Of a stretch of DNA of 64,000 bases, positions 1 to 64,000 are shown piece after piece (within the stretch, counting starts at the first letter, position 1; every line of letters begins with the position of its first letter). Source of the stretch: Perkinsus marinus ATCC 50983 (taxonomy: Eukaryota; Perkinsozoa; Perkinsida; Perkinsidae); assembly GCF_000006405.1 (NCBI RefSeq), contig NW_003208364.1:101618-165617 (forward strand), given 5' to 3'. The notes under the pieces are model-generated. The model did no database searches, had not been told where the DNA came from, and saw nothing but the letters and a program-made list of their open reading frames with translations. Both the position numbers and the translations under genes were made by a program.

Positions 1-97
1 CAATTGCGGATTGCTGCTTTCTCTCGTCAACTATCTGTGACAGAAACCATGAGCTAGGAAGATTGTGACCGACTGCTTACGAATGTCTCTCCAGTGG

Positions 98-475
98 TCA
101 CAAGACTCGCTTTTCCGTGACACGCGCGAGGTTGCTTTCGTGTTCAAACTGGTCGGCTGGATGTAGTTGGCATCTACTTCTCATCAGCAGTATTGTGCTG
201 TTGTTTGGTTTTCGTTGCCTCCTATTATTCCCTCTGGTACGGATATATTGGGAAATCTTTGGCACCTCAGACCGCGGCTTTTCCAGTATACCACATACAC
301 CAACTGTCTCATAGGGAGTCTGTTTCACGTTGAGCGTGATGGGATTGCGTTGCTCGAGTAGTTTCCGGAATCCAGACTTAACACAACGCGAGTCGTCATG
401 TTCATAGTATTTTGTGAGGGGGTCATCAGCTAAAGAAAACCCGCTTTGTTTTTTTTCATTGATTTTGTTCAACAC
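98..475 (-). CDS. Possible coding exon, unknown product
   Basis: An open frame of 125 codons runs leftward from an ATG only six bases from the plus-strand ATG of the neighbouring amidase gene. Its first ~80 residues have a protein-like, charged composition (for example SLADDPLTKYYEHDD and KLLEQRNPITLNV). I do not recognise a family. No signal peptide, membrane segment or repeat is visible. If real it would share a tiny divergent promoter with the amidase gene, and it may continue past a splice site. It could also be a chance frame in upstream DNA. Confidence 0.3.
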   Translation of the reverse strand: MLNKINEKKQSGFSLADDPLTKYYEHDDSRCVKSGFRKLLEQRNPITLNVKQTPYETVGVCGILEKPRSEVPKISQYIRTRGNNRRQRKPNNSTILLMRSRCQLHPADQFEHESNLARVTEKRVL

Positions 476-480
476 TCATA

Positions 481-1749
481 TGTCAGCAATTTCCCCTATT
501 ATGAAATCTTCCCTTCGTGTGGCCGTTTTACAAACAAAAGTCTTTCCGGAAAAGGCTAGTTCCCTCCGCGGTATGCCTTGTATTTCGGTCGTGCTCTATC
601 TTATGTTAGGCGCTCGAGAGACTCTGTTAGCAGCAATTGATATATCCAAGCCAGATCTATGTGTTATTGGAGAGATGTTCACTTGTCCCTATCATCCGAA
701 GTATGAATCAATGTGCATATCTTCTGCATAAAAATACGTTCTTCAAGATACTTTCGACAATACGGCGAACGCCTACCCGACCAGAGTCCTACGCTAGACA
801 TGGTCAAAGAGGTTGCCAAAGAGAAAAATGTAATAATGAGATGGCTAGTGACGGGCCCAATCGTCTGACCTTACGTTGTAGGTGTGGATAGTTGGTGGCA
901 CTGTGCCTGAACTGGATGATGCTGATAAGGTCTATAACACGGCATTGGTCGTGAATAGTTCGGGAGAGCTGGTGAAAACTTATCGCAAGGTAGAAATGTG
1001 ATTACGCTGGTGTTTTACTCGACTTCTCTGTTAGGCTCATCTTTTCGATATAGATGTTCCTGCGGATGGTGATAAGCCTGGTATTCGTTTTTTCGAGTCC
1101 GAAACTCTAAGTCCTGGGAACTCTGGTCCATGCGTATTCGACACTCCATGGGGGCCTTTCGGGTAACATGTGTCAACACTGGAGATTATATTTCTCTCGT
1201 GATGTAGGCTAGGGATCTGCTACGATGTAAGATTCCCAGAATACGCAGCTCTGCTTCGAAACATAGCCCCCGATCTGAAGATGCTCATCTATCCAGGAGC
1301 GTTCAACATGACGACTGGTCCAGTAAGTCTCCGAGTAGAATGTCGGTGTATGCTGTTCATAGGCTCATTGGAGACTCCTTGGACGGGCACGAGCTCTCGA
1401 TTCACAGTGCTACGTTGTCATGGCATCCCCCTCTCGTAGTGAGAACCCTGAGGATTATCAAGCTTGGGGGCATTCGATGGTAGTCAATCCTTGGGGTGAA
1501 GTAATACTAGGACGGCTAGTGCAGTGCTTGGTCTTATGCTTCCATACAGGTTGTGGACGAGACGGACGAGAAGCATGGCTGGTTCACTGTGGATGTAGAC
1601 TTGACCATGGTAGACAGAGTTCGGCGGAATATCCCTACGGCCTCTCAGAAAAGGTTCTTAGGAGGGCTCCGAATCAGTGTGGTCAACTTCCCGTTGAACT
1701 CAGGTACGATCTGTACACGAAGGTACAGCCCGTGGACCAGTCCAACTAG
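481..1749 (+). CDS. NIT2: Omega-amidase / NIT2-type nitrilase family protein
   Basis: Predicted to hydrolyse omega-amides such as alpha-ketoglutaramate to the keto acid and ammonia, in glutamine transamination metabolism. About seven short introns must be removed; joined exons give about 276 residues, the family length. All three catalytic residues are visible: Glu in [14 protein letters not shown] (about residue 52), Lys in LVKTYRKAHLFDID (about 124) and Cys in [13 protein letters not shown] (about 171). The segments [12 protein letters not shown] and [14 protein letters not shown] are typical of NIT2 rather than of nitrilases or NIT1. The last exon (phase-2 splice after QK) reads RYDLYTKVQ and stops at 1749. 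An in-frame ATG eight codons downstream could also serve as the start. The cytosolic or mitochondrial location cannot be read from the sequence. Confidence 0.9.
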
Positions 1750-2053
1750 CAGCAGCGAATATTATCCCTGGTATGCTCCGCTCTTTCAACATCATTCAAC
1801 TTTTCGTTTCATTTGTTGACCTACAGCGCATGTCGTTGAGTATGCATGTACGCCATATCGAGACACCTTCACTCGCCCGGCTTAGGAGGTTATCATGGAC
1901 CCGGAAGATGATCACATTAATAAATTAGTAAATTAACGACGATCTCTAATTGAGATGTAGGGTTTGAACGAAGCGTGGACAAATGCATACCGATACGACC
2001 TCGAAGACGTAGGCCATAGGACTTGTTAAACCTCGTGTATGCAATCACTGACA
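1750..2053. other. Intergenic, no recognisable feature
   Basis: This stretch follows the amidase stop codon. It has only short frames, and I see no RNA gene, repeat or conserved motif in it. Confidence 0.5.
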
Positions 2054-3029
2054 TCATCTAGTCATAATCGGATAACCAATAAAGTGGCAAGTATGGCCAT
2101 CTGCACTCCATAACTTCCAATCATGAGGGAGTCTCGAATGATTTCGGATTAAACCCATTGCACTATCAACGCAAGCATCTAGAGGTAACGGCATTGCCGC
2201 TGCTTGACAACGAATGGACTTGATCAGTCTGTGCAAATGGTAATGAGATACTCCAATATGGAACTCTGATAAAGTACGATGGGATTCTCCCCATACTTGA
2301 ACTAGTACTACCTCCACTACGTGGGGTTGGGCCGTAGTAGAGCTCATCTTGGCGGCTCCCGCCTCACCTCAACGAGAAGTACCTGGGCTCAGGGGCCTAT
2401 CCAGAAAAGTCTTGGCTCGGCCCTTGAGCTCTGTTGCCGATGGCTTTCCGAGAAAAATGATTAATAGGGAAGGATGCTGCTCTCTAGTGATACATACCCT
2501 CACGGGTGTCCTTTTCCCTTCTCGTGCTTCGACGTTTTACAATCTGGAAAAGAAAATTCAAAACCAGACGCATCAGCAGACACAATGAGCGCTGCATTCT
2601 CAGTCGAGAATACGTATTGATGAAAATGGGCAATTTTGACTACGGCACTTCGGGCTAAACATGCCAAGCTCTCAGGTTCCTTCAATGTCACAGTCACCAC
2701 AGAAGATGTTCAACTCGGAGTCCCACGGGAGTAATAACAGGCTGGAATCTATCGTTATCACAAATTCCTCAACACAACACGAATGAGGTCATTATGGTAG
2801 AGGCATTCCTCAGGCTTTAATAGAGCCTTCTTTCTCATCAGTTTCAGGTGACGGGACTGCTGTCGATGCCCCACTCGCTGAGAAGCTCCTCACCGTCTGA
2901 ATGAACTCCGATTGATTCTCGGAAGAAAGCAATTGAGATCCCATTACAGAGAAAATTAACCTCCCAGTGAGAGTACATTAACACGGTAAGACGCGAGTTG
3001 CCCATCCTCCTCGGTGTTTTTATCATCAT
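2054..3029 (-). CDS. Candidate multi-exon gene, unknown product
   Basis: Three leftward frames with protein-like composition lie in order (2844-3029, about 2500-2700 and 2054-2347), separated by stretches with stops, as expected of a split gene. The middle segment contains VTVTLKEPESLACLARSAVV followed by KIAHFHQYVF. The part SLACLARSAVV faintly resembles a SOCS-box helix, but this is too short to trust. The last segment has an ATG of its own (position 2347), so there may be two genes. I do not recognise a function, and the exon joins are uncertain. Confidence 0.3.
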
Positions 3030-3557
3030 CGAGACCGATAAACTTCACCTTTTTTGAACCCACCTAAGGGAATACAGATCTGTCACTAAATATCGATCAC
3101 TCTATCACCATATCATATTTTTCCGCATCTACAATCGGTGCATGCAAACATGTACCCACTGAGCCAACGCTATAAGCCTACTTCCAAGGTCAGTGAATGG
3201 GTTTTGTGATGACGCCACACTCTCCGTTTCTGACACTCTGGAAGGCTGAAGAAGTACGTCCGTTGGAGACTTCAATTCTGTCTGCAATTTAATACTTCTT
3301 ACACACCAGTGGGAATTCCTCCCATAGTTTTCCGTCGTACTGGTACTATTTTTTGCTTAGAAAGTATCTGCCTCCATAACTTCATCGGGGCACTCCACAG
3401 CCCATCGTACATCAGCAGAGGCCTTCTTCCGGCCAGTGGCAGGGTCCTCCACGTTGTCATCTCGTTCAGGCACTTCCTTTTCGCGATTCGCCCTCCCCTC
3501 TCAAACTGAACGCATCTCAACCGTGATATCAATATTGCATACAACATGTCACGATTT

Positions 3558-5114
3558 TCAAGCCGACATGAGAGCCCCGTAATCTCCATTCGGAGTTAAT
3601 ACACTTCTCGTTGTATTTGCAAAATATTGTTTCCGGCTAGCAGACATCAGCACAAAGAGAGAGAACCCCACGCATATCAGAGGGAAGAGGTCATTGGTGA
3701 TCGCAGCTCCAGTGAGCCTCCCATCTCCCAGTTCTACCCTTCCCACCAGGACGTTCTCTCGCTCGTTGCGGCTTTGAAAGCGCGCAACCTTGCGTCCCGT
3801 TCGGTCTACAATGGCTGAATCCCAGGCCATGTCTGCCTTGACAATAGCAACCCGGCTCTCTACCGCTCTGAAAACGACTTGAGATAGATGATCCCTAACT
3901 GCTGACCAATCTTGCGACGGATTGAGTATAAGTCCAGCCCCCTGGAGTAACATAGAGCGAACAGCCTGGGGAAAGTCCACATCGTAGCATATCAGCATCC
4001 CAACCTTCCCGGTCCAGGGCCCATTCGAATCTATGAAAGTTGGAGGTATCTCATATGTCGGATATCCAAACCGTATTGAGCTCTTCTCGCCGACTAGACC
4101 GAGTGGGTTTTGCTTGCCATAGATTCCCAAAATCTTGCCGCCAGGTCCCACCAGAATTGCGATATTACCATTTTCACCAACGAGAGCTCCGACGGACATG
4201 AAAATATTCAACTGCTCTGCTAATTGCCCTATTTCTGAACGGATATAGTCTTTAGCCTCTGTGAGATTTTGGAAGGGTCCGAGCCACATTTCTGGCCATA
4301 CCACAAATCTCGCACCTTTACCCATTACAGCGTCTTTGGTAAGCTGCATCTGTCTTTCTAAAGTCCCATTGCAAGTAGCGTCCCTCTCGTACTGCTCTAC
4401 TGCAGTTTCATCACATGCAACACCACCCAGTTCTGCACCAGGAGTGATCGTTGCCACTCTGGCTGATGGCCCTGTGGAGGTCCGCAAGGTGTAAAACTGA
4501 ATAATTGACAACAGACTCCATCCGAGCATGCACCACAGCACAAGTGCGACCAGAGGCTTCCGACGCTGTGAGAAAACAAGCTGACCCAGAGCCGCGTTAA
4601 CTAAGAACACGGTGAATTCCAACGAGTAGAATCCGAACCAGGAAATCGGCTGTATCAGGAAAGGGGCGTCATGGAAAGGCGTGCTGAGTGCAAAAAAAGT
4701 CCCCAAAAAATAAGATGTGATATATACGATACCAGTCCAGTATGCTGCCCTCCTGATGGGCTTGCCTATAGCGGACTTATCGTCCAATACGTAGTCATCG
4801 GATACCCCTAGTAGGTCCCATAGGGCACCCCAGATGAGCCCTGTTACTAAACCAAGGTACAGTTCCAGACCGATAGACCAGAAAAAGATGCCCGAACAAG
4901 CAGCGAACGAAATGGAGGATACCAGAATTGCTCTTTGACACTCCTGCGCGGCAATCATCGGACTAAGGCAGACCAGGGCGAGCGGCCAGAGCTCAAGTGG
5001 TTGGTCTAGGTCGAATTTCAGCGTTCGTAGGTTATAGAGAACCACTGAGAGGCCAGAGAGGAGGATACATGTAGTAGAGGGACGGGAGGTAATCACCGAA
5101 TCATCCGAGAGCAT
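3558..5114 (-). CDS. Membrane protein with carbon-nitrogen hydrolase domain, apolipoprotein N-acyltransferase-like
   Basis: An uninterrupted frame of 518 codons, unlike its intron-rich neighbours. The first ~210 residues hold about five or six hydrophobic segments. Residues ~220-470 are a CN-hydrolase domain with the expected Glu-Lys-Cys triad: FVVWPEMWLGPF, IYGKQNPLG and LICYDVDFPQAV. A last hydrophobic helix lies near residue 485. This order (membrane helices, nitrilase fold, terminal helix) is that of bacterial Lnt, which transfers a fatty acyl chain onto lipoproteins. Whether this protein acylates proteins or is an amidase of the secretory membrane cannot be told. Lack of introns and the bacterial-type architecture would fit an acquired gene or a retroposed copy. 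A short acidic open stretch just downstream (about 3380-3490, minus strand) might be a further exon. Confidence 0.85.
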   Translation of the reverse strand: MLSDDSVITSRPSTTCILLSGLSVVLYNLRTLKFDLDQPLELWPLALVCLSPMIAAQECQRAILVSSISFAACSGIFFWSIGLELYLGLVTGLIWGALWDLLGVSDDYVLDDKSAIGKPIRRAAYWTGIVYITSYFLGTFFALSTPFHDAPFLIQPISWFGFYSLEFTVFLVNAALGQLVFSQRRKPLVALVLWCMLGWSLLSIIQFYTLRTSTGPSARVATITPGAELGGVACDETAVEQYERDATCNGTLERQMQLTKDAVMGKGARFVVWPEMWLGPFQNLTEAKDYIRSEIGQLAEQLNIFMSVGALVGENGNIAILVGPGGKILGIYGKQNPLGLVGEKSSIRFGYPTYEIPPTFIDSNGPWTGKVGMLICYDVDFPQAVRSMLLQGAGLILNPSQDWSAVRDHLSQVVFRAVESRVAIVKADMAWDSAIVDRTGRKVARFQSRNERENVLVGRVELGDGRLTGAAITNDLFPLICVGFSLFVLMSASRKQYFANTTRSVLTPNGDYGALMSA

Positions 5115-5453
5115 TTAAAATGTTAACTGTTCGAATAACACACCCACGCCCAATTCCGAATTCGGAAAATGCGCAACCCCAGATTCAACCCCAACATACC
5201 AAATTGACAGAAAGCGATGTATTTGTGGATTGTAAAAATAATCACCATCACTAACGACAAGCAGGCTCTCTTTCTCAGCTGAGATATGGACATGACTTGA
5301 ACCGTACCACAACGGTGAGCTCCCATCCAACTCAATCGGTGCGAAGCTCCCTGGTAACCCCACCGTTTCTGGGGACCTCCAGGTTTCCACCAGCTCAGAG
5401 CACGACCTTGGCGTGAACAGTCCCCTCGCTGGGTGGGATTCCTCCCACACCAT
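5115..5453 (-). other. In-phase open frame directly upstream of the acyltransferase-like gene
   Basis: This frame of 112 codons starts at an ATG at 5453 and ends in a TAA whose next base is the first base of the ATG of the acyltransferase-like gene, in the same reading phase. Its composition is protein-like (for example SHVHISAEKESLLVVSDGDY), though I recognise no domain. It could be an upstream ORF, an exon of another gene, or an N-terminal part cut off by one nonsense codon. Nothing in the window suggests that TAA is a sense codon here. Confidence 0.35.
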
Positions 5454-5761
5454 TGGGTCTAAAGAGACGAGTCCACAGTAGAGGCAATACCATCATCGTC
5501 CCAATCGATAACTACCATATCCTGCTGGTGATACTCAAACTACCTTCTCATCGACTTCTGCTGCCCAGGCAATCAAGTCTACCAGCTTATTGTCGTAAGG
5601 TGCTTATTAGTAAGGCTTGAAGTAGCCGTCACAACACAACAACTGGTAAGGACGGGAGCTCTTAACGTGATCGTCTAGTAAGTAGCAGAAATAGAGGAGG
5701 TAGATGCTGATTTCAAGTCACGGCGTCTTCAACGCAAGTCGAGCAGCTTTCAGGGAAGCAC
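5454..5761. other. Intergenic, no recognisable feature
   Basis: This gap separates the acyltransferase-like region from the FLYWCH gene. Only short frames are present and no repeat or RNA gene was seen. Confidence 0.4.
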
Positions 5762-6274
5762 TCAGCAATAATACAAAGTAGAGGAGTTGAACTTCAAGTC
5801 GTCAATTGGGGCCTCAGGAACTTGTGCAGATTCTCGAATGACAGCATCTAGATCAACGGTAACTCGAGACTCATTAGGAAGGGCGTATGCTTCCAGAATG
5901 GCTTTATCACATAGTATTCGCTCCTGGTGGTCAGCGAAGCCCAGTAGAGTAGACCGCATCGCCGCAGCTTCGGTCGGCGCTGGTATGTCAATGGTCGTAG
6001 TAGGTTGATTTTGATTAGGCGTATTGTACGGTATAGGAGCCGCCAAATTGGATCGCGAAACCCCACGAGTACTCAAACCACAAGAATGCTCATGGTTTTG
6101 CTTCATAACTCGATCGCCCAACGTAACAAGTCGGGCCTTGCAGCCTTTCGTCCGCGCCTTGCAAGTCCAATAGACCCGATCCTTATAAGCTCTCTGCATG
6201 TGATACACGTTATCGTCCACTATACATACCACCTTGCCTCTCTGGGACGTTCGAAACGTCGCTGTCTTCATCAT
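5762..6274 (-). CDS. FLYWCH-type zinc-finger protein
   Basis: A 170-codon single-exon frame. Residues ~8-66 form a FLYWCH finger: an N-terminal FRTSQRGK strand, DNVYHMQRAYKDRVYWTC, CKARTKGCKA and the closing MKQNHEHSC give the Cys-Cys-His-His ligands. The rest is Pro/Asn/Thr-rich, then helical. FLYWCH fingers bind DNA and often occur at the N terminus of Mutator-like (MULE) transposases, but no transposase core lies nearby on either strand. It may be a domesticated or truncated MULE N terminus or a transcription factor. An upstream ATG near 6328 begins a short His/Asp-rich peptide (MAQDATVLNDHHHDEDG) that could be a first exon joined through a small intron. Confidence 0.75.
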   Translation of the reverse strand: MMKTATFRTSQRGKVVCIVDDNVYHMQRAYKDRVYWTCKARTKGCKARLVTLGDRVMKQNHEHSCGLSTRGVSRSNLAAPIPYNTPNQNQPTTTIDIPAPTEAAAMRSTLLGFADHQERILCDKAILEAYALPNESRVTVDLDAVIRESAQVPEAPIDDLKFNSSTLYYC

Positions 6275-6810
6275 CTACGACCGTCTTCGTCGTGGTGGTG
6301 GTCGTTGAGGACAGTGGCATCTTGAGCCATCTTGCTATCTTGAGTTTCCTCAACGGGGACCTATGGTTTATTAGAGTTGGTCATCTTTCCCTTCCTCGGA
6401 GGAGTGTAGGAGTCCGTGCTGAAGGGCATGGGTAAAGACACGTAGATCGAGATGGCAGCCAGCCGGTGCTCTACTCCTATCAATACAAAGGGAGGACCTA
6501 CCTGAGGCACCGACCTTGATAGCTACTATCATTGTAAGACCAATAGCCCAGGCTTACGTCCATCCAACGTAGCCCCTCATTGCTGTCTTATAGTCCTCCT
6601 CCTCCCCTTCCCTTCCCCCTCCCGGGTCGTATTCGTTCCTCCGGGCATCCACGTATCTCTGACTGTTAGTTCGAACGGGTAGCTTCGACGGGGCGTCGTC
6701 GGTTTCTCCACTTTTTTGCCAGTCGGTTGTAGTTCCCTTCAGGCCTACGTGAAACTGTGTTGATGCCTCCCGTTCTTGTTTGCAGAGCGTTCGGTCCCAC
6801 TACCCTTCCT
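6275..6810. promoter_or_regulatory. Divergent upstream region with polypyrimidine tract
   Basis: This noncoding interval separates the leftward FLYWCH gene from the rightward SR-protein gene and probably holds both promoters. A C/T-rich tract with long CCCTTCC-type runs lies at about 6590-6630. A likely 5'-UTR intron end (TTGTTTGCAG) lies just before 6785. No defined motif such as a TATA box can be assigned. Confidence 0.4.
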
Positions 6811-7938
6811 ATGTATAGCCGCAACACTCTTTACGTGGGGAACATATCCTCGCGTACTACCGAGCGTGATATCACGGAGGAGTTTGGACGATATGGTCGC
6901 GTCATAAGATGCTACATCCCTTCGGGAAAGAACATTTGCTTCGTGGAGTACGACGACGAGCGGGACGCAGAGGATGCCTACCGCGGTATGGCTTCTGCTC
7001 GCGTTGATGGCAATACATTGAACTTGCAATGGGCTAAGGCTGGTCCCAGGTGAGCTCGCCAACAACTTGGTGGTAGCGGACAATTGGCTGCTAGGGACAG
7101 AGTACGGAGGTACTACCGCTCCCCCTCGCGTGGTTACAGCCGTAGACATTACGGTCGCTCAAGGAGTCGTAGCTATTCACGTGGTCGTTCTCGTCGGGGA
7201 AGAAGCTACCGTTCCCGTTCCCGATCCTATTCGCGGTCTGGGTCGCGATCATCTAGATCTCGCTCGGGTTCCTCTGTCAGCCGGTAAGTCACGGAGTGTA
7301 TCGGGATCTCCGACAAGGTCCTGGCGTTCCTTTTCAGATCGGACAGTCGTGATGGGCGTCGTACTCACTCGGAGTCTCCCCGGAAGCATCGCGATCGCTC
7401 GTCCACGTCCAAGGTTGAAGACAGAGAGCGGTCCCGTCACGAATCAAGATCGAGAACATCTCGTCGAGAGGAAGGTTCTGAGTGTCGCTCAAGGAGCCCC
7501 AGTGAGAAGGAGCGTACAAGTCGTTCGAGGGACCGCAGCGAGCTTCGTGAGGGAAAATCCAAATCGAGAGAAGCCGACCGGTCGGAGTCTCGTGGTTCCC
7601 GGAGCCGTAGCGGGCCTCGGGATAGTCGCTCTGGAAGCCGCAGTACCGAGCGCTCCAATGACCGTGTTGAGGAAAAACGTGGAAGTGAGAGCCCTGAGAA
7701 AGATGTGAAGAAGCGCGACCGCAGCGGCGAGCGGGTGCCAAGTTCTGACGCTAAGAGCCCCTCGCGGGGTGAGTCTCAACGTCGACGAGATCACAGTACA
7801 CGTAGGAGTTCGAGTCGTAGGGATGACAATGACCGGAAGAGGAGTGCTTCACGTGATAGGAGTGAGAGCCGTCGGAAGAGTACTCGCAGAGAGGAGAGTG
7901 ACAAGCCCACAGCAAGTGTAGATCGTAAGGCAGATTAG
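6811..7938 (+). CDS. Serine/arginine-rich splicing factor with one RRM
   Basis: Nuclear RNA-binding protein expected to act in spliceosome recruitment and splice-site choice. The ATG at 6811 gives MYSRNTLYVGNI directly, so the RRM begins at residue ~5. RNP2 is LYVGNI and the RNP1 position is KNICFVEYDD; the domain ends at LQWAKAGPR. After an intron of about 45 nt (from 7049) comes a long RS tail (for example SRSRSYSRGRSRRGRS), continued after a second intron near 7286 to the stop at 7936-7938. An earlier in-frame ATG (6757) is less likely because a splice acceptor seems to lie between the two. The layout resembles SRSF3/SRSF2-type proteins without a zinc knuckle. The exact orthologue cannot be fixed by eye. 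Confidence 0.9.
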
Positions 7939-7943
7939 TTGCT

Positions 7944-8451
7944 CTACTGCTGTGCTAGTACTACAGCACTACGAGTGATCCCTACTATATCATCATCTCC
8001 TGTCTCCTGCTGACACCAACGTTTTGTGTTGGGACTCTCCTTAACTACAAGGGTTATATCAGTTTCCTCAGTGGGGCATTGGGCACATGTATCCTCTACA
8101 GTCTCGGTGGTTGGGCTACAGCTTCTATCTCGTCATTTTGCACCTACCGACCCGTTCCTCGCCGTCAAACCGGATATTGTTTATATAGTGCTGAAAGTGT
8201 TCGAAGTCTTCCCCGAGGCATTCGACTTGTCTGTTGATCTTTAGTGCCAGCTCGTCGCCCCATCTATGTCGATCACCAAGCAGTGCTGCTACCTTGGGTT
8301 CGCCTTCTTGACCATTCAAACCACAGGAGGGCCTGTCGGGAGATTACCAGTCTTGAGCTCAGGCAACGTCAGGTTGGTGGTTGCTTTCTACATGGTCTCT
8401 ACGTTAACTGCTCGTAGTGTATTGTGTTGCTTCTGGCGCTCACGTTTCCAT
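7944..8451 (-). CDS. Small split gene, unknown product
   Basis: A leftward gene is suggested by protein-like exons: MAWKRERQKQHNTLRAV at the start, then GDRHRWGDELALKINRQVE followed by CLGEDFEHFQHYINNIRFDG, and an acidic last exon containing ETDITLVVKESPNTKRW. The stop at 7944-7946 lies five bases from the SR-protein stop on the other strand, and its ATG lies 65 bases from the PSMA6 ATG. The middle exon reads like an amphipathic helix. No family is recognised. The splice sites are inferred and one or two may be wrong. Confidence 0.45.
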
Positions 8452-8516
8452 GCCATATCTCAATTGAGCTCTGTCTTGGTGTATTTCCTGTCAGGAGCGT
8501 TTGATTTTTTGGCCAA

Positions 8517-9605
8517 ATGTCGCGTCAATCTGGCTACGATCGTCATATCACAATCTTCAGTCCTGAGGGACGACTATACCAGGTAATAGGCCCTTGCTGG
8601 TAGAGGCTCCTGTAGTGCTGTCAGGTTGAGTATGCTTTCAAAGCTGTGAAGACATCTGGGCTCACATGCCTTGCCATGAAGGGCAAGAATACGGTTGTTG
8701 CAGTTGGCCAAAAGAAGATCCCGGTCAGCACAAGTGCTTGTCAGAGGTCTCCTCACTTGGTTTCATTTCCCAGGATAAGCTCCAGGATGGCTCCTTTACC
8801 AACTCCATATATCGTATCACCTCCAACCTAGGAGTTGTCATAGCCGGCATGCCAGCTGATGTCCGAGCTCTCGTTAATAGGGCTCGTCAGACTGCTTCCG
8901 AGTAAGAAGTCGATGAATATATAAGCCGCTCTATTCGCTTGTGCAGGTATGAGGACAAGAACGGTTGCGAGATCCCTTGCCACTATCTGGCTAAGAAGAT
9001 CGCCAACTTAGCTCAGGTCTACACTCAGCATGCATATATGCGTCCATATGGTGTTAGTAAGCGAGGCATTGAACTTCTTAGCAACAGATATGAGTTGTTC
9101 TTCCTTCCTAGTTGCTCTGTTCTTCGGAATTGACGATGAATTCGGCCCTCAACTCTTGAAGGTAGATCCTGCTGGTCACTATGTGGGCTGTAAGGCTGCT
9201 GCAGCCGGTACAAAGGAGCAGGTAATATCCGCGTTCATCTACCATGTAATACCCATTCTATAGGAAGCTACAAATGCGTTGGAGAAAATAGTGCGCAAGA
9301 GAATGGACACTGGCGTGCCCGAGGGCTCAGATGAGACTGAGACCGTTGAAGAGGCCATAGCCGCCTTACAGACAGTAGTATATGATGAGTGTGTTGCCTG
9401 TCCCTCCTCAGAAATATGTTGCTATAGGTTTTGTCCATGGATTTCAAGCCCAGTGATATTGAGGTCTGCGTCATGAGTACTCAGAACACTAGATTTAGGT
9501 GGTTATTCCTCTACGTCGGTATTCGCTATATGTACTCGGATTTTCAGGAAACTCACCCCATCGGAAATCGATGAGCATCTGAACGCGATAGCTGAGAAGG
9601 ATTAG
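8517..9605 (+). CDS. PSMA6: Proteasome 20S subunit alpha-1 (PSMA6 type)
   Basis: Structural alpha-ring subunit of the 20S proteasome. The first exon reads [20 protein letters not shown], the alpha-subunit N-terminal helix signature, and continues after an intron as [20 protein letters not shown]. Later exons give [64 protein letters not shown] and a C-terminal ending in [17 protein letters not shown]. The [20 protein letters not shown] start and the [10 protein letters not shown] block match alpha-1/PSMA6 rather than other alpha subunits. About seven introns are needed and the total is about 250 residues, as usual. It runs away from the small minus-strand gene and probably shares its promoter. 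Confidence 0.92.
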
Positions 9606-9993
9606 GAGTGATTGATGTGATCGTTGCTCATTTATACTACGGAAGTGTTTCGAAGTTTTACGATGCGTTGCGTTGACATTTAACAACGTATTTAACATTA
9701 CATCAGTGGGTTTGAAGCCGAGGCAGTGAAGAATAGCAATTTATCCGAATGAGCGTTGGATTTTCATAAACGTAGTACCTCCTTTGTGGGCATGACATCT
9801 TTTTCAACTAAAGGTCTCAACGTCATTTAGTGGGTAATTTTCTTCGTTTCTACTGGTTTCCTCAAGTGGCTGAATCCCCCACCGCAATCTATTGTTCCAT
9901 TCGTCGACACAACTCAACTTATCAATGAAACACACACATTTCAACCAATGGCTATCTGCTCTTCAGGCTAGTTCAGGAGTGCAGGGAACTCAT
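9606..9993. other. Intergenic, no recognisable feature
   Basis: This AT-richer gap lies between the convergent PSMA6 and dipeptidase genes. It probably holds both 3' ends. No RNA gene or repeat was recognised. Confidence 0.5.
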
Positions 9994-12364
9994 TTATTCT
10001 GTTTCAAGAACAGCTTCCGCTTCGAAAGCTTGACCTCTGTTTCTCCGTCGTATCTCATCAGCTTCATTTTGACACTTTGCATAGCGTCTTCTGAGATCTT
10101 TGAACTGCTTCTTGGAGGCTGCGAATCTATCATAGCCGGCACGCTTGAGCCATCCCGAGGAAGGGCCATATCCAATCTGTAGTTCAAGAACGATTCAAAT
10201 AACTTCCCAAAAGGAAACTTACTTTCGTATAACCCCAATCGGCATACCCGTTCTGGTATTTGCCGAGTAGAGTGAACGTAAGATCAAACCATATACTGGT
10301 CAAATGGCTGCAGAATTCGGGCATAGCAGCTTCGATCTCTGAGGACGGGAAATAACAAAGCCAAAGCCACGGTGACACGCCAGGGATTTACCTTCATCAG
10401 TTTTCGTTGCGAGCATCATGTCTATCTCAGTTTCCGCTGCTACTTGAGCCTTGCGGACGTCCTCGATCATATAACGATACTTCAAATCCATCACGTTCGA
10501 CACGGAGAGCACACCCCACCAAAGGGAGCTGCGATTGAATTCACCCTGCCATGCATATTCAAGAGCGGGGATCGACGTCTGATCGACAAGCAGATGGTGT
10601 GAACTTTGCTAACTACAACTTACCACTGATTGTTGAGGCTTCACTACGATGGGGATATACACACTAGCATGAGGGGTACCTGAGAACTCCCTCGAATTTT
10701 CCCACACGAGCCTTATAGGAATCATCTACCCGGAGCGAAGTAGATGATATTCGCCTTGTCCTTGTAGGCTACAGCGAAGTACGAATACTGCGTTCGGTAC
10801 AGCGATATAGCACGTTCCCATGCACCATGCTTGAAGCTCTTCTCAGCTTCTGCGCCATCATATCTGAAAGCAACAGCATAGCTGAAGATGCTGACGTTCG
10901 TGCTATCTACCTAGTGGGTGTGTTGAAGGGCCCACCAGCAACGACGTGATCAGTGAGATCATACGGAGTCCCTTCGTAATGATCCCGGTATAAGCGTTTC
11001 AGGAAATCAACAGTAACAGGTTCATCAGGCTTAACAGAGAAAGGGTAGGTGGCATGGTCCCAGTCGACACCGAGCTTGGGATCAAGATTTAGAGAGGGCG
11101 CGAACAGTGAAAGACCTCTCCACAAACGACGTCCAGCATAATAAGGATGATCATACCTAACAAGTACAACATGGTTCGATGCCGTGAGCAGCAACTCGAC
11201 TTACTCGCTCACACTGTAAACCTTGACAAAGTCGAGCTTGCCAACACCATCCCACCAGCCGAGCCTGAGAATTAGGGCTCGAGGGCGTCAACCACATGGA
11301 AAACAATGTTTTCATGGCTACAGTGTATTTGCAACACCCTTTTACTATTACCTCCTCGCCACATCGAATATGTTCTTAGAGAAAAGGAAGTTTTCAGAAT
11401 CATCAGGGTCAATCTCTCGAATGACAAATACATTAGGCACCATGGTCGCATGGCCCTTGGGAACTTTCTGGGCCACCCAAACCGCACCATTTCCAGTATC
11501 ATCAGCCATGATATGGAAAACCCAAGCTTCACTCTTATCAGCGATGGTCAAGGCTTCTCCCGCTTCCACGATACTTGTCGTACCATAAAATCCGTACTTC
11601 TCTGCTAGACCACCCATGGTCTCAATAGCACACCTCGCGGTTGCACAGCGCTCCATTGCTATGTCCGACAGTTCCCCCACCCAGAGAAGCGCTCCTGAAG
11701 TGTCGTACTCATCCTCTGAAAAAAAAGAAATCACAATTATGTGCTGATCATCAGAACTTCACATTCCCCTAGTACTCCTTGGCTCAGCGGCCAGACGTCC
11801 ACTACAGCTACTTTCACCCATGGACAAACCAGCCTCATTCATAACGCCATAGGCGGCATCCCAGTAGCCATAGGTGGTCCCCTCTGGCATGTCGATATAA
11901 CCAATAGGGACACTCTCCTTCTGCTCAGGTGAGGTAGGTGCATAACTCGGCGCACGGGAGGCATCAACGATCCTTGGATAATCATCGACTTGCTTGAAAA
12001 CGGCCCTCTTGCCACCTGGGCCGTAGGTCTTCGGAGGGACGTACCTGAATTGTGAGGTACTGCATAAGAGCCCGACAGAATAGTACTTACACCATCCTAA
12101 AGTCAATTGGACTTCCATCAGCACTCGTTCCAGAAATGCATCCCCCATCTATGGTCGCAGCACAATCTACCGCAAGGGCGGTACAATGATCGTGATCTGG
12201 TCGTACTCGATCTCTGCTAGCACTCTGAGAAAAAAAATCAGATAAGACTTTGCCAAGAATTGATATGATAAATACTACTCAATAGATACTCCCATACTCA
12301 CCTGAAGGGTTGATCCCAGAGCTATGTCGAGGCCACTCAGCAATAACAAAGATGAGTAACGCAT
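9994..12364 (-). CDS. Secreted C69-family dipeptidase, copy 1
   Basis: Predicted Ntn-type cysteine dipeptidase of MEROPS family C69. The first exon (12364 leftward) encodes a hydrophobic leader, MRYSSLLLLSGLDIALGS, so the enzyme is probably secreted or vacuolar. The next exon has DHCTALAVDCAATIDGGC and ends in FRMV at a phase-2 splice. Then follow DDYPRIVDASRAPSYAPT, YGYWDAAYGVMNEAGLSMG, ESSCSGR, WVGELSDIAMERCATAR and AWVFHIMADDTGNGAVWV, all typical of the family. The 3' half includes PYYAGRRLWRGLSLFAPS and a Lys/Arg-rich helical tail ending at 9994. I cannot say by eye which Cys is the nucleophile. It is collinear with copy 2 but has a longer C terminus (GQAFEAEAVLETE). Confidence 0.85.
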
Positions 12365-12653
12365 TAACAATGACAAGAGATACTGTCAGGAAGCAAAATA
12401 CAAACAGTCACGATGGCACAGAGTGGTAACTCCATAGGGCATATGCAATCCCACAGAAAGCACACTCTTGTGTAGGCAGCGAGGACTTGTCCACATGAAT
12501 AACCCAACTGGTAGAGGATCTCCAACACAACATCGATGGAGTTAGATCGGAGAGAAAAGTAGCGATCTGTGTGGAAACGTAAAAACTGGGCGACCAAAGA
12601 GATTGGAAAACTTGAAAAAGTAGCGCGGAAACCACCTTCGAACAGGAACGAAC

Positions 12654-14845
12654 TTATGCGTTTCTACGCCGAATGACATCAGCTTCGCTTTGACTTTTCA
12701 TAAAGCGCTCCTTCTGATCATCGAACTGCTTCTTTGTTGCATCGAACTTGTCAAAACCAACAGTCTTGAGCCACTCAGTAGTGGGGCCATAGCCCAGCTG
12801 AACACGATGTCACAAGAAGCAGTCCTTATCAAAAACGCACCTTAGAGTAACCCCAGTCGGCGTAGCCGTTCTGATACTTCCCCAGAAGGGTGTAGTGCAA
12901 TTTGAACCAACGACGAGTCAAATCATCGCACAACTCCGGGGTCTGCTTTTCGATCTCTGAAAAAACAACAAATATTCGTCGAAGTCAATTTCCACTGTAC
13001 TCACCATCCAAGGACTTGGTCTTCATCATAGCATCTATTTCATCCTCTACCTCCTTCTGTGCCTCTCGAACATCCTTGACCATGTAGCACCACTTCAAAT
13101 CCATCGTATTAGAGACACTCAAAACGGCCCACCACAGGGACTTCTCGTTGAACTCGCCCTGCCAAGCATTCTCCAATGCAGGAATGGACCTCTGAAGTAC
13201 AACATCGAATCAGCGACTAGGAGTTCGCTTCATAACGTACCACAGTAGGGTTCGGCTTCACCACGATGGGCACAAATACACTACCGTGTGGAGCACCTGC
13301 TCATCCCTGCGTACAAGCGACGACAAATAATAACACACTCACCAACAGCAAAATGGAGGACTCCAGGCTGGCCCTTACGAGCCACGGCAATGTACGCGTA
13401 TTGGGTGCGGAAAAGGGAAATCGCTCTCTCCCAAGCACCATATTCCATCGAGTCCTCAGCCTCTGCTTCAGCATACCTGTAATAGAGATGGTCCGGACCG
13501 AGAACAAGCTTGAAGCCAGGCTACCTGTTGGGCGTCCTGAACGCCCCTCCAGCCGTCACGTGGTTAGTCAGGTCGTACTGAGTACCCTCCATATGATCTC
13601 GATACAAGCTCTTCATCTTCTCTAGCGTGATCGGCTCGTCGGGCTTCACCGAGAAAGGGTATGTTGGTCGTTCAAGTTCAACACCAAGTTTCGGGTCGAA
13701 GTTCTGCGAAGGTGCCCACAGAGAGAACGCCCTCCATAAACGGCGACCAGCATAATAGGGATGATTATACCTGGTAGACACAGCTCAAGGCTGCACAAGT
13801 ATTTCCAAGTATAGCTTACTCGCCGACGCTATATGTTCTGGTGAAATCCAATAAACCAGCGCCATCCCACCATCCTAATCTGAGATGAAACACCGAATGT
13901 GAGTAGACAATGACGAAGAGTAAAGCGCCCTACCTCTTGGCTACATCGAAGATGTTCTTCGAAAACATGAAGTTATCCCTGTCATCAGGATCAATATCAC
14001 GGATAATGAAAACATTAGGAACGATTGTGGCATGGCCCTTAGGGACCTTCTGAGCTGCCCAAACCGCTCCACTGCCAGTGTCATCAGACAGGATATGGAA
14101 GACCCAGGCCTCATCACCATCAGCGACCGTCAAGGCCTCCCCTGCTTCTTCGACCTCAGTGGTGCCATAAAAGCCATGCTCCTCAGCAAGCCGACCCATG
14201 GTCTCAATCGCACCTCGAGCAGTGGAGCAAAGCTCAAGGGCAATACTCGCTAGCTCGCCGACCCAGAACAAGGCACCATGAGGATTCTCATCTACAAACA
14301 AGCAAGGGGCAATCAATTCCGTTGTACTAAACCAGAGAACTCACCAACTGGGACAGTAGCTAAGCGACCACTACAACTACTCTCGCCCATGCACAGACCA
14401 GCCTCGTTCATAAGCCCATAAGCAGCTTCCCAGTATCCATAGGTAGTGCCCTCCGGCATATCAACATACCCGATAGGTACACTTAGTTTTTGTTCAGGTC
14501 CGGTCGGAGCGTAGCTCGGTGCACGCTCAGCATCCACGATACGTGGATAAGCTTGGAATTGCTTGTACACGGCCCGCTTGCCGTTAGGACCATAAGTTCG
14601 CGGGGGAATGTACCTAGCAGCAGAGACAGTCATTCGACCCCTTTCTCTGCATTCTTATTTGCATACACTAAGCGGAAGTCTATAGGAGTTCCATCGGCAC
14701 TTGTAGCCGCAATACACGCACCATCAGCGGTGCCCATGCCGTCTACAGCAGTAGCTGTACAATGACCACGCTGTAGGAACTTATCAGATGTGCTCATCAT
14801 TAGAAAGAGTACCAAGAAAGAACAACTCGGAAACGATTCACTCAA
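12654..14845 (-). CDS. Secreted C69-family dipeptidase, copy 2
   Basis: Tandem paralogue of the preceding gene, same strand and exon order. It starts MSESFPSCSFLVLFLMMSTS, a short hydrophobic leader, then RGHCTATAVDGMGTADGAC. The first exon ends in FRLV. The 53-nt intron after it has the same phase as in copy 1 and rejoins at YIPPRTYGPNGKRAVYKQF. Further blocks: AYPRIVDAERAPSYAPT, GYWEAAYGLMNEAGLCMG, GALFWVGELASIALELC, EAWVFHILSDDTGSGAVW, then YYAGRRLWRAFSLWAPSQ, KWCYMVKDVREAQKEVED and a basic end, DVIRRRNA. Most residues are shared with copy 1 but silent positions differ, so the duplication is not recent. Both genes may be secreted digestive peptidases; that role is inference. Confidence 0.87.
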
Positions 14846-14977
14846 TCAACTACAACACTATCATCAACTGTATGATTTCCCTATGAGAATTGTGATTCAC
14901 GATCCTCATAGGGGCATCATATATCCATCATATAGAAATTGCACCCTCCCCCCGACCATACTCCTCCCAATACCTAC

Positions 14978-15108
14978 ACTAAGCGGATATCTACTGGAGT
15001 GCCGTCCGCACTAGACGCAGCCATACAGCCCCCTTCTGCTGTAGCTCCACAATCAACGGCAACAGCGGTGCAATTACCACTTTGCAAAAACTCGGAGCAG
15101 TGAGACAT
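14978..15108 (-). pseudogene. Isolated first exon of a third dipeptidase copy (or alternative first exon)
   Basis: This exon-sized piece encodes MSHCSEFLQSGNCTAVAVDC then GATAEGGCMAASSADGTPVD and IRLV. It is clearly homologous to the first exons of the two dipeptidase genes. It is followed by a good donor (GTAGGT) in the same phase 2. No other exons of a third gene follow before copy 2 begins. It is therefore either a remnant of a third gene or an alternative first exon that could splice into exon 2 of copy 2. It lacks the hydrophobic leader of the other two. Confidence 0.7.
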
Positions 15109-15417
15109 TACAGGGCGTAAAAATGCTTAGTAAACTACACAATTCACGTGAACTAGCGTAGAGGTAGACAGCGCGCAACACAAAGGTATCACACTAGCCC
15201 AATTATTTCTAGAAAGTTAACCGCACACTCAGAGTGGATCTCCACTAGGGACAAATGAAAAGTTTGAATATCATGGGTTGCAATTCGCGATCAGGATCGT
15301 GATCTCTCTTTCATAGGACATATGAGTGAGCACATCCCTAGTGAATGCCAGCTAATCCTAAGAATCATCAGGGAGTTCTGCAACCTGTCACACGATCACA
15401 TCAACTGATCAGAAGGA
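15109..15417. other. Intergenic, upstream of the dipeptidase cluster
   Basis: The region carries no convincing coding frame. A short imperfect palindrome (CGCGATCAGGATCGTGATC) lies near 15287. It probably includes the promoter of the isolated dipeptidase exon. Confidence 0.35.
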
Positions 15418-15756
15418 TTGCATACTATACAAAACTCCCATGATTATGATACTCTCCCTGATAACTCACCGAAAGGTCCCCCACTAGTCGAGGTGGTTCA
15501 ATGGCCCTCCAGAAAGGCACGATCACTACACAAACGCCCGTTGAGCTCCATCTCGAGCACAGAGGATGATTCTGTGGCGAAAAGTCTCAAGTCTCCAACC
15601 ATCACTGATCACAGGCCCCACGCCACTGGCTCAACACACGAGGAGTTTAGAAATCAAATTGGTCATCAGACATGGAGTAGGCCCGCTAGGGGTCGTCGAC
15701 TTCCACAGTACTCTACGAAAACACGGCTTATATTAACAAAGGTTGATTCAGTATAA
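15418..15756 (+). CDS. Possible small protein, Ser/Arg/His-rich, unknown
   Basis: A frame of 112 codons with a hydrophilic, probably disordered product (for example LSSISSTEDDSVAKSLKSP and RPARGRRLPQYSTKTRL). No domain or signal is recognised. Its end runs close to the end of a leftward gene. It may be an exon of a longer gene or a chance frame. Confidence 0.25.
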   Translation: MHTIQNSHDYDTLPDNSPKGPPLVEVVQWPSRKARSLHKRPLSSISSTEDDSVAKSLKSPTITDHRPHATGSTHEEFRNQIGHQTWSRPARGRRLPQYSTKTRLILTKVDSV

Positions 15757-15782
15757 CGAAAAATACGTGATTGAGAACAGTC

Positions 15783-16889
15783 CTAGAGCATGAGCTTCCA
15801 TCTCGAGATGGGAAGGCTCTCTGCATATCGCCCATGGTGACACGGCTTATACCGCTCGGGTGACCTGCTGGCATACAGCATAGGCTTCCACGCGCTAAGC
15901 CGGTCGAATTTAGGGGGAGACTTTTCCAATGCCTGCGCCTTATCAACCAAATGGAGTGTTCGGTCGACTTTTGCGATCATCCTCTCCAACATTGCCAGTA
16001 CTTCGCCATGGGGATGTTTGTGGGAAGATCCCATCCTGTGGCAAGCAGCAACACTAGACATAAGTTGGATCGTAGGTTACCCAGTAACAGTAATTTCCAG
16101 CCCAACGCCACGCGTGAGCAATGGCAAATTTGTAATGTCCGGTTCGGTTGAAATAGAAGACACCTAAAGAGCCGGATCATCTATAATAGTACCACGCCAA
16201 TAGAGAATCACCTCACTGTGATCAGCATTATCGATATCCTTCAAGTCTACTTTAGAGAGCGCGGGAAGAGTTGGGCACGCTGTCAGAATTTCTGTCATCT
16301 CTGCTCAGCACATACACATACATACCACCCCAATGTCAAGGTCCTCACCAAGGGAAGTCTCACTCCATTCTTTATTACTAAGAGGGAGCTTCAACCGCTC
16401 GAATACGCTCATCACTTTAGAGAGCTGGTCCAGCCGTAGTTGCTCAAGATGCCTGTCAGAAATATCAGTGCTTGTCCCCCCCCTAGTTCACCACCGAGCA
16501 GCTATTAGTTGTTCCTCCAGAATCTTAACTCGGAGAGTCGAGGATTCGAAGTCGGTCCCGTAAGAGCCATTCTACACACGAAGTTATCACCGTACTACTG
16601 CGATCGTCGTCATACCTCCGTGTGGGGCGCAATACGTCGTCGATGACTGACCTCTTCTAACTTTTGATCCAGTATTTCATTCTCTTTCACTAACCTATTG
16701 AACATCTTAATCCACGGCCGATTCCAGTCGTCTGTCCGATCACTCAGCATTGTACTGCCGTGCACTCATGTATTCCCTCGTTATTTCATCCATTGAGTCT
16801 TCGTCGTCGACGGCGTCGTCCGCAGACCAGCTACTGCCAAAGTCCGGCGTGAAGGCAATTCCTTGGTACTGGGCATTCTGTAAGGTCAT
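15783..16889 (-). CDS. Predicted coiled-coil protein, unknown
   Basis: Leftward exons are strung over ~1.1 kb. The first (ATG near 16889) encodes the acidic MTLQNAQYQGIAFTPDFGSS; then WIKMFNRLVKENEILDQKLE, LRVKILEEQLIAAR and HLEQLRLDQLSKVMSVFERL give heptad-like helices. A later exon has TEILTACPTLPALSKVDLKD. The last (15783-16061) has GEVLAMLERMIAKVDRTLHL and a basic tail. This suggests a coiled-coil structural or adaptor protein. The family is not recognised, and the second exon needs a phase change whose splice sites I could not fix. Confidence 0.45.
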
Positions 16890-17266
16890 TGAAATCTCTA
16901 GCTGGATTTAGTAAGACCACATCATGAAGGTTCTTCTACTCACCTTTACTTAATCAGGTTACCTTTGAAGGGTGTTCGCATGTTTTACAAAGGCATCCGC
17001 GTAGACACCAGTGGGTCCACCCCAAGAGTGCGCTACACAGTACTGGTTTAAAGTCAACACATGATGCTTGAATGAAGCATCACTATCTGCAAGTCTAACA
17101 GCAGAAGTGAGAACTTCAGTTCACAATCTGTTGATAATAGTCGAAGTCTTCGACGGGAAGACCCTGCACGCAAATCCTGAGACGGAAAAACGCAAGTCGC
17201 GCAAGATGCGCAAGATCTCCTAGTCCGCAACAACTCATCGTTGCCTTCACATTCGTGCCGTTAAAC

Positions 17267-18139
17267 ATGGCTCTCCGTGGCGCTACTCTACTTCGTCGAT
17301 CCAGGTACTTGCTGGAACAGGTGATACTTCTAGCAGTGTCGCCTTGGACCATTTATTGATCTCCACCAGGTCCCTGATGTCTTCGCCACATTTGGGTGGG
17401 AGAGGCGTTTGACTGTTATCCATCATCCCGGAGTTATGGCCATCTCTAAACTTTTGGACCAAAGGACTGTCGTTAAGCCCAGAGCTACCTTTAATCAGGT
17501 ATCATCGATTTCCGTATTTCCCATTACCATCATTTCAGGAGCTCGTTGAGGAGATAGGCGACTACGATGAGGACCTGCAGAGGAAGGCGCAAGTAGGAGA
17601 CCACCGATTCGCGCCGACCCGAAGTATTCTCACCGGTTATTGTACAGGTTGCTCTGGACAACGGGTTGGCTATCGAATGGCGCGTGCTCGACTTCATCGA
17701 TGATGAGCTTCCTCGTCTCCTAGCCGAAAAGCGTGAGATAGAGAAAGCCAGAGAGCAGGTAAAACGCTGGTCATATTTTTCCTGCCATAAATGCACTGGT
17801 TGTGTAGGTGATGAGTAAGGCCCCTGGAGATTACACCCAACCAGTTTTCGACTCCTCTGTGGTCGTGCCAACACCAGCTAATCTCGGCCGTAACTATCCC
17901 ACTCTCAATGTCCCTGATGGAGATCCGACTGAGACCGCCCCTTTGAACGTTGGAGAGGAGCGTAAACCTGAGGTAGGTCATCGATACAGCCACAAGTCGT
18001 CGATGAAAGCGAACGCCGACTTTAGGTTGCAGCATGAGAAGGCCAACCTTTTTTAACATTTGATATCCCATTCGCACAGGCTGGGCCTATAAGGCTCGGC
18101 CATTACACTATGGAGTTCTGGAAGAGATTTGAAATGTGA
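17267..18139 (+). CDS. Probable mitochondrial protein, family not recognised
   Basis: The start MALRGATLLRRSR is a short Arg-rich, acid-free leader typical of mitochondrial import. Later exons, joined through small introns, read VPDVFATFGWERRLTVIHHP, GVMAISKLLDQRTVV, ELVEEIGDYDEDLQRKAQ, NGLAIEWRVLDFIDDELPRL, LAEKREIEKAREQ, DYTQPVFDSSVVVPTPANLG and a last exon RLGHYTMEFWKRFEM ending at 18139. Size (about 200 residues) and make-up resemble lineage-specific subunits of respiratory complexes in myzozoans, but this is only a resemblance in style. The joint between the leader and the next exon is not settled. Confidence 0.5.
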
Positions 18140-18315
18140 TGATGGTTGAACTCCTACATTATCCGTAGACAAGCTAATCGGTTGAGTTCTTGGCAAGTAC
18201 TAAAATGGGAAAGTAGAGAGCATACTTTGTCATTACTTGCCGTCAGGGAAGACCGATGTCCATAGAGACACGGATCGAGTTGCACTGGATGACGTGTTCT
18301 TAGTTTGCATCTTGT

Positions 18316-19831
18316 ATGAGTTTTGATCTGCAGCGGACCAAGCGTCACTCTAGCGCTTTATCCAGTTCAGAATCGTCGATTCCCGGTTTGGCTCAACGTC
18401 GTAGTGGGGGTTCCGGAGGCCTGCTCAGTAGGCTCGGGTATAACTCAACTAGCGGAGCCAACAGTCATCATCTAGCTGCAGAAGCAACCGCAAGTCGACC
18501 TGATAAGTGTGCTCACTCGTTCGGGGACGGGTTCATTGGTGATTGGGGATTGAATATAGGATTCAATACTGTCACGCATGGTGGTTCGTCCTCAGAGTTT
18601 TCCGTCGGACTCCAACAGGCGGGAAGTTGTCATCCGGTGGCACCAAACCAGCTAGGGTAGACCAACTAGATCTTTGTCGATTTGTAGTATCGGTTGATTG
18701 GTTCAGATATCCAAGGTGCGGCGACCATTGGAAGGGAACAGGTCGATTTGGATGAGCTTGAAAATGCCTCTGGTCGGCCTGCCTATTTGACTTCGACGTA
18801 ATAGTCTCGGGGAGAAGGTTATATACATATATGCTCCGACTGATGTTATGCTTGATATTGCTGAACTAATGTCTCACGTAGGTACGGGTCGAAGCTTGGA
18901 GATTAGGGTTGAGGTATACACCGCTTAAGAAGGAACGCCAGGAAGGGACAGTGGATCCGAAAAGACGAGAACATAGAGTACTATGGGTGGTCTCTGTCCG
19001 GTGAATATGAGGCCTCAAGCCTTGACGGGCGAATTCGCGATGTGTCCTCGATGTCAGCGGAGCAGATACAGCCGATGTCGGTCACTGCAGCACAGCAGCA
19101 ACAGTATGCATCTCTACAGCAAATATGAGTAGTAGTAGGATGGACTCATGCATTGCGATGAGTGAGAGTTCCATAGTATTTTGGATAGAGTAGGCGATAC
19201 AGAATCACATTGATTTTCGGTCATGTCCTAGATGCTGATATCCGTATAGTCCTCAGGTCGACTTACCTCGATTTTTTGAGGACTTACTTTGTTCACATTG
19301 GACAGGATCCAGGGCATCATGGAGCGGATACTGTAAATCTGGGCTGTTCGGAATCCCGTGTCCGGCTATGTTCAAGTATTATGGGCGGAATGCTTTCTGA
19401 TTGTACGGTTGGCCGAGTTATGCTCAGCCTGAGAATTAACACGGTGAACGGTTCAGTGTTGAAGCTCTCAACTTGAAGGATAGGCTGACCCGACCGTTTT
19501 ATCGAAGTGACCAGAGGGGATCGACGACCTTCTTACGCCGGTCGTTGTGATCCTCCTCCAAGTAAGATGGGAAATGCCCACGACGTTGACGACAAGGAGT
19601 CGCTGGACGATGTGCAGCTCATGGAAGTGGAAGCCGATGCAGGATGCTCTCACGAGTGAATACTCGAAAACACCGGAATGACTCTGACTATCGCTGCCTC
19701 AGGTTCTGTCGAACATACAGGACCATCTGAATAGTCCTGCTCAGCCCGACATTGATAACGCGATGATGTTGAAGGATGACATTGTCAAACGTGTGGATGA
19801 CAAGTTAGCCAGCCACTTAGACAAGGAAATG
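18316..19831 (+). CDS. Split gene, Ser/Gly-rich N terminus, unknown
   Basis: Begins MSFDLQRTKRHSSALSSSES with a low-complexity Ser/Gly-rich region (RRSGGSGGLLSRLGYN). Later exons include ATIGREQVDLDELENASGRP, an acidic IEYYGWSLSGEYEASSLDGR with a poly-Gln end, DDKESLDDVQLMEVEADAG, and a helical exon DNAMMLKDDIVKRVDDKLAS ending at 19831, followed by a GT donor. The 3' end beyond this point is unclear. No domain is recognised. The mixture of disorder and helix suggests a scaffold or nuclear protein, but there is no direct evidence. Confidence 0.4.
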
Positions 19832-20070
19832 GTAGCACTCCAGCTAGCGTTTCGATGGTTCAACTGTCTCATGCTCCGGGAGTTGCCTTTGCAATGTAGG
19901 TCTGTGCATGTTAATTCACTGTTGCTATTGTGGCAGCGCTCGTTAAACATGGCTCATAGGTACGTTGAGATTCTGGGATACGTGTATAGCCGAGAAAGAT
20001 GGTCCACATCTGTGCCACATTCTCGGTTCACTGGGCATCTCAGCTGGATAGGATTGACTTCTCCGAAAAT

Positions 20071-20178
20071 TTCGAAGCATACTTCGAATTTCATTAATCA
20101 TACATCGATTAATGATCGACGATTATGGCCATACGTACGGAGAGCATAATTTCGGACCGAAATTATGCTCTTCGTACG
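20071..20178. repeat. Cluster of three hairpins (inverted repeats)
   Basis: Three inverted repeats follow each other. Arms TTCGAAG/CTTCGAA at 20071-20088 have a 4-base loop. Arms CATTAAT/ATTAATG lie at 20092-20114. A near-perfect 22-bp stem at 20134-20178 closes around one base (core AGAGCATAATTTCGG / CCGAAATTATGCTCT). They lie between the end of the rightward gene and the end of a leftward one, so they may form 3'-end structures or be a small foldback element. Confidence 0.75.
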
Positions 20179-20234
20179 AGTGCTTATTAATTATGCAGCT
20201 CTAGAGTGTTTTTTGATTTGAGAAAGCCTCCACT

Positions 20235-21050
20235 TCACAAGGAACGGAAGCGGATGTGGAACCTCTTTCGGGTGAGGCATTTGTTCTGAAGTCGCTCTCT
20301 GACGCTGCTCCGAATCATCTGCAGAACTAGGAAGCCACGATGAACAGCATATAATAGCATCAGCATCCTGTTCCTTGCACTGCTAAAATCCTGTTTACTT
20401 TGGTGATTCCTCCACGGTAGGACCGCCACACAATTGATGTGCATTTTGAATATTAGTTCAACAAACCTGTTGTTGGAGTTAGTCGTCAGTTTGTCGAGAT
20501 GAGGGAGCTTATGCAGCGAGTTGTATCGACTATATGCTTCTCGCATGTCCTTCCCCCATGTGCAAAGAGCGATACCCGCTTCGTCACATCGACACATCAG
20601 TCGTTTCGATACGTCTCAATGAACTCCAGTATTACTCGCTCTCCCACATGTCTCACCCAACGCGACACCGTGTCGCCGACACGACAAACCCTATTACTTT
20701 CCGAACTCTGCCTCATACACTCTCCACTAGCAACTACCGCGCGTGGGTTCCTCGATACACAGCTACATCACAAGTATAAGACAACGATGGAGGGCCATCT
20801 TTCGTGTCTTCAATGACTACATTATTCTAACGTCTCATGATCCATTCACGCTGAATCGAGCACAAAGGTACATCGTAAACGAGTGAAGGAAAAGACGAGT
20901 CATGCTTCCCATGCCCAGTGTGTAGAGGAGGAAACAACCCATGGTACCTCGGTTGTTCCCATTAGTAACTCGAGATCTCATAGGGAGGCTCATCGCTGCC
21001 CGTAGCGTAGAAATCCCATAGACGCTGGGGATGGAAGAGGTATTGACCAA
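20235..21050 (-). CDS. Candidate split gene with a membrane segment, unknown
   Basis: Leftward exons appear in order. The first contains GCFLLYTLGMGSMTRLFLHS followed by FTMYLCARFSVNG, a hydrophobic stretch. Next comes VIEDTKDGPPSLSYTCDVAV, then CRCDEAGIALCTWGKDMREA with YSRYNSLHKLPHLDKL, ending in a basic tail whose stop is at 20235. No family is recognised. Plus-strand frames over the same region are also open, so the strand choice rests on composition and is tentative. Confidence 0.35.
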
Positions 21051-21549
21051 ACCTCAAACCTGAAGCCCGGGAGCCGAGGTCTGGGTTTGGCAATACTGAC
21101 CAGAGGATGAGTCAGCGAACTGATGTGAATAAGCTATCCGAGCATTAGTCACAGAGTCAACTGCCTCATCTCTAGTCCCCCAGTATCAAGGGTAAGAAAG
21201 AAAAATCGTACTGCTGGGGTGCTCCACATCCCTACAGCAGTCCTTGGAGTCTGCCAGTTCTATCATTGCAGCACTCACTTACATCAACACAACAGGTTGT
21301 TTAGCGCTCGCCTCACGGGTACTCCGCTAGGTCGCACACTTTCCCTCTTATCGGGGATGGTGGTACGATCCCCAGCTGGGGAATTTCTCCGCCAAGAAAC
21401 CGTACCGTGTTTCTCTCTCATAGAAACCGTCGATTGTATGCAGAGACAGCTTAGCACGGGTGACGCGTGAGAAACGCGTGAATTTGTCCTGGTTGAACGC
21501 ATGTGATCCTCAGAAAGTAACTCATGTCTCGCGATCAGTTCTATTCGTG

Positions 21550-21677
21550 ATGTCGGTCGAAGATGCTGGTGAGAATGCTTGGTACTGCTACATTTGCGAG
21601 CAGTGGCTGAATCGTTCCAATAACTCCCGACACGGTGGCACTGAGCGTAACATGATTAAACACCTGAAATTTAATAG
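21550..21677 (+). CDS. Possible U1-type/C2H2 zinc-finger exon
   Basis: The frame starting at 21550 reads MSVEDAGENAWYCYICEQWL and continues to HGGTERNMIKHLKF. The CxxC pair (YCYIC), the aromatic W/L after it and two later His residues resemble U1-type or matrin-type fingers of splicing-associated proteins. His spacing is not canonical. The exon ends at a possible donor near 21678. The rest of the gene cannot be traced confidently. Confidence 0.3.
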
Positions 21678-21792
21678 GTATTTGTTTCTCAGGTCATCTC
21701 CTTCATTCGTCATACAAATCTATTATATTACAGCAAAGAACGGTGATAGCAGAACTGTTGACGTGCGGGCCACTGATATTCGAGTATATTGG

Positions 21793-21880
21793 TAATGATG
21801 CTGGTAACGATGCTGGCAATGGTGATGGTGACGGTGATACTGGACCAGTATTACCATTACCAGTATTACTGGTAATGGTT
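21793..21880. repeat. Short GGTGATG/GGTAATG-like low-complexity repeat with hairpin
   Basis: Degenerate 6-9-base units of the kind GGTAATGATGCTGGTAACG run for about 50 bases. They are followed by a run of the complementary type (CCAGTATTACCATTACCAG) that can fold back on it. It looks like an expanded simple repeat in noncoding DNA. Confidence 0.6.
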
Positions 21881-22550
21881 TCTTTCTGTTTCTTTCTCGT
21901 GACTGTGCCATAGTTCACGCTGATACTTGAACGTAGGTTTTGTATTATATTTGTTATTATTCTGTAATATATACATGTCTGTACGTTAGGAGTACCAAAT
22001 CTATCCACCTTGTTACATTATTGTTGTTGCTCCTATCTTGTGTTACAATCAATTGATAATCGGCGAAAGTGGAAGTTCCACTGTGGAACTAAGACAAAAA
22101 CACGCGGCGTGTTACACGCCCATGTTTGCTCGTCTCGGTAAGCGGAAGATCCCAGGTTCGACCATCGGGCATGAGTGATCTTGGACAAGAGGATTTTTTT
22201 CGACCCTTCGTACCCTCCCCACCCGAACCAGTCTGGTCTCGGACATACAAACAGCTCCGATGAATACTTTCCCTTTGAGAATATATTCATTCAAGCCTAT
22301 ACCTTTCATTCAAGAGAAGATATGAATGATCATACAAGCAACAAGGTGAAATTAGAGCTGTTCTCATCAAACTCGGACGACCCCATTGGTGGTATTACCA
22401 CCAGCGAAGGTACTGAAACTATGTGGTACATGGTATCAATCAAATATCGCAGTCCCGAACCATTTCGATTTATTCATATTGGAATCTCTGTGTCAGAAGC
22501 CCGAGAAAACAACATATACAGGGATCGATAAGAAACACTCGAACAGTAAT

Positions 22551-24035
22551 CTACATCATATCCAGAGTCGACTGAATGACGCCCGAGGTGTACCTGATGG
22601 ACTTGTGATAACCAACTAGATAACCTACTCCTCCTACTCTTGCTCCTTTTGGTTTTCTGGAGTGATCACCAACTTCGCGAGCTCCATCAAAGCTCTGCCT
22701 TCTGGCGGTTCCAACATGTATCGGGAGACATCGCATGTAAGGTGAAGTAACTGATGAAGGGAGACCCGTCCAGTCCAAGTTGGTCAAGTCACTGAGACTC
22801 ACTAATCGCTGATGCTTCCGTGCAGCCTCTTCCCTGCGCTCCGCCCATTCTTTGAACTCTTGTAAGCGGGCAGATTGATCCGCATCAGGCTTCTCTAAAG
22901 GACCATCGGCCGGTCCCAAACCACGGAGTTGCGAGTCGAACAGCTGGGCGGCAGCTTCGTGATTTGCCATGGCTTGAGGGGAGAAAGAACGCGATCCGGC
23001 CAGGAGCCGAGATATGTATCTGCAGAGGGAATATTCAACATCAGTATCACTGTATATCATCATCTTTACGTTTGAAGAACAGCCCCGCTCTTCCCTAGCA
23101 TTATTCTAGGAGGGTATGACCGTCCCAACAACTGATAGTCTCTCGTTGGCGCAGGACAAAGATCACCAAACGACAGAGACGTACGACACATTTTGATAAC
23201 TGAACCAAGAAAAATGAGGGTAAAATCATACGATATACTTCTATGGTTGAGAGCACGAATTACCCTGTTCAATCCTCTCATAATGCTCCTTACAGATGGG
23301 CAGCCAAAACTTATCGCCTCCCGACTCGAGTATTTCATGAATGAGCTCAGGCTTGCACATAGCCATTCCAGAGGCTGAAAAGGATCTCATAGTAACTCGT
23401 TAGGTCGTATCATGCGACATTGCCTTCGATCTACTCGTAGCTATTTTGGCTTTTCCGATGATAACATACCTGATGTATTAGCTTCACGTTCGGCCTCAGT
23501 AAGGCCCTGGTCGAAGCCCTCCCCATCCATAGCGAGCTTGATGGCTTCTTGTCGTTCAGCCGATGAGAACCTGTAGTGGGGAATCGCAAACAACTGTTAT
23601 CGAGTACTTTCAGGGTTGGACAATACAGTTATCGAGCGTCACAAAGAAGCTACCTGTAGATGAGGTATGCTCGTTCACTGGCCTGTTTGGCCATGAACTC
23701 CTCAACGTTCATACCAAGTCGCTTTGCTTGAGGCTCCGCGAGCTTAGCGGCTCCTGTGATATCGCCTGAGGTAATACACTATCCACCTATGATGTGAATG
23801 TATGCATGCAAAAACGAAGCCGTTGAGAAGGCAAGATTTGGTGAGAACGACAGGACATTGGCCGAAATTTACCCTCCATCATTAGCTGGAAAAAGTTCTG
23901 CGCGGTATCAATCTCGTCTTGCGAGTAAAATCTCGGTGCCGAGGTCTGCAAACTCCTGACGCTTCCACTGAGGGCCGCAGTGGCAGCTCGACTAGATGAT
24001 GATAGCCACAAGTTACGGACAGCTGGTGTACTCAT
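22551..24035 (-). CDS. Probable mitochondrial protein with N-terminal targeting sequence, unknown family
   Basis: The first exon (ATG at 24035) reads MSTPAVRNLWLSSSSRAATA then SVRSLQTSAPRFYSQDEID, a long Ser/Ala/Arg-rich presequence with a likely cleavage motif (RFYS). Further exons read AKLAEPQAKRLGMNVEEFMA, ASERAYLIYR, SSAERQEAIKLAMDGEGFDQ, ELIHEILESGGDKFWLPIC and, in the large last exon, SFSPQAMANHEAAAQLFDSQ and EWAERREEAARKHQRLVSL. The product is mainly helical and hydrophilic, probably a matrix or complex-associated protein. It is not recognised; a lineage-specific respiratory or ATP synthase subunit is possible. The C terminus is uncertain after about 22700. Confidence 0.55.
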
Positions 24036-24850
24036 TATGTGTGAGACAATAATAAGAGGATGGACAGTTCTGCATAAACGTAAGAAACGACCAGTGAAAG
24101 TTTCAACACGACCTGTAATAGAAGTCGACAGAAACCACGACCATGTACGCTGGTGAACTGATCATATATATTGCTTCCTCTTCTTGATGCGAATCCGCCT
24201 ATCCCGGAACCATCGCCACCACCTACATCGGGAGCAATCACACAGTCAGAAGTGCCGCGAATATTACTCCCCCATAGGCCCACAGTCAGCTTTCTGCGGA
24301 TTCTGTAAGCCCTTTATCCTCTCCTTAATCTGCTGCTGCCGCATGAAGTGCTTTTTATAACCTGAAACTTTCCCATGGAGGATTCGAATTCCTGGCCCTA
24401 GTCAAGATCGCTAGGATGCAGACAGGCCGAGCACTCCTACAGTATTTACGACCAACTTACAGTATATGGCCAATGGAGCTGGTTCATGTACAGCCCGTAG
24501 CTGCCGTGCCGTTGTACGTGATATCCTCTGTGCTAGAGAAGACATTGGGCCATCCAATTAGTAATCTATTTTGCAACTCCTGCAACACAATTCCGACGGA
24601 GCGTTGCACACAATTCTAGTGCTTTTCGCGAATTTTGTTCGTGACATTATCTCTTTTCATGAATGGATTTAACACGATATACATGAGATCGAAGCTGATA
24701 CTTATGTCAGACGAGTTGTGTGTGATAGCTACTCTCTACAGTTGAGCCACGCTCTGGGTGGCGTGGAAGGATTCTTGCGGTATGATTTCAGTTATTCGTA
24801 AAATTGTTTTTTGCTTAATGCCAACAAGATCCTCCTTACGGAGCTCTCAA
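24036..24850. other. Upstream region of divergent genes with a possible first exon
   Basis: The interval separates the leftward mitochondrial-type gene from the rightward membrane-protein gene. A plus-strand frame at 24416-24619 begins MQTGRALLQYLRPTYSIW and could be a first exon of the next gene. The rest shows nothing recognisable. Confidence 0.3.
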
Positions 24851-25590
24851 ATGCCGCTACTCCTCCAACCTGCAGACGTGCTGTGTAACTCTCCTAGTCA
24901 CGTCGATGAGACGCTACACTACCTGCTATTACAAGCACCACCATCGAGGCCTGTTCCTGCTCTACTGAGAGCTTACTCCATATTCCTAGCTGTTCTAGGG
25001 ATTGCTCTTGGAATTGGGTAGTAATATTACTTCAACCGCAGGCCCTCAGTGTTTAGGGTATTCCTTGAAGTTAACTTGAAATCGTGTCGTACTTTTACAA
25101 TGCGTTCCTAGGATCAACTGTGAGGTTGACAATTGGTTCACTAAACATGTCGTCTGTGGCTTTTCGTACGTTATGCGAGCTAGTCTTGTCGAACTCTTCT
25201 CTTACAACCTACTACAAGGTTTTCATCCCCTCAGGGCCGTCATCCTGGATGCATCGATCGTCTTCCCACATCATACGCTCATCAGAAACTCAGCGCTGAT
25301 AGCAGCAGCATTCCTCATAGCGACTGGGGCGGACGGCATCCTTGCTCACGGATCCTTGTACGAGGCGAAACGACTTTATGTCATGATTTTGTTCTCTCAT
25401 GTGAGTTGCGAATCGTGTATGTTTCTCCTGCAAAGTGCCGTTGCCTTAGGTTCTGGTAATGTCCGAGCTCATTGCGGGTGCGATAATTCTGGGGAAGGAC
25501 GAGGGTGCCACTTTCACCACTATCTGCACCGTTGCCGCTCTTGCTGCCCTTTGTGGTATACTGAGTGTTGGACAGACGGCAAAAGAGTAA
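24851..25590 (+). CDS. Small multi-pass membrane protein, unknown
   Basis: Exons give MPLLLQPADVLCNSPSHVDE, a hydrophobic AYSIFLAVLGIALGI, then LVELFSYNLLQGFHPLRAVI, HHTLIRNSALIAAAFLIATG, and after another intron VLVMSELIAGAIILGKDEGA and ICTVAALAALCGILSVGQTA, with a stop at 25588-25590. There are at least four membrane segments. No transporter or enzyme signature is recognised. The start used is the first ATG of the recognisable exon; an upstream exon is possible. Confidence 0.5.
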
Positions 25591-25595
25591 TAGTG

Positions 25596-25993
25596 ATGGG
25601 GGAAGTGGAATTTCAAACTTCATCTAGCAGCATCGATGAGTCCATTGATATTTCACTGGAGGATTATCATCGTCATAGTGTTGAACTTGTGCATAGTCGG
25701 CCTTGTTAGGTATGTCAACTCATGCGACGTCAACTTCTATGAAGGCGGCTGCAATATCTAAGTTTTGTGAGTGCCTTGTTTGTCTAGTCTCCAAACGAGC
25801 AGCTGACTCGTTTATCGCTCGTATGCGGATCATCGAAGTAGCGACAGCAAGCTATATATTTGGATCACTATACACTGCTTATTCACAATATTTTTGCCTA
25901 CTTGCAGCAACATTCATAGGTCTTCAGAACAGCTGTGATGTGAGTGCGGGTCCAGAGTGCTATATCCCTCGTAACACCACTGCAGTTTCGTAG
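25596..25993 (+). CDS. Small Cys-containing membrane-associated protein, unknown
   Basis: Directly follows the preceding gene. One reading gives MGEVEFQTSSSSIDESIDIS; the larger downstream segment has AADSFIARMRIIEVATASYI and FCLLAATFIGLQNSCDV and ends in PECYIPRNTTAVS at 25993. It contains one or two hydrophobic segments and several Cys. It could be a separate small gene or extra exons of the membrane protein before it. No family is recognised. Confidence 0.35.
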
Positions 25994-26076
25994 ATAGTAT
26001 TGTATAGATGCCAGCTACAAGCGACACGTATCGCCAATAGCGTCTGTTGTGTTGTAGTACCCTTTTAATCGCGGGA

Positions 26077-26148
26077 GTGCAGTGTCACACTGCACAGTGC
26101 ATATACACGGTATCACACTGCCAGTGTGATACCGTGTTTATGCACTGT
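26077..26148. repeat. Long palindrome (27 of 28 bp stem) with adjacent 9-bp palindrome
   Basis: Arms ACACGGTATCACACTG (26105-26120) and CAGTGTGATACCGTGT (26122-26137) pair perfectly around one base. They extend outward through ACAGTGCATA/TATGCACTGT with one mismatch, covering 26094-26148. Overlapping it, GTGCAGTGT (26077-26085) and ACACTGCAC (26087-26095) form a second perfect palindrome. Such a structure in noncoding DNA suggests a foldback element or a strong cruciform. Confidence 0.9.
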
Positions 26149-26341
26149 TTGTGATCTGACTCAGATCATCTGAGACTCTCAGACTGAGGGGCAGCTTGTT
26201 CATAGCTAGTTCAGCTTGTCCGATTGCATCGGGTTTTCTATCTAGGATGTTCGTAACCGCATTCCGCGAGAATAGGATGTACAACCAAATAGGTGAAGTA
26301 TTATATTTGAGAGCGCAGTGAAACGTAGTGACAGGTAAAAC

Positions 26342-26365
26342 AAGACGGGAGGGAGTGCACGCGTG
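26342..26365. repeat. Perfect 16-bp palindrome
   Basis: The sequence AGTGCACGCGTGCACT reads the same on both strands. It lies in the same noncoding interval as the longer palindromes on either side. Confidence 0.8.
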
Positions 26366-26526
26366 CACTGCTTTGTGTTCCCGGTTAATCGATATCATAT
26401 TGCGTGCGCTGTAGTGAATCGATCGCAACACCCTCACAGGCATCAGCATTCATCGCGATTCCTCGCGCGAGTGGGCGCATCGATGTGCGGCCATGAATCA
26501 TTTTTTTCTTTTCCTAGGTCGGGAGA

Positions 26527-26605
26527 TGTCTGACGATGGTGACGCACCATCGGCCCGATGGTTAGCATCTTAGCTGCTCAACATCATCTAAGCCATCGTT
26601 AGACA
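26527..26605. ncRNA. Candidate structured RNA or foldback element (three-way junction)
   Basis: Outer arms TGTCTGACGATGG (26527-26539) and CCATCGTTAGACA (26593-26605) pair with one G/A difference. Inside, ACCATCG/CGATGGT closes on a 3-base loop and CTTAG/CTAAG forms another short stem, giving a plausible 79-nt three-way junction. An alternative inner stem, GATGGTG/CACCATC, competes with it. No known RNA family is recognised. It may equally be a miniature inverted-repeat element. Confidence 0.4.
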
Positions 26606-26790
26606 TGGAAGAGCACCAACTCCCAAGCTGCCAATAGCGTAAGGGTTGTGTGCTCTTCCCCTTCCCACACTCCCGTACCAAGGGTTTTTACGGAGTCACA
26701 AATATTTCGACAACACATGAGTCATCACAAACGCTTCGATATATCCGCAATTTACAGCACGATACCACCAAGATACTTTCTTCTGTACTA

Positions 26791-26967
26791 CTATTGGACT
26801 TCGTCCAGCCGCATGAGAGTGCCGTTCCTCACCGGTTTACCCGTGTGGGAGAGAACTAATTCTGCAGTGCATGAACTAGCTGTGAAATTGAACAAAAACA
26901 TATCTGCAGCTCCCAGGACCAAATTCCTCGTTCCTATTTTGTGCCCAACCGTGACGGAGTCAACCAT
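26791..26967 (-). CDS. Possible short coding exon, unknown
   Basis: A 58-codon leftward frame with good composition: MVDSVTVGHKIGTRNLVLGA then ADMFLFNFTASSCTAELVLS. Upstream on the same strand another open stretch ends RGVRATGRKGSDFDALESSR and may be the preceding exon (26967-27185). No family is recognised. It lies downstream of the sestrin gene in the same direction. Confidence 0.3.
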   Translation of the reverse strand: MVDSVTVGHKIGTRNLVLGAADMFLFNFTASSCTAELVLSHTGKPVRNGTLMRLDEVQ

Positions 26968-27625
26968 TACAGAATCAGATTAATCCGAGACGACTCGAGA
27001 GCATCGAAGTCACTGCCCTTTCTTCCGGTAGCTCGGACTCCCCTCAGTATATATCCGATATTGAGACATCTTAGTTCGCGATTCTCCAAGAAGAGTGGAT
27101 GCGGTAAGATATGTGGTCCCTGATGTTTCTCACCGACATCGAAGCACATCTCGGGTAACGGGTCTGCTCCTGCTTTGCACAGCACTGATTATAATAGGGT
27201 AGCTGGGACCCCTCACCTAAGGGTTATAACCAGCAAAGAACTTAGTGCTGCATAGATTCGCCACGGAGAACCAAGTTAGTCTCTGCTCCGTTTGCTCACT
27301 GGTAACCCAGGTAATCACAAACATTAAAGAATTGAAAACTTGGAACTCTACACTGACTTGCCATTTTATTACACATTCCCCACACTTATGCTGAGGAAAC
27401 TACATAGTACGCCTTCATCAAAAGAATATAATTATGACATCGAGCAAGTACAGAGGGTGATTTACGAATAAAACCTGTGGAAACGATGCTAGAGGCTTGT
27501 CGATACAACCACGGTGAGGATGTAAGACATGTGCCCTCCCAAACACGGTTACATCAGTGAGATAGCACGATATCTCAATCTGATGTCGAGTACAACGTTG
27601 GGTAGATGAAATGAAAACCGCCGCC

Positions 27626-30300
27626 TCATCGTTGACATAGTTGACTATCCAAGGCCGACATCGCATTGTTGAGGGCACGCAGTGCATACGTTAGCTCCAC
27701 CACGCGACGGGCTGAGGCAAGATCACTATCATCCAACTGGAGAAGACTACCCCAGGTAATGAGGAAGCGAGGGAAACGTACCTTGGAAGATGAGATAAAC
27801 ATAGTCTGCCATCTCCCAGAACTCCAACTGTTCGACGTCCATGAATCGACCGAAATCAGCCTTAGAAAACCGTTCTGGATAGCATACTAGCTTCTTCAAC
27901 ACAACCTTCTGCAGCAACGTGAGGAACTACAAAACCGTCAACTCGGGGATAGAAGGGGAGTTCACAAGACTACCTTGTTCTGCTGAGTGTAGTCGTAGTC
28001 GTGATGCGCTATACCATACATTTGATGCACATAGACCAGAATAGCCTGACGCAACGGGAGGGTACTCGGCACACTTCGCGATCCTATATGATCAGTGGCA
28101 GACTCTAGAGCTTCCGTATACCTAACAGCGTGCACGAACGACTGAAATACGCCGGAGACCGCTGGAGCAGCGACTATTACTCTCGATCTATAGCGTCCGT
28201 GAGTGAGCCATCCAGTAAGAGGTGATTCATCAGAACACGAGCCTGCTCATCCCAAGAGAACTGCGAGTCCCACGGTATGCCTCTCGATCCTCGGACGTCA
28301 AAATCCAGATAATGCAAGGGCTTACCACAATGCCCACTGAATGATAATCTATCAGAGGCAAAACTTCAAGCTTAGATATCGCTCACCATTCCTCCCGCTC
28401 CCCTATACTATCCTCCGATGAGTGGAAGGGGTGCCGGAACCTGCTCATACAAGGGGTGAAAACATTAAAAATACCCATACTACCGTCTGCAACTTGGTGC
28501 TCGAACACGCGGGTAAGCATTCATCACTGAGCTTAAATTGGACTTTTTCCCCTCAGACAGGCGAATGGCTGACGAAGATGCTTGGGGAGAGGGATCAGCC
28601 TAACGAAACGAGTCAACTCCATAACAATATACGACTTCAAACTGACCAAACTTACATTTTGAGGCTGCTTCCCACCAGTATGTCGTGTTTTCGCTTGTGA
28701 TGAAGATGATGCCGGGCGGCTCGTCTGTGTAGGAGCCAACTCTCGCGCCGGGCAACCCACTTACTAACCACAGTATTCACTACCTCAGTTTCTCGTGTCT
28801 TTGGAGACGATCCGAACATCCAATAGTGATCCGCGAGTTTACCAAACGATGGATGAGAGTCCTCCCGCGTAATTGGATCCTTCGTCAAGTACTCTGAAAA
28901 TGAGGCTCGTTGACATACTACGGAGAGAATTGCTATATTGCCCACCAACAGAAGGTTGGCTGTCCGACTCGTCGTCTGAGTCTCTGGCCGCATGCTCTAT
29001 AAGCTTCTGAGCAGTGAATGGTACCGATCCAGTGTTATCGAGGAAGCAGCTGAGGATAGCTCTACATGTTCGCCTACGCACAAGAACAGAACATTATCAC
29101 CTAGGCATTCTTTCGTTGTCAGGATCATAGGGGGGATCATCGAAAAACACTTCACCAGGCTCGAGGCGCAGATCTGGTTCCACTTCTAGACCGAGGCCAA
29201 ATGCCACAACAGGAAGAGTGTGGAATGTACTGAGAAACAGCAACTTAGCGAGCCTTACAATACTCCGGAGAACGGCCCCAAACATCAGATCTTTCAACCT
29301 ACCTGAGTATAGCTAGAGCGACCACTAAGTCGGCTTTCGACCAAACCTGTAGAAAGACCACTCGAATACACCCATACTACGGTTGAGAATGCAATTACTC
29401 GAAGTAAGTCCTCCATATGCCGCTGTTTGAGCTCCCAAGGCTTGTGGCATAGTATAAGATTTACGTCCTACAACGAACCCCGACTTGCATGATTGATAGA
29501 AGTATCCAAATCACACTACATGTAGAGCTCTGAGCTGCTTTGGTATAGTCGTCGGGTCCGTTAGCCAAGCTACATCACCACCGGAGGCCCTGAAATGAGG
29601 ATGATGCACTCGTATGCACACGCTATTCACATGCACTACAGGAAAAGCTCCATTTGATTCCGAACTAAATACTCGCAGTTATGCCGAGAGGCTGCCATCA
29701 TGGCTATGAAGTGCCTGAGATAAGGAATAAAAACAATTACGATGCACTAGTGGGAGCCTCGGTGTGTTACCTCCAGTGGAGCTGCAAGCCTCCCTCTTGA
29801 AACATGAGAATATCCATGGTTCTAGCGTAGTTTACATAGAATCGTGGTACGGTCGATATAGCCCATTCCTAAGGGGCGGGGAGGAGTGCACACTCTAGAT
29901 GACGTAACTACATGATATTATTATTACTATGTGCGTTATCCTGGCAGCTGAGGAGGAGTCAAATAGTGACCAATCCACAGCTGGCACCGTCACAAGGTGG
30001 GGATCTGGGAGTTCGAGCTCACAACAGTTTTGAGCTGGCAGCTTACTCTTCGAAAATCTGCTGACCTCCGTATTGATATAACGAGCTGCGACTGCAATAC
30101 CAGAGTTCCTCTGAGCAGCTAGGAAGTTCTGGCAACAACGCGAGATTTGTATGACCGGTCACGAGGGCTAAATGCCTCATCGTCCTACATCAGCCACACT
30201 CCTTATGTCTGCGAATCTACACGTATATCTCAAGCGCAGGAGGATTCTGATGGCCTGGTCTATCTCCGATGGTATGGAACCTGTACTACGGCGAGTGGTG
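27626..30300 (-). CDS. Sestrin family protein
   Basis: Sestrins are stress-induced regulators that join an alkylhydroperoxide-reductase-like N-terminal domain to a C-terminal domain which in animals binds leucine and the GATOR2 complex to restrain TORC1. More than ten short introns are needed. Exons in order: VPRFYVNYARTMDILMFQEG, RHFIAMMAASRHNCEYLV, GDVAWLTDPTTIPKQLRAL, LILCHKPWELKQRHMEDLLR, FGLGLEVEPDLRLEPGEVFF, SFSEYLTKDPITREDSHPSF, WDSQFSWDEQARVLMNHLLL, LRQAILVYVHQMYGIAHHDY, DYTQQNKFLTLLQKVVLKKL, VCYPERFSKADF and the end VVELTYALRALNNAMSALDS. The order and the blocks SRHNCEYLV, HKPW, MYGI-x3-DYDY and YALRA follow sestrin along its whole length. The redox Cys and the nearby Tyr are kept. 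The true start codon is not settled. Confidence 0.85.
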
Positions 30301-31075
30301 GCCAAGGACCGTAGCCACGATGTGATTTCTTGAAAAGCTTCCAATCTGAAGAGACAAGAACAAGTTGGCCTTCCTATGATTGGGTTATCGAACTCCCATT
30401 ACCTAGCTCTCGGAGCATCAATAGAGAGCTGTAAGTCTCTCAGACTCTGTACAGTAACACGAATAACAGCTACATCAGTGTTGGGCACGGTGGGTGACCT
30501 GAGTAAACATCGTCAAGAAATCGAGCAACGTTTGCCTCTATTTGAAGAAGCCATGCACATTCCAGTATTCCAGACCAGGCATGAACCGCATTGAGCGACT
30601 CTCCCAACAAGCCCCAAGATAGAATTGATGAACCCATCCCAGGTTCTATGACTACAGGGCACCAACAGGGAGTCCCTCAGGGAAGTAGACCCACAGATTG
30701 TCGTCGAAGGAACTTACTCATCCTGCGACATCAGGTGAAACACGTCCTTTTCTCAGTAATGCGGCGCGAGCTCCTGGCGGGTTAATTCACACAGAGAACC
30801 ACCGAACTGAAAGCAGAATGTTCCCACTCACTCACACAGACTAGTAGCCGTCTTCCACTTCGGGCGCGCGCGATATTAACGGCGCAGGATCAACAAGAGG
30901 GCTGTGTCGATCACGAATACGGGCGCCTCCAGATAGCTAAATTATCAACTGACACGCGTTCCCATTCGAGTTCGACGTGGACATAATTGGATCTTTATCC
31001 CTCATTGGGCCCTTCGTAGCTCCGGCAAACCTAAGATTCGGCCGTAGGTAATCATATTTGATTATTATTTAACGA
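30301..31075. other. Intergenic between divergent sestrin and repeat-protein genes
   Basis: This ~775-base interval has only short frames on both strands (the longest, 30376-30594 on the plus strand, has 72 codons and no recognisable feature). It probably holds both promoters and possibly a 5' exon of sestrin. Confidence 0.4.
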
Positions 31076-32914
31076 ATGTTCCTCATCCAGCAACCTGCTA
31101 GCGCTGTGATATCGAGGACCACTAATAAGTACGGTCACACGGACCACCACTCCTACAAGTCGGATGTGCCTCTGCAATACCTTCACTCAGCCGGTCAGAG
31201 AGGCTGGTCTCACTTCCAGCTGCCTCAGCTGAATAAGGGAGGCTTCCAAGAGAACACTAATCTAGGCATCAAGGCAAACAAGGCAATCTCTAAGGGCTTG
31301 CGTCTCCCTTCGGGTTCGACTTCCTCCCAGTCCTCTCATGTCATCGTGGACATGCCTATGATGTCCCCAAGCTCAATCTCTCATACTAAGACTGGTAGAA
31401 GACACAGCATTAACAAGAAGCACCGTTGTGCTGTATGCCAAGGCATCCAGAGTAGCAACGTGAACCCGAGTCTGAAGGTTCACATTGGGACTCTCCCTAC
31501 TAAGCACATAGACAGGACTCCTCTACCCGAGGATGCTTCTGTTAGTCCCTTCGACGAGGAGTTCCCGATCCTTCAGAGTCACAAGATGAGTAATGTCAAC
31601 CCGCACTTGACTGTGAGCATTGGTAGTCTACCCAGCAAGAAGATCGGCTCAGCTCCTATTCAAGAAGACTTTGCTGTGAGCCCATTTGACGATATGTGGG
31701 ACATGCTCACTGACCAGAAGACTCTGATTCAGAGCAATGTCAACAAGAATCTGCGGGTTAGGAGCAACACATTCCCAACCGTTCACGCTGACTCGACGCC
31801 ATTGGACGAAGACAACACTGTGAGTCCCTTCGACGAAGAGTGGCCGATCCCAGCGGACGAGAACCGTCTTCAGCATGTTATGACTAGCAATGTGAACCCG
31901 ACTCTACCGGTTGCTCATAGTACTCTGCCTACTAAGAAGATCGACATGAGGCCCCTGCCTGAGGACGACAGTGTTAGCCCTTTCGACGAACATTTCCCTC
32001 TACCAAGCTCTTACTGGGAGAGTAACGTGAACCCCACGTTACGTGCTAAGGATGGTACCATGCCCACTAAAAAGTGTGACACGAGACCTCTTCCTGAGGA
32101 TATGTCGGAGAGCCCATTTGACGAGGATTTCCCTCACCTACAGGGCTACTGCCAGAGCAATGTGAATCCCGACCTCACTGTTAACATCGGTACATTCCCA
32201 ACTAAGAACGTCGACTACTCGTCTCTGCCAGAAGATCCTACGGTCAGTCCTTTCGACGAGAGCTTCCCGCATCTCCAAGATGTGGACGTGCCTTCTCAGA
32301 CTTGGATGCAGAGTAATGTTAATCCGAGTTTGAGAGCTAGAGTGGGTAGCTTTCCTGCTGCGGAGCACATTGACACAACCCCCTTGCCTGAGGATACTAC
32401 TGTGAGCCCCTTCGAGGAGGAGTTCCCTCGGTTCATGGGTCAGGAGAGTATTCATGACTTCAGGAGCTACTCGCCCTTTGAGGAGGAGTTCAACTCTATT
32501 GCAAATTGGCCAGTCGCTCGCAAGCGCAGTGAATCTTTCAATAAGCAGCGCCGCGTCACTCAAGTGAAGCAGGGTTTGAAGGAGACCTTGATTCGTCTTG
32601 GCTCTATAGATAAGTACGATTTCGTCAAGGCCACCCACTGGCATCTCGATAAGCAGACTCAGCCTCATGAGGAGATTGACCAGACAGCTACCACTATGCC
32701 GACCGATTGGTTGACGGCTGTTGGGGTGACGCCTCTAGCGCAAGCACCGGGGCACACTGCCTTCCCAAGAATGACGCCAAAGGCAACTGATATTCAGCCA
32801 CCGAAGGGGACTGGCCGCATTGGGACGACTGGGGTTATCACTAGTCAACCGTCCTACATTGCAAGCCATCTTGAGTCGGCTCGGCGTCAACATCAACAAC
32901 CAAGCGGAGTCTGA
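31076..32914 (+). CDS. Protein of seven tandem ~45-residue repeats, novel family
   Basis: An uninterrupted 612-codon frame without introns. Residues ~1-125 are Ser/His/Lys-rich and contain a single CAVC pair (about 118-121). Seven repeats start near residues 127, 172, 220, 271, 316, 361 and 413. Each opens with SNVNPxL, then a GTxPTKxID-like block, PLPED and a VSPFDExFP acidic motif. A half motif (YSPFEEEF) follows, then a basic region and a Pro/Thr-rich tail. No signal peptide or membrane segment is clear. The repeated acidic SPFDE motif could be a binding module or a kinase target, but function is unknown. It is the largest intronless cellular gene in the window. Confidence 0.85.
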   Translation: MFLIQQPASAVISRTTNKYGHTDHHSYKSDVPLQYLHSAGQRGWSHFQLPQLNKGGFQENTNLGIKANKAISKGLRLPSGSTSSQSSHVIVDMPMMSPSSISHTKTGRRHSINKKHRCAVCQGIQSSNVNPSLKVHIGTLPTKHIDRTPLPEDASVSPFDEEFPILQSHKMSNVNPHLTVSIGSLPSKKIGSAPIQEDFAVSPFDDMWDMLTDQKTLIQSNVNKNLRVRSNTFPTVHADSTPLDEDNTVSPFDEEWPIPADENRLQHVMTSNVNPTLPVAHSTLPTKKIDMRPLPEDDSVSPFDEHFPLPSSYWESNVNPTLRAKDGTMPTKKCDTRPLPEDMSESPFDEDFPHLQGYCQSNVNPDLTVNIGTFPTKNVDYSSLPEDPTVSPFDESFPHLQDVDVPSQTWMQSNVNPSLRARVGSFPAAEHIDTTPLPEDTTVSPFEEEFPRFMGQESIHDFRSYSPFEEEFNSIANWPVARKRSESFNKQRRVTQVKQGLKETLIRLGSIDKYDFVKATHWHLDKQTQPHEEIDQTATTMPTDWLTAVGVTPLAQAPGHTAFPRMTPKATDIQPPKGTGRIGTTGVITSQPSYIASHLESARRQHQQPSGV

Positions 32915-33168
32915 GGCTCAACTTGAAGCTCCTTAAAGTCTTGGTGTGGTAATTGATCACACAAGAGGAGCTATTACATTTGTCAGCACTCATTCATCAT
33001 TATTTAATACCCTTTTCACATCATCAGCTTGAAATGCGTCTCAGATGCATAGATTTCGTAACCGGATTTCCCGACTCTGGACTTCAAGTTGCGTTAGCTT
33101 CTAGTATGCATACGTGTTGTCGTGTGATTTCACTGCATAGAGTTCACTTATTGGCTTCGCCACAGGCT

Positions 33169-33987
33169 TCAATATTTCAAGCTCAACAGAAATATCAATG
33201 AAAAAATTATGGGTACAATACTGACTAGGACGCCAAAAAGTGTTCCGAGGCCGCAAATACACTCTTGCATCATAGAGACATCTCGATAGCCTCCTGTTTG
33301 GCACCTTGCATGGAAACAGGCATACACGCCGAATCCGACGCATTTGGGCTCGTTCATGATTCTTCCGACTCACTCGGAAAGGTTTCCAAGCCCAAGTCCA
33401 ATAGATGATCCTCGCCACTTTTCACGTACTCGTCACACTGCTTCATGATCGTTTTGATCCTAGAAGTTCATCAGAATGAGACAAATCTGGATAGAAATGG
33501 ATGATACTCACTTCTTGTTAATCTCGAGTGTCAATTGGTCTGCACCAGCGTCATAATAGAGCATTATAGAATCCAGTTTAACTGAACGGAGCATTCATTC
33601 AGCTGGACATCATGTCTCACCGCCGAAGTCATTGAGCTTCTTATTGATACAATCATCTGGATCCTTCCAGTGCGGAAGCTGCCCTGTATGGGTCTCACAA
33701 TCATACTGAACCAGAAGTGGACCATGATCGCCATCGAGTGGGACACCTGATATTCCTCCCGCTTGCAGTCCACCTGCTCCAAGAAGACCTCGAGGTAAAT
33801 GTCGAAATGTGTATCATCGTCGATTGTTATGCGTCCATTTCGGACCTAATTATTCAATGAGGGCTGGCCCCGTGTAAGCTTCGGAGCTCACTAGTTCTTT
33901 GTAGTTGCCACAGTAGGCTCCATGGGGCCGTTCGTCCGCCAAAGCTGAACCGGCTGCTAGGTAGAATAGCAATGCGCGTAGCATCAT
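33169..33987 (-). CDS. Signal-peptide protein with C-terminal membrane anchor, unknown
   Basis: The first exon begins MMLRALLFYLAAGSALADER, a clear signal peptide. Following exons read GAYCGNYKEL, GRITIDDDTHFDIYLE, LDGDHGPLLVQYDCETHTGQ, LPHWKDPDDCINKKLNDFG, GADQLTLEINKK, KTIMKQCDEYVKSGEDHLLD and CQTGGYRDVSMMQECICGLG. The end is the hydrophobic VSIVPIIFSLIFLLSLKY directly before the stop, i.e. a tail anchor or GPI-type signal. Many Cys suggest an extracytoplasmic fold. I do not recognise a domain. It starts about 100 bases downstream of the cofactor B stop, same strand. Confidence 0.6.
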
Positions 33988-34085
33988 GAACTGACTCGAG
34001 AAACACTTCTTACGAACTATTGCTCTTGAACACAACAACAGTAGGGAGAGTTTCTAATTCACAATCATCACATCAGGTGAGAGCC

Positions 34086-35233
34086 TTACAGCTCATCTTC
34101 AGAGGAGAGCTCAGCAAACGGATCGGCAGGTACGAACTCGGCACCGACGTTGACCTAAAGCTGTGTGATAGACGTGGAGAATGTTTGTTTCTTACATTCT
34201 CGCATAATACGAAGCAACCGTAGCCAGGTCTAAAGGAATTAAAGTAGGTCCACAATCGAGCTTGATTGCGATACCCGTTGGGGCAGCTGAAGTACTCCTT
34301 TCCGTCAGGTCCAACACCATCGGATTTTCCCTGAGGCTCATCTAAGCGAACCCCAACCCAGGAACCTGCTAACGACAATGATAGTAGACTATGCTGGTTC
34401 ACACTCGCCTCTTGGAAGTCCTTTAACCGGACCGAAATAAGCCACCTCTCCCCGTCGTCCGCCAGGATTTACCTCACATCGCTGGCCCACTGCATATCTA
34501 CAAGCTTCCACCAAGCTTGTGACGGTAGGAGTAGTAGGCCTACATCTCCCGCGCATTTTCTGGGGTGGGCGGTCTCTCAGGCACGGCAGCATCCTGGTTC
34601 TCTGCACAACACAAGCGCTCACATAGCTATTCAATGGCTCCAACGCGGCCCACCATCCGGTGTTGTCTGCGGCCCGAACTTAAGCTTGAAATTCGGATTT
34701 TTCTTCCTCTGCTCTCTGATATAATGCCTTAGTGTGTTAGTACGCTTATCGTAAGTCTCGTCATCCATAACGTATTTATCAACCTACAACGAACAGAACA
34801 AATATGTTGCGAGTGAGCCGATCTCACGTACCAGATCTAGATTCTCCAAAGCCCCTCCGGCAGAGACACTGTATGGGTCAGTGTCCTTGATGTGGATCGA
34901 GTCGCCGTTTTGAGCACCAAAGTCCCTTACACGAACAGATTTGATAAAATGCACTCATCGCAGCAACCACCTTAAAGTGAGCTTGTCATCATAGAGGAAG
35001 ATTGTATTCCCATCCGCACCCCTTAAAAATAATTGCATATGATCCACAGTGGTTCCATTCCTCTTGTAAAGTTTCTGCTTCACCGACTCTGAGTCAACGT
35101 AAACCTCTACATGCCACAACACAGTCGTGCTAACCAATGGTAGCAGCAAGGGAGAGGGTGGCATCATGTACTCGAGCCTGTAAGTTGCTGTGGGTAACGT
35201 CGACTCGTATGAACCCGTTTGCCAAACCGTCAT
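34086..35233 (-). CDS. TBCB: Tubulin-folding cofactor B
   Basis: Cytosolic chaperone that binds alpha-tubulin and passes it on in tubulin heterodimer assembly. The N-terminal ubiquitin-like domain is spread over exons MTVWQTGSYESTLPTATYRL, VDSESVKQKLYKRNGTTVDH and LFLRGADGNTIFLYDDKLTL. A linker reads YVMDDETYDKRTNTLRHYIR. The CAP-Gly domain follows: VGQRCEVNPGGRRGEVAYFG, then SWVGVRLDEPQGKSDG and EYFSCP, with YGCFV. The C terminus is acidic (AEFVPADPFAELSSEDEL), like the EDYGLDEI-type end in animals that interacts with cofactor E or tubulin. The intron inside the CAP-Gly domain (about 34369-34408, 40 nt) seems to use a GC donor. A start nine codons upstream (MCHKRVLVD) is an alternative. It lies next to katanin, another microtubule gene. 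Confidence 0.88.
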
Positions 35234-35503
35234 ATCTACCAAAACTCTCTTATGGCACATTTCTGAAGCGATTGATTTGCCACCTGGTATGATCGGCTGC
35301 TGTGACGTAATCCCGCAGTCCGCTGGTGAGTGGATGCATAGTCATAATAGTCAAATAACTGACACTCTACGACTGTGGACAAGGGGAACACGACTAGGTC
35401 ACGAAGGTGATACCTCAATTCGGCGGCATAAGGGTGAAATTGATATTGCCGCGAAGCATGTACAAGTATGACAGTTTTAATACTACAATTTTTCGGTGCT
35501 ACG

Positions 35504-38317
<2,814 letters not shown>

Positions 38318-38600
38318 AAATCAAATTCAGTTTACCCAATCACGATGCATGTAGAAGATGACGACTAACTCGAGAGAATTATTGATGGAAACTTATCAAG
38401 GAAGATCAACTAGCTCACATGCATGGGGCTCCTCCTCGTCGTCTCCCATCTCGGCTATGACCGTCCCTTCCTCTGGATCATTGCAACGATGGGTTGAACA
38501 CTTCCCGCGAGATGTTGCACTTACCAGATACCCTCGGAAAAGATTCAAGAGAGGCGTGTACCTGTGCATGAGGAGCAGTTCAGGAAAATTCCGATAGATT

Positions 38601-39347
38601 TCACTTGAGTAGAACATCGAGCCTCTCGAACGCTACTCGATCAGTGTGGGACCATCTCAGCTTGCTGCTCAGCCTCACACCCACGCCTACAAGTTGTGTT
38701 ACGATAAACCGCAAGAAAATGCCCAGCTGGTCCACATTCTCTTCTCTACAGTCCATTTCCTGCCGCAAGACCGCCAGAGGTATTCCGATCAAATCATCCA
38801 AGCCGTTGCGACGACTTCGAGGGATCTCAATCAACAAGGGCCGACAATAACCGTGAATGACACAGGAAGCACGCAGGCCATATGAGTACTTGGCCGATCC
38901 AAAAACTGATGTAGGGTCTACCGCCAGAATCCAACCAATAACCCAATCGTTATCCCTCAGCTGCACCCGAGCAACGGAGTCAGCGAGATCATCCACATCT
39001 GAGCCTTGAACACTTGTCACCACCGGTTGGGCCAGCTGACCCGATTCATAGTCGTGGAGGTTCACTTTCGCAGCTCCTCGTGTAAGGCAGGGAGCGTATC
39101 GATCCGTGAAGCTATTGGAAGCTGAATGTGACTCAGTCCAAGGATGCAGTTGAGAAAGTGGACCTCTGCTGATGACGCCATTCATAACATGAATTTTCGA
39201 TACTGAACAGGACTCGAAAGATTCGTGGAGTTCGAATTGTGACGATTGACCGCGCCCGACAACTGCATACACCTCATCTCTCAACGATTTGGAAGGTCGA
39301 ACTGTTGCATGAGAAGTATGGAACAACCGAATTAGAAGAAGGATCAT
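38601..39347 (-). CDS. Unknown protein, large single exon
   Basis: A 248-codon frame with varied composition, starting at 39347 with a hydrophobic MILLLIRLFHTSHATVRPSK. It then reads VGRGQSSQFELHESFESCSV, VTSVQGSDVDDLADSVARVQ, WVIGWILAVDPTSVFGSAKY and LIEIPRSRRNGLDDLIGIPL. A second open stretch (38396-38617: NFPELLLMHRYTPLLNLFRG and the acidic IAEMGDDEEEPHACELVDLP) probably belongs to its 3' part after a splice. No domain is recognised. It might be an extra N-terminal or neighbouring gene to katanin, but the gap to katanin's MIT exon argues for a separate gene. Confidence 0.5.
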   Translation of the reverse strand: MILLLIRLFHTSHATVRPSKSLRDEVYAVVGRGQSSQFELHESFESCSVSKIHVMNGVISRGPLSQLHPWTESHSASNSFTDRYAPCLTRGAAKVNLHDYESGQLAQPVVTSVQGSDVDDLADSVARVQLRDNDWVIGWILAVDPTSVFGSAKYSYGLRASCVIHGYCRPLLIEIPRSRRNGLDDLIGIPLAVLRQEMDCREENVDQLGIFLRFIVTQLVGVGVRLSSKLRWSHTDRVAFERLDVLLK

Positions 39348-39662
39348 TAGACGTGAATATGACCACTATCGCAGCGAATTTCGAATTACGAACGTGTTAC
39401 AAGAGTCTACATGAATCCGTGTACTTGCGTGCAATCTGCAATCACCGGGAGTCACTGACCAATCCTCCAATCATTTGTCGGAGACCATGATGATCTTTGA
39501 TGTTGGATATACACGAGATAACAGATAAACGGAACGGATACACGCAGGCATCGTTTACTGAGGACACTATTCAAAAGAGACAGCGGGCGCAAGGTCACAC
39601 AAAAAAGCTATCCGCGCTAGCTTAGAAATTGTATCTGGAAACAAACCTATTTTCCCGATATT

Positions 39663-40142
39663 TTGGCTTTGAGCAATATGATACGATCTGCCACTGCGGT
39701 TGTCCTCTCCATCTTGGGCCTCTGGTTGAGTGGTTGTAGCTCCGACTTGGAAGCGAGAGGACCAGAGCCTCTGGGTTCTGGGGGAACTACTAATGCTCCG
39801 TACGATCCCAATACCGATTCTAACTATCCACAATATCCGGTTGTTACTACAACTCAGTCACCTTGCCCACAAGGAGACGATTTTTGTCGTAGTCAAACCG
39901 TTAATGGCGGTGACTTCAGCAATTCTTTCTGTAAATACTGGCTGACCAATGAAGCCTATTGCCAGGGTCCTCCAGGCTCTACTGACCCTGAGCAGCTCAA
40001 TGTTCCTTGTGAATGTCCTTGTATATCAACTATTAGTGTTACATCTACCACTACTACTCTGAGTCCATCGACCACTGAGCCGCCAAGCACTTGGTCACCG
40101 TCGGCTGAATCGACTACAGTTACTACTTCAACCACTGATTGA
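39663..40142 (+). CDS. Small secreted Cys-rich protein with mucin-like Thr/Ser tail
   Basis: A single-exon frame of 159 codons. The start has a signal peptide, IRSATAVVLSILGLWLSGCS, followed by a Gly/Pro-rich spacer. Residues ~65-120 hold seven Cys (CPQGDDFC, FCKYW, AYCQG and CECPC). The tail is TSTTTTLSPSTTEPPSTWSP-like, a likely site of O-glycosylation, with no membrane anchor at the end. It is probably secreted or on the surface. The true start could be the second Met (39678). It is not recognised as any known family. Confidence 0.7.
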   Translation: MALSNMIRSATAVVLSILGLWLSGCSSDLEARGPEPLGSGGTTNAPYDPNTDSNYPQYPVVTTTQSPCPQGDDFCRSQTVNGGDFSNSFCKYWLTNEAYCQGPPGSTDPEQLNVPCECPCISTISVTSTTTTLSPSTTEPPSTWSPSAESTTVTTSTTD

Positions 40143-40275
40143 ACAGTGGCAAAGACCACTGTTCTAGAGACGTTTCAATTTTCACATTGATTGTTGAATT
40201 CATTTTCAATGAGATGAATAGTTGCCCAGGATTTCATTGATCAATTGAAGAAGACGCAAAACACATAAAATAGTA

Positions 40276-41867
40276 TCACGTGAGTAGCTCAATGGTAGGG
40301 GGCAGAGACGGAAATGCATCCAAAGAGAATTCCGCATTCTTGTAACGTTCGATATCTTCCTCCGATAGCCCCTTCGACGGTTTGATCTCAGGCAGTAGAT
40401 TTAAAGGTGTTCGGGGAATCCATGATGGCATCTTGTTCGAAGGAATTCCAGGCCGAACCACCAAGCTGTCCGGCCATGACAACGTGGGGAGAAGCGAGGA
40501 CTGTTGAGTTGCACCAAAGGGCCCGCTAGTGGCACCGAATGACGATGGCTTGCCACCGAAGGCGTTACCAAATCCCCCGAAAGAGCCCGTTGCAGAGGAT
40601 TGACTGCTTCCGAATCCACCAAACGGGGATGTTGTTGAGGTAGCTGCTGGTGTTGCACCAAATGGCGAGGGCTTCGGCCCCGCTGCAGGACCGAAGGGCG
40701 ATGATTTAGTCTGGGCAGATGCTCCTCCAAACGGTGAGGGAGCGACAGCATTTCCGCTGAAAGGCGATACCGATTTCGCCGTTCCCTCAATACCAAAGTA
40801 TTTCGACAGAGCGGGCTTAGAAATAATCTTCTCGAGACTTGCTTCCGTCTTGGCGATAGTGTCTCGTAAATGCTGGTTCTGAGGGTCCTCATACCGAAGC
40901 TCTTCGAAGCTGACGTCGATGCCGGGCGGCGTCAGGTTGCCCTGACCATCCGGTCCAAAGGACGACAAAGGGTAAAGCTCGCCCTTGTTCAACGCGGTTG
41001 CGATGTTCTGAGGAGCAGCGAGGAACTTACTTGATACAACCATGGAATACATTCACTTACTTCTCTCATTTTCCGGTTGCTCTCGTCCGGTACCAGATTC
41101 CCAACAACAGTAGCGGCAGGCAAAACGCCGGATGGTGGCACTATGGTTGTGGCAGGTGCAGTCAGATTCCCAAGAGTTGAAGCAGAGGGGTTCGCGTTGC
41201 TCAACTGTGAAGGCGATTGCCCGAATTGTGATGGTTGGGTTGCTGCACCACCACCAAAAGGACTCGGGGATACACCCGATGTAGTATTCCCAAAGGGACT
41301 TGGCTTCGTCCCCATTGCGTTACCAAACGCCGATGGTTGTGAGCTTCCAAAAGCGGCCGCCCCAAATGTTACAGGCTTCGAGCTCCCGAACGGTCCAGAA
41401 CCACCACCTGGTGTGCCGCCAAATGTAGGAGGAGTCGGCGACGACGATGTGATGTTGCCAACACCAAAGGGAGTCGTCGCCGCGACGTTACCACTACCGA
41501 AAGGACTTGGTGCCGTGACGTTGCCAGCACCAAAGGGAGTTGGTGCCGGTGTGGCTGTAGCTCCGAAAGGGTTCCCAGACACTTGCCTGCCTGCGCCGCT
41601 GCCACCGAATGGCGAAGCAGACACTGTGCCACCTGTGAGGGAAGCCTGCTTAATTGAGCCGCCCTATCGTATGACCAACCTCCAAATGGATTAGATGATG
41701 AAACTCCTCGACGCTGGGCATGAACGAATTTACAGGAGTCTCCGTACCGACAAGTCCCCTGAAGAAAAACTCTTGCACACGATTCAATAAGCTGAGCCAA
41801 CGATCCCGAGATTACAGTCTCTTCCCAGTTGCGGCAAGGCTTATTGTTGTGATGCTTGTTAGAGGGC
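40276..41867 (-). CDS. NUP42: FG-repeat nucleoporin with CCCH zinc finger, Nup42-like
   Basis: Nuclear-pore protein expected on the cytoplasmic side, aiding mRNA export with the Gle1 system. Removing a 58-nt intron joins NKPCRNWEET to GTCRYGDSCKFVHAQRR and restores a perfect C-x8-C-x5-C-x3-H finger near the N terminus. A second intron (about 47 nt) leads into many PFG and FG repeats (PFGGSGAGRQVSGNPFGATA, PTPFGAGNVTAPSPFGSGN). A third, with donor GTAAGT near 41040, precedes NKGELYPLSSFGPDGQGNLT, more repeats and a conserved-looking C terminus ERYKNAEFSLDAFPSLPPTI-ELL. Finger-first layout plus this C-terminal motif fit Nup42/NUPL2 rather than other FG nucleoporins. Confidence 0.85.
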
Positions 41868-42101
41868 ATCACTCCAGAGGAACAAACTAAATACAATCGA
41901 TCTCCGCTCCATCCCGAATGAAACAATACAGTCAGTTGACGAGGGAATGCAATGCATCAAGTTTGGTTTCCCGATGAAAAGGCAATAGACAGAATGGTCA
42001 TTGATCCCATCATGCAGTACAGTGCTCTGCACGACGCATCAGCCGCTACCGATCGGCGACGGTGGAGCGTCACGTATGACAAAAATATCCGAGAGACAAC
42101 C

Positions 42102-43175
42102 TCAACTGAATTTGCGCATATTTTTGCATTTGCTGAAAGGCGCGTCATAGACGAGGCATGCATCTACTTTATCGATTGCAGGGCCACATGCTTGGAAGTA
42201 TATCGTGTGCTCCACATAAGCCAGATTAGGACACCAAGGCGTTTGCAACCATGCAACCGATACCACTACTTCGCCTCTATTCAAGTCAACTATCTCCAAC
42301 CGTGCAAGATAGAACACTTCAGAATCAGAGGTATGATTGTGTGAACTATGACGCACGATGGCCAGCAACGGAGGAGCTGTCTCTTCCCTCTCTTTAAAAT
42401 GATCCTCTATCATTGAGCTCTGCACCATCGCCATTTGCCGTACTTGGCCACGCATCTTCATAGACATCCATGTATCACTAGATAACGATCGGTATAGTAG
42501 AGTCTCCCCAATGCAGACCAAGATGCAAAGCTCCCCATTCGAGTCCACGAATGCGTCTACCAGCATGCGCCTGAACTTCATAGATTCTTTTGCATCGCCG
42601 CAGAGGTCGAGAGACGATACTCGCACCACCGATCCAACCAAGGTTAACACTGTTATACCATAGCTGTGCATGGGAGCCTCCCAGCGCGAAGAGCCGAACA
42701 CAATATGATTTCCTCGACTCACCATATAGTCTGGTGGCGACCAATCCGGCGATAATGTCCACATATGGTCGACCTTATATGGAGGGGCTCTGTGGCGTAT
42801 GCGCGAAAGCTGCTGATCTCTAAATGCATAGACACATCCCCGAACCGAGTTGACACAGAACGCATCGACCGGTTCGCTGCTAACCCTTTCGAGGCCTTCA
42901 CCTTCTCTATACTTGTAGAGGACTCCGCTTTGGCCGGCACCATCCCGGAAGGTCAAGAGAACGGACATGTCCCTATCATCCACGCAAAAGTGTTTGATCC
43001 AAAAGCCAGCTTGAGCAGACACTTCAAGCCTACGTGGTGGCTCTATTGTTTCACTGAGTAACCGAACTGTGCCTGCTTCTCGGAGGTATTGCCACACGTT
43101 GTGCTGGAGGACTTCCGGTATGGCTGGCTTTAGCCGATCAAGAGATGACAAATAGATAGTCAGACGGTCAGTCAT
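42102..43175 (-). CDS. Intronless 357-residue protein, possible F-box/propeller-like, unknown
   Basis: The single frame begins MTDRLTIYLSSLDRLKPAIP and then EVLQHNVWQYLREAGTVRLL, which looks like a short F-box-like helical start. The rest is rich in beta-type segments with regular spacing (SGVLYKYREGEGLERVSSEP, SRGNHIVFGSSRW, ELCILVCIGETLLYRSLSS, VFYLARLEIVDLNRGEVVVS), as in a beta-propeller. It ends in KCKNMRKFS. No catalytic motif or transmembrane segment is seen. The identification of fold is inference from pattern only. Confidence 0.7.
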   Translation of the reverse strand: MTDRLTIYLSSLDRLKPAIPEVLQHNVWQYLREAGTVRLLSETIEPPRRLEVSAQAGFWIKHFCVDDRDMSVLLTFRDGAGQSGVLYKYREGEGLERVSSEPVDAFCVNSVRGCVYAFRDQQLSRIRHRAPPYKVDHMWTLSPDWSPPDYMVSRGNHIVFGSSRWEAPMHSYGITVLTLVGSVVRVSSLDLCGDAKESMKFRRMLVDAFVDSNGELCILVCIGETLLYRSLSSDTWMSMKMRGQVRQMAMVQSSMIEDHFKEREETAPPLLAIVRHSSHNHTSDSEVFYLARLEIVDLNRGEVVVSVAWLQTPWCPNLAYVEHTIYFQACGPAIDKVDACLVYDAPFSKCKNMRKFS

Positions 43176-43269
43176 TGGGCGCCACAGGGCAATTGATAAC
43201 AGAAATTGAGGGAATCACTTTGAATAAAGTCAGAACTGATACAACACGAATTCTCTGAGGACCCCTCAA

Positions 43270-43725
43270 AGAAGCTGCGAATCCCCCGATGGCCAATGCC
43301 TCTGAAACCCGAAACCCGTGAGAGGTCGAAATGACACTAATCAAGCCATGGAGAACCCACATCTGTTCCCAGGGAGCTAGTAAAGGTCATAAAAGTATGA
43401 AGACTGAACACTAAAATCCAAGTTATGAAACCAACAGTTGTTCGTACGGAGTGTTGTGCCTCACATAGTGAATATGTTGGAGAGATGCATCCGAGCGAAG
43501 CGTTCGCACTCCTCTTGACATCGCACCAACGGCATTGCGGGCTTCGCGAGCAGAAGATAGAACTCACGGTTCAACGGCGAGACCTTCGCACAAGCCCAGC
43601 CCTGAGATAGAGAGTAGTCCACAGTAAGCACTAAGTTCCTCTTACGTTCCCAGGTGATTTGTAGCAGATCTCACGGCATCGACTGCCTTTAGGAAGGCCA
43701 GCAGCATCCAGATATTCTTCCCCAT
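43270..43725 (-). CDS. Small split gene, unknown
   Basis: Leftward exons begin MGKNIWMLLAFLKAVDAVRS (with ATNHLG), then GLGLCEGLAVEP joined over a short GTGAGT intron to RNAVGAMSRGVRTLRSDASL and QHIHYVRHNTPYEQL. A hydrophobic stretch (FSLHTFMTF-like) follows. Possibly a peroxisomal or mitochondrial membrane protein of small size, but no family is recognised and the end is uncertain. Confidence 0.3.
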
Positions 43726-43970
43726 GCACCTGTGGAGTGAGAGTAGCTACTCGGTGAATCTCATCATCAGCGTTCTCACCAAAACTTGTCGCAGAGTACT
43801 GAAGAGCACTAGGTCCTCCGGACTAGACTCGTTCCCTATGAGCGCCATAGGGGCTTCGTCGTTGAGCGAAGAGGAACCGTCATTAGACACCCGCAAAGCA
43901 CGGTTCACATTGTTCGCATACGCAAACCTGTACAATCCTCAAGTCTTCAAGACCCAGCCTGCGTGATGCA

Positions 43971-45829
43971 TTACTTGTATTCATCCGTCAAACTCATAGC
44001 TTGACTAAATTGCTGTCGTACAAGTTGAGCAACTTGACTAACGCTTTTGGACTCTGCGACCCATCGCTGCAGCGAAGCGAAAAGCTCAGAATCCGTTTCC
44101 TATAGGAATTCACAATGAGAATTGGTCACATCGACAAGCATGGTACCTTCTGAACAATGTCAATAATGAAGACGAACATGAGACCGTGATAAAGAAGCGC
44201 CACGAGCCTGCCTTTCCCAAGTGATGGTAAGTGCACTATAGGCGTGACGCCATGGTCAGTTGAGCTGGCTCCGGGTCCAAAGAGGAATCTGACGCTTTCC
44301 TTACAACTACTACGAGAGGGTGCACTCTCACATTCCCGCTTCGCCCTCTGCCATATCCTCTGTTACGTGGTTCGTACGACAAAACGATGAGGCGTTCTCC
44401 GCAATTCCGTTATACGGTGGCTCACACAACTTCATCGCCGAAACCATGCTCGTCGGGGCGTCCGAACGAAAGCTGATAAAATGAACACTTCAAGTCATAG
44501 CAGTACTTCGCGATTGAGCTCACCCAATTATACTCGTAGAAACGATGTACGAGTAGAGAACCTTCATGTCTCCTAAGGGTATGGAGGAATGGAGGAGATG
44601 GGCGTCGAATAAAACCTGCAGCATACAGGTTCACGGCGACCCAAGGACGGACATTCGAATTCTATTACCGCTGACGCCTTGATATCTGAGTGCTTCTCCT
44701 GCAAAGAAAGTAGCGCAGCTTGTATTAAAACCAATGTGTTCCGCTCGACTGGTGCTGAAGAGCTAGCTCAACTTCCCGAATCTTCGAATGCATACTACAT
44801 ACCATAGCTAAAGCCGGTGAGTTCTGTGAAAAGCCCCAAAGGTCCGTATCCCAAAACCTCAATGTACCTGCCTTCATTTAATCATCGACGTCTGACATAA
44901 AGGACCTTCTTACGATGGCACAAAGCTGTGCAAGAGACTGCCGAGCTTATTGATCATGTTGGCCCTGTCGTCCTCAATCTCCAAAAACCTATGACGATAC
45001 AGGCATCATGGCGGCCATCCAAATAGTACACAGCACTTTCGAATTGGCCCATGCAACAAGGTGAACATCTCATGCATGTTCGACAGGACTGCCCCAAGAA
45101 GGGGCCCAGATATATGTGGATCCTCGTCGCTCTCTAATGGTAAGATAGAACGTGTCTCTTGCTGCCGCTGACTCTCAGAGCTAGGAGCGGACTCAGGTGA
45201 AGATGGGATAGACTGCCCTAACAATCCCTCGATATCGATAAGATGGAGCTTGTAGTACACTCACCGGTGCTCGATCCTCCCAAGGGTTCCCGCTGAACAA
45301 CCAAGGTGAACCAGATGTCCTTTTCAACCTGAGGATTTCGGATAATAGGTCGATCCTGGCAAACAGAGAATGCTGACCTGCTTAACACCAAGCGCCAGGT
45401 CCCTAGTGGTGATAAGATTCACATCATCGTCACAATCTGCCTCCCTCCGGAAGGCCTGTGCAAAGTGAACTACACCCTCTATCAAGGATGCTTGGGTTCG
45501 TTGTTCAATGGGTGAATGCTTGGACGACGGACTAAGGTGATATTCTCAATTGGTTGGACCATGGATCACCAACTGACTAGTAGTAGATCTGCTTCGCTTG
45601 AGCTTCGCGGGTATCCTCATCTTCTGCCGAAGCCAAACTTTCCGGTGTCCTGTCCTGCACCTTGAGCACAGGGCTATACACGAAAAAGGACCTGATAAGC
45701 AAAGGTGGTACTCCCGAATCATCAGTTCATCCGACTTCCCACATCCCACTTTATTATAGGCCCACTGCATGTATCAGTGGATTGAGGTAAAGCTTCTTTA
45801 TCATCCTGTGCTGCGAACCATCGGTGCAT
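43971..45829 (-). CDS. CCZ1: CCZ1, subunit of the Mon1-Ccz1 Rab7 guanine exchange factor
   Basis: With Mon1, Ccz1 activates Rab7 on late endosomes and vacuoles. The N-terminal longin region is recognisable: VPPLLIRSFFVYSPVLKVQD, QAKQIYYYHLSPSSKHSPIE, TQASLIEGVVHFAQAFRREA and VEKDIWFTLVVQREPLGG follow the order of the animal protein (SFFIYNP, YHP, EAIVQFTRTF, FWMVMVV). Then come VYYKLHLIDIEGLLG, GAVLSNMHEMFTLLHGPIRK, RFLEIEDDRANMINKLGSLL, VHRFYEYNWVSSIAKYCYDL and a C-terminal helix SLQRWVAESKSVSQVAQLVR. Many introns are required and the first exon (perhaps MHRWFAAQDDKEALPQ) is doubtful. Similarity is strongest in the first longin domain. Confidence 0.8.
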
Positions 45830-46200
45830 TTCGCTGGATGCTACCTTCCCAACTAAAGTAGGAAGACTTACTCAGAGGCTGTAGACCGAAATTGATCCTA
45901 TTTATCTCTTCCAATGGGCTAGAGTAGGCCCCACGATTGAGAACAGTTAGCATCAGACAGACCTTAACGCAACGAAACGTAGGGACAACTTAGAGACCAT
46001 TAACATCACATAATGGGGCCACAGGTCTGGCAGGTGAACCTTGCAGTACGAAGTATCCTTTACCAACGACTAGCAATAGCTACCAATGACAAAAGCTGAT
46101 TCCATCACATGATGAAAAAAACCAGAATCGTTATCATTTCGTAAGATAAAGGCGGTTTACCTCACACCGCATCAAAATCTCCTGGTCACAACTAATCCGA
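45830..46200. other. Intergenic, no recognisable feature
   Basis: This is upstream of CCZ1 and downstream of the kinase region, with no convincing frame and no RNA or repeat feature recognised. Confidence 0.35.
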
Positions 46201-47050
46201 GACACAGAGCGATGCCCGACAAATTAATCGTTCTAGAAGGACACACTCCCTGGGAAGCCGTCTTCATCATCATCAGTCTCAGATTTTCACCGTGGCATAA
46301 TGCCTTACTGTGGCATCAGCTGAGAGGGCATGCGCTAACTCCCCATAGCATTCAACGAGGTCCTCTCCCTGAGCCAATTTTCCCCATCCCCCGCGAAGTA
46401 GGATCGACCAGGCTCTCTGATGCTAGACCTATTTCCATAGCTAGGAGAACTTTAGAGACACTAAGAGATATTGGCAAGCGAAGACAAAGATGGCTATCGC
46501 TCTCAAATGCCCTGGACCGGATAGGGAGTGGATTGGCTTAGACTACTCTAGAAATCTTCGGGAGGGAGGAGGTAGGCATAGCATACATTACGAAAACAAG
46601 CAACCTACAAGCTGATAAGCATCAGGTTGTACAGTTGTACTTTCCAATAACAAAACCCAAAATGCCCTTCGCATTCGCAAATTATCGTTAGTGACATCCA
46701 ACGTGAATATCAGTAGTAAGTTGGCTAGACATCACACATATTCGAGCGAAGCTGATTCCTCTTTTTCAAGCAAGAGGATAGTGAGACGAGATCAAACAAG
46801 TTGAACTCCAGGCTTTGAAACACCGAGGCGCACTGCTTCCCGAACCGTTTAATTACAACGGAATTATCAAGGACAGCGAATGCTTCTCATATTGATGTTG
46901 GACATGAAATTGCGTAATGACCAGTTGGAGTGAATAGATTTCCGCACGGCGAAAAGTGACAAGATGAGTTCCCAAGTGTTCTGCCTTAGTCGATATGCGA
47001 GAGTTAATATCTACTTCAATGTGGACAACCAAGCTGCAAGCTCATCAGAA
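46200..47050 (-). other. Probable 3' exons downstream of the kinase gene
   Basis: On the same strand as the kinase, separated open stretches read AQECSDELAAWLSTL, REAFAVLDNSVVIKRFGKQC then ASVFQSLEFNLFDLVSL, and QGEDLVECYGELAHALSADA then TVRHYATVKI. Their order and protein-like make-up suggest C-terminal exons of the kinase or a separate small gene. Plant MKK3-type kinases carry an NTF2-like C-terminal domain, which prompts the comparison, but no NTF2 signature can be confirmed here. Confidence 0.35.
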
Positions 47051-47067
47051 CACTCCTGAGCACCAGC

Positions 47068-48507
47068 CTAAAAGGCTCGAAGCCTGATGGACTTGGTGTC
47101 ATGAATGAGCGTGCCACTCACCGAGACCACAGGAGCCAGCCACTCGTTACGTAATAGTTCGCTCGCAGATGGACGTTGTAAGGGATCCCTCGCCAACGTG
47201 TGTGTCACGAACCCACAAGCACCGGAGGTAAATCTGAAAGTCATGCACAAACTCTAGAGAAAGCATGAAACGCATTGATGAAGCTCATGTGGCTGCGCTA
47301 TCCGCTTTGATACCTTTATACAGACTAAAAAATGAAGACTAGTGAATCACCTGCTCTTGTTTAATCGAGGCTCGGGCCTATGGCATAATGAATCATAGAG
47401 CTCTATGAAGCCACGACTAATTGAGAATGGATTAGTTCCGGTCAACAGCTCGAAGGCCACGACCCCAAGGGACCTGATTATTACTATAATAGCTCGCGAA
47501 TACCAGCCCTTGTAATACCAGATATCTGCGGAGTAAGTGTACTCCTCCCCCGCGGCCCTCTCTGGTGACATGTAAAGCGCAGTTCCTTGAAAGCCATGGA
47601 ATGCTCCCATGCAACTAACTGCGACCTACCGACGAATGTAGAACAGATTCCATAGGTCGAGCTAAGATCCTTTGAAATACCAAAATCTGCCAACTTCACC
47701 TAACATTCAAAGACAAGACATGGGGCTCGGAGTCTGGGGACTGAAAATACATGTCCATCAGAGCATAGTAGTATATTCTCCGGCTTAATATCGCGATGCA
47801 ATGAATGGTTGGAATGAAGGAATCTACTATCAACACAGTAAACGATGATAAGTAGAGTTGGGCTATGAGATATTCTACTTCAGAGCCTGGATGATTTGCC
47901 AAATAACTAGCGTGGCCTTAGTTTCAGGCCATGTTCTATTAGGGACGTGTTTAGTAACGTCTCTCAGAGATCCCCTATCCATGAGCTCCATCGCGATGTT
48001 AACCTGAATCCAGATGTAACACACAATTGTGGCCACGCGAGTGACAACACTCACAAAAGCACTGTTAGGTGTAGAATAGGCTGCATACAAACGGACAAGA
48101 TATTCACAACTCTGAGCTCGGAGGAGACCCTGACTTCCAAGACTACCCTTCCCAACCAGAACCAGTCGACAAACCCTCAAGTCATTCATAACTTGATCCC
48201 TCCGTTCCTTATCCTCCGTCCTGACACTCTTGATCGCTAGTAAAAGGCCTAAGACAAAAAACTAGGGCGAGTGGGAACCACGTGACGGAGTCGCACCTGA
48301 TGACTTATGGACGCCTTTTATCACGATGCCAGATGTCCCCCTTCCCAGAGGCTTCTCAGAATCATCTATCTGCAAGCAGCTACTCACAGGGTACAACCCG
48401 GGCATCTGACCACATACCTCTATATCTCTCGGATCCACAATGAACGAGTGAGAGGGGTTGGCCAATCCACAAGCGCCGATACACAAACCAGTGGCTTCAT
48501 GGTGCAT
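47068..48507 (-). CDS. MAP kinase kinase-like Ser/Thr protein kinase
   Basis: Kinase subdomains are found in order across short exons. The Gly-rich loop is KPLGRGTSGIVIKGVHKSSG; the VAIK-type Lys is in LAIKSVRTEDKERRD; then CEYLVRLYAAYSTPNSAFV, VNIAMELMDRGSLRDVTKHV, catalytic loop SLHRDIKPENILL, VKLADFGISKDLSSTYG with DFG, GTALYMSPERAAGEEYTYSA (SPE in place of APE), SLGVVAFELLTGTNPFSISR and a final LARDPLQRPSASELLRNEWL. The MELMDRGSL, HRDIKPEN and activation loop with Ser/Thr between DFG and SPE resemble MAP2K/STE7 kinases. All catalytic residues appear intact. The N-terminal exon (MHHEATGLCIGACGLANPSH, then FIVDPRDIEV) and the 3' end are less certain. Confidence 0.8.
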
Positions 48508-48887
48508 AACACCTTCAGAGTCTCTGACAACGATCTACATCCGAGCTATTGACTGCATGCCTAAGATTGTTACACACGCCAAGTCGCTGACAAGGATTCA
48601 TTCATTGGGCAATCGTCCAGCTCGGCAACAGCCGGTCGACGAGGCATTATTGTCACAAACCCACAGGGAGGCCACCAGAGGAAAAGTCAAATCTGCATCA
48701 ACGCGAACTGATCACAGCAATGAGCATCTACTACGGAAAACTAGACCGAAGGCTTGAACCGATTGCAAGACTCAAAACTCGACGTTGGCTCATGAGAGCA
48801 AATTCGAGAAACCCAAAATATACCGAAAATAGTGTCGACCTCTGAACTGTAGCAGGAAGTAATAGTATCCCCAACGATCATGGGAGC
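48508..48887. other. Short intergenic between kinase and LMBRD2 3' end
   Basis: No coding frame of interest is seen here. It probably contains the kinase promoter and the LMBRD2 3'-UTR. Confidence 0.35.
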
Positions 48888-51800
48888 TCCCGAGGGATGT
48901 CTGCCATATCACGATCGGCCAAAAGCCAGTCCGGGTCTTCTTCCCTGCTGTTCTCTCTCTGTATGGCGACCAACGGCGTTCCCTCACTAGGCGACCTGGC
49001 CGAGAACAGCAGGAACATAAACCGGATGTCATAGAGTGAAATATGAGAGAGTCATGATCGGCTCACCGGTCAGCAACGACGACGTGGAGATCCTCCTGAG
49101 TCGGCTCGTAGTCACGAAGCTCCGAGCCTCCTCTGTGGAAGGCCACCATACTGTATTGAGAGGGTCGGCCAGATTCAAGATCCGTCTGATTCCTTCGACG
49201 AAGCCGCTCGCGTCGTAACAATTTACGGCCCTAACAAAGGGCGATCTGATCTGTCTATATATAAGAGTGTAAATACCTCCTCCACTGTCGACGCATCTGC
49301 ACGAAGGCCACTGCCTTCAAATTCGAATGTTGACGACAGACCAAGAGCTCGAACGAGGCGATGGTACGTGTTAGTGAGCTGGAGTAGTGAAAAGACCTAC
49401 CAGTCATCACAGTGGTATAGTCGATACCCAAAGACTTACCAAAACTAGCAAAGGGAAGTAGATGACAAATTCTTGGCCTATTACTGGAGCCGTGGATATC
49501 GGAGTTCCGAACATCCGACCTGACAGAGATTCCTTGATTCACACCGACAATTGCGACGCTAAACTATGATACTCACCGAAGGACGTGGAGGAATCCAAAA
49601 TCCGCAATAGCTTGAGGTAATTGTACGCAAGTGGGAAGCCCAGTCGAGTCATCATCGAGGCACACCACAGCAGAGATGCACTGAGGAAGCACACGTTCTA
49701 ATACAAGCAGACGGGAACAAGACAATGAATGTAGGAGAACAACAGACTCGACCAGTTTGGTGAATTCATAAGGAGAGATGAACTCCAGTACTGGGTGAAT
49801 GAATAACTGCCGTGATATACGGAACCGACTCGCGAAGTGGTCAAGACTACCTATCGGTATGATTGTGTGTATAAAGACCATACGTCCCAGCAACCTTGAT
49901 CCGAAACAGCGACCAAAAGCAACAACCGGCAACATACAGCAAAGGTAAGCCAACAGCGAACTGGCCCAATGCTGCGGCGTATACCGGCGACACATAGCCA
50001 TCTGAAGACTGACTCTCCGTCAGGATGGTACATGAACTAATGCACCTTTCTGAATGATATCGAGCAGCCACAAAAGTTCATCGTATCCAAGGGCGAGCAA
50101 ACTGGACCACTTTGAGCCCCAGAACATGGTAGCCTAAAAGGAAGACTATTCTATTAGTGATAAAGGGTATCATAGTAGCAGCCTGGATCGTATCTCACCT
50201 GTCCAACTATTATACCAATGCTTAGAATCGCACAGAATAGTGCGGTGATACGCGTGAGGTATGGGAGTAGAGAATGCCTCGCGGACACCTACAACGAATA
50301 TTCTACTACAGTGGACAGTGCTGCAAAAAATGTTCGCTTTCCTCAGCTGAGCTCCAAATCCACTAATCATAGGATTTTATATACGAATTGGGAGAATATA
50401 TACGATTAGTGTACAGAAAGTAACAAGGATTTTCCAAATTTTCCTCAGAGATTTCATATTGTCACCAACACGTGTGGTTGACCATGCGCAAATAATCACC
50501 ACACTGAGAGTGGATACATCCCTATTCACGGGCTATGACGGAAAGGTATTCGCTTCCATCTCGCCACCAACTTCAATATGAAGTAAGCGGCTTCACTGTG
50601 AAGTTTTGGTTGACAGTGGAGCAAGACTTTCCGTGCTATAATGCCTTACGATCGTGTCTCGCAGTCTTTGTGATGCATTCCTTTGCGAAGGTACAGGGAT
50701 ATTCTCATTTGCTAAACGGTCCTCCAAAGCCCATCCTGTCTCTATCAAGTCCGACCACCTATAATGAAGTTTTAGGGAAGAGAAAGATGCGAGCATACTA
50801 CCTATGCTGACTACGCCTCGCCGTGGCCAAGGCACTGGACAATTCCAAATCTTCCTTGGAAGGGATAGGCCTCACAAGGGACAGGTTCGTTGGTATCAAT
50901 GGCGTGCCTACATCACCCTTCCCCAGAGTTAGCTGAAGAGATCTACGTCACCTTCAGTGTCTCCCTCTAGACATTCGGAAACAACTTCGTCCCGTCCATC
51001 ATAGAAATTCACAGCAATGCCCAAAAACTCTCCCGCTTCTCGTATCTACTCCGGATGCCATAGTGACAGACTCGTGCGAAAGCATATGTCTGGCGCCTAT
51101 TGCTCCGTCACTACAAGCTGCTTAGAAGCTCCCTGTCCTGATTCGCGCTCTTGATCACGGTAAAGGTTGAAGACGTCCATGAGGTCGAACTTCGCCGAAA
51201 GCCGTGCCTGCAGGGCACAATAGCAAGAACTTCATCGCATTTTACAAGGCAGTAAATTTACTATGCCGAACTCCTGTCGAAGACTCCTCTCGCAGAGCAC
51301 TTCCGGTTTATTCTTCAACATACCTAGTGTTTACTCATGCTCCCTTTATTACATCTTCTGCCGATACCACCTGAGCGTAGATAGCTTCCATATGGCGTTT
51401 GTCATATGACAACACATGCAACCACTGCGGTACAGCCACTAGACCATACCCCAACAGCAGAGTGACCAATACCAGACCCCATGCATTGGAAGCAGCATAG
51501 ATGAATCCAAGTATACCTTGCAGACCAAGCCGCTGCATGTACCACAAGTAAGCCAGGATCAACAGTCCAGCACAGGCGTATGCTAGGTACCAAATAGCAT
51601 TGTTGCGGAGAGCCTTCTTTATAGAGTGGACGGATTCGTATTCCAACATGATAGGGTATGCTATCCAGCATAGGGTGAACGAGATCCAATAGACGCTAGT
51701 CCAGGACTCAGAAAGGATTTCTGTATGCTCGTTAGTTCTCGAAAAGCATATATCGTACGGCAACAATATGAAGGTAGTTACCGCGAGAGCCATACCGCAG

Positions 51801-51973
51801 TACACCATCACAAACTGGAACAAGCTGGTATCCTTACTTGCGTAGCTGGCTAGAGTCTTTAGACCCCACAATAAGGATACTACCAGTGTGCCGACAGGGA
51901 GCACCAACGACTCTTCTATCGCCATCACCACAAATTGAAAATCATACTGAATAGACAGGGGGAATCGGCACAT
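48888..51973 (-). CDS. LMBRD2: LMBR1 domain-containing protein 2 homologue, full-length copy
   Basis: A nine-helix-type membrane protein of the LMBR1 family. The first exon (51973-51335) gives MCRFPLSIQYDFQFVVMAIE, hydrophobic GTLVVSLLWGLKTLASY, AVTTFILLPYDIC (the ILPLD-like motif), LRNNAIWYLAYACAGLLILA and SNAWGLVLVTLLLGYGLVAV-P, which match LMBRD2. Downstream exons read ARLSAKFDLMDVFNLYRDQE, HYRWSDLIETGWALEDRLAN, GLPLLYVAGCCFWSLFRIKV, AGTYGLYTHNHTDR and FASFGKSLGIDYTTVMT, matching the C-terminal membrane half. A hydrophilic tail ends EDPDWLLADRDMADIPRELP, stop at 48888. The second Met (51925) is a possible start. About 1.16 kb of its 5' part is repeated downstream of the LINE. Animal LMBRD2 is linked to receptor signalling; the role here is unknown. 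Confidence 0.85.
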
Positions 51974-52371
51974 CTCTTCTTACTTCCCCCGATTTTACCC
52001 CATACCCGCCAAGTAAAAAGTTCGGGGGACAGTTGTAAGCGCCTTGCGATACGACAATACATTATGCAACGCAACGGAAGATCAACTCAACCACATTCTG
52101 GCTACATCGCTCCGCTCTTTTGTCGCGTCACGTTGTCACTTTTTTCAATTTGTGTTGGTCCCAAAATTATGGATCCCAGAGCTGGCCGTAGTGGTGTGTT
52201 CTTAATACGTAAGAGTATTGTATGAACTTACCAAGTTCATTGGGGAAATGGCGCGGTAATCTCAGCAAGACCTGGTTTTGGGTCTATACCTAGTTTGGCC
52301 TGGTAATTCGCTTACCGAGTTATTTTTGTGTATCTTTGAAAACGTATTAAAGGTGTGGTTTGTTAACCTTG
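51974..52371. promoter_or_regulatory. Divergent promoter region of LMBRD2 and the EDR2-domain gene (copy A)
   Basis: The ~400 bases lie between two head-to-head start codons. Their counterpart in copy B (58873-59268) is similarly conserved. No TATA or other named element can be assigned. Confidence 0.55.
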
Positions 52372-53751
52372 ATGCCGTTCGGGTTGTGGTCCAAATCCAG
52401 CTCTGGTGTCTCTTCGGCATCCTCTTCAAGCGGCTCCCAACATCACCATCGACATCATGCATCGAAAACGCATAGACATGAACGGTCAAAGAGCTACTCT
52501 GCCTCTGCATCCAGTTCAGAAGAAGCTGCCGGGAAGGTTAAGGCTGTAGTTGAGAGCAGTGAGCATGAGGATGCCGAAGACGATGCAGTCCTAGCCAGAA
52601 TTGATCCAAAGGCCAAGGCAGGAAGTAAGTGGAAGAATATCAATGGAACGAATGACAACCGAATCGAATCAGTTTCGAGTATAGTAGTCACCTTCGTATA
52701 CATTTTCATTGGGAGGGAGGATAGTGTTATTGCATCAGGCACATTAGTTGACTCAGACTCGGACGGATGCTATGAGAAGGAGTACCTCGACTCATTGAAG
52801 CACAAGTCCAATCGCGCCAGTAAGAGGGCTCCCTTTAGCTGGCACTACAAGCAATTGGGGCTCAGGCTATGTGGGTGGCGCGGCGACAGGTGTAGCAGCT
52901 GCAGTTGGAACATTCGTGGTACTAACGGGCATCCCATCACGTCGCATTTCATTCTGCTCCTTCTACCCTGCCTGTTCTTGAATGCCCCATCTCGTTATAA
53001 TGATAGCAATAGCAATGGCTTGATAGTTATAACAATGGATGATGCCGCATCATCAAATAGTCACCTGATGCTGTTAGGATTGAGCTCTTGGTTGTATAAG
53101 TCTAATAGGTATTCGCATCACCTCTGGCCGTAGCCGGAGCCGCTGCTGTTGGCGCTGGTGGAGCATGGAAGTTGCTCCGAGACAAGGGAAAACGAGAAGT
53201 CAAAGCGGTAGTTATTGACTATCATCTCTCTATTCAGCACATCTCGCTATTGCTTGACCTCTCTGTGGGGGTCCATCGTCAATGACGATTGGTCATGCCT
53301 GGATTACTTCAGGCAGAAGGCACTATGAAGTCAGGGGATCATTCGGCTGATGTTACGCAGACCATGTTGGGGGCCTCTGGCACCGACTTGCCGTCCAAGA
53401 GTAATACGCCGTATTGTCTTCCATGTCTTAGCATTGCTATCTGATTCATCTCCTTGTGATCTAACCGAACTCATGTCTCATCAGGTTACTTCACGATTTC
53501 TGGGAAATCAGCGACCGAGCTCGATGAGTTTCTCGCTGGTGGAAAACCTAGTATTACCAGGAGGATAGATCTGTCATCATTGTTACGACGTCCTCAGGTC
53601 TAAAGAGACTCAAATTTCTTGTGTCATGGGCACGGCTGCAAGTGGAGGACTCCTTGCCAAGCATGGAGATGGCTCGTAAGATTCGGACTCGACTTTCGCT
53701 ATATCAAAGTCGAATCCTTTTACAGTTAACTCTGGAGACAGTGCACGGATA
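52372..53751 (+). pseudogene. 5' fragment of the EDR2-domain gene, interrupted by the LINE
   Basis: Starts MPFGLWSKSSSGVSSASSSS and has the same exons as the intact copy at 59269: His/Ser-rich start, YVGGAATGVAAAVGTFVV, SPLAVAGAAAVGAGGAWKLL, TISGKSATELDEFLAGGKPS and LKFLVSWARLQVEDSLPSME. The LINE begins inside the exon that encodes NSGDSARI, after which reading runs into spliced-leader sequence. The second half, including the EDR2 domain, is missing. It may still be transcribed from its promoter. Confidence 0.8.
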
Positions 53752-53783
53752 TCTTGGCTCAATCGTAGCCATCTTGGCTCAAG
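53752..53783 (+). other. Relict spliced-leader sequences, one partial and one nearly whole, in tandem
   Basis: Bases 53763-53783 read TCGTAGCCATCTTGGCTCAA-G. This is the dinoflagellate/Perkinsus spliced leader lacking its first base or so, with C in place of one T of the dinoflagellate consensus. Bases 53752-53762 (TCTTGGCTCAA) are the 3' half of a second leader placed just before it. They form the exact 5' end of the LINE. Tandem relict leaders are the known signature of mRNAs that were trans-spliced, reverse-transcribed, inserted, transcribed and trans-spliced again. Confidence 0.85.
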
Positions 53784-56700
53784 ATCTCAGTTGATCCTTT
53801 GATCTCTGCATCTCTCCCCCAACATGTCTGTGAGTCCGACCGACATCGCCAGCCTCCGTCAGCAGATCGCCGACCTCGCGAATATTATGTCTTCAAAACA
53901 AGACGTCCAAGTGATGAAAGGCTCAGATGGAAATGTCTTGGGCATCCAGGACTGCTTGGTCTTGATTGAACGAAAAATAAAAGCCCTAGAAGATAAGACG
54001 AATATGAGTCTGTCAGCCCTGAATGCCAAGATCGAGCACACAAACGAACGGGTTGGTACTATCGATGCAAGAATGTCCGACTACGTGTCAAAGCTCAATG
54101 ACAAGATCGATAACCAATCACAGATGATGAAGGATATGTACAGTCTGATCTCGAACATGAACAAACGTGGGGAAAACCAGGTAGGGAGATATGAGGAGAC
54201 AACGAGCGTTCTGCCGAAACCTCGTGAGAGAGTACCTGCCCCCGTACCATCGACACAGTGGTCCTACACACAATTCGACTACAAAAATAATGCTAAAGTA
54301 GTGATATTTGGTGTCCCGGAGGTTGATACGACGACAGAAAAGGAAGATGGGACTCCGATATTAAAACCAACAGTCAAAGAACAAGTGGAGAGGGCACTGA
54401 CTCGAGCTGGAGCAAGATGTGCTACTGATTCAATGCGTACAGCCAAGAGGCTCGGAGCGTACCGGTCTGATAGAGATTTGGAATCTAGGCCGAGGCCAAT
54501 CTGCATACAATTCGCACAGCCAGATGTGGCAAGTGAATTTGTGAAGGCTAATGGTGTGAACCTCAGGAAGCAAGGGCTGGGAATCAAGTGGTGGAGGCCT
54601 TATAGACCGAGAGCCAGTCAAGCTACGGAAGAGATCAGCTCCATGGCGGCCAGAATCGATGAGCTAGCGAGATTGGTGAAAAATCACACCTTATCGGCGG
54701 AAAAAGGAGTAGACGGTACCATAAGTGGTGAGGGATCGGATTTACTATATCCAGAGCAAGACTACAATATGGCAGGAATCGTGCGGCAAGAGAGAGAAGA
54801 TCGAATCGGCTGTACCACACAGATAGTGAGTCTGGGATCTAGAGGTGTAGGGGGTAACGACGGGGTGTGTGCCTTTTCTGAGCATGAGCTCCGCTCGCGG
54901 GAATCTAGGTCTAATGACATCGGGCATTGCCAACTGCTAACAAAATCGCATAAGTTTCTCATTGCGACCCTGAACATACGTACGGCACGTAAAGATAGAC
55001 AGATGGCGAAACTTGTGGGGCTCATCGAGAGAATGGAGTTGGATATCACCGTTGTATGTGAATCCCAAGTAGAAACCGAGAGCAGAATGGGAAGCTACAG
55101 AATCCTAAACTCCTCCAGTAAAGGAGTGAAAATTATTCTATCCGAGAGAGCCGAGAATTCAATGATAAAATGGACCGCACATCAAGATAGGATAGTATCA
55201 TGCCGCTTCTTTGGGAAGTATTTCCGTACCACAGTTATTGGACTATATTGGCCCGCAAACAACCGCAACAAGCGAACAGAAGACTATGAGCGGTTTTCGC
55301 ATGAACTTGATTTCGTTATATCACAAGTTCCACCGAGGGATATGTTACTCATATGTGGAGACTTCAACTGCACGGGGATCAACCGAGACCTACTCGACAC
55401 ACTAGCGCATACAAATGACCTCTGCATAGGTCAGTGGCATAAATTCAAACATCTGTCTACTACGCCTACCTGGAGACACCCCAATGCAGAGCTCCAGGGA
55501 AATGTCCTGGATCTGATACTCATCAGACGCCGATATGTAAACATGCTTGAGGCAATGGGCGTAAAGGATCCCCGACCTGTGGAGACAGACCACAGACTTG
55601 TCTGGGCTCGAATAGGATTGCACATATGCAGAGGATCAGGACAACGAAGTCGTGCCATGACTGAGAGGTATATCCGACGAATATGTGACAGTTCCCCTCG
55701 AAGGAAACGAATAGACCGTGAGCTGGAGAGAGCCACGGATGAGAACGACAGGATACGATCACCGGATGAAGAATGGGACGATTTCCGATCAAAACTCGAA
55801 CACGCAACCAGCCAATTCGAGAAATCGAGAACAAGAACCGGATGCAGGGACGTAGTATCTCAGCATCTCAAAAGGAAAGAAAGACGATCCAGGATAACCA
55901 TAGCAATAGAGGATATGACCAAGTGTCATGTGAACGACGATAAAGCACTGTGGAAAGTCATACAAGATACGTTCAAGGTGCGATCAGCAAGAGCTACTAT
56001 ACCCATGTCTCTCACTGTAGATAAAGTCGCAGACTATATGAGCAATATGCTATATGCCGATGGGCCAGTTGACAATGGAAGATACGGCGAAACAGACGAG
56101 CTGGCCATAACTGTCCCAAGTGAAGACCATGAGCCCGTGCCACCAGACATAAAGCTTAATGAAGTTACAGAAGCCATAAAGCGGCTTAAAAACAAGAAAA
56201 GCAGTGGCGTGGATGGATTACCGGCAGAAGTTTTCAAGATCGGGGTCGGAATGGCAAAGAGCATACAGAGGGTATGTCAAGCCTGTTTCGAAACCGAGAG
56301 ACTGCCAGAACAATGGGATATCTCGAAAGTTACGCTGATCTATAAGAAGGGGAACAAAAACGAGTGCTCGAACTATCGTACTATATTAGCACAATGTGCT
56401 GCAGCAAAGATCTTCAGCATTATTATACTCGCAAGGATCTACCCCGATATTGATAGGAAGATTGATAACTCCCAAGTAGCCTTCCGCCGCGGGAGATCCG
56501 GCCTAGAAGTGATACACGCATTACAATTATTGATAGACAAGTGCAATGCATTTGAATTACCACTGACATTGACCAGTACTGATTTCAGAAAAGCCTTCGA
56601 TAAAATATCTCGAGATCACGTGTATGAATCTTTGCGGTTGGCTCGGGTACATCCGAAGTACATCAGGATTGTAAAAAATTGTTATGAATCGGCAAAAGCC

Positions 56701-57709
56701 ACAATAAGGTTGCATAAGAGAGAGCAGACAATTGAGCTCAAAAGTGGACTGCGACAAGGTGACTGCTGGAGTCCCCTACTATTTATCTGCGGTTTGGACC
56801 GTGTCCTCGGCCAAAGGATAAGGGAGTCGCAATACGGATTTCGGTTAGTCAAGGAGATACAGCCCGGACGATACACTAGACTCAGTATGAGGAAGCAGGA
56901 TCTCGGACTATGTCTCAACGAGTTAAGTTTTGCAGACGACGTTACAGTACCTGCCTCCACAATCGAAGGAGCTGACCGTCAACTATCGTATCTCGAGGAG
57001 GATGGAAAAATTGCAAATCTCATGATAGCACCGGAGAAGTGCAAGAGACTGTGCGTTAACCTGGAGAGTAAGGAAGGCAGCTCGGAAAAGTCAAGGATTA
57101 AATGCACTGATAAATTGAGCATCCTCGGTGCCATAATCGATGGCAAACGGGATAATGAAACCCATATTCGTAGGCGCATGCAACTCGCGGGACAAAGAAT
57201 GGCAAGGCTACAGAAAGTTTGGAACTCGCATGATGTAAGCCTGAGACAGAAGTTTATTATTCTCCGAAGTGTGGTATTCTCGATATTATTATATGCTAGC
57301 GAGTGCTTTGCCCTGAGCAAAGATGAGACGGAGAAATACTGTGCATTCTACAACAAGTGTATACGGAGGGTGTTGCATATATCGCCTTCGTCGCACACCA
57401 CAAACCGCGAAATCTGGAGAAGGTCTGGTTGCCCTGATTGTCACATAGTCCTTAGAATGCGTCGCTTGCGTTGGTATGGCCACATCCTTAGAACACCCCC
57501 CGCATCTCTAGTGAACAGACTGCTGTTGTGGGATCCGGCATATCATTTGGGAGCTCAGATAAGCGGGAGAAAGCGGGAAGGTTGGATGGATCTCATAGCA
57601 GAGGATTTGAGAGTGGCGAGTCTGTCGCGAGGAGATGCTCAGGACCGAGTTCTCTGGGAGAGAAGGACTAAGGCTTTGAGACCGAGATTAAGGCTCAAAG
57701 GCACCAAGG
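53752..57709 (+). mobile_element. Non-LTR retrotransposon (LINE, CR1/Jockey-like), open reading frame intact
   Basis: The element fills exactly the space between the two direct repeats. It has a spliced-leader 5' end, ~40 bases of leader, then a single long frame from 53824. No poly(A), simple repeat or 3'-UTR is seen; the element ends inside its own frame (GTK) and the reading continues into repeat copy B until TAG at 57829-57831. The cut-off point comes shortly after the usual C-terminal end of such proteins, so little coding sequence can be missing. Confidence 0.88.
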
Positions 57710-57831
57710 CTACGCCTCGCCGTGGCCAAGGCACTGGACAATTCCAAATCTTCCTTGGAAGGGATAGGCCTCACAAGGGACAGGTTCGTTGGTATCAATG
57801 GTGTGCCTACATCACCCTTCCCCAGAGTTAG
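53824..57831 (+). CDS. LINE polyprotein: ORF1-like domain, APE endonuclease, reverse transcriptase
   Basis: 1335 codons without a stop. Residues ~1-130 are coiled coil (QQIADLANIMSSKQDVQVMK). Residues ~155-270 look like an RRM-type ORF1 domain (AKVVIFGVPEVDTTTEK, RPRPICIQFAQPDVASEFVK). The APE endonuclease at ~375-600 shows ATLNIRT, VVCESQ, LLICGDFNC, LDLILIRRRY and ETDHRLVWARI. The reverse transcriptase at ~785-1060 shows LKNKKSSGVDGLPAEVFK, STDFRKAFDKISRDHV, GLRQGDCWSPLLFICGLDRV, the catalytic FADD box in ELSFADDVTVPAS, and ILGAIIDGK. The C-terminal domain has RWYGHILRTPPASLVNRLLL and the end WMDLIAEDLRVASLSRGDAQ. All catalytic residues I can check are present, so it may be recently active. 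The last ~40 codons come from flanking DNA. ORF1-like and ORF2 functions are fused in one frame. Confidence 0.92.
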   Translation: MSVSPTDIASLRQQIADLANIMSSKQDVQVMKGSDGNVLGIQDCLVLIERKIKALEDKTNMSLSALNAKIEHTNERVGTIDARMSDYVSKLNDKIDNQSQMMKDMYSLISNMNKRGENQVGRYEETTSVLPKPRERVPAPVPSTQWSYTQFDYKNNAKVVIFGVPEVDTTTEKEDGTPILKPTVKEQVERALTRAGARCATDSMRTAKRLGAYRSDRDLESRPRPICIQFAQPDVASEFVKANGVNLRKQGLGIKWWRPYRPRASQATEEISSMAARIDELARLVKNHTLSAEKGVDGTISGEGSDLLYPEQDYNMAGIVRQEREDRIGCTTQIVSLGSRGVGGNDGVCAFSEHELRSRESRSNDIGHCQLLTKSHKFLIATLNIRTARKDRQMAKLVGLIERMELDITVVCESQVETESRMGSYRILNSSSKGVKIILSERAENSMIKWTAHQDRIVSCRFFGKYFRTTVIGLYWPANNRNKRTEDYERFSHELDFVISQVPPRDMLLICGDFNCTGINRDLLDTLAHTNDLCIGQWHKFKHLSTTPTWRHPNAELQGNVLDLILIRRRYVNMLEAMGVKDPRPVETDHRLVWARIGLHICRGSGQRSRAMTERYIRRICDSSPRRKRIDRELERATDENDRIRSPDEEWDDFRSKLEHATSQFEKSRTRTGCRDVVSQHLKRKERRSRITIAIEDMTKCHVNDDKALWKVIQDTFKVRSARATIPMSLTVDKVADYMSNMLYADGPVDNGRYGETDELAITVPSEDHEPVPPDIKLNEVTEAIKRLKNKKSSGVDGLPAEVFKIGVGMAKSIQRVCQACFETERLPEQWDISKVTLIYKKGNKNECSNYRTILAQCAAAKIFSIIILARIYPDIDRKIDNSQVAFRRGRSGLEVIHALQLLIDKCNAFELPLTLTSTDFRKAFDKISRDHVYESLRLARVHPKYIRIVKNCYESAKATIRLHKREQTIELKSGLRQGDCWSPLLFICGLDRVLGQRIRESQYGFRLVKEIQPGRYTRLSMRKQDLGLCLNELSFADDVTVPASTIEGADRQLSYLEEDGKIANLMIAPEKCKRLCVNLESKEGSSEKSRIKCTDKLSILGAIIDGKRDNETHIRRRMQLAGQRMARLQKVWNSHDVSLRQKFIILRSVVFSILLYASECFALSKDETEKYCAFYNKCIRRVLHISPSSHTTNREIWRRSGCPDCHIVLRMRRLRWYGHILRTPPASLVNRLLLWDPAYHLGAQISGRKREGWMDLIAEDLRVASLSRGDAQDRVLWERRTKALRPRLRLKGTKATPRRGQGTGQFQIFLGRDRPHKGQVRWYQWCAYITLPQS

Positions 57832-58872
57832 CTGAAGAGATCTACGTCACCTTCAGTGTCTCCCTCTAGACATTCGGAAACAACTTCGTCCCGTCCATCA
57901 TAGAAATTCACAGCAATGCCCAAAAACTCTCCCGCTTCTCGTATCTACTTCGGATGCCATAGTGACAGACTCGTGCGAAAGCATATGGCTGGCGCCTATT
58001 GCTCCGTCACTACAAGCTGCTTAGAAGCTCCCTGTCCTGATTCGCGCTCTTGATCACGGTAATGGTTGAAGACGTCCATGAGGTCGAACTTCGCCGAAAG
58101 CCGTGCCTGCAGGGTACAATAGCAAGAACTTCATCGCATTCTACAAGGCAATAAATTTACTATGCCGAACTCCTGCCAAAGACTCCTCTCGCAGAGCACT
58201 TCCGGTCTATTCTTCAACATACCTAGTGCTTACACACGCTCCCTTTATTACATCTTCTGCCGATACCACCTGAGCATAGATAGCTTCCATATGGCGTTTG
58301 TCATATGACAACACATGCAACCACTGCGGTACAGCCACTAGACCATACCCCAACAGGACAGTGACCAATACCAGACCCCATGCATTGGAAGCAGCATAGA
58401 TGAATCCAAGTATACCTTGCAGACCAAGCCGCTGCATGTACCACAAGTAAGCCAGGATCAACAGTCCAGCACAGGCGTATGCTAGGTACCAAATCGCATT
58501 GTTGCGGAGAGCCTTCTTTATAGAGTGGACGGATTCGTATTCCAACATGATAGGGTATGCTATCCAGCATAGGGTGAACGAGACCCAATAGACGCTAGTC
58601 CAGGACTCAGAGAGGGTTTCTGTATGCTCGTTAGTTCTCGAAAAGCATATATCGTACGGCAACAGTATGAAGGTAGTTACCGCGAGAGCCATACCGCAGT
58701 ACACCATCACAAACTGGAATAAGCTGGTATCCTTACTTGCGTAGCTGGCTAGAGTCTTTAGACCCCACAATAAGGATACTACCAGTGTGCCGACAGGGAG
58801 CACCAACGACTCTTCTATCGCCATCACCACAAATTGAAAATCATACTGAATAGACAGGGGGAATCGGCACAT
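57710..58872 (-). pseudogene. 5' fragment of LMBRD2, cut off by the LINE
   Basis: Starts at 58872 with the same first exon as the full gene (MCRFPLSIQYDFQFVVMAIE, ILLPYDICFSRTNEHTE, LLGYGLVAVPQWLHVLSYDK) and keeps the next exon (ARLSAKFDLMDVFNLYRDQE). It stops at 57710 where the LINE 3' end begins. The membrane core and C terminus are absent. First-exon coding is still open and only a few residues differ, so loss of function is recent. Confidence 0.82.
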
Positions 58873-60680
58873 CGCTTCTTACTTCCCTCGAATTTATCCC
58901 ATACCCACCGAGTAACAAGTTCGGGGGACAGTTGAAAGTGCCTTGCGATACGATAATCCATTATGCTAGACAGCGGAAGATCAACTCAACCACATTCTGG
59001 CTACATCGCTCCGCTCTTTTGTCGCGTCACGTTGTCACTTTTTTCAATTTGTGTTGGTCCCAAAATTATGGATCCCAGAGCTGGCCATAGTGGTGTGTTA
59101 TTAATACGTAAGAATGTTGTATGAACTTATCAAGCTCATCTGGGGAAATGGCGCGGTAAGCTCAGCAAGACCTGGTCTTGAGTCTATACCTAGTTTGGCC
59201 TGGTAAATCGCTTATTGAGTTATTTTTGTGTATCTTTGCAAACTTGAAGGTGTGGTTTGTTAACCTTGATGCCGTTCGGGTTGTGGTCCAAATCCAGCTC
59301 TGGTGTCTCTTCGGCATCCTCTTCAAGCGGCTCCCAACATCACCATCGACATCATGCATCGAAAACGCATCGACATGAACGGTCAAAGAGCTACTCTGCC
59401 TCTGCATCCAGTTCAGAAGAAGCTGCCGGGAAGGTTAAGACTGTAGTTGAGAGCAGTGAGCATGAGGATGCCGAAGACGATGCAGTCCTAGCCAGAATTG
59501 ATCCAAAGGCCAAGACAGGAAGTAAGTGGAATAATATCAATGGAACGAACGACAGCCGAATAGAATCAGTTTCGAGTATAGTAGTCACCTTCGTATACAT
59601 TTTCATTGGGAGGGAGGATAGTGTCATTGCATCAGGCACATTAGTTGACTCAGACTCGGATGGATGCTATGAGAAGGAGTACCTCGACTCATTGAAGCAC
59701 AAGTCCAATCGCGCCAGTAATAGGGCTCCCTTTAGCTGGCACTACAAGCAATTCGGGGTCAGGCTATGTGGGTGGCGCGGCGACAGGTGTAGCAGCTGCA
59801 GTTGGAACATTCGTGGTACTAACGGGCATCCCATCACGTCGCATCCCATTGTGCTCCATCTCCCCTGCTCGTTCTTGAATGCCCCATCTCGTTATAATGA
59901 TGGCAATAGTAATAGCTTGATAGTTATAACAATGGATGATGCCGTATCATCAAAATAATCTCCTGATGCTGTTAGGATAGAGCACTTGGTTGTATAAGTC
60001 TAATAGGTATTCGCATCACCTCTGGCCGTAGCCGGCGCTGCTGCTGTTGGCGCTGGTGGAGCATGGAAGTTGCTTCGAGACAAGGGGAAACGAGAAGTCA
60101 AAGCGGTAGTTATTGACTATCATCTCTCTATTCAGCACATCTCGCTATTGCTTGACCTCTCTTTGGTGGTTCATCGTCAATGACGATTAGTCATGCCTGG
60201 GTTATCTCAGGCAGAAGGCACTATGAAGTCGGGGGATCATTCGGCTGATGTTACGCAGACCATGTTGGGGGCCTCTGGCACCGACTTGCCGTCCAAGAGT
60301 AATACGCCGTATTGTCTTCCATGTCTTAGCATTGCTACCTGACTCATCTCCTTGTGATCTAACCGAACTCATGTCTCATCAGGTTACTTCACGATTTCAG
60401 GGAAATCAGCGACCGAGCTCGATGAGTTTCTTGCTGGTGGAAAACCTAGTATTACCAGGAGGATAGATCTGTCATCATTGATAGGACGTCCTCAGGTCTA
60501 AAGAGACTTAAATTTCTCGTGTCATGGGCACGGCTGCAAGTGGAGGACTCCTTACCAAGCATGGAGATGGCTCGTAAGATTCGTTCTTGGCTTTCGCTAT
60601 ATTACTGACTATTCTCTCGTCGGAATCCTTTTATGGATGTTTCTACTGCCGCAGTTAACTCTGGAGACAGTGCACGGATA
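57710..60680. repeat. Right copy (B) of the ~2.95-kb direct repeat flanking the LINE
   Basis: This 2971-base counterpart of 50811-53751 continues at its right end into unique sequence that completes the EDR2-domain gene. Its left end abuts the LINE. It keeps the ~30 bases lost in copy A near the right end. Confidence 0.92.
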
Positions 60681-63321
60681 AGCGCACAGTGTACTAAATT
60701 AATGACAGCATTGGATGAAGTGATAGGATCATTCTCTCCATGGGTACAGCAACAATATGTCGCGAGAGCAGAGAAGGATAAGGTGATGATGATGGTTCGT
60801 CAGCCTTATCAGGAACCGCTCTTCTCAGGGTAAAAGACATCGTGAATTTACGTTGATCTGCCTTCATGTGAGCCCATTGTACAAGTTCTTAGCACATGAC
60901 TCGGTGAATAAGGTGCGACTCATCTAGCCTCTAGTACCTGCTATGTTGAGTCCTCAGGCCTTCCTTTTTTGCAATACAGAGTTTTTGCAGCAGTGGGAAA
61001 ATGACGAAGTTAGCACTGAATTGATGATTCAGAGGTGAGTTAGGTCCGCATTTACAAACTGCATGTAGCTCAACCCGTAGGTGCCGCTCGACGTTCCCTA
61101 CCATAGTCGAGACTGTTGGTCTCATTCGAAGTCACCCTAGTAAACGAGGTACTAGCGAGCGGCGTCCTCTCAGCATGTGTGTTCCATTCGTGGTAGGTCG
61201 TGCTGATTCGGACCTTATGACTCGTTCAGAGCAGGGCGAACATAGGATAACCGCAACGGTTTTCTGGATATCACAATTCTTGCGGAGGTAGAGCGTTCGA
61301 GGACCTACTTGCAGCTATTGTATCAATTCCAATGGTTCCAAGCAGTACCATATATTAGATCTCCATAGTGGAATAGTTATCTTACCCGAGTGCTTTTTGC
61401 CAGGTCTGATGTCCAAGAGTTCATGTCGAGTGCAATGATAAGTGGCAGCCGCGTTCTCTCACCCAGAAGACATGCTAAGAGTGGAGGTACTCATGGGTCA
61501 TGCACACCTTCGCCCGATTCGTCGGTGATTCACAGTATGAAATCTATCTAGGCTCAGTCGCGAAGATTTCGAGCTCGCCACTGGTCGAGCAGTCCGGGAT
61601 CAGTCAGAAGGTAGCTGATACTAAAATGGAGCCTAAGGCACCTGAAGGCTCTGAAGAAGATGAGGATGGGTCCCCTACTATAGAATTCCCGCCTATTGGT
61701 AAGTTGGGCATCCTTGGAAGTTTGCTCATCGAGACGAGGCCCTGCTTGGGTTATAGCGAAATAGGCGAACTATTGGCCATTCAATGTATCTACCCGAGAG
61801 ATACAGGTGATTTTCTATCAGGCGCAGAGTTAGAGATGGACGAGGATGAGTTTTACTCAGCCTCTGAGGGTGAGTGTTCTGATAACGAGGACGATAAGGC
61901 TCTCACGAGTAGTAAAGTTCTGCGGAAAAGACTAGAGAGAGGTAGGTTGGTGGTCGCGCACCTGGGAGTGGCACGAGTCGTTTCAGTCGAAAGACGGCCG
62001 CCAAGTGGTCTGGGGTTGGAAGTGTATGGTGCGGTTACTAGGGACTCGGTCATGAACGATAAATTCCGTCCATTTCTTAGCACAGACGAGGACGCGATCA
62101 ATACCTGGTAGTATGCGGGTTAAGCTCGTCGCTTGGAGGGATCTCTTCGATATTGACGGGATTGTATTGTTGATGGCAGGAACGAGTTGGACTGTACGAA
62201 GTTTAAGGTTAGAGGCCACACATATCTCAGTGATAAAGTGAAACACCCTAGCGAGCCCGCACTAATGAAAACTGGTAAGATTGGGACTTTCACGGGCTGT
62301 GCCTGATAGCTCTTGTTCTGTCCACCCTGACTGGACAATTCTCATCTACTTTCTTGTCTATGCGCTTGATGAAATCTCAAACGATGCTTCTCTTGCTAGC
62401 ACAGTCGAACGGGTTACGATTCTCGCGAGGTGTGCAACTCTGATCGTGCTGCATCCGGGGGTTTGTTTCAGTGGCTTTCGAGTTGTTCTTCTGCGATGAC
62501 GAAGAGGTGTTCTGCTGCTCGACAGAGCCTCACTGCAAGGCCTACTGGCTGCAACGGGATCATCCAGATCGGTAATTCTCCGAATCTAATTGAACTTTGA
62601 GATTCATTTATTGGGCAGTTTTTTCTTCACGGTCACCTGGCGTATGGCACCATTCTACTGCACGAACACCTTCATGGTCGATAAGGATGCTCCCTGGCTC
62701 CAAGCTGATACAGAGACAGTAAGCTCTGTTGTATGACTGTAGAGAACCTACTGTACACATCTTTCCTAGTCCTATGGGATCTTGATGCGGCGGTTTTTGG
62801 AGATGGACGACGAGGATCGTAATGGACGAGTTAAAGTCATACCTGCTGTTGCTGAGGGGCCATGGATTGTTAAAAAGGTGGAACTGACTGTGACCACAAT
62901 GGTTAGGGGCAATCTTACCGATGTTTTCAGGCGGTTGGGCAGACTCCAGCGATTATCGGTCGGAAGCTCACAACTACCCATTTCACTGGCGACAACTACG
63001 TTGAAGTCTCAGTGGATGTTTTTTCAAGTGCTGCTGCTCGGCATATGATGTCACTGGTAGGCCGCTGATCACTCTGAGAAGCGATAGATGTGTGGTAGGT
63101 CGTTGGTGCAGCGAAGAAGTTAGTCATCGATGTTGGGTTCGTGCTGGAGGGCCATTCGGAAGTAGGATAGTTCTTCCTCCAACCTCACCATTATCACTGC
63201 TTAGGAGGAATTACCAGAGCGGTTGCTAGGTGGATTCAGGCTGCGAAAGCCCGACCTGGCTACATGTCGGAGGTTTAAGCGCTCCGCTTGTGAATCACCG
63301 AGGAACTCAACTCTCGAGTGA
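59269..63321 (+). CDS. EDR2 C-terminal (DUF1336) domain protein, intact copy
   Basis: EDR2_C domains are found with PH and START modules in plant and protist lipid-binding proteins. The end of this gene shows the domain clearly over several exons: NELDCTKFKVRGHTYLSDKV (62170-62275), FELFFCDDEEVFC, MAPFYCTNTFMVDKDAPWL, MRRFLEMDDEDRNGRVKVIP with AVAEGPWIVKKV, FTGDNYVEVSVDVFSSAAAR, KKLVIDVGFVLEG and EELPERLLGGFRL, with a stop at 63319-63321. The N terminus is His/Ser-rich, then two Gly/Ala hydrophobic segments (GGAATGVAAAVGTFVV, VAGAAAVGAGGAW). Middle exons include LMTALDEVIGSFSPWVQQQY, FLQQWENDEVSTELMIQR, RITATVFWISQFLRR and the acidic DEDEFYSASEGECSDNEDDK. No PH or START signature is certain. 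I read one long gene with more than 15 introns; two adjacent genes cannot be excluded. Confidence 0.72.
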
Positions 63322-63638
63322 TTCATACCAATAGCAGATGAGTTGTGATATCATTCACTCAGCAAGATTCCTCAACACGCTCATTATTTCTCCCCATCTG
63401 AAGGTTTTCGCCTGCTTCAGGATTTCACAGGCCGTTTGTTGGTGTACTTCTTGCTATTTTGGCCCTTGCTCACAGTCTCCGTTGCTGTGCTTGGGAAACT
63501 CTCAATCAAACTTGCCTTTCTCAATTCTCCTATTTGCGTTCTAGTGTCTAAGCCTGATCAGCATTCGAGCTTATTCCGGATGGACTGGGGTTTCGATGAA
63601 GTCTGAAGAGGAGGATCTTGCAGGGTCTTACATTCCAC

Positions 63639-64000
63639 ATGTCTGAACCGTCTCCCGTAGCTGACATGCATGACGCCCCTCATGAAGGGGAGGAGCCGAC
63701 AGCCCCTGCAATCATCACGCAGGTACTACACAAATCACTATATGTTTACCTATGGGTTGTACTCAGGTGGAAGGTGTTTTCACGACCAAATTGCCCGAGG
63801 AATATCATATCCCTGAGGATCCTATTGTTTTGGAAGCCAATCTTTCACGTTCTGGTAGGATGATTCGGGCATTCATTTCTCCCTCCAGCAACAGAATTGT
63901 GCAGGTCTATCGGCCATGCTTAATGATCTGCTTTCATTACAAGAGCCGGCAGTCTTTGACTTCATCATCAACGGACACTTCTTGCGAACCAGCCTCGCAG
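63639..64000 (+). CDS. WDR12: WDR12/YTM1 ribosome-biogenesis protein, 5' part only
   Basis: The window ends inside this gene. Exons give MSEPSPVADMHDAPHEGEEP (acidic start), VEGVFTTKLPEEYHIPEDPI with VLEANLSRSG, and after an intron LSAMLNDLLSLQEPAVFDFI then INGHFLRTSLA. This is the NLE ubiquitin-like domain of WDR12/Ytm1 (family pattern: F-TKL, Y-VP, L-LL, FDFLI-G-FLRT-L), which binds the AAA ATPase Midasin/Rea1 during 60S maturation. The WD40 propeller would lie beyond the window. The related protein NLE1/Rsa4 shares this domain, so the choice between the two is tentative. Confidence 0.7.

What the first reader, a model, noticed from the sequence alone, without database searches (positions are those of the whole stretch)
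50811..60680. LINE flanked by 2.9-kb direct repeats: giant target-site duplication or LINE-joined segmental duplication
The same ~2.95-kb segment lies immediately left and right of a LINE, with both junctions sharp at the LINE ends (53751/53752 and 57709/57710). Left of copy A and right of copy B the sequence is unique. This is exactly the geometry of a target-site duplication, but about 100 times longer than usual. It could come from two distant staggered nicks repaired by fill-in, from template switching, or from unequal exchange. The roughly 2 percent divergence between copies, against an intact LINE frame, is a puzzle: the copies may come from two haplotypes.
Basis: partly seen in the sequence, partly recalled or inferred. 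Interest (0 to 1): 0.88.

Follow-up and report, generated by a model that had tools for sequence, protein, structure and literature searches.

The report
LINE insertions with kilobase target-site duplications
A jumping gene (LINE) in a shellfish parasite of the genus Perkinsus sits exactly between two copies of a 2.9-kb stretch of host DNA that another version of the same chromosome region carries only once, and five related LINEs that could be checked also have long repeats on both sides, so these elements may copy hundreds to thousands of bases of their target when they insert.

Summary
A LINE (53752-57709) lies exactly between direct repeats A (50811-53751) and B (57710-60680). So this is a 2.94-kb target-site duplication (TSD). 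Corrections: A and B differ by 3.65%, not about 2%; the LINE has a tandem spliced leader at its 5' end but lacks the 3' stretch and GA-rich tail of its relatives, and its frame runs out into B. A, B and C23 are equally distant (3.65, 3.72, 3.89%), so A and B look like two alleles.

It is not a one-off. The five other LINE loci read with long flanks all have flanking direct repeats: 191 bp, 443 bp, about 590 bp, 1.48 kb, and about 2.7 kb up to a contig end (inferred 6 kb). Three of the five were chosen because a first look showed repeats. The closest precedent is human L1 in repair-deficient (NER-deficient) cells: TSDs up to 5.3 kb, median 1.5 kb. How the second end is captured, and whether A and B came from two homologues, is inference. 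No reads were available.

The parts
50811..53751 (+). Copy A of the target segment (2941 bp), continuous with the left flank
   Evidence: Self-BLAST; three-way alignment with B and C23
53751..53762 (+). Partial outer spliced leader at the LINE's 5' end: 12 nt identical to positions 10-21 of P. marinus SL1 (first base may belong to copy A)
   Evidence: SL1 as printed in PMC3101222
53762..53783 (+). Inner spliced-leader relic, 21 of 22 bases identical to P. marinus SL1
   Evidence: 0 of 200 shuffled leaders reached 18/22
53752..57709 (+). LINE insertion with leader at the 5' end, lacking the 3' stretch and GA-rich tail of its relatives
53824..57831 (+). Open frame of 1335 aa (family similarity ends at 57688; the last codons read into copy B)
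54964..55530 (+). APE-type endonuclease domain (PF03372, residues 381-569)
56350..57087 (+). Reverse transcriptase domain (PF00078, residues 843-1088)
57689..57709 (+). 21 nt between the end of family similarity and copy B; no other match with up to 5 mismatches in the seven sequences scanned
57710..60680 (+). Copy B of the target segment (2971 bp), continuous with the right flank
51335..51973 (-). N-terminal part of an LMBR1-like host gene in copy A
   Evidence: PF04791 E=6.8e-32, profile 9-209 of 510
58207..58872 (-). The same LMBR1-like gene part in copy B
   Evidence: PF04791 E=6.4e-32

Best explanation
The structure is one LINE insertion with a 2.94-kb target-site duplication, and such long duplications are common for this LINE group in this Perkinsus genome. 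SHOWN: LINE exactly between two copies; a homologous region with one copy and no LINE; an RNA-derived 5' end carrying the spliced leader; long flanking repeats at five other LINE loci, the second copy starting at the GA-rich 3' tail in four of them. INFERRED: target-primed reverse transcription (or, for this tail-less copy, priming at a break) starts at position p (B's left edge). The far end of the cDNA is not joined next to the first nick but to a second break 0.2-6 kb downstream, on the same duplex, the sister chromatid or the homologous chromosome. Repair synthesis or rejoining then leaves the whole interval on both sides. For the window copy, joining to the homologue would explain why A and B differ like alleles while the LINE frame is undamaged. 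The stated confidence is for the single-event giant TSD as part of a recurrent pattern: about 0.9 for the TSD itself, 0.75 for the pattern, 0.45 for the inter-homologue step.
For: Single-copy, LINE-less C23, contiguous across both breakpoints and collinear where sampled further out. C23 is not a recent A x B recombinant: it has 57 private sites, against 50 for A and 55 for B. LINE 5' end = tandem Perkinsus spliced leader (PMC3101222 and PMC6050394, passages). Long direct repeats at five further loci: C159 1475/1489 bp, 98.4%; C47 443 bp, 99.1%; C343 191 bp, 99.5%; C34 558 bp, 88.7%, plus 34 bp; C216 about 2.7 kb, 96-97%, up to the contig end. The second copy starts at the GA-rich tail in C159, C47, C343 and C34, and all four repeat ends are base-exact in C159, C47 and C343. 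A, B and C equidistant. If the A/B divergence had arisen after insertion, the estimated chance of a still-open LINE frame is 0.9% (6.7% simulated without a stop times 13.9% calculated without a frameshift).
Against: Only this locus has a clean empty allele. None was seen for C159, C34 or C47, and C343 gave a one-sided 84% match. C34, C47 and C343 were chosen for long flanks because a first look had shown repeats; C159 and C216 were chosen without that. Thirteen other stretches with about 1.5 kb of flank showed no long flanking repeats, though such flanks miss kilobase repeats; matches on eight further contigs were not examined. In C216 the 136 bp next to the tail are a dispersed repeat absent from the matching C57 stretch, which also lacks about 380 bp, so that end is not base-exact. 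In C34 the repeat contains dispersed repeats and a LINE-3'-like piece, and the LINE's left edge there is inferred. The window LINE lacks its 3' stretch, which canonical priming at the RNA's 3' end does not predict, and its frame is shifted past the family's stop. Deletion-type outcomes cannot be seen by this method. No reads.
Confidence: 0.75

Rival explanations
1. Same giant TSD, but with identical copies at birth; A and B became different later because each side recombined with empty haplotypes in an outcrossing population. (A rival to the inter-homologue step only.)
For: A, B and C are equidistant and the sites private to A or B are clustered (38 runs against 53.4 expected, p about 0.002), as haplotype mixing would give. 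C47 and C343 copies are still 99-100% alike.
Against: It needs exchanges that leave almost no identical stretch next to the LINE (last 29 bp of A, first 92 bp of B) while the LINE frame stays undamaged.
Confidence: 0.4
2. Two separate LINE insertions, at p on one haplotype and at q on another, followed by crossing over inside the LINE.
For: Gives the same geometry and two-haplotype copies.
Against: The search listed no near-identical second copy (best other protein matches 59% over 487 aa and 85% over 176 aa, whose counts are lower bounds). Long flanking repeats recur at five other loci, each of which would need two neighbouring insertions.
Confidence: 0.04
3. Assembly artefact joining two haplotypes through a collapsed LINE.
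For: No reads available; the assembly holds two versions of this region (C164, C23).
Against: An assembler cannot invent a LINE-B junction unless a LINE lies at p in some molecule. Base-exact geometry recurs at C159, C47 and C343.
Confidence: 0.06
4. Old tandem duplication, LINE inserted afterwards at its junction.
For: Divergence of A and B would be explained by age.
Against: Needs insertion at the junction at each of the loci. C23 has a single copy. The 5' end of an RNA-derived insert abuts the repeat end.
Confidence: 0.03
5. LTR-like or terminally repeated element, the repeats being part of the element.
For: Direct terminal repeats around an RT gene. The C34 repeat contains a LINE-3'-like piece.
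Against: A and B carry host gene sequence (LMBR1) and occur as one copy without RT in C23. The searched parts of A/B and the C159 repeat had no relatives at other listed LINE loci. APE-LINE domains.
Confidence: 0.01

Closest known systems
Human L1 de novo insertions in nucleotide-excision-repair-deficient cells (Genetics, PMC5223499; passages read)
   Same: LINE between large target-site duplications; the paper's text gives 5 bp-5.3 kb, median 1495 bp, in deficient cells; some inserts lack the A tail or use atypical cut sites, which resembles this tail-less copy.
   Different: There it is induced in mutant human cells with an engineered L1; here it is in a natural protist genome, at the six LINE loci that could be judged. 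Whether the host lacks NER parts was not tested.
L1-mediated large duplication in a human tumour (PMC7058536; passages read)
   Same: A single L1 insert bridges the ends of a duplicated segment; the authors propose joining of the cDNA to a break on the sister chromatid.
   Different: 22.6 Mb and somatic; here 0.2-6 kb, inherited and seen at several loci.
Ordinary insertion with short TSD (e.g. Entamoeba SINE1, classes centred between about 6 and 24 bp, PMC2996970; passages)
   Same: One insertion, direct repeat of the target on both sides.
   Different: One to two orders of magnitude longer here.
Spliced-leader-tagged retrogenes of dinoflagellates (PMC6050394; passages)
   Same: A trans-spliced RNA was reverse transcribed, leaving tandem leader relics.
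   Different: Here the tagged RNA is the LINE itself.

Membership tests
Non-LTR retrotransposon (LINE, APE type) | Reverse transcriptase domain | tested here: met
   PF00078 E=4.5e-19; solved L1 ORF2p E=4.7e-17
Non-LTR retrotransposon (LINE, APE type) | APE-type endonuclease | tested here: met
   PF03372 E=7e-8, 32.9 bits against a cut-off of 24.5
Non-LTR retrotransposon (LINE, APE type) | No element-encoded terminal repeats | tested here: met
   A/B are host DNA, single in C23
Non-LTR retrotransposon (LINE, APE type) | 3' tail (a usual, not a strictly defining feature) | tested here: not met
   Missing in the window copy; GA-rich tails in C159, C47, C343, C34 and C216. The copy is filed as a LINE on its domains and 5' end, as a 3'-shortened copy
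Non-LTR retrotransposon (LINE, APE type) | RNA-derived 5' end | tested here: met
   Tandem spliced leader at the 5' end
Target-site duplication | Element exactly between the copies, and a single copy at an unoccupied homologous site | tested here: met
   C23 contiguous at both breakpoints
Target-site duplication | Copies identical at birth | tested here: inconclusive
   A/B 3.65% apart, equal to the distance to C23; C47 and C343 99-100% alike
NER-deficiency-type giant TSD (human L1) | Most insertions with TSD over 100 bp, up to several kb | tested here: inconclusive
   6 of 6 loci with long flanks, window included, but 3 of them chosen after repeats were seen; 13 stretches with short flanks undecided; 8 contigs not examined
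NER-deficiency-type giant TSD (human L1) | Host lacks or weakly uses NER factors (XPA, XPC, XPD) | not tested
Three dinoflagellates are reported without XPA, as are plants and trypanosomatids (PMC6680887 passages)
LTR retrotransposon | Terminal repeats belong to the element and recur between copies | tested here: not met

The most novel reading that the evidence does not exclude
In Perkinsus, LINE retrotransposition routinely completes at a distant second break (0.2-6 kb downstream), often on the homologous chromosome, so each insertion is also a local tandem duplication of host DNA and sometimes a stitch between two haplotypes. The cause may be a host that naturally lacks the repair step which keeps LINE target duplications short.
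Probability: 0.4. Interest if true: 0.88.

Novelty: new variant of a known kind. Interest (0 to 1): 0.78.

Why it matters
How the second half of LINE integration is completed is still called very poorly understood (abstract of PMC6895275, seen in the listing). A natural genome in which the second cut lies hundreds to thousands of bases away would give many readable endpoints for that step. It would link the effect seen in NER-deficient human cells to normal evolution, and would make LINEs direct makers of kilobase gene duplications. Where the two copies are allelic, they would record joining between homologous chromosomes.

Tried and rejected
Rejected: LTR-like element; pre-existing tandem repeat; two insertions plus crossing over; C23 as a recent recombination product of A and B (57 private sites). 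The idea that B's first bases are old LINE 3' sequence was tested: the best-matching relatives (C147, C262, C10, C306) stop matching at 57688 and none of the listed matches continues into B except A and C23. The 21-nt stretch at the LINE end had no other match with up to 5 mismatches in the seven sequences scanned (window, C23 region and five LINE loci).

Led nowhere: empty sites for C159, C34 and C47 and C343 (one-sided 84% match to C100); 1.5-kb flanks of 13 other stretches; Pfam on the N-terminal part of the LINE protein (weak matches only, all below cut-off). The LINE clade was not determined; C137, C15, C237, C82, C70, C69, C257 and C120 were not examined. Literature: the lists shown (20 of 97, 20 of 220, 8 of 8, 15 of 38 and 15 of 31 papers) name no report of long LINE target duplications in Perkinsus or another protist in title or shown abstract. 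I opened only the papers cited with passages, and the library misses most subscription journals.
Full report
WHAT IS THERE. The window is a piece of contig C164 of a 54.5-Mb genome in 347 contigs. The best hit of the LINE protein is from Perkinsus marinus (46% identity over 38% of the query), and a 612-aa window protein is 78% identical to a P. chesapeaki protein. I take the host to be a Perkinsus; the species was not determined. The window contains a direct repeat A (50811-53751) and B (57710-60680) with a LINE exactly between them. A and B differ at 107 of 2929 ungapped columns and by five indels.

THE EMPTY SITE. A genome search with the left junction found, besides A and B, one further place: C23 on the reverse strand. 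Aligned to the window, C23 runs through the left flank, one copy of the segment and the right flank without any LINE. Collinearity holds where sampled: window 47.9-64 kb with interruptions, the right flank to the window's end at 96%, and window 19.8-24.5 kb, whose match at C23:77.0-79.8 kb is about where collinearity predicts it. C23 is therefore best read as the homologous region of another haplotype (a very long duplicate is not excluded), with an unoccupied site. That makes this a target-site duplication, 2941 bp long.

THE LINE. It encodes an APE-type endonuclease and a reverse transcriptase in one frame, with L1 ORF2p as best solved relative. Its 5' end reads as a partial spliced leader followed by a second leader, 21 of 22 bases identical to P. 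marinus SL1 (the SL sequence from PMC3101222, passages). Tandem leaders are taken as evidence of repeated retroposition of trans-spliced RNA in dinoflagellates (PMC6050394, passages). So the insert came from RNA. Its 3' end is shortened: four relatives (C147, C262, C10, C306) stop matching at window 57688, have a stop codon there, and continue with a related 3' stretch ending GA-rich; the window copy has 21 bases of unknown origin and then B. Its frame therefore runs on into B and stops at 57831.

OTHER COPIES. A protein search listed 48 matches on 28 contigs (counts are lower bounds; one of the contigs, C306, was also seen). I could read long flanks for five loci besides the window. C159: a LINE of 5608 bp whose 5' end matches the short leader at 18 of 21 bases, between copies of 1475 and 1489 bp (98.4%). 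C47 (with near-identical blocks on C128 and C171, counted once): 443 bp, 99.1% in C47. C343: 191 bp, 99.5%. C34: 558 bp, 88.7%, plus 34 bp; I read the 1572 bp between these two pieces on the left as a later insert, and the LINE's left edge there is inferred. C34's repeat contains dispersed repeats and a LINE-3'-like piece. C216: the stretch from 195590 to the contig end at 198391 matches 187091-189782 (96-97%, about 2.7 kb) on the other side of the LINE. Since the LINE's 3' tail is at 193139, the inferred unit is about 6.07 kb. C57 carries a matching stretch 33470-40295 beside a piece of LINE (96-99% in one part, 87-89% in the other, about 380 bp missing), and the 136 bp next to the C216 tail are a dispersed repeat not seen in C57. 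In C159, C47, C343 and C34 the second copy starts at the GA-rich tail; in C159, C47 and C343 all ends are base-exact.

That is 6 of 6 loci with long flanks, the window included. C34, C47 and C343 were chosen after one search had shown repeats in 1.5-kb flanks; C159 and C216 were not. Thirteen other stretches with about 1.5 kb of flank showed no long flanking repeats (an 89-bp repeat in C262 is internal), but the same view had shown nothing of the kind for C159 and C216. Matches on eight further contigs were not examined. As a contrast, a 407-bp repeat-family insertion in the window (21014-21420), absent from C23, has about 6 bp of duplication.

AGE PUZZLE. A-B, A-C and B-C distances are 3.65, 3.72 and 3.89%; private sites are 50, 55 and 57: a star. 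Sites private to A or B are clustered (38 runs, 53.4 expected, p about 0.002), as in recombining haplotypes. If the A/B difference had built up after insertion, the chance that 1288 codons stay free of stops and frameshifts is estimated at 0.9%; the one visible change is the shift past the family's stop at the very end. For C34 the same estimate for its 678-codon open frame is 4.7% for no stop and 0.06% for no indel of any length, though another part of that LINE has one TAG. So the copies are probably allelic rather than aged: either the cDNA was joined to the homologue at insertion, or each side later exchanged with empty haplotypes. The data do not decide between these two.

MECHANISM. Shown: RNA-derived insert, exact placement between two copies, unoccupied homologous site, recurrence. 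Inferred: first-strand synthesis at p, and completion at a second break downstream instead of a cut next to the first. In human cells lacking nucleotide excision repair, L1 insertions show the like: 5 bp-5.3 kb, median 1495 bp, with some tail-less inserts (PMC5223499, passages). Joining to a sister chromatid has been proposed for a 22.6-Mb L1 duplication in a tumour (PMC7058536, passages). Three dinoflagellates, from the sister lineage of Perkinsozoa (PMC9399869, passage), are reported without XPA (PMC6680887, passages). That is a lead, not a test: plants and trypanosomatids also lack XPA (same passages), and trypanosome LINEs have short duplications (recalled).

VERDICT. The finding is real as far as an assembly can show, its main reading is supported, and it is part of a pattern. 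New variant of a known kind: giant LINE target duplications were known as a laboratory phenotype and as uncommon events, not, in the lists shown, as the habit of a natural genome.

Noticed in passing
G000, 68 places incl. window 53765-53783: The 19-base core of the Perkinsus spliced leader occurs 68 times (0 for the reversed control). Twelve same-strand pairs lie 5.1-6.3 kb apart (C22, C39, C70, C74, C132, C137 twice, C176, C221, C233, C271, C281), as if a roughly 5.7-kb retroelement carried the leader in both ends; C281:23135-24284 looks like a tandem array with a period of about 565 bp.
   Followed up: no
window 21014-21420: A 407-bp repeat-family insertion present here and absent from homologous C23, with about 6 bp of target duplication.
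   Followed up: partly
C47:17499-23999, C128:12275-18778, C171:221435-227938: Near-identical blocks of at least 6.5 kb carrying the same LINE with the same 443-bp repeats: a recent duplication or repeated contig end.
   Followed up: partly
C262:67433-68022 (L015, L028): A decayed LINE copy with an 89-bp perfect direct repeat around 412 bp inside it.
   Followed up: no
window 50315-50507 and 50508-50810 against C23: Just left of copy A the two haplotypes differ strongly (193 bp in the window against 16 bp, then 89% identity over 303 columns), while further left they are 98% alike.
   Followed up: no
PMC3101222 primer list against window 53770-53794: A published P. marinus 'SL-like' primer begins CCATCTTGGCTCAAGATCTTAGTG, close to the LINE 5' end (CCATCTTGGCTCAAGATCTCAGTTG); some reported SL-like genes may be LINE 5' ends.
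   Followed up: no
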